DNA of 40,122 bases from the IMG/VR virus record IMGVR_UViG_3300022752_000160, positions 1-40,122 of that record; one strand, given 5' to 3'. The translations under genes were made by a program, and so were the position numbers. The notes beneath the pieces are model-generated. The model worked only from the letters and a program-made list of their open reading frames with translations. It was not told the DNA's origin and made no database searches. Position 1 is the first letter of the stretch. Each line of letters opens with the position of its first letter. Shown here one piece after another: positions 1-40,122 of the stretch. The stretch is from a virus.

Positions 1-249
1 CGACTGAGATCTGAACCACCAGCCAGTCAGCGATTGCTCGCCTGCTTCTCTAGTCTGGTCATACTGCTGCTTACGATACTGCGCCGTGACACGGCGATAG
101 GGTGAATCATCACTGGCAGCCAGAAAGAACGGCAGCCCGTTGATGGCTATATTGTAGGCAACTCCTGTGGCTTGATAGTTAGTTGATCCAGCAGGATTTG
201 AAAGTACGTAGGGAATACCTTCTGTAATATCATCGCCATACGGTGCCAC
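1..249 (-). CDS. Tail protein, copy A (partial, runs off left edge)
   Basis: This encodes the first 83 residues of a tail protein whose remainder lies outside the window. It is closely similar to the start of the 736-residue protein at 37713-39923: both share ITEGIPY, ASDDSPYRRVTAQYRKQQYD and GEQSLTGWWFRSQS. I chose a GTG start at 249 because AAGGAGT sits a few bases upstream. The 112-residue gene at 321-659 lies just upstream, and a homologue of that gene also precedes copy B. The pair therefore looks like a duplicated tail cassette. By analogy with copy B the product would be a tail or adhesin-like virion protein. Whether copy A is full length cannot be judged here. Confidence 0.8.
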   Translation of the reverse strand, partial: MAPYGDDITEGIPYVLSNPAGSTNYQATGVAYNIAINGLPFFLAASDDSPYRRVTAQYRKQQYDQTREAGEQSLTGWWFRSQS

Positions 250-320
250 TAACTACTCCTTTGATTGAAAAGAAAATTGAGCAGTTTAGAGACGTACTCA
301 GGTCTGCAACGCTATAAAGT

Positions 321-659
321 TTAGAGAACTACTTCATCCCACTTTTGATCCGCTTCATTCCAAGTGTAAGGCTTGCCATCTGTAGGCATTGGAACTGGTG
401 CTTCCCATAGGTAAGTGTCTTCATTCTTGGTCCAGGATGGGAATGGTTGTGGGGCATAGAACCCTACTCCGTCCCACTTGAATCCAATTCCTGCATAGTT
501 TTTGTGTAGTGGTCGTCCTTCTGGATGCTCGCCACCGTGTGTGTTATACGATGTCTGAACCCAAGTACCACCTAGATTTTGCTCGCACCATTCTTTGGTA
601 TCAGCGACAATGACGCGAAGAACTGTGTTGTCTGCGTCTACTTCAGCGAAATGTGCCAT
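321..659 (-). CDS. Small tail-module protein (112 aa), cassette copy A
   Basis: The product has 112 residues. It opens with MAHFAEVDADNTVLRVIVAD and has a central GGTWVQTSYNTHGG stretch, then KNYAGIGFKWD and a Trp-rich end with WEAPVPMPTDG and WNEADQKWDEV. I recognise this pattern from small proteins that accompany tail-fibre genes in many aquatic phages; its biochemical role is unknown to me. The ATG overlaps the stop of the upstream 65-residue gene (TAATG), implying translational coupling. The C-terminus recurs almost unchanged at the right edge (40064-40122), just upstream of tail copy B, which supports a duplicated cassette. A fibre-tip or assembly role is inference from position. Confidence 0.75.
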   Translation of the reverse strand: MAHFAEVDADNTVLRVIVADTKEWCEQNLGGTWVQTSYNTHGGEHPEGRPLHKNYAGIGFKWDGVGFYAPQPFPSWTKNEDTYLWEAPVPMPTDGKPYTWNEADQKWDEVVL

Positions 660-856
660 TACTTATCCTTCTCTTTTCCATTGAACAATGGGACTGAATC
701 TTTCAAGACTACTTCACGACTTGTGACATAGCCTCCTTGATTATCCAAACGACTTCTTGCTTCTTTCTCATCTTCGGCAAGAATTTGGACAACCATTTTT
801 ACTTCGTATGTATATGCGTGTGTGGCTAATGTGCCTTCATCTTTATTCTTTGACAT
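659..856 (-). CDS. Hypothetical tail-module protein (65 aa)
   Basis: This is a short charged protein of 65 residues that I cannot assign to a family. It has a plausible alpha/beta pattern: a beta-like stretch YEVKMVVQILA, an acidic helix DEKEARSRLDNQGG, then a second beta-like stretch. It is embedded between the polyglycine adhesin gene and the 112-residue gene, and its stop overlaps the next start as TAATG. The start at 856 lies about 10 bases after the stop of the upstream gene, with AGGAGC ahead of it. It is probably a structural or assembly accessory of the tail module, on context only. Confidence 0.65.
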   Translation of the reverse strand: MSKNKDEGTLATHAYTYEVKMVVQILAEDEKEARSRLDNQGGYVTSREVVLKDSVPLFNGKEKDK

Positions 857-866
857 AGCGGCTCCT

Positions 867-2615
867 TTAGGCTGCGTAGCGGATGATTATTATACCGCTA
901 CCACCGTTAGCAGAACTTGCACCAGCACCTGCTGGCGCACCAGCGCCGCCACCTGTATTAGCCGTTCCATCGGTAGCAGAGCCACCGTTTGCACATCCAG
1001 CACCACCACCGCCATTTCCACCAGAACCGCCAACAGTTTCAGCACCACCGCCGCCACCGCCAGCATACCAACGAGTTCCACTAATGTTTTGACCTGTGCT
1101 TGTAGCAGAACCCCACGATGAATATGATGATGAACCATTACCACCATTACCAGGAGTTGCATTATTGTCGTTGCCGCCAGCGGCTCCTGCACCACCGCCA
1201 CCAGCAGTTGAAGAACCACCAGTAGTTTTGCTTCCACCATTATTTCCTTGACCCGAAGTGCCAGTACCTCCAGATGCTGGAGGATTGCTATAAAACGCAC
1301 CACCACCACCAGAGCCACCATTACCACCACTTGAGTTAGCGCCAAATCGAGCACCACCATAACCGCCACCAACAGCAGCAGTTAGAGATAATGAACCACC
1401 AGTGATGTTTGAATTACTGCCTTGTGATGCTCTTACTGAATCGGTATTAGATTTTGCACCTCCGCCACCAACAGTTGCGGTATAAGTTGTTGCGTTAGCA
1501 AAAGTAATACCGCTTGAATACTGTAATCCACCCGCTCCACCGCCACCGCCGTAGTTGATGCTCGTACCACCACCGCCAGCAATAACTAATGCTTCTGCTC
1601 CTGTGATAGTTGTTGTTGGAACGAAAGAACCTGTTGAAGTAAATGTGTGATAAAAATAAGTTCCGTCAAAACTGATAGTTCCGCCAGTTGCTTTTGCCGC
1701 GCCTGTATAAAAAGTTCCTGATGATGTAAATGTATGAATAGTGTAAGACCCTGATGTAGTTATAGTTCCGCCGTAATAACTTCCAGCAGAAGTCAAATAA
1801 CGAAGAACAACTACGCCTGAGCCACCAGTGCCACCATTGACGCTACCGTTACCACCACCGCCACCACCACTTCCTGTGTTTGCAGTTCCATTACCCGGTG
1901 TGCCATTAGCATTACCGCCATTACCACCGCCACCTGTACCACCCGTACCTGCTGTGCCATTTTCAGTTGAGCCACCACCGCCACCTGCACGAGTGACTGC
2001 TGAACCAGTTATAGAAGATGAAAGTCCATTACCTCCGGGCCCTCCAAACCAAGGTGAACCTCCACCGGGCCCGGGAGAACCGTCACCACCAGCAGAACCA
2101 GCACCACCACCGCCACCTGCTCTATGCGCCGATGAAGAACCGGGAGAACGACCACCATCATAACCTTGTGCGGCTGTTCCACTTCCACCTGCATACCATT
2201 GAACTAATGGCCCTGCTCCACCACCACCACCAGCACCACCATTACCGCCCGTAGGTGATGAATAAGAAGCACCGTATCCTCCACCTGTTGATGTAACAGT
2301 TGTAATTCCTGTTCCTGAAATTGAAGAATTTGAACCTTGAACGCCTGTAGTAGAAGAACTTCCACTACCACCACTACCACCAGCACCAACAGTAATCGTG
2401 TAGGTAGTATTTAGACTCATAGTAAGAGGTGTTTCAGCAGTAGAGCCTCTACCAGAAGTTTCGCCACTAACAGAATTGCGATAACCTCCAGCACCACCAC
2501 CGCCACCTTGATTTCCACCACCACCGCCACCACCAGCGACGACTAAGTAATCAACCGAAAGTCCTGCTTTTGAACCTGAAATTGCGGATGACCAAATACC
2601 AAGAATAGGTGCCAT
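867..2615 (-). CDS. Polyglycine-rich tail adhesin, two tandem units
   Basis: The protein has 582 residues from the ATG at 2615, which overlaps the stop of the upstream gene; an in-frame upstream extension to 2642 would lie inside that gene. After a short N-terminus (MAPILGIWSSAISG) come two tandem Gly-rich units. The first begins with DYLVVAGGGG (about residues 22-270) and ends in VVVLRY. A linker follows (about 271-340), then a second unit begins EALVIAGGGG and ends in SGIIIIRYAA. Runs of Gly broken by Asn, Ser and Thr resemble glycine-rich phage tip adhesins that pack as polyglycine II helices (the phage S16 gp38 principle). A host-receptor-binding role is inferred from this and from the tail-module position. 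Confidence 0.75.
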   Translation of the reverse strand: MAPILGIWSSAISGSKAGLSVDYLVVAGGGGGGGNQGGGGGAGGYRNSVSGETSGRGSTAETPLTMSLNTTYTITVGAGGSGGSGSSSTTGVQGSNSSISGTGITTVTSTGGGYGASYSSPTGGNGGAGGGGGAGPLVQWYAGGSGTAAQGYDGGRSPGSSSAHRAGGGGGAGSAGGDGSPGPGGGSPWFGGPGGNGLSSSITGSAVTRAGGGGGSTENGTAGTGGTGGGGNGGNANGTPGNGTANTGSGGGGGGNGSVNGGTGGSGVVVLRYLTSAGSYYGGTITTSGSYTIHTFTSSGTFYTGAAKATGGTISFDGTYFYHTFTSTGSFVPTTTITGAEALVIAGGGGTSINYGGGGGAGGLQYSSGITFANATTYTATVGGGGAKSNTDSVRASQGSNSNITGGSLSLTAAVGGGYGGARFGANSSGGNGGSGGGGAFYSNPPASGGTGTSGQGNNGGSKTTGGSSTAGGGGAGAAGGNDNNATPGNGGNGSSSYSSWGSATSTGQNISGTRWYAGGGGGGAETVGGSGGNGGGGAGCANGGSATDGTANTGGGAGAPAGAGASSANGGSGIIIIRYAA

Positions 2616-2977
2616 TATGCGATGTCTCCTACTACATACCAAGAATCTGTTCCTACTTTGATTGCTGATGCAGATGAATACTGAACTCGAAGTTTAGGTG
2701 CAGTTGATGTCGCTCCATTAGATGCGATGGTTACGCCAGAACCTTGAGCAAAAGAAACCTGACCAGCACCAATTTGGATGATGTTCAACTGTGCTCCAAT
2801 GGGATATGCAACGCTGCTATTGGGCGGAATTGTATATGTCTGAGCAGATGCGTTAGATGCAGTAACTAAAGTGTTATTGCTATCTGTCAAAACAAATGTA
2901 TATGTTGTACCTGTTTGGGCATTGAGAGTCAGTGCCGTTGACGGGCTTACTGAACCGCCGATAATTCCTACGCTCAT
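2615..2977 (-). CDS. Small fibre-like protein sharing a module with the 280-aa protein
   Basis: A 120-residue protein that consists almost wholly of one module. The same module forms the C-terminal third of the product at 3297-4139. Shared landmarks are LTLNAQTGTTYTFVLTD, NSSVAY, QIGAGQV, GVTI and a closing GDIA. It is predicted to be beta-rich, and no catalytic motif is visible. Start and stop overlap the neighbouring genes as TAATG on both sides, so it is translated as part of the fibre operon. The likely role is a tail-fibre component or a fibre head swapped between carriers; this is inference from the repeated module and the location. Confidence 0.7.
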   Translation of the reverse strand: MSVGIIGGSVSPSTALTLNAQTGTTYTFVLTDSNNTLVTASNASAQTYTIPPNSSVAYPIGAQLNIIQIGAGQVSFAQGSGVTIASNGATSTAPKLRVQYSSASAIKVGTDSWYVVGDIA

Positions 2978-3297
2978 TAGTTACCATCGCTTCCGAATGC
3001 TGAGAATGAAGTGTTGCCAGTCGTTGAATAGACTGTGATGACATCTGTATTAGCCAGTGTGATACCACCTTGGAGGCTAAATACCGCCCCTGCTGCTAGT
3101 GGTACGCCATAGGCGATGTAGTGCTGGTTAGCCAAGGTTGCACCTGCTGGTCTAACTGCAATGCGGATGGTGTCTTGAGTTCCACCGATATTGGACGCAT
3201 TGAGTGTAGATACGATTGTTGCGCTTGATGCAGTCAGCAAGGTTGTTGCTGTTGCTGCACTCGGTGCACTCTGCGCTAGTACTTTATATGTTGGCAT
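2977..3297 (-). CDS. Small virion-like beta-rich protein (106 aa)
   Basis: I place the start at the ATG at 3297, giving MPTYKVLAQSAPS, because it overlaps the stop of the 280-residue gene (TAATG); the open frame extends to 3363 only inside that gene. The sequence is rich in Ala, Thr and Ser. It has alternating hydrophobic stretches (DTIRIAVRPAG, LANQHYIAYGVPL, GAVFSLQGGITLANTDVITV). This last part resembles short phage proteins that ornament capsids or tails. No enzyme motif is seen. I infer a structural protein of the fibre module with an unknown exact role. Confidence 0.7.
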   Translation of the reverse strand: MPTYKVLAQSAPSAATATTLLTASSATIVSTLNASNIGGTQDTIRIAVRPAGATLANQHYIAYGVPLAAGAVFSLQGGITLANTDVITVYSTTGNTSFSAFGSDGN

Positions 3298-4139
3298 TAG
3301 GCAATATCTCCAATCAATGTCCAGGTATCTGTTGCTGTCTTGACAAGGCTTGCTGCAGACCACTGAGCGCGGGTCTTAGTACCAGTTCCATTGATGGTTA
3401 CACCTGCTGCTGCTGCCACTGTTACCTGCCCTGCGCCAATCTGCTGTAGGTTGATGATTGCGCCAGTGGCATATGCGACAGATGAGTTAGCAGGCACAGT
3501 TACTGTTATGGATGAAGCATTATCTAAAGTAACCAGGCGACCATTATCAGTAAGCACAAAGGTGTACGTTGTACCTGTCTGGGCGTTAAGAGTTAAATTC
3601 TGTCTAGCGTCGTTGATAGTAGGTGTGTTCAAGGTTGGGCTAGTCAACGTCTTGTTAGTCAACGTATCTGTTGTCGCTCTACCAACCAAGGTATCTGTTG
3701 CTGCAGGTAGCGTTAGCGTTCCAGAAGCTACTGCGCTAGCTTGTACAGTCGTAGTTCCGGATGAGGAACCTTTGAATCCCATTGAGGTCAATGGACTGGT
3801 GTTTGACTCAAACCAGGTTAAGTCATCACTAGTCAGTACGTGTTTGACCGTAGCTCCGGACGAATGCGATACCGCAGATGAACCAGCTCTACCTCGGACG
3901 ATGGTGAGCGTATCTCCTGATACATAGTTGACGAAAACAATTTCTTCGTTGTTTGTATCTGGGTCAATAGCAACTGTGAACTGGTCTGGATATACTCCGC
4001 CAACTGAGGCACCAAGAGTAATTCCACCTAATAGGGCGGATGCAGTTCCTGTGGCAACAGTCGCTGTAGTACCAGTAGCACCGATGCCAGATGCGAGCGT
4101 TGTCTCAACGCTGATTGAGCTGAACTTGCGTACTGTCAT
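3297..4139 (-). CDS. Tail fibre-like protein (280 aa)
   Basis: The N-terminal half carries a motif common in phage virion proteins. It reads roughly EEIVFVNYVSGDTLTIVRGR followed by GSSAVSHSSGATV (about residues 68-110). A low-complexity Ser/Thr/Ala linker follows, with ATDTLTNKTLTSPTLNTPTI, a stalk-like repeat seen in many fibres. The C-terminal third is the module shared with the protein at 2615-2977. The start at 4139 has GGAAG four bases upstream. It lies between the connector-like 300-residue gene and smaller fibre genes. A fibre or spike role is a confident family-style call; the receptor is unknown. Confidence 0.75.
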   Translation of the reverse strand: MTVRKFSSISVETTLASGIGATGTTATVATGTASALLGGITLGASVGGVYPDQFTVAIDPDTNNEEIVFVNYVSGDTLTIVRGRAGSSAVSHSSGATVKHVLTSDDLTWFESNTSPLTSMGFKGSSSGTTTVQASAVASGTLTLPAATDTLVGRATTDTLTNKTLTSPTLNTPTINDARQNLTLNAQTGTTYTFVLTDNGRLVTLDNASSITVTVPANSSVAYATGAIINLQQIGAGQVTVAAAAGVTINGTGTKTRAQWSAASLVKTATDTWTLIGDIA

Positions 4140-4148
4140 TGCACTTCC

Positions 4149-5051
4149 TTAGCGAGATAGATGGATTCTGATGGGGAATTGGTCAGAAAGCTTCAATGCT
4201 TCTTCCTGCAAACGCTGCTGGAATAAAGCAAAGACATACTTAGAAGCAGAAGAACCAGCAGATGATGGAATCTTGCTGTCATTCAAATCTGCCTCAGCAG
4301 ACGATAGGTTGATACGGCCTGCATCAATGAAGGACAAGAGACGATAGCAAGCGCCATAAACGATGACATCCTGGCAGGACTCTGGTAAGCCAGTGACATC
4401 TACGAAGTCATCGGTATTGGCATCCATCGTATCTGGAACCATTGTGTACCAGACCTTGACGGTACGTCCAGGCTGGATATTTTCATAGAGGTTGATTGTC
4501 TTTTGAGTATTGAAAGTTGGTGTATTAGCTAGTGGGTCAAAGCGCCACTTGCGGATAGGTAACCATTCCAAGGATGAACCAGTTGTCTGCCAGCTCATAT
4601 ACAAAACTTCACGGCAGTCATCAGGTAGTGGATATGTAACCTGTGATGCGTTAAAGGTAAAGGTTGTTGAGGCTACTGCGAATAGTTTTGGGTAAAGGCT
4701 ACGGACTGTATCGTTGATAGCCTTCTTGATTGTGACACGTGGGAATGTCGGAGCCAATGTAACTTGTGCATATTGTGCGTGAGGTGAGGCTGTGGTTCCC
4801 ATATAACCACGTCCGAAACCTGGTGCTACATAGAGCGTATTGTTATCTTTAGTGAAGGTATCAATCCAGATAAGTTCATCATCAATCTCGATGATACCTT
4901 TTGCAAGGTTGCTAGCGGAGCCAACAGTGATGGAAGATGATGTAGTTGTCAGACCACCGGCATTGGTGACATAGGTGATGCGGTCTTGGCGCAGGGTGTA
5001 GCCTTGCAGATTTGCCTTGACCTCATCTACCAGGTCATTAAATGTTGGCAT
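4149..5051 (-). CDS. Connector/neck-like virion protein (300 aa)
   Basis: This 300-residue protein has an N-terminal helix (FNDLVDEVKANLQGY), then a beta module with DDELIWID and GFGRGYMGTTASPHAQYAQV. A mixed region follows with TYPLPDDCREVLYMSW, and a helical C-terminal part contains CQDVIVYGACYRLLSFIDAGR. This layout recalls neck or connector proteins of short-tailed phages, where a helical end packs on the portal. The assignment is by pattern, not by a diagnostic motif. The ATG overlaps the end of the glycosyltransferase gene upstream, so expression is coupled to it. A tail-tip protein is the main alternative. Confidence 0.55.
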   Translation of the reverse strand: MPTFNDLVDEVKANLQGYTLRQDRITYVTNAGGLTTTSSSITVGSASNLAKGIIEIDDELIWIDTFTKDNNTLYVAPGFGRGYMGTTASPHAQYAQVTLAPTFPRVTIKKAINDTVRSLYPKLFAVASTTFTFNASQVTYPLPDDCREVLYMSWQTTGSSLEWLPIRKWRFDPLANTPTFNTQKTINLYENIQPGRTVKVWYTMVPDTMDANTDDFVDVTGLPESCQDVIVYGACYRLLSFIDAGRINLSSAEADLNDSKIPSSAGSSASKYVFALFQQRLQEEALKLSDQFPIRIHLSR

Positions 5052-6157
5052 TATTCCTCCGTCGTTTTCTCCTTAGCCTTCTTGATGGCTTCGGCTGCTT
5101 TTCCTTCTTCATACCAGCCATCACCCCATAATGTGAGTAAACGCTGGAAGTAGTATTCGTATTGCTTTGCAATGACATCTACGGAGTAGAGCGATACTGC
5201 TCGCTCTCGTATAGCCTTGCGGTCTAAATTTTTAACATTCTGCGTAGCAAGGATGAACTCTTCTACGCTGCGGCATCGATAACCGGTAACACCTTGAACA
5301 ACAGTTTCGGTAAATGCTCCCCAGTCTGTTGTGATAACTGGAGTTCCGCACGCCTGTGATTCGATATTGACGTTACCGAATGGTTCGATGTAGAGCGTTG
5401 GAACAAATGTTGCAATGGCATTACCCATCAACTCTGCACGCTTTTCAGGACCTACAGAACCTAGATACTCACCATACTGTGGAATGTAATTACCAGGACC
5501 TGCCATAATAAACTTGGCACCGATAGTCTTACAGATATGAGCTGCAATATCCACACCTTTGCGTGGAATCATTCTTCCTATGTAAAGGTAATAGTCGCCC
5601 TTACCTTCACCAAGCGGGAACATATCTGGGTCTAGGTATCCTGGGATGACAGTGTCAAAGAACATTCCATCTACCACAGCAGCATTCTTGAACTGTGCAT
5701 AAACTGCGTGCATCCAAGCGTAGGACTCAAAGACTTTGTAGTCTGAGAAGATACCTGAGTATCCAACTCCGAACTCAACGGAGATGTGAGACTTGAACGC
5801 ATCTGCGATAGGTTTGTGTGTAGCACCTGCAATCAGGCAGATGAAGTCTTGCTCCTGGATACGCTTGCGTATCTCTTTGATTGCCTTGTTATTAAATTTT
5901 TCCCAATGCGGAAGCTTGTAGTCAAACGGTGCTTCGACATATGGCTTCTTGCCTACAACGATTCTGCGTTGCGTTTCTGTGATGCAAGGTATAAGCTCAT
6001 CTGTATGAGCTTCACTTTCTTCACCGGCATACAGATAAACTGTATGACCTAGGCTTTTCATCATATTGCAGAACCTGCGTACCTTTTCAGTATACGCACA
6101 GCCTGCAAATTCTTTAGTTACTTGGGTATGGGGTAGAGCTACGACGTGGAATCTCAT
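5051..6157 (-). CDS. GT4-type glycosyltransferase (GT-B fold)
   Basis: A 368-residue cytosolic sugar transferase of the GT4 type. It has an N-terminal Rossmann-like start (MRFHVVALPHTQ) and, in the C-terminal domain, YIGRMIPRKGVDIA. Next comes KFIMAGPGN, then the nucleotide-sugar site EPFGNVNIESQACGTPVITT, whose two Glu seven residues apart are the EX7E signature. Length fits the family. Donor and acceptor are not readable from sequence. It sits directly after a GT25-type gene and the collagen-like gene, so modification of a virion protein is an attractive inference. Alternatives are modification of phage DNA or of host surface sugars. The start lacks a strong ribosome site, consistent with coupling to the gene before it. 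Confidence 0.88.
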   Translation of the reverse strand: MRFHVVALPHTQVTKEFAGCAYTEKVRRFCNMMKSLGHTVYLYAGEESEAHTDELIPCITETQRRIVVGKKPYVEAPFDYKLPHWEKFNNKAIKEIRKRIQEQDFICLIAGATHKPIADAFKSHISVEFGVGYSGIFSDYKVFESYAWMHAVYAQFKNAAVVDGMFFDTVIPGYLDPDMFPLGEGKGDYYLYIGRMIPRKGVDIAAHICKTIGAKFIMAGPGNYIPQYGEYLGSVGPEKRAELMGNAIATFVPTLYIEPFGNVNIESQACGTPVITTDWGAFTETVVQGVTGYRCRSVEEFILATQNVKNLDRKAIRERAVSLYSVDVIAKQYEYYFQRLLTLWGDGWYEEGKAAEAIKKAKEKTTEE

Positions 6158-6166
6158 ACCACAATT

Positions 6167-6751
6167 CTATCGGAAACCTCTAAAATCAGAGACAAACTCG
6201 CCGCGTAAATCTGAGAATCCGTCAGATTGGATTACCAGGTCTGGTGTAGCCACATAAGCCTTAGTTCTATCAGCCCACATCCTATAGGCCACATCTATCC
6301 ACTTCTCGCCCTCACGAGCAATATGTAGAAATAAATCCACTTTCTCTGGTCTAATGCAGTAAGCCTGAGTTCCTGTGGTTTCTACCTGTCTAACCCAGTG
6401 TTTATTGACTGGGGTGGTAGTTACCTTCAAAGCTCCAAGATAGAAGATGTCCCAGTCTTCAGGTAAATCTGCCATATATTCATCCAAAGATTCGTTGAAA
6501 TCTTCTCTGAATAAAGCATCATCTTCACAGATAAGGACTCGCTCGTCTCTGCCGATTCCTCGTAAAACTTCTATGTGACTTAGTCTGCCAGCCACAATAG
6601 GGTCCATACCTATAAACTTGCCATCTAAAGCCTTGTGGACTGTGTAATCAAATCCAATCTTCTTGGCTTCTGCATCAAATTGATTGAGGCGGTCAGACCT
6701 GCGTTCAACATTGATGACAGTAATTCTGTCAAAGTATTTACTAAGACTCAC
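6167..6751 (-). CDS. GT25-type glycosyltransferase
   Basis: A 194-residue protein with the GT25 layout. It begins with a strand and Arg-rich loop ([16 protein letters not shown]), then KALDG, a [11 protein letters not shown] segment where family members usually have a cisternal-like SH(I/V) motif, and the acidic [10 protein letters not shown] with its metal-binding Asp pair. The region around [10 protein letters not shown] is also typical. GT25 includes lipooligosaccharide galactosyltransferases and the procollagen galactosyltransferases of animals and giant viruses. The GTG start overlaps the stop of the collagen-like gene (ATGTGA), so the two are translationally coupled. Glycosylation of that collagen-like protein is an inference, and donor sugar and acceptor are unknown. 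Confidence 0.85.
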
Positions 6752-8361
6752 ATTCCGCCTAGCATTAGGATGTCTGGTAGAGCAGTAGCGTTAGAACCAC
6801 TAGGACCTGTCGCACCAGTAGGTCCAGTAGCACCTACTGGCCCTGTTGCTCCTATTGGTCCTGTAGGACCAGTTGCACCCACAGCACCGTTGGCACCTGC
6901 TGGTCCAGTGGGACCAGTTGCACCTACGGCTCCAGCGATTCCTTGAGGGCCTGTGGCTCCTGTTGCTCCCACAGCGCCTGCAGTTCCTTGCGGTCCTGTT
7001 GCTCCGATTGGCCCCGTCGGTCCAGTTGCTCCTTCGACACCTTGAGGACCTGTTGCTCCAATCGGTCCAGTAGCCCCGACGGGGCCAGTAGCGCCAATAG
7101 CGCCAGCGGGACCAGTAGCCCCAGTAGGTCCAATGTCACCTGTTACTCCTTGTACTCCCTGCGGTCCTGTAGGACCAGTGGCTCCAATAGGACCAGTGGG
7201 TCCTGTTACACCCTGTGGACCAGTAGGTCCAGTGGCACCGATAGGTCCAGTAGGTCCAATAATTCCTTGAGATACAACCGCAAAGATGACGTTTGTATTG
7301 TTAGCAAAACCTGTGGTTCCAGTACCTGCTGATGTAACAAGGGTTACTGGAATTTGAATGTAGTCATTAGCAACAATGGTTGGCGTTGCAGAGCAAGTCC
7401 ACTTCTGGTAGTTAGCAGAGTTGGCTTTGTCTTGGATAACAAGAACATCTCCAGTGCTAATCAAAGCCAAGAAGATGTCAATGTCAACATTGTCAGCATT
7501 GATGTGGTCTACGTTGATTTGGGTTGCGGAAGTCTGAGTTGCGTTATTCCATAGCAGGAATGTGTTTCCTGGTGAACCACTTGTAGCAGTCGTCTTAGCT
7601 ACATAGTCGTAGTAGTTTGCAGACTGTCCATCAGCACCCGTTGCTCCAGTAGCACCTGTAGCGCCGACTGGACCTGTGGCACCAGTTGGCCCTGTAGGGC
7701 CTGTAGCGCCTATTGGACCAGTAGGTCCTACATCTCCAGTCACACCTTGCGGTCCAGTGGCTCCTACGGGGCCTGTAGCCCCTGCAGGACCTGTGCTACC
7801 AGTAACACCTGTTGGACCAACATCACCTGTTGGGCCAGTAGAACCTGTGGGACCTGTTGCGCCGATAGGTCCTGTTGGACCTGTGGGGCCTGTAACACCT
7901 TGTGGGCCAGTTGCACCAACAGGACCAGTGGCACCTACTGCACCTTGCGGTCCAGTTACACCTGTTGCGCCTACTGCGCCTTGGATTCCTTGTGGACCAG
8001 TCGCTCCAGTCGCTCCGACTGGGCCTGTAGCACCAACAGGTCCTGTTGCGCCTGTTGCTCCCGTATTGCCCGTAACACCTGTGGGTCCTGTACTTCCTGT
8101 CGGTCCTGTCGCACCAATCGGACCCGTAGGGCCTGTGGCACCAACTGGACCAGTCGCTCCTGTAACACCTGTCGCTCCTGTCGGTCCTGTGGCTCCTGTA
8201 GCGCCAGTAGAACCTGTTGCTCCTGTAGGACCGGTGGAACCTGCAGGGCCAGTTGGTCCTGTGGGACCAGTGACGCCTGGGATACCTTGCGGTCCTTGGT
8301 CATTGGAAAACTCTACTCCAATTTGTGGCGTGATGGATTCAATTACAATGATTGTTGTCAC
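6748..8361 (-). CDS. Collagen-like virion protein with an internal globular domain
   Basis: The protein has 537 residues from a GTG at 8361 that overlaps the preceding stop (GTGA). A short N-terminus is followed by unbroken Gly-X-Y triplets from about residue 23 to 243, mostly GPT, GAT and GPV, then a globular insert of about 120 residues ([15 protein letters not shown] onward). A second Gly-X-Y run spans about 365-523 and ends in a short tail, [11 protein letters not shown]. It should form a trimeric triple helix, as do other phage and spore-surface collagen-like fibres. The Y position is very often Thr, which is the O-glycosylated residue in the GPT repeats of the Bacillus spore protein BclA. 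A long fibre or capsid filament is likely. Confidence 0.9.
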
Positions 8362-8699
8362 GTAGTCACTGCTCCTGTCACGACAAATTTGCCTTCAAGG
8401 ATTCTGGTGATAACAGTTCCAGAATCTAAAACTAAATCATATGAATATCTACCAGGCGCTATGCCTTCGGTGACAGATGCTGGGATTGTCACAGTCACTC
8501 TGCCATTGATTCCATCAAGAACAATGTAGCCATTGGTTGTACTAGCAGTCACTGTGATGGTTGTTGAACCAACAAAAGGACGCACAGTCATCACGGCTGT
8601 ATAGTTAGTCAAGTTCCAAGGAGTTGAGTCATTCTTAATTTGGAACTGAAAATTAAATGTGGTTGCCTGGTCACAGGTCAAATTAAACTTAGCACTCAT
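8358..8699 (-). CDS. Small beta-rich tail/baseplate-like protein (113 aa)
   Basis: The product starts [17 protein letters not shown] and continues with [29 protein letters not shown] and [13 protein letters not shown]. This is an immunoglobulin-like all-beta pattern that I recognise from small phage proteins encoded next to fibre genes, often described as baseplate or fibre N-terminal domains. Its ATG overlaps the stop of the upstream gene, and its stop overlaps the collagen-like start. It could anchor the collagen-like fibre to the particle; that is inference from adjacency and coupling. Confidence 0.7.
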
Positions 8700-8989
8700 C
8701 AGGATGAGATTTTCCTGAGAGCTGCCGCAGCAGGTAATCCAGAAGTGCCAGCGAGCTTATTACATACGCCGCTAAAGTCAAGATGAGTATTGGCAGAGCC
8801 CGTAAGACCCGCGATATCATTGAGAACTCCTACTGTATCTGTATGGTAGGTAGTAACGTTTCTAGCAGCAGCCCATTGGCGTGCAGCCAATGCCATATCT
8901 ACCATTTGTGGATTGAGACGATAAGTGCCACCATTAGCAAGCCGGTTCAATTCTTGATTGAGCGTTGTTCCATCTACTCCGAGTGCCAC
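8699..8989 (-). CDS. Hypothetical virion-module protein (96 aa)
   Basis: A mainly helical protein of 96 residues with no motif I can name. Notable segments are TTLNQELNRLANGGTYRL, MVDMALAARQWAAARNV and a C-terminal Ala-rich end. The GTG start at 8989 is supported by AGGAGA ahead of it. It is the first larger product after the string of small lysine-rich genes and is coupled to the beta-rich 113-residue gene by an ATGA overlap. Function unknown; a structural role is suggested only by the operon. Confidence 0.65.
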   Translation of the reverse strand: MALGVDGTTLNQELNRLANGGTYRLNPQMVDMALAARQWAAARNVTTYHTDTVGVLNDIAGLTGSANTHLDFSGVCNKLAGTSGLPAAAALRKISS

Positions 8990-8999
8990 TTATCTCTCC

Positions 9000-9158
9000 T
9001 TACTTCTTCTTCTTTGCAACTGCTGCGTTATCTACCAAGTTTGGATATGGACGACCAGCCGCTTTAGCACGCTTCTTAGCTGCAGCCTTCTGCGCTGGTG
9101 TCAGTTTCTTTGATGTTTTGTTAGGGGACTTTTTGTCCCAAAATGCCACCTTTTTCAC
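9000..9158 (-). CDS. Small Lys/Ala-rich protein (52 aa)
   Basis: A 52-residue basic protein starting with GTG at 9158, which overlaps the previous stop as GTGA. It contains KLTPAQKAAAKKRAKAAGRP followed by YPNLVDN and a run of lysines. The middle looks like an amphipathic basic helix that could bind nucleic acid. It is one of a chain of tiny basic genes in 9000-10183. No enzymatic function is expected. Internal virion or DNA-condensing roles are speculation from charge and position. Confidence 0.65.
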   Translation of the reverse strand: MKKVAFWDKKSPNKTSKKLTPAQKAAAKKRAKAAGRPYPNLVDNAAVAKKKK

Positions 9159-9421
9159 CACTTCACCTTATCTGCCCAATACGCTGCAGACATCTTGCCT
9201 TTGGCAATGTTCTTAGCGTGACGGGCTTTGAATGATGCTTGGCGCTTTGTAGGCTTCTTATCGCCTGTTACGCCTTGCTGTCCGAATCGTATTGTCTTGA
9301 CCTGAGAACCTTCCTTAGCCACAACAACGTGTGACTTTGTTGGATGGTTTGGCGTGCGCTTAGGTTTATTGAAACCAGAGACTCCAGCCCTAGTTAGTCT
9401 TGAATCCTTCTTGCTTGCCAT
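9155..9421 (-). CDS. Small basic phage protein (88 aa)
   Basis: From the ATG at 9421 it begins MASKKDSRLTRAGVSGFNKP and continues with KRTPNHPTKSHVVVA, TIRFGQQGVTG and a C-terminal KARHAKNIAKGKMSAAYWAD. I recognise this as a conserved small phage family, possibly DUF6321, though I cannot verify the number. An ATG three codons earlier (9430) is also possible. The gene overlaps the end of the preceding small gene by about 30 bases. It is strongly basic and lies in the virion operon between capsid and fibre genes. A nucleic-acid-binding or structural accessory role is inferred. Confidence 0.75.
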   Translation of the reverse strand: MASKKDSRLTRAGVSGFNKPKRTPNHPTKSHVVVAKEGSQVKTIRFGQQGVTGDKKPTKRQASFKARHAKNIAKGKMSAAYWADKVKW

Positions 9422-9542
9422 ATTCTCCATACTTTCCTAGGACAGCACGGATAGTTCCGTTCTTATTCAGACGGACTACCATCCCATCTCTGATGATTAC
9501 AGAATTGAACTTCTCACGTCGACGGTATTGACCCGATGACAT
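9390..9542 (-). CDS. Tiny basic protein (50 aa)
   Basis: Fifty residues starting MSSGQYRRREKFNSVIIRDG and ending in QEGFKTN. It begins with an Arg cluster, then a beta-hairpin-like VVRLNKNGTIRAVLG. The ATG overlaps the stop of the DUF6496-like gene (TAATG), and the 3' end overlaps the start of the following gene. The overlap pattern is the best evidence that it is translated. I do not recognise a family. Confidence 0.55.
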   Translation of the reverse strand: MSSGQYRRREKFNSVIIRDGMVVRLNKNGTIRAVLGKYGEYGKQEGFKTN

Positions 9543-9703
9543 TACTTCTTCTTTTTCTTAGCCTTGCCAGCTTCTGATAGAGCGATAGCAATAGCCTGCT
9601 TGCGGGACTTGACTACTGGTCCCTTCTTGCCTGAGTGAAGAGTTCCACCCTTGAACTCACGCATAACCTTTTCAACCTTTTTGGCTGCGGCTTTCTTCTT
9701 CAT
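9542..9703 (-). CDS. DUF6496-like small basic protein
   Basis: A 53-residue protein containing KVMREFKGGTLHSGKKGP and VKSRKQAIAIALSEAGKA. This is the hallmark of a widespread small phage protein family that I know as DUF6496. The conserved GTLHSG and KSRKQAIAIALSEA blocks are complete. Function is not established; the family is often found among virion genes. Start and stop both overlap neighbours. It is the most securely identified member of the lysine-rich gene string. Confidence 0.85.
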   Translation of the reverse strand: MKKKAAAKKVEKVMREFKGGTLHSGKKGPVVKSRKQAIAIALSEAGKAKKKKK

Positions 9704-9897
9704 TACTTGCCGCCCATTTTCTTTTTCATTCCTGAAACTTTCTTCAGGTTAGGGTTAGCCTTGATTGCTTTCTTGCTGGCTTTGCGAGCACCAGCCGCAA
9801 GGATTGCACCAGCGCGTTCCATCTCAACACCCTGCTTTGCGGCAATTTTCTTTTGAACCGCTTTGAATCCTGGGTGCTTCATTGACTTCTTCGCCAT
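9703..9897 (-). CDS. Small Lys/Ala-rich protein (64 aa)
   Basis: A 64-residue product, MAKKSMKHPGFKAVQKKIAA at the start, then EMERAGAILAAGARKASKKA and a lysine-rich end with GMKKKMGGK. The central block is a familiar feature of small phage proteins whose pattern is (K)HPGFKAVQxxIA plus AGAILAxxARxAS. It is predicted helical, strongly basic and soluble. Overlaps on both sides (TAATG) place it in the coupled string of tiny genes. Function is unknown. Confidence 0.75.
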   Translation of the reverse strand: MAKKSMKHPGFKAVQKKIAAKQGVEMERAGAILAAGARKASKKAIKANPNLKKVSGMKKKMGGK

Positions 9898-10019
9898 TAT
9901 TTTTTGCCCTTCTTCTTGGACTTCTTGCCGTATTCCATTTTGCGCTCTTTAGCACCTTCTGATTTTTCGTGCTTGGCTTTGGCTGCCTTGGACTTATATT
10001 TTTCACCCTTGGCTGACAT
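9897..10019 (-). CDS. Tiny lysine-rich protein (40 aa)
   Basis: Forty residues with roughly 17 lysines or arginines (MSAKGEKYKSKAAKAKHEKS at the start, a KKSKKKGKK end). The ATG overlaps the stop of the 54-residue gene before it, and its own stop overlaps the next start. It has no hydrophobic core and is probably disordered until bound to nucleic acid or another acidic partner. Existence is supported by the seamless TAATG chain rather than by a family match. Confidence 0.6.
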   Translation of the reverse strand: MSAKGEKYKSKAAKAKHEKSEGAKERKMEYGKKSKKKGKK

Positions 10020-10183
10020 TACTTCTGTCCCTTTGGATAGGCTCCGTTAGCGCCACGTTGCAAGTCTTCGTATGACATAAATGGCTTGTCATTTTGTCCT
10101 GCTGGGTACTCTGTGTACCAGCCAGGATGTAGTGCAGGGTTGTACTTATTGTTCTGCAAGTTTGGGTCTTTTTCTTTTGGCAT
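10019..10183 (-). CDS. Small virion-module protein (54 aa)
   Basis: A 54-residue protein with KDPNLQNNKYNPALHPGWYT and NDKPFMSYEDLQRGANGAYP. It is rich in Asn, Pro and Tyr and less basic than its neighbours. An AGGAGT precedes the ATG at 10183. It starts the chain of overlapping tiny genes. Similar short sequences occur beside capsid genes in phages as far as I recall, but I cannot name a family. Confidence 0.65.
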   Translation of the reverse strand: MPKEKDPNLQNNKYNPALHPGWYTEYPAGQNDKPFMSYEDLQRGANGAYPKGQK

Positions 10184-10186
10184 TTC

Positions 10187-10477
10187 TTACTCCTTGAAGG
10201 TAAGTGTATTTCCATCGAATGCTTTACCAGATTCGTTGGATAGTCTGATTGCTGCGTCTATATCTTTTTGCTTGGTAGATATTGGCTCTACTCCCTGCTT
10301 TACAGCAGAGTAATATGATTCCAATTCTTTGTTATCCCGTTTTTCTTTGTCTTTATCCCAGCCTTGCCGAGTAGGGAAGCACCCTGCAAATGCAAAGTTT
10401 GCTGCTTGAAGACAATCAGAGTATGAGTCGTGGTCTTGAGTTTTGCACCCAGAACGACAGTTAGGATTCTTTATCAT
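10187..10477 (-). CDS. Hypothetical protein, Cys-containing (96 aa)
   Basis: A 96-residue protein with four Cys in the first third (NPNCRSGCKTQDHDSYSDC, then FAFAGC). The His and Cys spacing could hold a metal or disulfides. The rest is polar and helical (DKDKEKRDNKELESYYSAV). It lies between the 108-residue gene and the string of tiny basic genes. It is coupled by close spacing to both, with 2 bases to the upstream gene. Function unknown. Confidence 0.65.
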   Translation of the reverse strand: MIKNPNCRSGCKTQDHDSYSDCLQAANFAFAGCFPTRQGWDKDKEKRDNKELESYYSAVKQGVEPISTKQKDIDAAIRLSNESGKAFDGNTLTFKE

Positions 10478-10479
10478 AG

Positions 10480-10806
10480 TTATGTAATCGGTGTTAGGTA
10501 AGAGGAATATCCTGCATCAATAAGAATCTGTGCTTCTGCATTAGTTAGGATGTATTCGTGTCCACCCATATAGCAGGCATCAGCATTTTCAATATCATTT
10601 TGATATGGAGTTTGTACTTCTGTGACAGTGGTTCCATTTACAAGCAATGAATAACCGCGGGGAATGTCAGTGAGATATGGATTAATAGTTCCAGACTGAG
10701 TACCACCATCAATTCTTCTGGCAGCTAGGCGAGCATATGGAGAATAACGATTCTCGTTAATTCCCCACGTTTCCCAACGCCAAGGAGTATTTAGTCTGTA
10801 AGGCAT
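10480..10806 (-). CDS. Hypothetical virion protein downstream of capsid (108 aa)
   Basis: A 108-residue protein starting MPYRLNTPWRWETWGINENR. It has a beta-type middle (GYSLLVNGTTVTEVQTPYQN) and an end with GHEYILTNAEAQILIDAGYS. The last part resembles short loops that tie small phage head or tail proteins to the capsid, but no family is certain. It is the first gene after the major capsid gene, separated by a hairpin at 10835-10858, and has GAAAGG before the ATG. A head-completion or decoration role is a guess from position. Confidence 0.65.
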   Translation of the reverse strand: MPYRLNTPWRWETWGINENRYSPYARLAARRIDGGTQSGTINPYLTDIPRGYSLLVNGTTVTEVQTPYQNDIENADACYMGGHEYILTNAEAQILIDAGYSSYLTPIT

Positions 10807-10834
10807 AGTTTCCTTTCATAGCGAACCCACCACC

Positions 10835-10858
10835 AGGCAGAGTTTCAAGGCTCTGCCT
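10835..10858 (-). terminator. Stem-loop after the major capsid gene (attenuator-like)
   Basis: An 8-bp perfect stem (10835-10842 with 10851-10858) and an 8-base loop lie 14 bases after the capsid stop. No T-run follows on the minus strand, so a partial terminator or an mRNA-stabilising hairpin is more likely than a full stop. Placement right after the capsid gene fits raised capsid mRNA relative to downstream genes. Confidence 0.5.
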
Positions 10859-10871
10859 GATAGTCAATCAA

Positions 10872-11807
10872 CTAGGAGATTGAAGATGCTGTCTCGATGC
10901 GGTATAGAGCCGCTTCACGGAGACGAGCAAAGCCACCGAAGTAGTACCAACCGATGGTGCGGAAACGACGGAGTGCGTCGATTTCTGGACCGATGACGGT
11001 TGAGATGTCGGCTGCTTGTGCTTCAGCAAGTGCTTCACGTCCGGCAACAACTGCCTTGTAAAGTGTAACTGCTGGAGATGCACCGTTAGATGCTGAGAGA
11101 ACACGAGGTGTCTCAACAACGAACGCACCTTCGATTACGCCGACTGCACCAGCCACGAATGGTGTGCGCTCAACGTACTTGGTGAGTTCTTGGAATCCAC
11201 CGGTACCAGCTTCAGCACGAAGGTCTGCAGACTGACGTGGGTGGAGGTAAGCTGCATAGAGCTCGCCAATGCGAGGAACAGCCTTGTTGGTGCGGAGCTG
11301 TACAACAGCTTCGCGGATATCAGCAACGGACATTGTTCCAGATGCTGTGACGCCTGAAGCGCCTGTTGCGGTGCCACCGTAGATTACGTTTGTTCCGCCA
11401 GTGAGAACGTTAGCTACAACTACGTCGATAGAATCGGCTGCGTTGTAAGCAATAACGTCTGCAAGAGCAGCGTCAACGTCGTTGAACGATGTGAGGTTCA
11501 ACTTCTTGGTGGTTGTTACTGCGTTACCATATTCATTCAAGGTAACGGTAACCTGAGATGGGTTACCAAATGCAACGGAGGAAACGTCTGTTGATTCTGA
11601 CAAAGTACCAGTCTGTGTGTTCAAGTCTGAGTAGATGGAGAATACAACTGACGAACCTGGCATAGCCTGTTGCACTGGCTTTACGTCAGCAAGCGCACGC
11701 ATCACAGGGATGGAGCGGAGTGCCATACGTACATACTGGTCATATGCTGTTTTTACGAGATTGGAAATATCCGATGTCGTAGTCAGCGTACCCGTAGGAA
11801 TTGCCAC
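10872..11807 (-). CDS. Major capsid protein, N4-gp56-like
   Basis: A 311-residue protein that forms the icosahedral shell. The N-terminal helix region (ISNLVKTAYDQYVRMALRSI) and the strand pattern VTVTLNEYGNAVTTTKKLNL fit the N4-gp56 type of HK97-fold capsid protein. The following segment DVIAYNAADSIDVVVANVLT is the corresponding long helix. YLHPRQSADLR and GVIEGAFVVETPRVL fill the usual P-domain and C-terminal positions. The GTG start at 11807 has AAAGG upstream. The scaffold-like gene lies directly before it, which is the normal order. A hairpin follows the gene. N4-gp56 assignment rests on pattern; a capsid role is secure. Confidence 0.88.
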   Translation of the reverse strand: MAIPTGTLTTTSDISNLVKTAYDQYVRMALRSIPVMRALADVKPVQQAMPGSSVVFSIYSDLNTQTGTLSESTDVSSVAFGNPSQVTVTLNEYGNAVTTTKKLNLTSFNDVDAALADVIAYNAADSIDVVVANVLTGGTNVIYGGTATGASGVTASGTMSVADIREAVVQLRTNKAVPRIGELYAAYLHPRQSADLRAEAGTGGFQELTKYVERTPFVAGAVGVIEGAFVVETPRVLSASNGASPAVTLYKAVVAGREALAEAQAADISTVIGPEIDALRRFRTIGWYYFGGFARLREAALYRIETASSIS

Positions 11808-11834
11808 TTTAGTGCCTTTCGGTTAGGTTCGGAA

Positions 11835-12305
11835 TTAGAGTCCAGACTGCCGAATGATTTCATCCAACTCTTCACGGCTTGTTGCATTCATCAACTTCTG
11901 ATGAACTTCTGCTTGGAACTCAGGAGTATTTCCTGTTTCTACAGCATTAGTCATTCGTTGATATGCAGCCGCTTGTCTTGGGTCCACATTCGGTGTTGCC
12001 TGGGTCGACTGGGTTTGTACACCAAATACATCGGCATAGTCTTCCAGCCATTTTGATACAGACTCCTCAGTTGGGTCTATATCCTGTGGGATAAATGAAG
12101 CAATTTTGCTATTTACCCCGCGACTTGCGAGGGCATCTTTGATTGCTCGTTCTCGATTTGCTTTAGCAAGGTTTTCATACTGTGCTTTAAGTTCAGCCAG
12201 TTCCTTGTCTTTTTGTTTTGTTGCTTTACGCAACTGTTTGACGAGGTTATCTCCATCATTTGATGGTGAATCAAAGTCGTCATCTTCGTAGTCGTAGTTG
12301 GACAT
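11835..12305 (-). CDS. Capsid scaffolding protein
   Basis: A 156-residue acidic protein. After a disordered Asp-rich N-terminus comes a coiled coil (about residues 20-55, with LRKATKQKDKELAELKAQYE). Then follow SFIPQDIDPTEESVSKWLED, a polar linker and a C-terminal helical hook, LMNATSREELDEIIRQSGL. This composition and the position immediately upstream of the major capsid gene are typical for phage scaffolds that guide prohead assembly and are then removed. The ATG at 12305 has GGAGAAGGA ahead. No protease gene is seen nearby. Confidence 0.85.
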   Translation of the reverse strand: MSNYDYEDDDFDSPSNDGDNLVKQLRKATKQKDKELAELKAQYENLAKANRERAIKDALASRGVNSKIASFIPQDIDPTEESVSKWLEDYADVFGVQTQSTQATPNVDPRQAAAYQRMTNAVETGNTPEFQAEVHQKLMNATSREELDEIIRQSGL

Positions 12306-12343
12306 AGAGTCCTTCTCCCTTTATTAGTTGGTTTCGTAGACCA

Positions 12344-12370
12344 CATACAGATTCGGGGATTGTCTGTATG
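12344..12370. promoter_or_regulatory. Inverted repeat upstream of the scaffold gene
   Basis: An 8-bp inverted repeat (CATACAGA at 12344-12351 and TCTGTATG at 12363-12370) lies about 40 bases upstream of the scaffold start, in the 120-base gap. It could be an operator, an mRNA hairpin or part of a promoter for scaffold and capsid. No clear -35/-10 pair is visible. Confidence 0.35.
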
Positions 12371-12396
12371 GCTTCTACTCCTGGTTTTCTTTCTCT

Positions 12397-12420
12397 CTAA
12401 CGGACCAGTCGCCCCGTTAG
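12397..12420 (-). terminator. Stem-loop between the 469-aa gene and scaffold
   Basis: A 7-bp stem CTAACGG/CCGTTAG with a 10-base loop begins 6 bases beyond the stop of the 469-residue gene. No T-run follows on the minus strand. It may be a weak terminator or RNA-stability element that separates the ejection-protein genes from the heavily expressed scaffold and capsid genes. Confidence 0.4.
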
Positions 12421-12425
12421 TAGGC

Positions 12426-13835
12426 CTAGAATTGCCCTGCTCGTTCGCGGGCTAGTGCGCTTCCTGCTCTACCTACTTGACCAGAGAACTGTGCAGTCTC
12501 TAGTTCAGTAAGTTTCTTGCGCTTGGCTGCTGCTTCTGCAGCACCTGGTGTACCAAAAACTTCTGATTCAGCAGTGGCTTGAGTAAATGGTCCCATTCCC
12601 TGCTTGGCATAAATGTCTGCAAGTTTAGTTGCTCGTGGCAATAGTCCAGCGATTGCTTGATAACCTTGACGTGCAGTCTCACCAGTAACTCCGTATCTCT
12701 GGAGTTCTTCTGCTCGTGATAGTCCTGTTGCAAGACCTGCTTGTAAAGCACCAGCACCAATCTCAGCAGCGGTTACCTTACGCTTGATATTGGTAAGTGC
12801 TTGCTGTGGGTCAAGAGTATAGGCAAGGATATCGCCATTAGTAATATCTGGATAGAACTCGCGTAGTGCTCGTGATACTTCTGGAGCAGCGTTGATAACG
12901 CGGTTCTGTGCAGTGGCAATACGGTCCTCTAATTCAGCGGCTGATACATCACCGGCAATGAACTTCTCAAATCCTGGTTGAGCTCCCATATCTCCACGTG
13001 TATAATATGAAGCAGGTAAGCCATAATTACGCATTACATTTTGATACTGGTCTTCAAGAGCAATATACTCAGCTTCAGATAAGGCTCTTAAGCCTTTATT
13101 GATGCGTTGTGAATTGGCAGCAAAACGCTTTTTGTAAGCATCGGTATCGCGTAAACGGAGTGTAAATTCAGATGGTGATATCCCAGTTTCGATTAAGCCT
13201 TTTAATGGTTCAACCAAAGAACCTAATCCATAACTAGCAAATTGTTGATAAAGCAAATCATAGGCAGATTTACGTTCTGCATAACCAGCCGAGCCAGGTC
13301 CATACTTTACTGTTACGCTAGATGGATTACTTACTATAGTTGAGCCACCAGTAGATGGAGTTCCACCACCTGGAAATCCTCCAAAAAAACCCGATGTACC
13401 ACCAGCACTTGCAGGTTGTCCATAGGAAACATTCATACCAGAACTGATTCCCATATTTCTTGCTTGTTCTGCAGTTATGGTTGGGTCGATAGCAACTCCA
13501 CCACGAGCAGAACCGCCTTCTCCTTGGCGAAGAATAATCTCACCAGACTTAGGGTCAATGGCATAGCCAGTAGTTCTTTGTGCAGCAATGTCATTAGGGC
13601 TTGTATCTTTTAGTTTTCTGGCAGTTCCATCTGGATTATAGCCAACAAGAGCACCACGAACATTTTCTGGTAGTGCATCAAATGAACCAGTAACAATCCA
13701 AGGAATGACGGTTTCACCTGTTGCGCCAACAGCTCCACTCGTCATAGTGGTTGTTGCTTTGGTTGGGTCAAATTCAACTCCAGGACCACGATTTACTGGT
13801 CCACCCATACGTAATGGGTCTTCTGCTTCAGCCAT
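12426..13835 (-). CDS. Internal virion protein (469 aa)
   Basis: The N-terminal third is low-complexity, with many Gly, Ser and Pro (GFFGGFPGGGTPSTGG). The remainder is helical, starting near residue 190 with YAERKSAYDLLYQQFASYG, then TLRLRDTDAYKKRFAANSQR and LSEAEYIALEDQYQNVMRNY. The LRDTDAYKKRF block resembles LTKTDAYKNDL in the 322-residue neighbour, suggesting related helical modules. I know this style from proteins lying between portal and capsid in short-tailed phages, where they form the inner core or are ejected with DNA. No catalytic site is evident. The run 12426-20868 appears to be one functional set. Confidence 0.65.
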   Translation of the reverse strand: MAEAEDPLRMGGPVNRGPGVEFDPTKATTTMTSGAVGATGETVIPWIVTGSFDALPENVRGALVGYNPDGTARKLKDTSPNDIAAQRTTGYAIDPKSGEIILRQGEGGSARGGVAIDPTITAEQARNMGISSGMNVSYGQPASAGGTSGFFGGFPGGGTPSTGGSTIVSNPSSVTVKYGPGSAGYAERKSAYDLLYQQFASYGLGSLVEPLKGLIETGISPSEFTLRLRDTDAYKKRFAANSQRINKGLRALSEAEYIALEDQYQNVMRNYGLPASYYTRGDMGAQPGFEKFIAGDVSAAELEDRIATAQNRVINAAPEVSRALREFYPDITNGDILAYTLDPQQALTNIKRKVTAAEIGAGALQAGLATGLSRAEELQRYGVTGETARQGYQAIAGLLPRATKLADIYAKQGMGPFTQATAESEVFGTPGAAEAAAKRKKLTELETAQFSGQVGRAGSALARERAGQF

Positions 13836-13841
13836 TTATCA

Positions 13842-14810
13842 TCACCCCTGGAATCCAAAGTCGCGGAGTATCTGTAACGCAGCAGTAGATACATCCTGTC
13901 GAGCATTATCTGTGTATTGCCAACGTGGGTCCTTACGGAGCGCACGCTTAAAGTCAAAGATTGACATTTCCTTGTCACCTGCATATGCCTGTTGGAGCGT
14001 AGGGTCATTTAACTTGATTGAGTCAGGAGTTAATTCCAATACTGTTGCCATAGCGCTACGGTATGGAGCATAGACGTTAGCCAAATCTAAACCTTGGTCA
14101 AGGTACTGTCCAATTTTTTCCGGCAAACCTAACTTAGCCTGAGCTCTAATAAGACGAGCAAAGTCATTGATTGACTCACCCTTGGCAATACGCTGTAGCC
14201 AGTCATCAATCTGACCAGCAAAGTCTCTATCAAGATTAAATCCATTATTAAAAGCTACTGTACGTAGTTTAGCCAAAGCATCTGCTGCTTCTCCAGCAGC
14301 ACCTGTTGCAGTAATCTTGCCTGATAGTTCATCAAGGATTACGTTATCTTCTACGCCAGCAAGATAGTACTTATCTTCAAGAGTCTTATCATCTGGCGGG
14401 GTAATACCTTTTGCAACTAGAGCTTTCTTGATACGGACAAGGAATGAGTTCAGGTCATTCTTATAGGCATCAGTCTTAGTAAGTTTCTTAAAGTACTTAT
14501 TCTGCTCAGTTGAATCTAACTGCATCCACTCCGTAGCATTAAGTAAATCAAGAGCAAGAGCTTCATTACCTGTTAGGTATGCTTGATAAACTTCCCATAG
14601 GCCGCCTTTTGCATTTGGCTTGCCATATTTGGGGTCAAAAAGAAGTGCTGCTCCAATACCTTTGGCAGCAAGAAGTGCCTTTACTTTTTCTTCAGTCTGC
14701 TTCTTTGCTACTTCAGCAGCAAGGGTTCCTGATGCTTTGATTCCAGAAATTAAAGTTTTTTCATCTACTGTAGGAGGAGTCCCAAGAATCGTATCTTTTG
14801 GCTCTGCCAT
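13842..14810 (-). CDS. Internal virion protein (322 aa)
   Basis: A mostly helical protein of 322 residues. It has EKVKALLAAKGIGAALLFDP near the N-terminus, then FKKLTKTDAYKNDLNSFL and LIRAQAKLGLPEKIGQYLDQ. A C-terminal part with SIFDFKRALRKDPRWQYTDN closes it. Large numbers of short helices with Tyr and Phe contacts and no secretion signal suit a core or ejection protein. It starts at the stop of the 251-residue gene and is followed 7 bases later by the 469-residue gene. The call is from context and architecture only. Confidence 0.65.
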   Translation of the reverse strand: MAEPKDTILGTPPTVDEKTLISGIKASGTLAAEVAKKQTEEKVKALLAAKGIGAALLFDPKYGKPNAKGGLWEVYQAYLTGNEALALDLLNATEWMQLDSTEQNKYFKKLTKTDAYKNDLNSFLVRIKKALVAKGITPPDDKTLEDKYYLAGVEDNVILDELSGKITATGAAGEAADALAKLRTVAFNNGFNLDRDFAGQIDDWLQRIAKGESINDFARLIRAQAKLGLPEKIGQYLDQGLDLANVYAPYRSAMATVLELTPDSIKLNDPTLQQAYAGDKEMSIFDFKRALRKDPRWQYTDNARQDVSTAALQILRDFGFQG

Positions 14811-15565
14811 TATTGACCGCCTCCCATCTTGCTAAAAAGCCAACTTGTAAAATCAATACGCTTCTTACGCTCTAATGCTTCTGGGTCTGCAGCTTGAAGA
14901 GCCTGTGTGGTTTGGGAAGCAATTTGCTCTTGGGAAAATCCAGGAGTCTGGGTTACCAATGTTTCTTTCTTACCAGTCTTAGGGTTCTTTACGACTGTAC
15001 TTGTGGTAACAATACCCTTGCTAATCATATCGTTGATATTCTTATTAAGGTTTTTATACCAGTCAGCCTGCTTGTCTTCTTCAGTAATGGAGCGTCCAAG
15101 TACATTTACGGCAAGGGCATCAATGTTCTTAGCCACAGTCTCTGGCGCAGTTTGATACACCTGACGTGTAGGAATGTTTTCCTTTGGAGCACCTGTGCTT
15201 ATTCTTAACTTTGCCGCACTGCGTAGTAGGTCTTCAACTGACACTGCTTTGGCATTTGGGTCAGCGGCGTTATTCAGATTTTCTACAGTTCTTGTTATCC
15301 AGGCACCTAGCAAAGCTGGGTCGTTATATGTTTTTCCAGTTGCTTGTTTTACAGCACCACGAATGAGTGAGTATAGTTTTGGATTCTGAGTTACCAATGA
15401 AGTGACATACTTATTAACATCACTTGGTATAAGGTATCTATCTGTTCCAAATCCAAGCTTTACTCCTGCTTTTGAGTCTTTACCTTGCTGACTTGCTCCA
15501 CCCCAATTAACTGTAGGTATAGATGGTTTAGGTGTTGGACTTGCACTCGGTGTGGTGAAACTCAT
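14810..15565 (-). CDS. Internal virion protein (251 aa)
   Basis: The first 35 residues are Pro/Ser/Thr-rich and flexible. They are followed by a helical domain (YLIPSDVNKYVTSLVTQNPK, TRTVENLNNAADPNAKAVSV) and a C-terminal helix that ends in FTSWLFSKMGGGQ. The ATG overlaps the end of the giant 1768-residue gene. No motif gives an activity. I place it with the 322- and 469-residue products as a virion core or ejection set, since it is transcribed between the giant protein and the scaffold. Confidence 0.65.
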   Translation of the reverse strand: MSFTTPSASPTPKPSIPTVNWGGASQQGKDSKAGVKLGFGTDRYLIPSDVNKYVTSLVTQNPKLYSLIRGAVKQATGKTYNDPALLGAWITRTVENLNNAADPNAKAVSVEDLLRSAAKLRISTGAPKENIPTRQVYQTAPETVAKNIDALAVNVLGRSITEEDKQADWYKNLNKNINDMISKGIVTTSTVVKNPKTGKKETLVTQTPGFSQEQIASQTTQALQAADPEALERKKRIDFTSWLFSKMGGGQ

Positions 15566-18500
15566 TTTTTGATTACCTCGAATTTATCATTGTCAAGATA
15601 CCTGTTGTACAGTTCGGCGAATCCATTATCCCAAAGTGACATCCTCAAAACATAGTCATCCCAGGTATTTTTTAGGTCCTCATTGCTTTGATTTGCTAGT
15701 GACTTAGAACCACCCAGTGCCTCACGGCGCTGTAGTTCTTGTACCAAGTAAGTACGATTTACAATGAAGTCGGATACTGCTTGGATTGTAGAAGTATTTC
15801 CGTTCTTCTTCATAAAATCTTTATCTTGTACAATTCGCGTCAAGCCAGCAATGTAACGGTTAGTCTTGTTGATATCGTTGACACCAACTTGACGTTCCTT
15901 GGCCCAGGCTGGGTATCTCCGCTCTAAATCTGTAATAGCGTTTTCCCAGTCTTTGTCGTAGCCCAGTTCCTTCATTACCGGAGAACTAATGTTGGTTACT
16001 TTGTAACCCTGCTTCTGTAGTTCTGCAATCTTGGCATCACGAGATGCAGCAAGTTTGGTGTAGTAAGTCCAGCCAAGACTGATTTCTCTATCCTTGAGTA
16101 CTTCTTCTGGGTCACGGCGCTCGGTATACTTATAGTTACCACCGATGCGGATTTCTTTATCGCGGAAGTAGTTAGCTGCAGCAGCAGAATACTTATCTGC
16201 ATCAATACCATAGTTGACTACAAAGCCAACAAGTCCTGGTACACCACCGCCAATTCTGTCCAAATCTTTAAGCAATGGTTCAAATTGCTTTTGGTTCTTA
16301 ACAGCACTGACTGTTGGGCTAACACCAGTCTTGTTCATATTTGATGATGCTGTAAGGATATAACCCAAGTCACCATACTTGTTAAGAATATAATCGTTTA
16401 CCTTAGCCAATCCAATAGCAGGATTATCCATAGCCTTACGGTAATCCTCAACAATTACCTGCCACTCTGGGCGGAATGTAAAGGTTGCAGGAAGTGCTAA
16501 GTTAGCAGCAATACGGATATCATAAAGTTGCTTTGCAAGACGCATAGCATCGCCAAATGTAGGTTGATTGCCAACTCTTCCACCGGTTTCCCATTGGTAA
16601 TACTGAGTCTTCATAGCGCTGACTACAGCGTTAGCAAAGGCTTCATTGCTTAGACCTTCTTGCTTTGCCTTAATCTTTTGACCAGCAGCAGGAAGTAACA
16701 AGGTCCAAGGATTTGTTACTGGTTGTCCGAATGGCAAGATAGTAGCCATTACGCCATCTGCAAACTCTTTACCAAAGTTTCTTTCAAGCCATTTATTAGC
16801 AGACTCTGTTACCTCTGGGCGTGCATTAGTAAATGCAGCTACAGGAACTGTTACTGGAACACCAAAACTTGGTAGCAACGGGTTCTGTCCCTGCAAGAAT
16901 ACGTTAAGGCTGTTCTTGGGAACGGATATTTGATAACCTTTAGGGATACCAAACTTACCTTGCATACCTTCTGGAATAGTAAACAAAATGAACTGGTCTG
17001 TTGTTGGACCTTTTCCTTCTGGAACTACATCGCCATTCTCATCTACAACAGCAGCGACTCTATTTGGCAGGTTCCAAATCTGTGTGGCACGTGCTAAACG
17101 TGATGGGTCCTGTGCGATAAGACGTCCATATACTTTGATTGCGTTATACTGTGCGTTAAAGAACGGAATAAGGAAGCGCATTGTACTTGCAATACCTGAG
17201 TTATTTGTTACTCGGTAGAGAGTCTCATTGACAACCTTACGTGTGCGAGAGTGAGCTGAGCGCTGCAACTGGAGGATAAGGTCTTCATCCTGAAGATTCT
17301 TGCCTAATCCTTCAGCGATGTTAATCTCTCGTTGCAGATTCTGCTTGTAAAGTTTCTCGTAGAAAGGCCACGCCACTAGGTTGTTTTCTGGTGTAGTACC
17401 AATAACCTTGAATAGGTTTGACAGGCTGTTATTGATGATTCTCTTTGTCAATCCACCACCATAGCCAAGAGTATTTTCCATCATCTCTCGACCTGGTACG
17501 GAAATCAAGTATGGGTTACCACGCATCAAGATATCAAACTGTTCTGGGCTTAATTCTTCCTTGGCAACAAGTGAGCGCATCTGTGTATCAGGAAGAAGCT
17601 TATAGATACGTGAACGTGCCTCTTGGATATGTGGCAAAATTTCATCTGGTTTAATATCAGCATCAATTTCACGTAGATAGAAGCTACCTTCTTTGCTACG
17701 GAGCCAAAGTGAAATGTTATAGTCAGGTTCTCCCTGTAAGATACGCATCGCAAGTTGGTCATTACGTAGTCTTGTGTTGACGAACTGCGCTAACTCATTG
17801 AAGTATTGAGGGTCAGTAGGTGCAACCGCTGCAGGTTTTGTCCCAAGACGTCCTTCAAATAGCGGAGATGTTGCGCCTTTTGCAGCATCAAAGGAAAGAT
17901 ATGTCTGATTCTCTGTGAGCCAGTTGAGTGTCTGGTCGCTGGATGCTTCTCTGCGAACCAAGATACCGCTAGGTCCAGCAAATGCACCGTTAGCAGTAAT
18001 TGCTTGGCCTTTAGGTGTGATATATGTATCTACCTTTTCGCCACTCTTAACAATTTTTAGGTCAGCACGGATAGCAGCCAGTTCTTGTGACTGTGCAATC
18101 TTCTCACTGATTTGTTTATCCAAACCATTGATAGCATCAGTGTAAAGACGAACACGCATCATCTGCTCTTCGCCGATAATCTCTGCAATATCCTCGTAGT
18201 TCTTGGAACGTGATACTTCATAGGAAGTAATAACACGGATATCAGGCTTAGCGCCTGGCTCTTTTGCACGAGGCTTGAACTTCTTACCAGCAGCAACCTG
18301 CATCTCAAGCATTGCAGGTGGAAGACCCTTGCGGGTTTCTGGTTCTGGGAAAGCGCCTTTAGGCAAACGACCCTTGGTGCCAGGAACCTTGTAGAAAACC
18401 TTACCGCTTGGATAGTCAGCGTAAACAAGGGTTGTTCCATTTGGCAGTTTAGGAACTACTTGAGTGCGAACATAGCGACCAAAGGCCTTCTCTTCTAACT

Positions 18501-20868
18501 CTTTGTACTTTGATAGTTCATCTCCGAAGAGAATGCCATTCTGTTCATCTTTGATTTTCTTAAGTTCCAAGAAGCGCTTACGTTGGCTATCGTTGAGTAG
18601 ATTGAATGCGCTATAACGGATACCAAAGTCAACATTCTCTGGGTCAATACGCTTACCAAAGACACCGCTTGCGCCTGCATAGTAGTCACGTGGTGTGATT
18701 TCATCAAGAATTTGGTTTCTTACATCAACATAGTTGTTACGTGAAGCAACTAACTTGCCGGTAAATGTGCGAAGTTGGGCTGGATTGCGTAGGGCAATGG
18801 TGTCACCAACAAAATTAGTAGCCATTTTTGCGCGAGTCTTGAGGTTCTGACCGAATGTCTTGAACATATCGTCAGTCTTAGCCATAGAACCAAGCACCAA
18901 TGCAGCGCGAAGTTGACCGTCAATGGTGTTACGGATTGGGTAACCCATACGTGTAAGTACAGATGCCTTCCAGAATGAGTTAGCAAAGTCTGCAAAGTCA
19001 TTGAACTCGCGTCCTGCTACTACAGTCTTAACGCCTGCATCACCAAAGAGTCGCTTGATACCTAGAATCTTCTCGAAATCCTTGAAGTCCATCATAGGAA
19101 CAACGTTGGGCATTTCTGATTTCCAGAATGGGGATGTTACCAGCTTGCCACTATCGTCTACCCAGAAACCTTTATCACGGAATGATGCAACAATAGCGTT
19201 GCGGACAGAGGTAAATTGAGAATAAATCTCATCAGCTTCCTGTGGTGTAAAACCTTTTTCTGCAGCAATGAGGTTCTTGGCCTCTTCTTCGATATTTGTA
19301 ACAGCGGCAGCTCTTTCACTTGCGTTGCGTGCTGTCAAATACTCACGTGCCAGTTCATTCTTGACTGGGATGTACTCAGCGCTACGTAGTGTCTTGACAG
19401 AATTAAGGGCATACTTGATTTCATTGAATGAATCTGCTGTACCCAAACCGTCAACCTTGACAAGTCCACGTGGCAACTTATTGAATGCTGCTTGAATCAC
19501 TGTAACAGGACGTGTATATGGACTCTTTTGGAATGTTTCAGTGTAGAAAGTAAAGTTATTATAGGCATCTGCTGCTGCAGCTCTAGCCTTTTCAATAGCA
19601 ACACCGATGTTTTTATTAAATAGTTGAACATCTGCGGCAGATGTATAGTCAGTGATGACACGATAGTCACCAATACCTTCTGACATTGCACGAGCAAGGG
19701 CAGCATCTCGACGTTGTAAGTCTGTTAGAACATTAGTAAGTTTATTCCACTCATCAACGGTGGGCATAAACTGTTCAATCTTAGTCGCTTGTCCCCAAGG
19801 AATGTTATTTAACTTGGTTTCCATTGGGTCAAGAATGTCTTTCATACGAGTAATCTCGTCAGCAATAGATGCCTTAGTTTGTTGAAGTTTCAACAATGAG
19901 TTGTTATCTCCGGCAGCGGCTGCAAAGAAGTTAGCCATATCATCGTAATTATCCAACTCACTAGCAACGCCTGCTACGAATGTAGGGTTGTTAGAGTTTC
20001 TAACTAGCCAACTATCATAAACACGAGTACCACTTTTACCCACAAGGTCTTGTACTGCAGTTCCCATAGGAGTTTCGCGTCCTACTTGACCGCCAGATTT
20101 TACCCACATACCGTGAGTATCAAGCTCGGAACGTACACGAGCAACATCATCTGCAGATTGAATTGGACGCTCTAGTCCTTTAAGACGAGCTACCTTGGCT
20201 CCCTTGCCAATAATGACAAGTGGGTCTGCGTACCAGTTAAGCAAACCATCGAGAGAACCAGTCCATAGTCTTCCAAAAATGTCATCTTCAAAAGCCTTCT
20301 TGCGCTGGTCTGGGTCTGCAATGTTAAAGTTTGGGTCTAAGAATGTAGGAAGTGGTGCGCCTTGTTCTTGAAGAAATGGTGTTACACCTAAGCGCTCTCC
20401 AAATGCACCAACAACTCCTGCTGCTGCTTGTCCTGGCGATACTTGTCTAGCAAGATTCCAGTTCTTAAGAAGGTTAAGTCCTTCACCAGATACTGCATCT
20501 GCTTCAGCAAGCAGTGCTGTAGAAATTGGTTGTGATACTTTTGGATAAGCCCACTTGTAAAAATCAGTAGCTTCTTGAATTACCTTATCAACAACATTAG
20601 CAATTCCAACAGTTTCTGCAGGCTTTGCAACAGCACCAGCAAAAGCTGTCCCAGCTTTCTTAGCTAAAGCATCAATAGTCTCTTGACGTTGTGCGTCAAT
20701 AGTTGCAACTGGCTTTGCTAAAGCTGGCACTTGAGGTTGAGCTTGGGCTACTCTGGCTTGCGTAACGCCAGCGCCAAGACCAAAGGCTGCTTTAGGGATA
20801 GCAGATACAGCGGTGCCAATAGCACCACCTAATCCACGCTTAATCATATCCCAATAGGATTCAGCCAT
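15562..20868 (-). CDS. Giant virion protein, probable DNA-ejection/internal core protein (1768 aa)
   Basis: At 1768 residues this is by far the largest gene. The N-terminus has a Gly/Ala-rich, weakly hydrophobic stretch (KRGLGGAIGTAVSAIPKAAF), then long helical arrays rich in Lys, Glu and Ala. Recognisable spots are WKASVLTRMGYPIRNTIDGQ in the middle and MRFLIPFFNAQYNAIKVYGR about two thirds along. I saw no glycosidase or polymerase motif, and looked without success for the vRNAP signatures of N4. Its length and site between portal and capsid fit proteins that are ejected with DNA in short-tailed phages. A tape measure is an alternative, though no tail-tube gene accompanies it. Confidence 0.7.
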   Translation of the reverse strand: MAESYWDMIKRGLGGAIGTAVSAIPKAAFGLGAGVTQARVAQAQPQVPALAKPVATIDAQRQETIDALAKKAGTAFAGAVAKPAETVGIANVVDKVIQEATDFYKWAYPKVSQPISTALLAEADAVSGEGLNLLKNWNLARQVSPGQAAAGVVGAFGERLGVTPFLQEQGAPLPTFLDPNFNIADPDQRKKAFEDDIFGRLWTGSLDGLLNWYADPLVIIGKGAKVARLKGLERPIQSADDVARVRSELDTHGMWVKSGGQVGRETPMGTAVQDLVGKSGTRVYDSWLVRNSNNPTFVAGVASELDNYDDMANFFAAAAGDNNSLLKLQQTKASIADEITRMKDILDPMETKLNNIPWGQATKIEQFMPTVDEWNKLTNVLTDLQRRDAALARAMSEGIGDYRVITDYTSAADVQLFNKNIGVAIEKARAAAADAYNNFTFYTETFQKSPYTRPVTVIQAAFNKLPRGLVKVDGLGTADSFNEIKYALNSVKTLRSAEYIPVKNELAREYLTARNASERAAAVTNIEEEAKNLIAAEKGFTPQEADEIYSQFTSVRNAIVASFRDKGFWVDDSGKLVTSPFWKSEMPNVVPMMDFKDFEKILGIKRLFGDAGVKTVVAGREFNDFADFANSFWKASVLTRMGYPIRNTIDGQLRAALVLGSMAKTDDMFKTFGQNLKTRAKMATNFVGDTIALRNPAQLRTFTGKLVASRNNYVDVRNQILDEITPRDYYAGASGVFGKRIDPENVDFGIRYSAFNLLNDSQRKRFLELKKIKDEQNGILFGDELSKYKELEEKAFGRYVRTQVVPKLPNGTTLVYADYPSGKVFYKVPGTKGRLPKGAFPEPETRKGLPPAMLEMQVAAGKKFKPRAKEPGAKPDIRVITSYEVSRSKNYEDIAEIIGEEQMMRVRLYTDAINGLDKQISEKIAQSQELAAIRADLKIVKSGEKVDTYITPKGQAITANGAFAGPSGILVRREASSDQTLNWLTENQTYLSFDAAKGATSPLFEGRLGTKPAAVAPTDPQYFNELAQFVNTRLRNDQLAMRILQGEPDYNISLWLRSKEGSFYLREIDADIKPDEILPHIQEARSRIYKLLPDTQMRSLVAKEELSPEQFDILMRGNPYLISVPGREMMENTLGYGGGLTKRIINNSLSNLFKVIGTTPENNLVAWPFYEKLYKQNLQREINIAEGLGKNLQDEDLILQLQRSAHSRTRKVVNETLYRVTNNSGIASTMRFLIPFFNAQYNAIKVYGRLIAQDPSRLARATQIWNLPNRVAAVVDENGDVVPEGKGPTTDQFILFTIPEGMQGKFGIPKGYQISVPKNSLNVFLQGQNPLLPSFGVPVTVPVAAFTNARPEVTESANKWLERNFGKEFADGVMATILPFGQPVTNPWTLLLPAAGQKIKAKQEGLSNEAFANAVVSAMKTQYYQWETGGRVGNQPTFGDAMRLAKQLYDIRIAANLALPATFTFRPEWQVIVEDYRKAMDNPAIGLAKVNDYILNKYGDLGYILTASSNMNKTGVSPTVSAVKNQKQFEPLLKDLDRIGGGVPGLVGFVVNYGIDADKYSAAAANYFRDKEIRIGGNYKYTERRDPEEVLKDREISLGWTYYTKLAASRDAKIAELQKQGYKVTNISSPVMKELGYDKDWENAITDLERRYPAWAKERQVGVNDINKTNRYIAGLTRIVQDKDFMKKNGNTSTIQAVSDFIVNRTYLVQELQRREALGGSKSLANQSNEDLKNTWDDYVLRMSLWDNGFAELYNRYLDNDKFEVIKK

Positions 20869-21017
20869 TACTTAACCTCTGATGTCAAAAGTCTAATAAA
20901 TTTATCTCGGTCGTCATCTGACTCCCAAGGTACTTCGGCTAGTTGTAAAATGATTGCTGGTTGGTCATAACCCAGAGCGTCTACAAATGCCGTTACGTCA
21001 TTCATAAATTGATTCAT
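20868..21017 (-). CDS. Tiny acidic protein (49 aa)
   Basis: A 49-residue protein starting MNQFMNDVTAFVDALGYDQP and ending EVPWESDDDRDKFIRLLTSE VK. It is acidic and helical. The ATG overlaps the stop of the 143-residue gene (CTATGA) and its stop overlaps the start of the giant gene (TAATG). The two tight junctions are strong evidence of translation. It may be an assembly factor for the giant protein; function is unknown. Confidence 0.65.
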   Translation of the reverse strand: MNQFMNDVTAFVDALGYDQPAIILQLAEVPWESDDDRDKFIRLLTSEVK

Positions 21018-21445
21018 AGTAACGACTGTACGTTCCTAGCAAAAATTCTAAATGATTCTGATGAATCAGGACTTGCTGCCATTGTCTGAAGCATTGGCAT
21101 ATACTTTGCAAGAAAATCTCTATCCATATTAGTTTGTTGTTGCATTTGATTCATCATCAAAGCATCAGGACCTGCTCCATCTCCTGGTACAACACCTGTG
21201 GTAATTGCTTCATTTGGACGTTGAGTTTCTGCATATAGCGGAGTCACTGGCGCTGCTGCGGCTGCTGCTCTTACTGCTCCTGCTGGTACACCACGTACAT
21301 CTGGAGTTGTAGCCATTTGCGCTCCTGCTTTAATAGCAGCGGTTTGTACACCTTCACCATAAGCTGCTGATGGCAATGTCAATCCATCTGTTCTGACGGA
21401 GTACTTGCCTGGGCCTGCTGCACCTGCGAGCGGTCCTCTAGCCAT
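21014..21445 (-). CDS. Hypothetical virion-module protein (143 aa)
   Basis: A 143-residue Ala- and Pro-rich product with a flexible N-terminal two thirds (GAVRAAAAAAPVTPLYAET). A C-terminal helical end follows (MDRDFLAKYMPMLQTMAASP, then ESFRIFARNVQSLL). I cannot assign a family. The gene lies between portal and giant virion protein and overlaps the 72-residue gene by 8 bases. A head-assembly accessory is plausible from place and composition. Confidence 0.6.
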   Translation of the reverse strand: MARGPLAGAAGPGKYSVRTDGLTLPSAAYGEGVQTAAIKAGAQMATTPDVRGVPAGAVRAAAAAAPVTPLYAETQRPNEAITTGVVPGDGAGPDALMMNQMQQQTNMDRDFLAKYMPMLQTMAASPDSSESFRIFARNVQSLL

Positions 21446-21656
21446 TTTCTTCCTCCATCGTCTCTAAATCTTGTGCGAAAGATTCCCAAGCTTTATTTAC
21501 TTGAGTCTTTCTAATTGCGTTATATGTTGCTAAATCTAAAACTTCTTCTGAGAGCATATGAATTGCTGCTGTAATGTTATGAAAAAATCCTGCTATAACT
21601 ACGAATACATCGTGGAAAGTGATAGAGCGTGGTACGTAATCTGGTTCTTGCTTCAC
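21438..21656 (-). CDS. Hypothetical helical protein (72 aa)
   Basis: A 72-residue product starting MKQEPDYVPRSITFHDVFVV. Its middle, IAGFFHNITAAIHMLSEEVL, is an amphipathic helix. The C-terminus is acidic (DLETMEEENG). No family is recognised. It sits between a tiny lysine-rich gene and the 143-residue gene in the packaging region. The hydrophobic part is too short and too polar to call a membrane segment with confidence. Confidence 0.6.
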   Translation of the reverse strand: MKQEPDYVPRSITFHDVFVVIAGFFHNITAAIHMLSEEVLDLATYNAIRKTQVNKAWESFAQDLETMEEENG

Positions 21657-21681
21657 GCTCTATCCTCTCCTAAGACTTTGA

Positions 21682-21819
21682 CTAAGCCTTCTTGCCTTTA
21701 CGACCTGCTGGCGTATAGCCAAACATAGCCTTACCAGGACCTGATGGTTTTTTGCTATCCATTTTTCCTTCAGTCGGCTTCTGCATAGAAGCTTTTTCAC
21801 GACCGCCTTTTTTGTTCAT
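21682..21819 (-). CDS. Tiny lysine-rich protein (45 aa)
   Basis: A 45-residue basic peptide with KKPSGPGKAMFGYTPAGRKG near its end. A strong ribosome site (AGGAGGTG) precedes the ATG at 21819, and the gene sits 11 bases after the portal gene. It resembles the small lysine-rich genes at 9000-10019 in composition. Without the ribosome site it would be easy to overlook. Function unknown. Confidence 0.65.
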   Translation of the reverse strand: MNKKGGREKASMQKPTEGKMDSKKPSGPGKAMFGYTPAGRKGKKA

Positions 21820-21830
21820 TGTGCACCTCC

Positions 21831-23588
21831 TTAGCCTGCGATTTGGGCAAGTAGACTTGCGATGTCGGGACGAGGGCCAGCAGCAGGGGCCGCACCAGTC
21901 ATCATTTCTGGAGTTGGCTGCGAGGCAGGGGCTGGGGCCATACCTGCCGCTGGAACTTCTGCGCCCATACCTGGCATACCTGGCATCTGTGGTGCTGGTT
22001 GCTCTGGGGCGAATACTTCTTCAACTATCGTTTCGATTGCCTTGCCCTTTTGTCGGCCTTTAATAACTTCAGCAATCCGGCTAACAATTTGTGAAGGGTC
22101 TTGACCTTGCGCTGCAAGTGTGGGAATAGCTTGTGCATACTGAGCGACAGCAACACGAAGAGAATCACGCATCTCTTCAATGTCCACTCTTTGTTCTTCT
22201 TGGGTGACATTGAGCTCCATAGGAATTTCGCGGCGTACATAATCACGTGATACAAGTTTGTCGCTACGCATCTGTAGCAATGCAATGATTGCACGGTTAG
22301 GGTCCATACCGGACATAATTCCGTAACGGACATCTACGCCGTACTCACCAGCAATAGCCTTGTTAGGTACATACTTCATTGAGAATGGTGTGCCATCTTC
22401 AGCGCCACGAATTTCCTTGGTCATATTGCCAAAGATTTTCTCGTCTACCTCAAAGCACATTGATACAAGTTCTGTGAAGAGGCGTGCGAACTGTGCTTGT
22501 GCTGAGCGAATTTGTGTATCAAATCCAGCTTGAAGTGCTTGAACTCCGCGACCTGTAACAACAGATGCGTCGAGGTTACCGCTGCGTACTTCTGGGTAGC
22601 GAGCGCCCATACGAAGTTCGCGCTCAAGAACACCAGATTCTGCAAAGACTCCAGGTGGAAGTTCTAGCGGCACACGACGGATTGCTTGCGGATTAGCGCT
22701 TCGCATAATTGAGTCAGGGCCAAGTGCGAGTTCTTGGACATCCTGCGGAATAGCAATCGGTGCTTGGATAGATTTTTCTGCTGCTTGAATCTGCAAGACA
22801 GCGAAACGTGCACGTGCTAGTTGTACCGCTAGAACATCATCAAATTGTCCGCGTGCTTCGCCATCAATAGATGAACGAACTGCGACTGCTGCAAGACACT
22901 TGCCAACTGGGTTGGGTGTCTGGGAAAGAACGAGGTTGTTGCGTTCTGGTAGGAAAATCAAATCTTGTTCTGCATCGTGATAGCGAATCAACGAAATGTA
23001 TGGAGTTGTAGATACTCCGCTATATGGGCTCTGCTTCTTGCCAAGAATCTCAGAGTAGAACTCTGGGTATTGAGCCGCTAGGGATTCAGAGTCAGTTGAG
23101 ATAACTTGAGTTAGTGAGATGGTTCTACCAAATCTATCAATCTCAGGATAGACGCCAAATGGGTTTAGCATACGGATGCGAGGATTGTTATTCTCATAAT
23201 CCATTTCAACGATGGCTGGCAACATACCGTAGGTGTTGAACCAGTCAGCACCGGTGTACATCTGAATCTGTAAATCCGAGGATGCCACGTAATAGTTGGC
23301 GATACGAGTTCTAGTATCTGCAGCCTTGCGTGCTGCATCGGAAACCATATTGGTAGCAGAGCACTCAAAGGATGGTAGTGGTGCCATCGCTTCTGCTAAG
23401 TCACGAGCAGCGACGTCAATGAAGTTCGCAACTAGAGGCTTTGGGTATTCCTCTGTGAACATAGCAGGATAGACCTTGGAGATATCTCCTTGGCGTACTG
23501 ACAAGACGCTACGCATACGCTGGTCGCGTGGTGCGTACTTGGTCTGTAGTCGCGCTACTTTAGATACGACTTCTTTGACGGATAACAA
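21831..23588 (-). CDS. Portal protein
   Basis: A 585-residue portal, the dodecameric ring at the vertex through which DNA is packed and released. The N-terminal part holds MRSVLSVRQGDISKVYPAMF. The wing/stem part includes ADWFNTYGMLPAIVEMDYEN and MLNPFGVYPEIDRFGRTISL. The tunnel region around SVVTGRGVQALQAGFDTQIR fits other portals. A Pro/Ala/Met-rich tail of about 55 residues closes it. The TTG start at 23588 is chosen because GGAGAG lies just ahead. It follows the terminase gene at 9 bases, the expected order. Confidence 0.88.
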   Translation of the reverse strand: MLSVKEVVSKVARLQTKYAPRDQRMRSVLSVRQGDISKVYPAMFTEEYPKPLVANFIDVAARDLAEAMAPLPSFECSATNMVSDAARKAADTRTRIANYYVASSDLQIQMYTGADWFNTYGMLPAIVEMDYENNNPRIRMLNPFGVYPEIDRFGRTISLTQVISTDSESLAAQYPEFYSEILGKKQSPYSGVSTTPYISLIRYHDAEQDLIFLPERNNLVLSQTPNPVGKCLAAVAVRSSIDGEARGQFDDVLAVQLARARFAVLQIQAAEKSIQAPIAIPQDVQELALGPDSIMRSANPQAIRRVPLELPPGVFAESGVLERELRMGARYPEVRSGNLDASVVTGRGVQALQAGFDTQIRSAQAQFARLFTELVSMCFEVDEKIFGNMTKEIRGAEDGTPFSMKYVPNKAIAGEYGVDVRYGIMSGMDPNRAIIALLQMRSDKLVSRDYVRREIPMELNVTQEEQRVDIEEMRDSLRVAVAQYAQAIPTLAAQGQDPSQIVSRIAEVIKGRQKGKAIETIVEEVFAPEQPAPQMPGMPGMGAEVPAAGMAPAPASQPTPEMMTGAAPAAGPRPDIASLLAQIAG

Positions 23589-23597
23589 GGTCTCTCC

Positions 23598-25550
23598 TTA
23601 AATGAACTGCCTATCTTGCTGTTGTAATAGTTCGTCAATGTTGACGACAGTTTGACGCCTACGTTCGTGATGATTGAGAAATGGATTCTTCATATGTGTC
23701 TTTTGGTGCAACCCTTGGTTGAGCATCTCGCGGGCTCTAATTTCACAGAACCACAAGGCCATCACCATATCTGTCTTACCTTTGGTGGTAGGTGACCAGG
23801 TAATAAGTTGCTCAATAAGCGACTTGATATTCTCGCTCTGGTCAGATGGTAAGTGCATTAGATTATCTCTATGATGCTTTCCATCTTGCTGCTTGGTGCC
23901 AAACAAGGTTGACATAGAAGCAACACCAAAGCCTGCATCCCACTTGTTATTACCAGTGTGGTGTTCTCTTAATATAACTCCACGCGACGCAAGGAACTGT
24001 CGGATACCCTCATCTTGAGTGAGGAAGGACTGAAAGGCATTGCGCTCCACAATCCATTCCGATGGTGCATACACACTAGTCCAGTCGGTAATAAGCTGTC
24101 GTATTTGAGCAGGGGTGGGACGCGTAATCTTGATAGCGTCCACAATGTAGCGCTTATGAGAAATCCTATCGATTGCGTAACAGACTGCCGCTGTGTCTCC
24201 GACCATCGCTGGGTCAAGGCCACAGATGAAACTGAAACCGTTAAGGTCTTTGGGATGACCTGGAAAACCAGGAGTAAGTCTACCTGATTTTCGCATTCCA
24301 TCGATAGAACCTTTCACGCAGACTGGGTCAAATATGGCATCATCAGAAATATCTTGCTGCTGATAAATCAAGGCCCAGGTGGAAGCATCCATAGCCTGAC
24401 GTTCATTGTAAAGATGCTTACCATTCCAGCGAGGGTATAAACCCTCGTCGTTCTTATCGGATTCTTCCTGTCCATCAAAAGGTGCATCCGAATAGGGCCA
24501 GAGCGTTACCCATTTGTCGGGGTCCTCATTTGGTTCTAATAGTGCTGGCATTGCCAGATATGTCCACGGGACTAACCCGCCAGGGTAGCGTTCTGGATTC
24601 CGTAATTCTTTGTATAGGTCAACCGCTGCTACGCGGGTACCAATGACTACCAGTTTGCCGGTAGGGTTAAGACGGCTTCGCACGTCCTGGGTAAGCCACT
24701 TGATTTGTCGTTCAAAGTCATTTGCGTTGCTCAATGTGACAGCATCGTCGATAATAATCATATCGGCACGCTTACCGTAGATTTGACCGCCGATACCTAC
24801 AGCTTCTAGGTTTGGGTCCTTCTCAGATGACTCACGGAGTTCATCACCAAAGGTGACGCGGGTAGCTTGCCAGGAAGCCGTCTTGGTATTGAAGCCGACT
24901 CCAGCGGCGTAGGCCTGCTGTAGCTCTTCATACATTGGATGGGTCAAGCGCTGCTTGATAGCGTACAAGAAGTCTGCCGCTAAGCGCTGGGTTTGAGAAA
25001 CAATCAGAACTCTAAAGTTCGGGTTGTTAACAATCTTGTAGGTGACGTAGTCAACCGTGATGGTGATGGACTTGGCGTGGTTTGGCGGGATGTTAATTAG
25101 GATGCGATTATCAGCCGTACCCTTCTCATACTTCATACCGGTATGGAACCAACTAGGTTCACGTCCTTCAATCACATCTATCAGATTCTTCTGATGGGCA
25201 AAGGTCTGGGACTTAAGGTACTTCTGGCGCCAGGTGACGAAATCTAAATCAAGTGCAGTAGCGTCAGCAAAGTTCTTCTCAACAGCACCTAGCCTGGTTC
25301 TATCTGCTAGGTTCTTGAAGACGGGGTCAGTCTTACGATAGTACTCATAGGACTTCAGGGTTTTACCGGCGGCCTTAGCCGCCTGTTCTACTGTCAGTCC
25401 ATCTGCGATGGCAGCGAGTATGACCTTCTTAGCCCGTTCTGACTCTGCCTTCTGCTTGAGGTTAGGCGGTAGTTTTTCCATAATTCCTTTAGACGGGCCG
25501 AAATACTTTGATAGCGGGTGGGGAAAATTCATAGCGGGCGTTGAATACAT
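23598..25550 (-). CDS. terL: Terminase large subunit with N-terminal helix-turn-helix
   Basis: This 650-residue protein packages DNA. The N-terminus has a helix-turn-helix-like part (GLTVEQAAKAAGKTLKSYEY, about residues 51-71). The ATPase domain shows a modified Walker A, INIPPNHAKSITIT, and a Walker B, ADMIIIDDAV. The nuclease domain starts at ICGLDPAMVGDTA, with its first metal-binding Asp, and continues to TDMVMALWFCEIRAREM with the last acidic residue. No separate small-subunit gene is seen next to it, so the HTH may replace it. The ATG at 25550 has GGGGTG upstream. The gene begins the virion operon and is preceded by a strong hairpin with a T-run. Confidence 0.92.
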   Translation of the reverse strand: MYSTPAMNFPHPLSKYFGPSKGIMEKLPPNLKQKAESERAKKVILAAIADGLTVEQAAKAAGKTLKSYEYYRKTDPVFKNLADRTRLGAVEKNFADATALDLDFVTWRQKYLKSQTFAHQKNLIDVIEGREPSWFHTGMKYEKGTADNRILINIPPNHAKSITITVDYVTYKIVNNPNFRVLIVSQTQRLAADFLYAIKQRLTHPMYEELQQAYAAGVGFNTKTASWQATRVTFGDELRESSEKDPNLEAVGIGGQIYGKRADMIIIDDAVTLSNANDFERQIKWLTQDVRSRLNPTGKLVVIGTRVAAVDLYKELRNPERYPGGLVPWTYLAMPALLEPNEDPDKWVTLWPYSDAPFDGQEESDKNDEGLYPRWNGKHLYNERQAMDASTWALIYQQQDISDDAIFDPVCVKGSIDGMRKSGRLTPGFPGHPKDLNGFSFICGLDPAMVGDTAAVCYAIDRISHKRYIVDAIKITRPTPAQIRQLITDWTSVYAPSEWIVERNAFQSFLTQDEGIRQFLASRGVILREHHTGNNKWDAGFGVASMSTLFGTKQQDGKHHRDNLMHLPSDQSENIKSLIEQLITWSPTTKGKTDMVMALWFCEIRAREMLNQGLHQKTHMKNPFLNHHERRRQTVVNIDELLQQQDRQFI

Positions 25551-25564
25551 TACACCCCACTAAA

Positions 25565-25583
25565 AGAGGAGCTGGGCTCCTCT
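25565..25583 (-). terminator. Intrinsic terminator-like hairpin upstream of terL
   Basis: An 8-bp stem AGAGGAGC/GCTCCTCT with a 3-base loop is followed on the minus strand by TTTT. On that strand it lies about 15 bases before the terminase ATG, so it would stop transcripts entering terL from upstream, or act as an attenuator in its leader. No minus-strand gene is visible for 4.5 kb upstream. Confidence 0.55.
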
Positions 25584-25740
25584 CGGGCTTGAGCGCCCGA
25601 GGCGACCTCAGGAGCCGAGGGGTAAGACTGTATGCCCCTATCGGGGCGAGCGTCTAGCGAGCCGCAGAGCCGGTAAACTCATCCCAGCCGGTTTACCGTC
25701 TCTACTGTATATTAGGCGGGAAAAAAAAGTCATTTCCCGC
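25582..25740. promoter_or_regulatory. Cluster of stem-loops in the terL leader region
   Basis: Four further hairpins follow one another: CTCGGGC/GCCCGAG (25582-25601), GCCCC/GGGGC (25634-25647), CGGTAAAC/GTTTACCG (25671-25698) and GCGGGAAA/TTTCCCGC (25716-25740). No open frame of note covers them. On the minus strand this could be a structured leader or a small RNA ending at the 25565-25583 terminator. On the plus strand it would be an untranslated segment. Direction cannot be decided from sequence. Confidence 0.45.
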
Positions 25741-26175
25741 ATAATAGCAAAAAATCTTTTATTTGTGACTAACGTCACTGGAATAGCTATACAAATCGGA
25801 CATTACGGCACTCACTTATAGATTATCACAGAAATTTATTGTGGGTACATACATCTACTCCCGCCCGTTTTCAACAACCCCGGGTCCCGTCCCGTTGCTG
25901 CTGCGGCTATTGCTGGACGGTGTGGGGCAGTGTGGCTTGAAGTGGTAGATAGTGGAGAGTGTGGTAACCGACTGGCACCTACGCCAGACTCCCCCATTCC
26001 CTAAAGTCTGACTGGAGCTCGGTAATAAAGTCTCGAGCTGCAACCGCTGGCAGTCGTTGCAGTCCATCGCGGCCCGTGAGATAGTTGAAAGTTCAAGTAA
26101 GTCTCAACCTATCATCGAGACTTCAAGCTCTGATAAGTCTGACCGGTCATAACCGACACGCAGCACCGTTGCATA
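25741..26175. other. Gene-poor region with iteron-like short repeats (candidate origin)
   Basis: No convincing gene lies here. An AT-rich part (25741-25850) is followed by a part with repeats. TAAAGTCT occurs at 26002-26009 and 26026-26033, and TAAGTCT at 26098-26104 and 26134-26140. AAGTCTC (26099-26105) is mirrored by GAGACTT (26117-26123). TGCAAC/GTTGCA forms another inverted repeat near 26039-26061, and GACCGGTC at 26141-26148 is a palindrome. Such an AT-rich stretch beside short repeats, between divergently transcribed blocks, suits a replication origin or a control centre. This is inference. Confidence 0.35.
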
Positions 26176-26204
26176 TTGACACTTACCCCAATAGTGGTAA
26201 GTTG
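26176..26204 (+). promoter_or_regulatory. Candidate promoter with operator for the plus-strand operon
   Basis: TTGACA at 26176-26181 matches the -35 consensus. It abuts an inverted repeat ACTTACC/GGTAAGT (26181-26187 and 26196-26202) that fills the spacer. The -10 is poor (TAAGTT at 26198-26203), which would fit an activator-dependent promoter. A repressor or activator site inside the spacer is the interpretation. The first plus-strand gene starts 50 bases on. Confidence 0.4.
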
Positions 26205-26254
26205 AGCTCACTGGCCCGAGTGGGCTAGATGGAAAGAGTGAAGGGAATCAAAGA

Positions 26255-26407
26255 ATGGACACTTACTTCAGATTAGAGCTCGATAGCTGGGGACTATCTT
26301 TCAGCGCGGCGCAATTCTCGGGTAATCTCTCGTGGCTTGGAATGGGAATCATCCTCGCGGGAGTCGTTGCATATAAAGTAATCAAGCGCTATCAGGGAAG
26401 AGCATAA
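26255..26407 (+). CDS. Small membrane protein (50 aa)
   Basis: A 50-residue protein with one predicted membrane segment (WLGMGIILAGVVAYKVI, about residues 27-43) and a basic end KRYQGRA. The positive C-terminus suggests the end stays in the cytoplasm. It is the first gene of the plus-strand operon, with AAGGGA upstream of its ATG. Such small membrane proteins in early phage operons often act on host membrane or secretion proteins; that is speculative here. No family recognised. Confidence 0.6.
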   Translation: MDTYFRLELDSWGLSFSAAQFSGNLSWLGMGIILAGVVAYKVIKRYQGRA

Positions 26408-26409
26408 CC

Positions 26410-26565
26410 GTGAAGTCGATTAGATTCTATATTGAGCAAGTCGGGAAGCGCTGCGGGTATATTGACTGCAAGAATGCCGGATGGCTTCCAGCGTACTCAT
26501 TCGAGAAGTATAACCGCGGCCTATGGGTTAGCTGCGGCCGCATCCATAAGGGAGTGAAGCGATGA
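26410..26565 (+). CDS. Hypothetical small protein (51 aa)
   Basis: A 51-residue protein starting at GTG 26410, two bases after the previous stop. It has KSIRFYIEQVGKRCGYIDCK and NRGLWVSCGRIHKGVKR. Three Cys and aromatic residues suggest a small beta fold, perhaps metal-binding. Its stop overlaps the next ATG (ATGA), a sign of real coupling. Function unknown. Confidence 0.6.
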   Translation: MKSIRFYIEQVGKRCGYIDCKNAGWLPAYSFEKYNRGLWVSCGRIHKGVKR

Positions 26566-26720
26566 CTGGCTTCCATAGTTACTCGGTGAAGTACGACGGA
26601 CCGTCGAGCGACTTCAACGGAGATGCGGCCCACGTCTACACGGTGACGCTGGGCAGCTCCGAGAATGCTCAAGAGATGATGGACCTACTCGTGGCGATAC
26701 TTGAAAGAGAGATGGCCTAG
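26562..26720 (+). CDS. Hypothetical small acidic protein (52 aa)
   Basis: A 52-residue protein with FHSYSVKYDGPSSDFNGDAA followed by HVYTVTLGSSENAQEMMDLL and an acidic helical end. Predicted strand-strand-helix. The ATG overlaps the upstream stop. After it comes an 11-bp hairpin. No family is recognised. Confidence 0.6.
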   Translation: MTGFHSYSVKYDGPSSDFNGDAAHVYTVTLGSSENAQEMMDLLVAILEREMA

Positions 26721-26732
26721 TTGCTGGACTTT

Positions 26733-26758
26733 CCCTTACGGTAGCTATACCGTAGGGG
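26733..26758 (+). promoter_or_regulatory. Strong 11-bp stem-loop before the 238-aa gene
   Basis: An 11-bp stem (26733-26743 with 26748-26758, one G-U pair) and a 4-base loop lie between the 52- and 238-residue genes. No T-run follows in the plus direction, so a terminator is unlikely. It may be an RNA-processing or stability element, and it stands about 50 bases ahead of the next ATG. Confidence 0.45.
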
Positions 26759-26809
26759 ATGGCCTAGTCGCTAGATTAGCGGCAGGATAGCTTGAAGGGA
26801 GCTAGTTAG

Positions 26810-27526
26810 ATGGACACTATAAACGCAACACGTACTGAACAAGTAATTTATGAGATGCTAACCGAGAATACGGGCCGCCACTTACTCGACTCGGGCGGCG
26901 CATATGGTCGCCACTGGGAGAAGAATCAGGGCCTGACACTGGAAGCGTTGAAGAGCGCTCCAGCAATGACACTAGATACCAAGTGGGGAGATGCAACGCT
27001 CAACGTATTCCACTGGCTATCGTCGCAGCTTACTTATGAAGCTGAAGAGAATGAAGCATTCTACGACTGGGCAGGCGGCCGCGATGGTCACTGGCTTGAA
27101 TTGATGGAAGAGTACTGCCGCGAGAATGGCGCTGGAGAGAATGGATGGGGAGCTAATTCATATAACTATGACTCAATGCTCTCTCAAGTCATCCAGTATC
27201 AGACTTTCGAGCGTGAAGGGACCGTCTATATGTTGCTTCAGATACACGGTGGAGCTGACGTGCGTGGCGGATATACCGCGCCGCGAGTCTTCAGCTACGA
27301 CCCTTATTCATTCTTTGAATATGGAGCTATCTATTGCAGCGGCGATGCAGTCGATAGCGATGGCCCACACCGCATTGAATGGAGTGGCGGGGAATGGGTA
27401 TATGAGGGAGAGTACTCCAGCGAGTACAGTCCCTATGCAATGACTCAACGCCGCGACCTATTGAAGCTCGACTATCTGCCCTGCCCTATCTGCGGCGCTG
27501 CAATGGTGGAAGCGGGGACACTATGA
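26810..27526 (+). CDS. Conserved phage protein with C-terminal zinc-ribbon half (238 aa)
   Basis: The largest protein of the plus-strand operon. Its N-terminus carries MLTENTGRHLLDSGGAYGRH, a block I recognise from conserved but uncharacterised proteins of many phages. The middle is acidic and aromatic, with HWLELMEEYCRENGAG and LLQIHGGADVRGGYTAPRVF. The end has CPICGAAM, half a zinc ribbon. AGGGAG lies before the ATG at 26810. The stop overlaps the next start (ATGA). No activity can be inferred; it is likely cytosolic and possibly part of host takeover. Confidence 0.75.
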   Translation: MDTINATRTEQVIYEMLTENTGRHLLDSGGAYGRHWEKNQGLTLEALKSAPAMTLDTKWGDATLNVFHWLSSQLTYEAEENEAFYDWAGGRDGHWLELMEEYCRENGAGENGWGANSYNYDSMLSQVIQYQTFEREGTVYMLLQIHGGADVRGGYTAPRVFSYDPYSFFEYGAIYCSGDAVDSDGPHRIEWSGGEWVYEGEYSSEYSPYAMTQRRDLLKLDYLPCPICGAAMVEAGTL

Positions 27527-27681
27527 GACTGACCAAGCGCGGGAAGCTAGTCGCTGCCCTACTGGTGGCAGCGCTGGCCTATCTATGGATGAACGTTCAA
27601 CCCGTCTACGGGAATTGTAAGGATACTATCGAAGGGAAAATCTGCACACTGCAGGGATACGAGTGGAAGGGAAGTAAGTAA
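27523..27681 (+). CDS. Small membrane-anchored or secreted protein (52 aa)
   Basis: A 52-residue product with a basic start (MRLTKRGK), a hydrophobic stretch LVAALLVAALAYLWM and then a short polar domain with two Cys (GNCKDTIEGKICTLQGYEW). It looks like a signal anchor with a small domain outside the cytoplasm, whose two Cys could form a disulfide. The ATG overlaps the upstream stop. Superinfection exclusion or membrane modification are possible roles, unproven. Confidence 0.65.
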   Translation: MRLTKRGKLVAALLVAALAYLWMNVQPVYGNCKDTIEGKICTLQGYEWKGSK

Positions 27682-27682
27682 T

Positions 27683-28246
27683 ATGAACGCGACTAAAGTT
27701 AGATTCGAGATAACTAGTGACTGCACGTGCTTCACGTGTGCAACGTGTGAGTGTGGCGTGATAGGTGGCACTAGCGATGGCCGTTGCTTCGACTGCGGCA
27801 ATGAGCTTCAGTCTGACTCATACTGCTCGGGTATGTGCTGGGATGATGCTAACTATATGGGAGAGCTGGCCCTAGATGACTGGCTAAAGAGCGTCGATGA
27901 ACCTAAGCACCTACGCATTGAGGGTAGGGCAATGGGATGGCAGCGGCGCAGCGGATGGACGGACGTTGCTGCAACGTGGGAGAAGTTGCGTGATGCCCTA
28001 GCGCTGGACCGTGCTGACTGGACGTTGCGCTTCGACGTGGATGAGCACGGGATACTCACTGCACGCCGGTACTCTCACGATGAACCCACCGGAGCTAGCT
28101 TCAGTATCTATCCGGTAAAGCATATCCCGGACGTGATGGACATAGACGACGCTATCAAGCTGGAGATAGTCGATGAGTATGGATGCCATAAGGGATGCGG
28201 CGAGTACTTCTACGACTGTAAGTGTGAAAGTGAGGGAGAGAGATGA
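27683..28246 (+). CDS. Cysteine-rich protein with zinc-binding clusters (187 aa)
   Basis: The first 60 residues hold a dense set of Cys (CTCFTCATCECG, then CFDCG and YCSGMCWDD), enough for two zinc sites. A middle domain of about 70 residues follows (EPKHLRIEGRAMGWQRRSGW, TLRFDVDEHGILTARRYSHD). The C-terminus adds CHKGCGEYFYDCKC. The N-terminal part may be treble-clef or ribbon-like. No catalytic site is evident. The end overlaps the next ATG. It may bind nucleic acid or a host protein through the zinc clusters. Confidence 0.65.
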   Translation: MNATKVRFEITSDCTCFTCATCECGVIGGTSDGRCFDCGNELQSDSYCSGMCWDDANYMGELALDDWLKSVDEPKHLRIEGRAMGWQRRSGWTDVAATWEKLRDALALDRADWTLRFDVDEHGILTARRYSHDEPTGASFSIYPVKHIPDVMDIDDAIKLEIVDEYGCHKGCGEYFYDCKCESEGER

Positions 28247-28497
28247 ACGAGTACAGATTCGACGTGATAGTACGAGTGGAAGAGGACGACTATAAACGAG
28301 TCGCAACGATGGAGATATACGACTCCGAGGATAGCGACCCGGTGCGTCTGCCTATAGTGGAAGAGAGCGTCCCATACTTCAAGGGTATGGGCCTAGCAAC
28401 GCTGGGAGAAAGAGCGTGGGACGCTATAGCTATCCCGCCGCTACCACTTCCGGAAGTCGATGACCTAATCAGAATGGAGGAGGAAAGTAATGCCTAA
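28243..28497 (+). CDS. Hypothetical acidic protein (84 aa)
   Basis: An 84-residue acidic protein starting MNEYRFDVIVRVEEDDYKRV, with beta-type pattern and a Pro-rich AIPPLPLPEVDDL end. Its ATG overlaps the preceding stop, and its 3' end overlaps the 57-residue gene by 8 bases. Negative charge and small size are common among phage proteins that mimic DNA or inhibit host enzymes, but nothing specific supports that. No family is recognised. Confidence 0.6.
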   Translation: MNEYRFDVIVRVEEDDYKRVATMEIYDSEDSDPVRLPIVEESVPYFKGMGLATLGERAWDAIAIPPLPLPEVDDLIRMEEESNA

Positions 28498-28663
28498 ACC
28501 TATGAACCCTAGTCCCTATAACCCACGATTAGCATCGTGTGAAGTGTGCTGGGCAGATAGTAATGAGACTTATATCCACCGGTATAAGGGTACGACATAC
28601 TGCAGCGATGACCTAGAAAGAGCACGCGTGGAAGGATGGCATAAGGAGGAGAGTAATGCATAA
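28490..28663 (+). CDS. Small zinc-ribbon-like protein (57 aa)
   Basis: A 57-residue protein with CEVC near residue 17-20 and a later Cys (TTYCSDD), a loose zinc-ribbon arrangement. It begins MPKPMNPSPYNPRL. GGAGGAGG lies just before the ATG, a strong ribosome site. It overlaps both neighbours. The role is unknown, probably protein or nucleic-acid binding. Confidence 0.6.
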   Translation: MPKPMNPSPYNPRLASCEVCWADSNETYIHRYKGTTYCSDDLERARVEGWHKEESNA

Positions 28664-28769
28664 CCTAATAAGAGAAGCACTAGTAATCGCTATCGAGAAT
28701 TGGGAGTACGACGGCGAGTACGAGAAAGCTAATCAAGCATCAGACCTACTACGAAAAGAGGAAAAGTGA
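28656..28769 (+). CDS. Tiny helical protein (37 aa)
   Basis: A 37-residue helical peptide (LIREALVIAIENWEYDGEYE in its first half). AAGGAGGAG precedes the ATG. It overlaps the neighbours at both ends. The ribosome site and overlaps are the only evidence. Function unknown. Confidence 0.5.
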   Translation: MHNLIREALVIAIENWEYDGEYEKANQASDLLRKEEK

Positions 28770-28948
28770 ATAAAGAATATCTACAAGCTAAAGCCAATTT
28801 ATGCCGGGACCTAGCTATTGAACAGATGGTAGATGGTAACCCTAATGAAGCTGGAAAGAATCTGATGCGGATGGTAAACGCATTGAACGAGCTGAATCTA
28901 ATCAATTACAGGGAAGGGAAAGAGAATGAAGCTAGTAAACTTTTATGA
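28766..28948 (+). CDS. Small helical protein (60 aa)
   Basis: A 60-residue protein from GTG 28766, overlapping the previous stop. It has two helices (YLQAKANLCRDLAIEQMVDG and NLMRMVNALNELNLI). A helical hairpin is likely. It runs 23 bases into the next gene. No family is recognised. Confidence 0.55.
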   Translation: MNKEYLQAKANLCRDLAIEQMVDGNPNEAGKNLMRMVNALNELNLINYREGKENEASKLL

Positions 28949-29150
28949 AGTGATGGACCGGAAGGGAGATATAGCGTGGGGAGGAGCAAGCTCCAGTGAA
29001 GCTATCACGTGGTTTAGACGTGGCTTAGATAGCGCCATCTTTGTATCCGTATGGGATGAAGAGGACGGTGAGGACCCGCGCCTAGTCACCGATAAAATTG
29101 AGATAACCGGTCCAGTGTTAGCGGCGCTGATGAGTGGGAGATTCTCGTGA
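28926..29150 (+). CDS. Small acidic protein (74 aa)
   Basis: A 74-residue protein, MKLVNFYEVMDRKGDIAWGG at the start, then ASSSEAITWFRRGLDSAIFV and a strand-turn-strand. The middle resembles small phage proteins of unknown function that pair an N-terminal hairpin with one helix. GGGAAAGAG lies upstream of the ATG. Its stop overlaps the next GTG (GTGA). Function unknown. Confidence 0.65.
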   Translation: MKLVNFYEVMDRKGDIAWGGASSSEAITWFRRGLDSAIFVSVWDEEDGEDPRLVTDKIEITGPVLAALMSGRFS

Positions 29151-29248
29151 GGAGTGGATACTGCGCCGGATGCAAGCTCCCGGCCCTACTAGTGACTGAA
29201 TACTGTTCAGCGTGTGAAGCAAGAGAGAGTGGTGACCTAGATGAATGA
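29147..29248 (+). CDS. Tiny zinc-ribbon protein (33 aa)
   Basis: Only 33 residues but with two complete CxxC knuckles (CAGC at 6-9 and CSAC at 20-23), enough to hold one zinc ion. The GTG overlaps the previous stop and its end overlaps the next gene. Such minimal zinc ribbons are common in phage early regions. It may bind nucleic acid or RNA polymerase; this is inference. Confidence 0.6.
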   Translation: MRSGYCAGCKLPALLVTEYCSACEARESGDLDE

Positions 29249-29366
29249 GCAAGAGGAAGCATTCTTTGAATGGTGGGAGAAAGTTGCTCCTAACAAGGAG
29301 CAATATAACCTGCGTATGGCATTCGATGCCGGATATCAGGCGGCAATGGAGGAGAAAGCAAGATGA
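29241..29366 (+). CDS. Small helical protein (41 aa)
   Basis: A 41-residue acidic helical peptide with NEQEEAFFEWWEKVAPNKEQ followed by MAFDAGYQAAMEEKAR. The pattern of FEWWE followed by AFxAGYxAA is familiar from many short phage proteins. I prefer this frame to a competing 60-codon frame at 29245, which lacks that pattern. It overlaps both neighbours. Function unknown. Confidence 0.65.
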   Translation: MNEQEEAFFEWWEKVAPNKEQYNLRMAFDAGYQAAMEEKAR

Positions 29367-29446
29367 TATTCTTAGGTGTAATACTAGTGACGATACTGGC
29401 ATACTTACTTATCGTCTGGGAGGATAATCTGAATGGACGAGGATAA
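29363..29446 (+). CDS. Tiny membrane peptide (27 aa)
   Basis: A 27-residue peptide, almost all one membrane segment (IFLGVILVTILAYLLIVW), with a short polar tail. The ATG overlaps the previous stop (ATGA), and the frame ends inside the next gene. It could be a holin-like or regulatory peptide. Coupling and hydrophobicity are the evidence; size makes it tentative. Confidence 0.45.
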   Translation: MIFLGVILVTILAYLLIVWEDNLNGRG

Positions 29447-29735
29447 AGCACGGACGCTGGCAGCTATAAAGCAGTCGGTGTATTACCGTAACTATCGAAG
29501 AGCAAGAGATAGGGCGCTTGTGCGCCTGGCTCAAGCGCATCCGGATGAGTACCGGAATCTATTCGAGGAAGAGAGAAAGAAAGATGAAGCGCAAGGTAAG
29601 GCTTGGACTAGCAGCGGTACTTCTATCGTTCCCCCTGATGATGCTCGGGTTAGACCACGCACGCACACCATACTTAGACTCATCGAAGCAGACGCAGATG
29701 AACAGAATGAAAGCAACGTGGAAGGAAAAGAATGA
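29433..29735 (+). CDS. Conserved helical phage protein (100 aa)
   Basis: A 100-residue protein with TLAAIKQSVYYRNYRRARDR and ALVRLAQAHPDEYRNLFEEE, then KKDEAQGKAW. I recognise this pattern, a helix with YRRAR followed by HPDEYRxLxEEExxxDExxG, from actinophage proteins of unknown function, possibly nucleic-acid related. The last 50 residues lack such a pattern and overlap the transglycosylase-like frame by about 150 bases. The stop also overlaps the start of a 98-residue frame. Confidence 0.7.
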   Translation: MDEDKARTLAAIKQSVYYRNYRRARDRALVRLAQAHPDEYRNLFEEERKKDEAQGKAWTSSGTSIVPPDDARVRPRTHTILRLIEADADEQNESNVEGKE

Positions 29736-30006
29736 AAATAAAAGGCTCGCAAAAGAGTATGCGTGGGCTACGTTTGGTTGGCGAGGAGGAGAATGGAAAT
29801 GCCTTCTCTCTTTATGGACCAATGAAAGCAGGTTTGACCACTACGCACAGAACCCAAAGTCTTCAGCTTTCGGCATCGCTCAACTCATTGGAGAGAAAAG
29901 TAGAAGACCTGACCTACAAATACTTAGAGGTCTCAAGTATATTGACAAGCGTTATGGAAGACCTTGTAAGGCTTGGTCTCATTGGAAACGGGTCAAGCAT
30001 TATTGA
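29584..30006 (+). CDS. Secreted lytic transglycosylase-like protein (140 aa)
   Basis: From the ATG at 29584 the 140-residue product begins with a signal peptide, MKRKVRLGLAAVLLSFPLMM. A lysozyme-like domain follows, with LLSLWTNESRFDHYAQN including the catalytic-type Glu, then SSAFGIAQLIG and RGLKYIDKRYGRPCKAWSHW. This matches the goose-type/SLT fold of actinobacterial resuscitation or transglycosylase proteins, cutting peptidoglycan outside the membrane. The frame is open further upstream to 29518, but the signal peptide decides the start. It overlaps the 100-residue gene by about 150 bases. A role in lysis, or in wall opening at entry, is inferred. Confidence 0.75.
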   Translation: MKRKVRLGLAAVLLSFPLMMLGLDHARTPYLDSSKQTQMNRMKATWKEKNENKRLAKEYAWATFGWRGGEWKCLLSLWTNESRFDHYAQNPKSSAFGIAQLIGEKSRRPDLQILRGLKYIDKRYGRPCKAWSHWKRVKHY

Positions 30007-30028
30007 CGAGGAAGATAAAGCAGAATAA
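29732..30028 (+). CDS. Alternative-frame protein overlapping the transglycosylase (98 aa, doubtful)
   Basis: A 98-codon frame starts with ATGA overlapping the previous stop. It lies almost wholly inside the transglycosylase gene, in another frame. Its C-terminal half gives a coiled-coil-like helix (LNSLERKVEDLTYKYLEVSS) and an acidic end. Proper coupling to the 100-residue gene argues for it. The strong family match of the other frame argues against it. It may be a chance open frame. Confidence 0.3.
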   Translation: MKIKGSQKSMRGLRLVGEEENGNAFSLYGPMKAGLTTTHRTQSLQLSASLNSLERKVEDLTYKYLEVSSILTSVMEDLVRLGLIGNGSSIIDEEDKAE

Positions 30029-30037
30029 ACTAAGCGT

Positions 30038-30068
30038 TGCTAGGAGTTACCTATCCTTTCGCCTAGCA
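30038..30068 (+). promoter_or_regulatory. Inverted repeat after the plus-strand operon
   Basis: A 7-bp inverted repeat, TGCTAGG (30038-30044) and CCTAGCA (30062-30068), lies just beyond the last plus-strand stop and before the main terminator. It could be a weak first terminator or a protein-binding site. No T-run follows it. Confidence 0.3.
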
Positions 30069-30082
30069 TCGAGGGAAAAGAT

Positions 30083-30130
30083 AAGCCCACCGGACTCAAG
30101 AGTGCTAACCGGTGGGTTTATTTATTTATC
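30083..30130 (+). terminator. Bidirectional intrinsic terminator
   Basis: An 8-bp core stem CCCACCGG/CCGGTGGG (30086-30093 and 30109-30116), extendable by A-T pairs, is followed by TTTATTTATTT in the plus direction. On the minus strand it is followed by CTTATCTTTT. It separates the convergent plus-strand operon and the minus-strand early operon and should stop both. Confidence 0.85.
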
Positions 30131-30295
30131 TGTGGAGTAGAAGCCTGAGCCTCGGAACGAGACAGGGGGCGAAGCCCAGACTCTACTCATTAGTTCACCG
30201 CAGTCAGCACAGGAGGGAGTGCTAGCTTCGGCGTGGATTGAACGCTCGGTGAAAGAGGTAACCGAACAGTTCGGACACTTGTATTCGTATATCAC
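30122..30295 (-). CDS. FmdB-like zinc-ribbon protein (57 aa)
   Basis: A 57-residue protein from GTG 30295, overlapping the upstream stop (GTGA). It opens IYEYKCPNCS, has a second knuckle CADCG, and ends PPVSFRGSGFYSTDK. These three parts are the hallmark of FmdB-type zinc ribbons (Y-x-C-x2-C, C-x2-C, FxGSGFYxTD). The family is named from a putative regulator of formamidase genes; its general role is poorly known, though many phages carry it. It is the last gene of the minus-strand early operon and ends in the terminator. It is too short to notice easily. Confidence 0.8.
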   Translation of the reverse strand: MIYEYKCPNCSVTSFTERSIHAEASTPSCADCGELMSRVWASPPVSFRGSGFYSTDK

Positions 30296-30684
30296 GCTTC
30301 CTCCATAGGAAGAAGTTTAGTCGCTTCGATTAGGTCAATTACTTTTACGAGATATCCCCGTGATAAATTGGGAGGTATCTCGCAGGTAATATCTCTGCCA
30401 AAGGTTTTGACTGCGTGCCAGAGAACGGTGGTGGGTAGCATAATCACAGTCTTCTTGAGGACGAATGCCCAGTATTCAGCTTCGGTTACTGCCAGTCCAG
30501 AGGGAGCCCACGCATTATCCTTAGTAAAGAAGCACTCAACCTCAATATAAACGTTGCCAGTAAGATGCCACTTTCTATCTCGCTTGACTTCGATACGCTT
30601 GCCTTCAGTGAGAAGCTCTTCGACTAACTGCTCTCCCTTCCTGCCATAGGAGAAGTCTAAGTCGAAGGAAGATTTATTAGTCAT
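30292..30684 (-). CDS. Small PD-(D/E)XK nuclease-like protein (130 aa)
   Basis: A 130-residue protein with FDLDFSYGRKGEQLVEELL, then GKRIEVKRDRKW with the E-x-K pair, and GNVYIEVECFF. Conserved AWAPSGLAVTEAEYWAFVL follows. This order (acidic residue, E-x-K, second acidic strand) fits the PD-(D/E)XK nuclease fold, and I recognise similar small proteins in actinophage replication regions. Substrate and activity are unknown. The start is overlapped by the stop of the sigma-like gene. It may process recombination or packaging intermediates. Confidence 0.65.
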   Translation of the reverse strand: MTNKSSFDLDFSYGRKGEQLVEELLTEGKRIEVKRDRKWHLTGNVYIEVECFFTKDNAWAPSGLAVTEAEYWAFVLKKTVIMLPTTVLWHAVKTFGRDITCEIPPNLSRGYLVKVIDLIEATKLLPMEEA

Positions 30685-31316
30685 TAGTTATAGGGACTCT
30701 CTCCGCCGAGCATATTTTGTAGTTTGCGTAGTGCGTTAGCACAGCGTCTATCGGCAGTAGAAGTAGCGCAACCTAGGTACTGACCCATCTCCTCTAGTGT
30801 GAGGTTCTCGTGGTATCTCTTGATGAGAATGTCTTTATCTACAACATCTAACTTGAGGTATGCCTTCTTGATATCAATGAGGATAGCTAGCAGGTTGCCA
30901 CCTTCAGCAGGAGCAGACTGCTTGCGTGGTTGTCCATCGTTGATGAGGTTCTGTGCTGCTTCCAATACTGTGTTATCTATAACTGATGCGATGACGTGAG
31001 GAAGGAGCTGACCTAGTACCACGCTGTCATAAAAAGACTCATCGCCTATCTTGTAGCCGCTCTTGTTAGCCTTCTCCTTACGAGCGTAGCGTTCACAATG
31101 GCGACGCATCTGCCACGCCATACGCTTCTCATTGATGACTCGCTGGACTGAGTTCTCTTCTGATAAGAGTTGGTTGAAGTGTTCAGCTCTGGAGAAGTAC
31201 CAGGTATAGCACTCCTGTCTGACATCATCACGCTCAACGAATTGTCGATAGCGTCGGTAGATAGAGTTAGTAACGCTAGATACGATGTCAGGTACAGAAG
31301 GATGAAGCTCAGTCAT
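30684..31316 (-). CDS. Sigma-factor-like protein (210 aa)
   Basis: A 210-residue protein with an N-terminal helical part (SIYRRYRQFVERDDVRQECY) matching sigma region 2, and a C-terminal helix-turn-helix. The latter is about residues 155-200, with LDVVDKDILIKRYHENLTLE and EMGQYLGCATSTADRRCANA, a region-4 pattern. It should direct RNA polymerase to phage promoters or regulate it. The region 2.4 part looks reduced, so it may work as an anti-sigma-like or accessory factor instead. It lies near the end of the early operon, so it is suited to switching on late genes. Confidence 0.75.
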   Translation of the reverse strand: MTELHPSVPDIVSSVTNSIYRRYRQFVERDDVRQECYTWYFSRAEHFNQLLSEENSVQRVINEKRMAWQMRRHCERYARKEKANKSGYKIGDESFYDSVVLGQLLPHVIASVIDNTVLEAAQNLINDGQPRKQSAPAEGGNLLAILIDIKKAYLKLDVVDKDILIKRYHENLTLEEMGQYLGCATSTADRRCANALRKLQNMLGGESPYN

Positions 31317-31725
31317 TGGGTAGTTCAGGCCACTTGTTCTCTAGTACGAGGATTGCAATAGCAGAATAGTTCAATAAATCTACGAAGGAATCTCGGAGGG
31401 ACTCGTTGCTTGGTGCAACTCGTGAATCAACGAGATGATTAATCCTGGCAATTTTATCGTGCATTCGCACCCTAAGTCCGTTGAGTGCTCCACCTGGACT
31501 GTGAGCGATATTCTTCGGCCCGTAATCTTTGTGTTTACGGATGAGGAGATTGCCTGCTCCGTCGAGGACTCGCCAGACATCGGCGATGAACTCATCATTT
31601 ACTTTCGCACCGGCATTGGCTGGCAGGTTATCGTCCCAGCCTTGTAATCTATCGAGACTATTATCATCCCCATATCCGTCAATAATCTGGCTGCCTCTAG
31701 TAAATCCTTTTTCTTGCTCACTCAC
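31309..31725 (-). CDS. DUF1599-like nucleotide-metabolism protein (138 aa)
   Basis: A 138-residue protein with LIRKHKDYGPKNIAHSPGGA, LRVRMHDKIARINHLVDSRV and NESLRDSFVDLLNYSAIAIL. This order (K-DYG, GL-R--DK--R, E---D---DL-NY) is that of the DUF1599 / 'nucleotide modification associated domain 1' proteins, relatives of the MazG-like all-alpha pyrophosphohydrolases. It may sanitise or adjust the nucleotide pool during replication, inferred from family associations. The gene overlaps the primase gene before it and the sigma-like gene after it. Confidence 0.75.
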   Translation of the reverse strand: MSEQEKGFTRGSQIIDGYGDDNSLDRLQGWDDNLPANAGAKVNDEFIADVWRVLDGAGNLLIRKHKDYGPKNIAHSPGGALNGLRVRMHDKIARINHLVDSRVAPSNESLRDSFVDLLNYSAIAILVLENKWPELPND

Positions 31726-32381
31726 TTAACTCCTCCTACTAGGTTGGTTGTAGCTTCTATACCGTTAGCCAGATAGAAATCCGTTATGTCCATACCTGGT
31801 GGTAATTGTACTATTTGTCCATTTGTAATTTCGCTTGCGACACGCCGAGAGAACTCAGCTCCTGGGTTGGTTCCATCTTCCTTGATGTCGTTATCACCGA
31901 TGACATAGACAGTATCGAACCCTGAAAAAAGCTTATGATAGAAGGGTTTCCACGCAGCCACACCAGGTACACCAACAGCAGGTACACCACAGTTTGCTTC
32001 CATTACTATCGCATCGAACTCACCTTCGCAGATAACGATAGATGATGTTGGACTCATCGTGGCAGAGACGTTGAATAGGTGCGCCTTCTGTCCCACCGGT
32101 GAACCATACTTAGGCTTGCCATCATCAAGTCTTCTAAACTTAAAGCCAACACAGATATCTAAAGCTGTAAAGTATGGAATAGATATCCATCCTTCATACA
32201 TCTGATGTCCCTCGATAGGATTAGTGATGGTACCTAAGCGATAGCGAGCAGCAGTCTCCTCAGATATTCCACGTCCTGCGAGGTAGGCCAGCGCCTCGTC
32301 GCTTATTGACTGTGCGTAATGGTGAGCCGCTTCCTGCTGCAATTTCGCTTGCCCTTGCGAGAGCATCCTTGAACCCCACAT
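31722..32381 (-). CDS. DnaG-type primase, TOPRIM catalytic part
   Basis: A 219-residue protein. Its N-terminus has EALAYLAGRGISEETAARYR, the typical DnaG linker, and its centre holds the TOPRIM motifs. SIVICEGEFDAIVM carries the catalytic Glu and VYVIGDNDIKEDG the D-x-D. It lays RNA primers with the zinc-binding part encoded just upstream. Its frame starts inside the zinc-domain gene, 1 base ahead in phase, and the two parts continue each other like one DnaG. So either two coupled genes, a programmed +1 shift, or a sequence error splits them. Starts at 32381 (ATG) or 32366 (ATG) are possible. Confidence 0.82.
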   Translation of the reverse strand: MWGSRMLSQGQAKLQQEAAHHYAQSISDEALAYLAGRGISEETAARYRLGTITNPIEGHQMYEGWISIPYFTALDICVGFKFRRLDDGKPKYGSPVGQKAHLFNVSATMSPTSSIVICEGEFDAIVMEANCGVPAVGVPGVAAWKPFYHKLFSGFDTVYVIGDNDIKEDGTNPGAEFSRRVASEITNGQIVQLPPGMDITDFYLANGIEATTNLVGGVK

Positions 32382-32613
32382 TCTCCAATTCCATAACGAT
32401 ATTCACTGCGTTGCCACCCTTACCGCAGGTATGGCAGTAGTACAAGTTGTTGTGTGTATCTATGACTGCACTCTTACGAGAGTCATCGTGCATACAACAG
32501 CGTACTGATATGTTAAAACCTTCTCTTACTTCCCCTCCAAAATGTCTGACGATATCTGCTATGGGGATTGCGTTTGCATCGGAGGAACCTTTGCCCCTCT
32601 TTTTACGAACCAT
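32260..32613 (-). CDS. DnaG-type primase, CHC2 zinc-binding part
   Basis: From the ATG at 32613 (MVRKKRGKGSSDANAI) it gives 117 residues; the frame is open to 32655. It contains IADIVRHFGG, then SVRCCMHDDSRKS and LYYCHTCGKGGNAVNIVMEL, the zinc knuckle set of DnaG primases. NVGFKDALARASEIA follows, the usual end of that domain. After this the frame drifts without family likeness (RTVNKRRGAG onward), while the overlapping frame takes over the DnaG sequence. It recognises template start sites together with the TOPRIM part. Confidence 0.8.
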   Translation of the reverse strand: MVRKKRGKGSSDANAIPIADIVRHFGGEVREGFNISVRCCMHDDSRKSAVIDTHNNLYYCHTCGKGGNAVNIVMELENVGFKDALARASEIAAGSGSPLRTVNKRRGAGLPRRTWNI

Positions 32614-32735
32614 CCTGGACCAGTCTTGTGCTGGCATCCGCAGTCTCCCTTGCACTTCTCGTGAAAATCTATAGCTAAATCATATTTACCGATAGTGTTG
32701 TGATGTCCCGCCCACGCACAGTTACTGCAAATCAT
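32559..32735 (-). CDS. Small zinc-ribbon actinophage-type protein (58 aa)
   Basis: A 58-residue protein starting MICSNCAWAGHHN, with a second set HEKCKGDCGCQH and a KTGPGWFVKRG end. CxxC plus Cys/His clusters suggest one or two zinc ions. I recognise this layout from small proteins next to replication genes in actinophages. The 3' end overlaps the primase start. The ATG overlaps the end of the acidic 42-residue gene. Its function is unknown. Confidence 0.7.
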   Translation of the reverse strand: MICSNCAWAGHHNTIGKYDLAIDFHEKCKGDCGCQHKTGPGWFVKRGAKVPPMQTQSP

Positions 32736-32850
32736 CTGGCTCTTGCTCCTCTTCCTTCTGTTCTACTTCAGTTGGTTCTTCTGGAATTACTACCTCTGGT
32801 GCATTCCAAATATCACTCGTTGTTATCTGTCCTTCTGGTACTGGCATCAT
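32722..32850 (-). CDS. Tiny acidic protein (42 aa)
   Basis: A 42-residue acidic peptide (ITTSDIWNAPEVVIPEEPTE, then a Glu/Gln-rich end). AGGAGT precedes the ATG pair at 32850. It overlaps the resolvase-like gene upstream and the zinc-ribbon gene downstream. Probably disordered; it may be a protein inhibitor or linker. Its reality rests on the ribosome site and the overlaps. Confidence 0.5.
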   Translation of the reverse strand: MMPVPEGQITTSDIWNAPEVVIPEEPTEVEQKEEEQEPDDLQ

Positions 32851-33214
32851 CTACTCCTAACTCTTGAGCTATGTTATTAACCCACTCTGATAGTGGCTGT
32901 ATTACCCACGCATCTGCGATGCTGGCGTTTCTACGTTTGACTATAACGAAGGCCGGAGGAGTCGCAACCATCCCCCGTGCCTTCGCATAGTTGGCTGCCT
33001 CAGTCTGAGCTTCTGCCCAGAACTGCGGAAGATTGATTGACTTACGATTCTTGCACTCCAGAATATAGGTCTGACCTGCGATTATGGTGACGATATCACC
33101 TTCGTCGTTGGAGCCGGCTTTAGCGAGGCGCTCGGCGAAGTGTCCTAGTTTACGCAGATACTTCATCACATCTGTCTCAAACTTGGAACCCTTAGCCTTG
33201 TTGTAACTGCTCAC
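32813..33214 (-). CDS. Holliday-junction-resolvase-like nuclease (133 aa)
   Basis: A 133-residue protein with NKAKGSKFETDVMKYLRKLG, then RLAKAGSNDEGDIVTI and GQTYILECKNRKS. The Glu in the first helix, the GD and the E-C-K make a complete PD-(D/E)XK site of the archaeal-Hjc-like type common in actinophages. It should cut branched DNA from recombination or packaging. The GTG start at 33214 overlaps the helicase stop (GTGA). It is placed in the replication operon, as expected. Confidence 0.78.
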   Translation of the reverse strand: MSSYNKAKGSKFETDVMKYLRKLGHFAERLAKAGSNDEGDIVTIIAGQTYILECKNRKSINLPQFWAEAQTEAANYAKARGMVATPPAFVIVKRRNASIADAWVIQPLSEWVNNIAQELGVDDASTRRTDNNE

Positions 33215-34038
33215 AACATACTCGCATTCACTAGTACCGGTCTACCGTACTGGTCAACATCTCGTATCTCACAGGTAGCAAAGTTCACTGATAACCCAGT
33301 GTTGTCTTTGCCATCTGCTGAGTGCTTACCGAATCGATTCTTAACTGCTGCAACCTTGAGTTCATTTGAGAACGGGTTGTAGCCAAGAGTAAGGATAGTT
33401 GCAGGTAACTGACTTACCTTTCCGTGGATACTTCTCCTCGGTGGTGGTTCAGTTGGTGAGCCATACTCACTCTGCTCTGAGACGTGGTGCAATACCAACA
33501 CACAAGCTTCTGTCTTACGTGCCATATCGTGGAACTCCATCATTATCTGACGCAGTCCTGCCCATTCATTCTCAGATTCAGCAACGACATTCATTAAATT
33601 GTCTACGACAATCAGCTCTGGAGCGATGCCATAGAGTTCAACGTAAGCCTTTATCTCATCTTCGATATCATCAAGATTCGGTGATGAATCAAAGGCCCAT
33701 TGAATATGCGATATCTTGTCGATATAGCCATCGTAGAAACGTGGGTTGTGGTTTATCTGATTCTCAACTGTCTGCTGGCTATGTCCGGAGACGTGCGCTA
33801 TAGCACGTAGCCACACTGTAGCCACATCAGTATCAGCAGAGAAGAACAGTGTTGGTACCTTAGCTTGTATTGCATAGACCAAGGCGAACATAGACTTACC
33901 AGCATTAGGTGCAGCAGCGACCATACATACCTGTCCTCTGCGGAACTTAATCTCTTTAGATTCAAGTGCTTTCCAGACAGTGGGCAGTGGCTTTGCGGCA
34001 GTGCCAACATTCCTCCAAGCCCTGTCTAACCTAAGCAC
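33211..34038 (-). CDS. DnaB/RepA-like RecA-fold ATPase (helicase)
   Basis: A 275-residue ATPase. Walker A is VAAAPNAGKSMFALVYA (about residue 40), Walker B is ELIVVDNLMNVVAE, and a sensor-like VLVLHHVSEQSE follows. The RecA-type core resembles replicative helicases of the DnaB/RepA type in small form, without the N-terminal DnaB domain. It may unwind DNA for the primase encoded downstream. The GTG start at 34038 has GGGAGGAAA before it. It overlaps the WhiB gene by 8 bases. Confidence 0.8.
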   Translation of the reverse strand: MLRLDRAWRNVGTAAKPLPTVWKALESKEIKFRRGQVCMVAAAPNAGKSMFALVYAIQAKVPTLFFSADTDVATVWLRAIAHVSGHSQQTVENQINHNPRFYDGYIDKISHIQWAFDSSPNLDDIEDEIKAYVELYGIAPELIVVDNLMNVVAESENEWAGLRQIMMEFHDMARKTEACVLVLHHVSEQSEYGSPTEPPPRRSIHGKVSQLPATILTLGYNPFSNELKVAAVKNRFGKHSADGKDNTGLSVNFATCEIRDVDQYGRPVLVNASML

Positions 34039-34291
34039 TTTCCTCCCGTCGTACTTGTATGTTCCTCTGTCTTCTTATCTGCTTACGTTGGAACTCCGAT
34101 AAGCCGCCCCAGATTCCGTGACGCTCATTGTGGATTCCCCATTCTGCACACTCAACTTGATGGACACACGAGTTACATATACTTCGAGCGTAAATGGTTT
34201 CTGGTGTAGCGCCAAGTCCTGGTTCAGGGAACCAGAAGTCACCGCCTGATTGAGAGCAGAGAGGATTCTCGTATTCACGAGGCTCTCGCAT
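34031..34291 (-). CDS. whiB: WhiB-family transcription factor
   Basis: From the ATG at 34291 it has 86 residues. Four Cys at 12, 39, 42 and 48 form C-x26-C-x2-C-x5-C, the ligand set for a [4Fe-4S] cluster. GIWGG at 59-63 follows, and then a basic end (RKQIRRQRNIQVRR) that contacts DNA. WhiB proteins bind sigma region 4 of actinobacterial RNA polymerase and alter promoter choice; phage members such as mycobacteriophage TM4 WhiB can down-regulate host whiB2. It is the main marker of an actinobacterial host. The frame is open to 34348 but that part lies in the upstream gene. Nitric oxide or oxygen sensing through the cluster is possible. Confidence 0.92.
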   Translation of the reverse strand: MREPREYENPLCSQSGGDFWFPEPGLGATPETIYARSICNSCVHQVECAEWGIHNERHGIWGGLSEFQRKQIRRQRNIQVRREESA

Positions 34292-34295
34292 TGGG

Positions 34296-34658
34296 TCATC
34301 GGACCCAGATGGTTGGGCACTTGTCTGTTGCACCCTTAGGTGCTGCACACATATAGCCCTTCCAAGGGCCTTTAGCGCCTACTCCTTCACGATATGACAT
34401 TGTTCCGTGCTTACAAGCATTAGCTCCGGTTTGTGCTGGAACTGGAGCTGCTACAGGTGCAGGCTGATTACTTTGAACTGGCGCAGCAGGTCGAGCGCCG
34501 TGAAACGAATCGCTGGTTGAGATGATGAGCGCAGATACCATCTGCAAATCAGTCAAGCCAGTCTCCAGTTCCTTAACATCCTTTGCATAAAGATTTACTA
34601 GGGTTCCATCTGGCAACTTGTAGTTGACTTGGAACATCGTTGATTCTGGTGCAGCCAT
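34296..34658 (-). CDS. Conserved actinophage-type protein with zinc-ribbon end (120 aa)
   Basis: A 120-residue protein. The N-terminal domain (MFQVNYKLPDGTLVNLYAKD, then LETGLTDLQMVSALIIST) is followed by a Pro/Ala linker. The end has ACKHGTMSYREGVGAKGPWK and GYMCAAPKGATDKCPTIWVR with a Cys-His-Cys-Cys set. It resembles small actinophage proteins encoded near exonuclease genes; the linker plus acidic/zinc design hints at a single-strand-DNA or protein interaction role, but I cannot show it. It starts right after the exonuclease gene and ends 4 bases before whiB. Confidence 0.7.
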   Translation of the reverse strand: MAAPESTMFQVNYKLPDGTLVNLYAKDVKELETGLTDLQMVSALIISTSDSFHGARPAAPVQSNQPAPVAAPVPAQTGANACKHGTMSYREGVGAKGPWKGYMCAAPKGATDKCPTIWVR

Positions 34659-35612
34659 TTACTTACCTCCGGTTTGTTTAACGGAAAGCCTTGCGCTTTC
34701 CTTGCCTTGCTTTGTTGGAAGATAACCCAGCACTTTCTCCACTGCTTCTTTATCCACCGTATTACTCTGAGTAGTGGTCCACTTGACTTCTATCCCAGTG
34801 TTAGTAACTCCAGTTATACCAAGCAAGTTCTCACGTAACTCGCTCTTCTTTGCCTCTAAATCTTTTATCTGTTCATCAATCTGTAGATAGTGCAGCGCTG
34901 TGTTGCCAGCTTCTGCATCTTCTATCACCGGTAATTCAGTTTTGGTACGTTCTTTTTTTAGACCAACGCATCCCATCTCACCAGAGGCGTCATAGTATTT
35001 GCAATAAAACTTACAATAGCTCTCGTCCCTTTCAGGAGCAGGAGCCGAGTCCGATGTCTTAATTGCTTCTAACCAGTTGAGCGCCTCTAGTGCGACAGCC
35101 TCGTCATATGGTTCGGAGTGAACAAGAATATCTCGCTCATCTCCGTCACGAGGTATGGCTACAAGGTTGACGTTCTGGACCTTCCCCAAGCCAGACTTGT
35201 CAATCAAGTAACCATAGACCTGTACTTGCCAGCGTTGTTGCTGCGATGGAAAGTAGGAAAGATTCTTAGCCTTTACTGTTTTCCAATCAACAACGTCACC
35301 TGTCCCAGGGATAAAACAATCAACGTGTGCTTTCATACCATTGTACTCAACAGTCTGTTCTAGCAACACATCTTTGTTCTCAGCAAGACTTGATTCTATT
35401 GCAGTGTGTATGGCAGTACCCATAATCGCTGCGAGCTTGAGCTCGTTATCATTGGTTTCTGGTTGGTTGTTTAACCTATACCAGACCTTACGACGGCAGC
35501 CACCCAACTCTGATGGACCTATCTGAACTTGCGTGGACCGACCACGCTTATTCTCTTTCTCGTGAAGAGCTTTAATAAGTAGTTCTTTTATGTCCATTGG
35601 GGAGCCTGCCAT
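34659..35612 (-). CDS. Cas4/RecB-like exonuclease
   Basis: A 317-residue nuclease. It shows IGPSELGGCRRKVWYRLNNQ with the first Cys, GTAIHTAIESSL, MKAHVDCFIPGTGDVVDWKT with the catalytic D and D-x-K, and QVQVYGYLI with the Q-x3-Y motif. CKFYCKYYDASGEMGC supplies three more Cys that, with the first, would bind an iron-sulfur cluster. This is the Cas4/AddB-like PD-(D/E)XK exonuclease layout. A coiled tail (QIKDLEAKKSELRENLLG) ends it. There is no CRISPR array or cas gene nearby, so recombination or host DNA breakdown is likelier. The ATG at 35612 or 35597 could be used. Confidence 0.85.
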   Translation of the reverse strand: MAGSPMDIKELLIKALHEKENKRGRSTQVQIGPSELGGCRRKVWYRLNNQPETNDNELKLAAIMGTAIHTAIESSLAENKDVLLEQTVEYNGMKAHVDCFIPGTGDVVDWKTVKAKNLSYFPSQQQRWQVQVYGYLIDKSGLGKVQNVNLVAIPRDGDERDILVHSEPYDEAVALEALNWLEAIKTSDSAPAPERDESYCKFYCKYYDASGEMGCVGLKKERTKTELPVIEDAEAGNTALHYLQIDEQIKDLEAKKSELRENLLGITGVTNTGIEVKWTTTQSNTVDKEAVEKVLGYLPTKQGKESARLSVKQTGGK

Positions 35613-35776
35613 CTCGTAATCGTAATGTTAAAAAATAAAAAGTTCAACTGTAAAATTGAAGCATCGTGCTGACCATCAGGCCAAGCAAAGAGTTGATAGT
35701 AATCAAAACCTAAAGCAAAGTTAGTTAGATAATGGCGGTTTAGATGAACGCTATATCTACCAATATCTTTTCTCAT
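35588..35776 (-). CDS. Small aromatic-rich protein (62 aa)
   Basis: A 62-residue product from the ATG at 35776, overlapping the Ntn-hydrolase stop (TGATG). It has GRYSVHLNRHYLTNFALGFD, then YYQLFAWPDGQHDASILQLN and FLFFNITITRWQ. It is rich in aromatics and His, with a strand-helix-strand pattern. It runs 25 bases into the exonuclease gene. I recall similar small phage proteins, without a function. Confidence 0.6.
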   Translation of the reverse strand: MRKDIGRYSVHLNRHYLTNFALGFDYYQLFAWPDGQHDASILQLNFLFFNITITRWQAPQWT

Positions 35777-36339
35777 CAATACTCCCGTCTCTGAATAACT
35801 AATTGAATCGGAGGATGTGTATTAATGTCAAGCATTGACGATATCTGAACGGCTTTCTCGGCGTGTTGCTCTGGCTTTAGATGAAGTGCAGCAGTAGCCA
35901 GACCGCTGAGATAACCAAGAGCGAAAGCACCACCCGACCCCAGACCGTAGATTCCATTCCTACTTTGGATGAACGAGAGGTCCGTCGCAATGTGGAAGAG
36001 GTTGCCATTAAACGAAACAAGGTAGTCGAACCCTGCGTCTTTCTCTTTGACTGCTTCATATGGTTCATATCCATTCTCTTTGAATGCCGTGAGTATGGAT
36101 GGCATAACTTTCTTACCCATCCACTGCACAGGGTCTGCGCCTTTATATGTTGGCGGGCTCCAGTTGTATGCAAGGATGTCACCAGGACGTGAATCACCAG
36201 TGATACCTAGCAGGTACTTACCTACTAAAATTATTTTCGGAGTCGTAAGACTCACGGTCCTTAAGTTGTCTTCGGTTATCTGACTATCTGCAGCTAATAC
36301 GCAACAGTCCTCTAACTCAATTCCAACTAATGTAGTCAC
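35776..36339 (-). CDS. Proteasome/HslV-like Ntn hydrolase
   Basis: A 187-residue protein from GTG 36339. After removal of Met it starts TTLVGIELEDCCVLAADSQI, as mature proteasome beta subunits and HslV do, with Thr1 as nucleophile. Asp falls at position 17, as in the family. A Lys follows at 34 (TTPKIILV), close to the canonical Lys33, and LLGITGD provides the Gly47 region. GIYGLGSGGAFALGYL gives the Ser/Gly-Gly site. All catalytic positions seem present, so an active protease or amidohydrolase is expected. It is the first gene of the early operon. Substrate is unknown, and no ATPase partner is encoded next to it. Confidence 0.82.
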   Translation of the reverse strand: MTTLVGIELEDCCVLAADSQITEDNLRTVSLTTPKIILVGKYLLGITGDSRPGDILAYNWSPPTYKGADPVQWMGKKVMPSILTAFKENGYEPYEAVKEKDAGFDYLVSFNGNLFHIATDLSFIQSRNGIYGLGSGGAFALGYLSGLATAALHLKPEQHAEKAVQISSMLDINTHPPIQLVIQRREY

Positions 36340-36482
36340 GGGAGAAGGTTACCCTTCATCGGCGTGTCGTCGCGGTAGCGACACACCAGTTCATTATACT
36401 ACGAGCCGTAGGCGAGTTACGGTACGGAGGCGGCGCTGAAAGCGCCGAGGCGACCGACCACAGGAGGGAGCCGTCCTGAGCA
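36340..36482. promoter_or_regulatory. Divergent control region with hairpins and a -10 element
   Basis: This gap separates the minus-strand Ntn-hydrolase operon from a plus-strand zinc-ribbon gene. On the minus strand TATAAT is present (complement of 36392-36397), a candidate -10 about 55 bases ahead of the hydrolase start, though no good -35 is seen. Hairpins occur at 36364-36384 (GTGTCG/CGACAC) and 36431-36447 (CGGCGCT/AGCGCCG). The latter is followed by CGAGGCGACC, a sequence also found at 25598-25607. Confidence 0.45.
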
Positions 36483-36713
36483 ATGCGGTTCCGTCTACCA
36501 AGGCTGCGAAGAAATAGCCTACCACCAATCAAAGCATCCGACCTACGTTCTATCGGTCCGACACATCAATGCGTCTGCGGTTGTACTGTCTTTAATACTT
36601 ACGTCCAGTTCGAGGACTATGAAATTTGCTGGTATGCCCTTGATGTGCAATGTGCTAACTGTGGCAACCTTTTGAAGGCGCCCTGTCCTATAGACAAAGA
36701 AAGCGAAATTTAG
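36483..36713 (+). CDS. Zinc-ribbon protein (76 aa)
   Basis: A 76-residue protein on the plus strand, alone among minus-strand genes. After a basic N-terminus (RLPRLRRNSL) it has HQCVCGCTVFNTYVQFEDYE and ICWYALDVQCANCGNLLKAP. The two Cys pairs make a zinc ribbon, and the FEDYEI block is one I know from small actinophage proteins. AGGAGG lies upstream, though rather far from the ATG. Function is unknown; DNA binding is possible given the basic N-terminus. Confidence 0.7.
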   Translation: MRFRLPRLRRNSLPPIKASDLRSIGPTHQCVCGCTVFNTYVQFEDYEICWYALDVQCANCGNLLKAPCPIDKESEI

Positions 36714-36725
36714 CACCAAATTTAG

Positions 36726-36758
36726 TTCTGTACATTTCAAGCCATATTCTGTACAGAA
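36726..36758. promoter_or_regulatory. Tandem operator-like sites
   Basis: TTCTGTACA occurs at 36726-36734 and again at 36747-36755. The second copy completes a perfect 12-bp palindrome, TTCTGTACAGAA (36747-36758). The spacing is 21 bp, two helical turns, so a dimeric protein could bind both on one face. The sites lie between convergent genes and just before a terminator, so what they control is unclear. Confidence 0.45.
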
Positions 36759-36770
36759 GTTTTAGGCAAC

Positions 36771-36806
36771 AAAAAAAGAACCCCACCGTTTCCGGTGGGG
36801 CCTTTC
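36771..36806. terminator. Bidirectional intrinsic terminator
   Basis: An 8-bp stem CCCCACCG/CGGTGGGG (36781-36788 and 36793-36800) with a TTTC loop. On the minus strand it is followed by TTCTTTTTTTG, a full terminator for the lysis and tail genes. On the plus strand CCTTTCC follows, weaker, for the zinc-ribbon gene. It lies 28 bases past the holin stop. Confidence 0.88.
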
Positions 36807-36827
36807 CTCGCAGCTCAGCTTACGAAA

Positions 36828-37016
36828 CTACTTACTTCCTCGACCAAACTCCTTAGCGTTTGGGTCAAGCCACTTCAATACTGGTCCGAGAAAACCAGCA
36901 AGTGCGGCTGTTCCAAGTTTCTTTGGGTCAGTCTCACCTGCAAGGTACAGTGCAACCGCAGCGGATGCTGCAGCGCGGAACCAAGTAGCGGCTAGTGCTT
37001 TGAGTTTCTTGTCCAT
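36828..37016 (-). CDS. Holin-like membrane protein (62 aa)
   Basis: A 62-residue protein with one clear membrane segment (FRAAASAAVALYLAG, about residues 13-27) and a second hydrophobic stretch (LGTAALAGFLGPVLKWL). Between them is ETDPKK, and the end is basic and polar (DPNAKEFGRGSK). This is the style of small holins of actinophages and cyanophages that form holes for endolysin release. The ATG overlaps the endolysin stop, giving the usual lysis cassette. The gene is the last before the terminator. Confidence 0.78.
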   Translation of the reverse strand: MDKKLKALAATWFRAAASAAVALYLAGETDPKKLGTAALAGFLGPVLKWLDPNAKEFGRGSK

Positions 37017-37498
37017 TATGCCTCCTTATGGCTTGGGACATCTTTCTTCTTCGGCTTCTTCTGCACCTTGGCATAAGCCAAACGAGCAGCATCAACCGTA
37101 TTCCATTTCGGCTTATCGAGCCAAGGAAACCAAGGGCTGGTGTCCTTAGCACATTCTTCCTTGATGGAAATATGTAGATGTTTGACGTGTTTATTCGGGC
37201 CTGTGTAGTCACGCTCACCGCGCTCCTTAGACCAAATACGTCCACTAAAAATCAGATATGAGACTCGCTTATCAGCCTTGAGTTTTTCAAAGATATCTCC
37301 ACAATCAATCCCATTATGTGGGTCGTGGGTTAAATCAGCAGCAAGACCGGTGTTGTGGTCGCTGTTGGGATTCTGCTTCTGGTGTGCCAATGAAGGCAAT
37401 AATCCGTCGGATGCTCTCTTGCGCTTGGGACACAATGTCGTCGCTTGTTTCAGAACAGCAATAGCTGCAGGACTTGCTTTCTTGGCTAGTGGTTTCAT
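37016..37498 (-). CDS. Endolysin, M15-type D-Ala peptidase-like
   Basis: A 160-residue protein that should cut peptidoglycan crosslinks. It contains SDGLLPSLAHQKQNPNSDHN, then TGLAADLTHDP with the zinc-binding His and Asp (SDHN-x4-AAD), and KHVKHLHISI with the second His pair. This is the pattern of M15/VanY-like peptidases in phage lysins. YLIFSGRIWSKERG and DYTGPNKHVKH are typical of the family. No cell-wall-binding domain is seen beyond the Lys-rich end (KVQKKPKKKD). It is preceded by a membrane protein gene and followed by the holin gene. Confidence 0.83.
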   Translation of the reverse strand: MKPLAKKASPAAIAVLKQATTLCPKRKRASDGLLPSLAHQKQNPNSDHNTGLAADLTHDPHNGIDCGDIFEKLKADKRVSYLIFSGRIWSKERGERDYTGPNKHVKHLHISIKEECAKDTSPWFPWLDKPKWNTVDAARLAYAKVQKKPKKKDVPSHKEA

Positions 37499-37702
37499 TC
37501 ATTTCCTCAGCGCTTCCTTGACTAAGTCTGTAAGTAAATCTACTTTTTCCTCCAAGGCATTAACCTTGTCCTTCATCGACGACCCGCCATTGGGCTTAAG
37601 TTCATACAAGAATGATTTAACTAGCCATCTCAGTGCCATAAGCAGGGTTGAGGCTATTCCAAGTATGGTGGCAATAAGCATTGCCCAGTCAGCAGGGGTC
37701 AT
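37499..37702 (-). CDS. Membrane protein with coiled coil, lysis-related (67 aa)
   Basis: A 67-residue protein with an N-terminal membrane segment (WAMLIATILGIASTLLMALR) and a cytoplasmic coiled-coil tail (MKDKVNALEEKVDLLTDLVK). This layout is like DUF2746-type proteins and second holins of actinophages. It directly precedes the endolysin gene, with no space, and follows the tail gene by 10 bases. An antiholin or accessory holin role is inferred. Confidence 0.7.
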   Translation of the reverse strand: MTPADWAMLIATILGIASTLLMALRWLVKSFLYELKPNGGSSMKDKVNALEEKVDLLTDLVKEALRK

Positions 37703-37712
37703 TTACGGCTCC

Positions 37713-39923
37713 TTATACAGAACGAATGGTGATTACTAGAGTTCCACCGAACCCTGAGAATCGTTTATCGGTAGGTGTACGGTTTACGAAATCAATCTCT
37801 TCAATGAGACCAATGTAGGACTCACCGGTACGGAAGTCCTCAACTCTAATAGTGTCGCCAACATTTTCAATACCTTCTATCTGCTGCATTCTCTGCCACG
37901 CAGAACCTTCATATCCAACCTGAACTCCGAACTTATCCATCTCGTGGTCATAGCAGAAGACTGGATACTGAATGAGGCGTTGACGTGGGATAGCAGGCAA
38001 AGCTTTGACTTGATAACCAGTAAATACTGGTGATGCTGTATCTACATTACCAAGGCTAAAGATAAACTTAAAGCCTAGATATTGTTGAGCCGATGGTGGG
38101 TAACCAACCCCAAGTTCTCCAACTGAATCACCTTGAGTAAAGGTACCAAGGCCATACTCAACTTCATCTGCATCAACAGACTTGACTTCTAGGCTTCCAT
38201 TAGCGGTGTCAAACTGTGGCAAGATGAGCTTAAATATCTTAGCTTCTAGTGTGTTATAGCGGATGAATCCAGTACGTAGATATCCTTGCCATACATAACG
38301 GGTAGCAGACTCAATATAAACAGAGCCATCGCTATTTGTGTAATTAGTAGTAAATGCAATGCGTTCTGTTCCATCAATAAAAGCACAGGCAGTAGTTCTG
38401 CGACCTGTAACTCTGCTACCTGACGTCTCTGGGTAGTAATACGTATCCCAGGCGTAGGGAAATAGAAGTGTTCCAGTCTGAGTTCCAAGGTCAATACGTG
38501 TGGTTCCTGGAGCACCATCTACGTTTGTAGCAGCCCAGACATATTGACCACGAGCTGCAAAGTCATAGACTGGTTGCTCTGATTCAAATAGTAGTGGACC
38601 ATAAGCAAGTGAGCCGTCATCTGCTACAGCAGCAACTCGAACTCCAAGGCTGGTGCCGATGAGCATATAGCCAAGGTAGTAATAGATACGGAAGATAAGT
38701 TCTCCGCTAGGCATTTCAGCAGCGGTGATAGCGCTGGTCAGTGTAGGCATAGCACCAGCAGTTGTCAGTGTGAATTTCTGGATATTGGATTGGCTACCTG
38801 AGAAACCTGCTACATAGATAGCAGCACCAGATGAAGTAATAGTCGTGTAGGTAAAGTCATCCACTGGGTGGGTGTAAACAGCAGTAGGTAGCGCTGCTGC
38901 GTTAGTTGCAATTTCATAAACCTTGTTATTGATACAGGCAACGATACGTTCTTTGGTGAACTCCATTACTGCATTGACTACTACAACTGATGATGTCTTC
39001 CACATCAAAGTTGCTGCAGTGTTCTCATCATCGGTAAGTAGTTTCTTATACATAGCGGTCTTATCTACACCAGAGTCATCAATCAAAGCCAGCCAATAGG
39101 CATAGACTCCATCATCACAGTAGGCATAAACTCGATAAGCGCCGACGCTGGCGTAGTTTACAAAGTGTGTAACTGAACTTGAGACACTACCTGTAGCAGC
39201 CTGAGAAGCCACATTGGATGCAGTCTTGGCATAGGTAAAGGTGGTCGTGCTAGGAACCGAAGCAATCGTGTAGGTACCATTAAAGGTAGCATCCACACCG
39301 GTAACAACAATCTCCATACCAATGGATAACCCGTGAGCAGCGCTAGTGGTCAATGTAGCCACATTGCTGGTCAAGGCCTTATTGCTGACAGTTGCGGTAA
39401 TCGTTGGATAGATTTTATCAATGTCATATCCGTCAAGCATTAGGCAACCGTCGTATGTATTACCACTCTTGGTGTATTTAATAGAACGTAGAAACTGCCC
39501 TGGTCTACCAGTACCGTTGATGGCAGTGGTAGTAACGTGAGTTGGGTCAACGTCTAGAATCAAGCTAACTTGACCTTTAGTCCAGACATCACAGCCTTTG
39601 GATTCGGTGTACTGAAAGCGTAAACCTTCATCCTGAGCAGGCTCAAAGTATTTGATGCCTTGGCCTAGATGGAATGATGACTGACTACGGAACCACCAAC
39701 CAGTCAGAGACTGTTCACCAGCCTCACGGGTCTGGTCATACTGTTGCTTACGGTACTGAGCCGTGACACGACGATAGGGTGAATCATCACTAGCTGCAAT
39801 AAAAAATGGCAGACCAGCGAATGCTACATCGTACGATACTCCGGTAGCGGAATAGTTGATAGCTCCGGCAGGATTGGAAAGGGTATAGGGAATACCCTCT
39901 GTAATATCAGAACCGTAGGACAA
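37713..39923 (-). CDS. Tail protein, copy B (736 aa)
   Basis: A 736-residue protein from a TTG at 39923, chosen for AAGGAG a few bases ahead. The N-terminal 80 residues match the partial gene at 1-249. An Ig-like inserted module is seen at about 178-245 (NVATLTTSAAHGLSIGMEIV then DATFNGTYTI), of the type found in phage adhesins. A long beta-rich, propeller-like part follows. The end (VQVGYEGSAWQRMQQIEGIE, GLIEEIDFVNRTPTDKRFSG) resembles ends of tail-tip proteins. No enzymatic motif is visible. A tail or nozzle-like structure with a host-contact part is my best call. The lysis genes follow directly. Confidence 0.7.
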   Translation of the reverse strand: MSYGSDITEGIPYTLSNPAGAINYSATGVSYDVAFAGLPFFIAASDDSPYRRVTAQYRKQQYDQTREAGEQSLTGWWFRSQSSFHLGQGIKYFEPAQDEGLRFQYTESKGCDVWTKGQVSLILDVDPTHVTTTAINGTGRPGQFLRSIKYTKSGNTYDGCLMLDGYDIDKIYPTITATVSNKALTSNVATLTTSAAHGLSIGMEIVVTGVDATFNGTYTIASVPSTTTFTYAKTASNVASQAATGSVSSSVTHFVNYASVGAYRVYAYCDDGVYAYWLALIDDSGVDKTAMYKKLLTDDENTAATLMWKTSSVVVVNAVMEFTKERIVACINNKVYEIATNAAALPTAVYTHPVDDFTYTTITSSGAAIYVAGFSGSQSNIQKFTLTTAGAMPTLTSAITAAEMPSGELIFRIYYYLGYMLIGTSLGVRVAAVADDGSLAYGPLLFESEQPVYDFAARGQYVWAATNVDGAPGTTRIDLGTQTGTLLFPYAWDTYYYPETSGSRVTGRRTTACAFIDGTERIAFTTNYTNSDGSVYIESATRYVWQGYLRTGFIRYNTLEAKIFKLILPQFDTANGSLEVKSVDADEVEYGLGTFTQGDSVGELGVGYPPSAQQYLGFKFIFSLGNVDTASPVFTGYQVKALPAIPRQRLIQYPVFCYDHEMDKFGVQVGYEGSAWQRMQQIEGIENVGDTIRVEDFRTGESYIGLIEEIDFVNRTPTDKRFSGFGGTLVITIRSV

Positions 39924-39945
39924 CAGTCACTCCTTGCTTTTGTAT

Positions 39946-40104
39946 TTAGATTGAGGTCCAGCCTCGAATACTTCCGCCATCTATAGGGCATTTGAAAGGC
40001 AAGTGTCTGCCTTCTGCTATCCATTGACGATGGGCTGCATTGATAGCAGCCCAATCAATGTCGTTATTCAAACGAAACTTCGTCCCACTTCTGGTCTGCT
40101 TCAT
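39946..40104 (-). CDS. Small hypothetical protein between the cassette genes (52 aa)
   Basis: A 52-codon frame starts inside the end of the 112-residue gene homologue (ATG at 40104) and ends 22 bases before tail copy B. It reads MKQTRSGTKFRLNNDIDWAA, then INAAHRQWIAEGRHLPFKCP. The DWAAINAAHRQWI part looks protein-like. The equivalent place in copy A (250-320) has no such frame, so it may be a remnant or an insertion. No strong ribosome site. Confidence 0.4.
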   Translation of the reverse strand: MKQTRSGTKFRLNNDIDWAAINAAHRQWIAEGRHLPFKCPIDGGSIRGWTSI

Positions 40105-40122
40105 TCCAAGTGTAAGGCTTGC
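40064..40122 (-). CDS. Small tail-module protein, cassette copy B (partial, runs off right edge)
   Basis: The last 18 residues of a protein that begins beyond the right edge. KPYTWNEADQKWDEVSFE is nearly identical to the end of the 112-residue protein at 321-659 (KPYTWNEADQKWDEVVL). It lies upstream of tail copy B, just as its homologue lies upstream of tail copy A. The sequence stops inside this repeat, which may explain why the contig ends here. Confidence 0.8.
   Translation of the reverse strand, partial: KPYTWNEADQKWDEVSFE

Follow-up and report, generated by a model that had tools for sequence, protein, structure and literature searches.

Proteasome homologues were described in phages by Fuchs, Alva and Lupas in 2021 under the names PPH, AAH and CPH (PMC8665760); these authors reported no genomic context hinting at the function of the phage homologues and found AAH in no Actinobacteria phage. 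PPH, a group I homologue, is about 140 aa long and lacks helix H2, and AAH also belongs to group I (PMC8665760). BPH (beta-proteobacterial proteasome homologue, 5OVS), for which no unfoldase is known (PMC8665760), and HslV possess the same catalytic set and compact group I fold as the protein studied here and are its best matches in structure and profile comparisons, whereas the sequence identity is about 20% and no HslU accompanies our protein. The protein is encoded by a lake phage, recorded in IMG/VR as IMGVR_UViG_3300022752_000160, and we designate the whole stretch of 40122 bases as the window. In this study, we propose with moderate confidence that it is an unfoldase-independent threonine peptidase (group I, HslV/BPH-type) that carries out an obligatory, probably early proteolytic step.

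The gene (35776..36339, minus strand) starts with GTG and encodes a proteasome/HslV-like N-terminal-threonine hydrolase of 187 aa. It is a real gene under purifying selection, with a median dN/dS of about 0.15 among close relatives, and its product is, by similarity, a group I (HslV/BPH-like) proteasome homologue. The N-terminus reads Met-Thr-Thr, with a Thr directly after the Met, and in mature numbering Thr1, Asp17, Lys34 (which aligns with Lys33), Gly47 and a G-S-G-G at 133-136 are all there. Removal of Met by Met aminopeptidase would expose Thr1, and no propeptide is predicted. In a broad, diverse alignment of 47 homologues, the nucleophile was Thr or Ser in every row (46 Thr, and Ser in one phage), and Asp17, the Lys and both Gly of GxG were each present in 47/47. 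The Ntn hydrolase with Thr1, Asp17, Lys34 and GSGG that an earlier note had read from this DNA was thus borne out. As a single sequence, the protein scored 20.2 bits against PF00227 (Pfam Proteasome), under the gathering cut-off of 22.4; the homology to the PF00227 superfamily that we claim is based on the predicted fold and on the residues, not on membership at the Pfam threshold. PHROG 1040 ("peptidase HslV family") was matched with an E value of 4e-20, and both the window protein and its phage relatives match this family, for which we know of no tested function, over most of their length. A profile built from 42 viral relatives matched BPH (9e-12) and also HslV in the PDB, and a broader profile matched HslV (6e-17). 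The structure prediction that the same note had called for yielded an AlphaFold2 model (pLDDT 90, pTM 0.86) with a proteasome fold and helices H1 (50-59) and H2 (70-88), and a Foldseek search with this model placed BPH 5OVS on top (TM 0.74, E 1e-11), followed by HslV and then by proteasome beta.

The genomic surroundings of the gene, all on the minus strand, were examined in the window and in relatives. An intrinsic terminator (36779..36802) lies between the lysis genes and the protease operon; a stretch of about 440 bases with no obvious gene runs from it to a palindrome and a TANNNT box, with the lysis-position genes located farther upstream. The palindrome, GTGTCG..CGACAC(GCCG) (36360..36384), is the sole copy in the window, was contained in 0 of 100 shuffles, and in most relatives occurs once, just upstream of the protease gene; we regard it as a candidate operator or 5' hairpin. 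A second -10-like element, TATAAT (36393..36398), is found upstream of the palindrome in the window sequence and in the relatives' upstream regions. The -10-like TANNNT box itself (TAACCT, 36346..36351) ends 6 nt ahead of the GTG, in the manner of a leaderless start. Given that TANNNT ends 6-9 nt ahead of ATG or GTG in 45 of 46 distinct upstream regions (5% by chance) and that Shine-Dalgarno-like motifs are rare (6/46), the mRNA of the protease gene is probably leaderless.

The protease gene is followed by orf63 (35588..35779), which encodes a conserved 63-aa protein, overlaps the protease stop codon with its start and had no family match in Pfam and PHROG profile searches. Then come genes for a Cas4/RecB-like PD-(D/E)XK exonuclease (34659..35612), an L5 gp49-like protein (34296..34658), a WhiB-like regulator, which is a marker of actinobacterial hosts (34031..34348), a DnaB-like helicase (33211..34038), a RusA-like resolvase (32813..33214), a DNA primase (Toprim; 31722..32381) and a phage sigma factor (30684..31316). 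The order protease, orf63, exonuclease, gp49-like, WhiB, helicase and RusA is kept in the relatives' contigs with flanks. The upstream terminator, the TANNNT box and this conserved order support the protease as the opening gene of a conserved DNA-replication operon that is preceded by a terminator, a palindrome present in one copy and a leaderless promoter, in agreement with the earlier note, which had placed it first in the operon, and the gene order suggests early timing. The companion remark that no ATPase partner is next to it was likewise correct, since none of the genes in the window was recognised as coding for an unfoldase.

Some relatives depart from this arrangement. In a sub-clade (L006-L008, L010, L021, L025, L026), the protease starts with ATT or ATC after the Shine-Dalgarno-like GGAAAGGA, not with a leaderless ATG or GTG. 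An HNH endonuclease-like ORF directly precedes the protease gene in one contig (L074:1940-2370), leaving an ATA start, and another directly follows it in L044:6040-6540, while L053 has a similarly sized gap. By eye, the small ORFs that immediately precede homologues in other phages and plasmids looked unrelated to one another, and no common partner was found among them. As for orf63, a partner or an inhibitor of the protease is conceivable.

A total of 414 stretches of viral contigs code for a relative of the protease. The window also matches LanE43-AprE7 and AprF5, isolated phages of 'Ca. Planktophila' (OX376640/1, filed in GenBank as Caudovirales sp. ct2KA10), in the terminase (45%) and helicase (39%) and in lysis and sigma genes. 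Most genes of E7 are collinear with those of the window, and the two have lysis, helicase, primase and sigma genes in common. The HslV-like homologue of E7 (OX376640.1:7500-8036, L431) is 33% identical to the window protein but lies behind the portal-position gene, whereas that of the window stands at the head of the replication operon. The window homologue of the E7 portal-position protein (51% identical; 21831..23588, minus strand) follows the terminase and on that ground probably deserves the label portal. Across the E7 clade, 76 of 80 loci have the start of the HslV-like gene 20-97 nt downstream of the portal-position gene; this copy lies in the late region, which counts against an early role of the protease. 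Near the portal-position gene, the window also encodes a 1768-aa protein (15562-20868) whose sole match is an unknown PHROG, and a 1764-aa ORF occupies the matching place in E7.

The E7 arrangement raises the possibility that the enzyme matures the virion as a prohead or scaffold protease, its gene having been relocated in the window lineage from a place after the portal gene to the start of the replication operon. Prohead proteases are classically encoded behind the portal gene, and the window ORFs that were scanned included none that was recognised as one. However, in contigs with flanks, the gene of the window lineage is far from the head genes, has its own promoter and precedes the exonuclease, WhiB and helicase genes; moreover, the folds of known prohead proteases differ from the proteasome fold. 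We consider a maturation protease unlikely, albeit the strongest of the competing explanations.

In sibling phages, the place of the protease gene is taken by a different gene, coding for a 110-aa protein with an HExxH motif, in which H53, E54, H57, E74 and E75 are invariant. It showed sub-threshold similarity to DUF6782 and Peptidase_M78 and weak matches to PHROGs annotated as "peptidase" and "metallo-protease". Its AlphaFold2 model reached a pLDDT of 88; the fold search gave only weak matches (best E 0.086), which included SprT-type proteins and, near the top, zinc metallopeptidases, e.g., abylysin, IrrE/PprI and Wss1. From the HExxH motif with its invariant flanks and from these sub-threshold and weak matches, we predict that the protein is a zinc metallopeptidase. 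The GACACGC arm of the palindrome and the leaderless TANNNT precede this gene too, in 13 of 20 distinct cases, and a metallopeptidase scan returned 44 contigs, nearly all with the gene in the same slot. No match to it was found in the E7 genome.

The distribution of the two genes was determined from exonuclease- and dnaB helicase-seeded scans of viral contigs, in which loci were not picked by the protease. At least 700 bases preceded the exonuclease in 128 loci, of which 125 carried the HslV-like gene, 3 the metallopeptidase gene and 0 neither; after identical exonuclease sequences were removed, the figures were 95 and 3 of 98 distinct relatives, again with 0 neither. Over all loci, some of which represent the same contig more than once and all of which come from one phage lineage, 196 had the Ntn gene, 47 had the metallopeptidase gene and 0 had both, an exclusivity that partly reflects descent. 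Among whole records, 12 metallopeptidase genomes were without an Ntn protein, and 10 Ntn genomes, including the window, were without the metallopeptidase. If the slot needs a peptidase, one would expect unrelated folds to replace each other under a single promoter as they do here, an argument that could fail if either protein is not a protease.

This exchange bears on a further explanation, namely that the protein is a non-peptidase Ntn enzyme, e.g., a connectase-like ligase or a small-molecule amidohydrolase. The superfamily does include such an enzyme, as connectase is a ligase (PMC8665760), and a separate amidohydrolase had been among the options of the earlier note. This role becomes less likely because a predicted metallopeptidase takes the same promoter slot; in addition, the nearest folds are the peptidases BPH and HslV, and the window model has helices H1 and H2, both of which connectase lacks. 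We regard a non-peptidase function as quite improbable.

The E7/F5 relatives and the WhiB gene suggest that the host of the window phage is 'Ca. Nanopelagicales'-like. No PF00227 protein was found in seven Nanopelagicales-type genomes, including that of LanE-43, the host of E7 and F5, and proteasome, HslV and Anbu are accordingly absent from these seven. In the whole order, 147 of 151 genomes had no PF00227 protein; the remaining 4 had two adjacent PF00227 genes, the arrangement expected of PrcB/PrcA, and the recovery of such pairs indicates that the search works. Six of the host genomes had no Pup and neither Mpa/ARC nor HslU at scores over the cut-off, whereas two proteasome-bearing genomes of the order had Mpa/ARC at 813-815 bits and Pup. 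HslU over the cut-off was found in none of 8 host-order genomes.

These results leave little room for rings that rely on ClpX, ClpC, FtsH or another AAA+ unfoldase of the host. The hosts do encode AAA+ ATPases with partial matches to the HslU and pup_AAA models, the pattern expected of ClpX- and FtsH-like proteins, but neither the tested hosts nor the window has a cognate HslU or Mpa, and BPH likewise has no known unfoldase (PMC8665760); we judge such reliance very unlikely. That the protease takes the place of 20S proteasome or HslV subunits of the host, or poisons them, as the earlier note had suggested for the proteasome and as its distant homology to them might allow, was rejected as scarcely credible because the likely hosts mostly lack a proteasome, with none in the seven host-type genomes and PrcA/PrcB in just 4 of 151 genomes of the order.

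The unfoldase-independent threonine peptidase that we favour would act as follows. Removal of Met would expose Thr1 and render the enzyme active, and the predicted peptidase would work without a dedicated unfoldase, given that HslU, Mpa/ARC and Pup are encoded neither by the phage nor by the likely host. It would be made early and would cleave or degrade one or a few specific proteins of the host or the phage, and in sibling phages the metallopeptidase may take over this task. Defence proteins, which the earlier note had named as possible substrates, may be among them. Our confidence in the early role is only moderate because the E7 clade has the gene behind the portal-position gene. In a wider and more tentative proposal, these freshwater actinophages, whose hosts are without a proteasome, may have an obligatory "protease slot" that is filled either by a threonine enzyme of the proteasome type or by a zinc metallopeptidase unrelated to it, is usually first behind the same leaderless promoter and is directed at a target shared by hosts or virions. 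If this is true, the slot proteins serve one proteolytic step, for which two unrelated enzymes are interchangeable. The isolated relatives E7 and F5 on LanE-43 make the question testable.

Comparison with the known proteasome-type families sets the window protein apart from HslV, the 20S beta subunit, PPH and Anbu. HslV identity was rejected on the NCBIfam equivalog score (26.6 against a cut-off of 157.75 bits) and on the lack of a recognised HslU in the window. A 20S proteasome beta subunit was likewise rejected: the archaeal beta model gave 20.4 against 224 bits, the Thr comes right after the Met, and there is no alpha partner, with no second PF00227 protein in the window's record. The length of 187 aa and the presence of H2 at 70-88 are incompatible with PPH, although PPH is, like the window protein, phage-borne. 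The AlphaFold2 model stops after the strand at 179-184, without the C-terminal coiled-coil helix H5, and is therefore not that of an Anbu. AAH shares with the window protein its group and its occurrence in phages, and AAH-like proteins sit on rhizobial, Streptomyces and Bacillus plasmids; in our tree, the AAH-like plasmid rows formed a separate cluster (93/80), and the window and E7 clades were sisters (93/92), with deep branches uncertain.

Outside phages, a search of GTDB contigs by conserved peptide patterns found no close bacterial relatives, and PADLOC returned no match for the window protein. Most profile matches in Actinobacteria were N-terminal pieces of ORFs of 270-340 aa, which is what PrcB would give; the rest were one HslV and a distant 231-aa family. 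The latter (L213, L229) is a proteasome-like actinobacterial family that has Thr1 and Asp17 and fails the NCBIfam 20S beta cut-offs.

Phage HslV-like proteins as such are already known (PHROG 1040; Fuchs 2021). Set against PHROG 1040, the leaderless first-gene place and the metallopeptidase swap are features of the window's phage lineage; what is new is the operon-opening position, the hosts without a proteasome, the exchange with a metallopeptidase in the slot and the E7-clade place behind the portal gene. Phage proteasome homologues, known since 2021 without a functional genomic context, are now offered one by a large and abundant lineage, in the form of a fixed promoter slot, an exclusive swap with a predicted peptidase and proteasome-free hosts.
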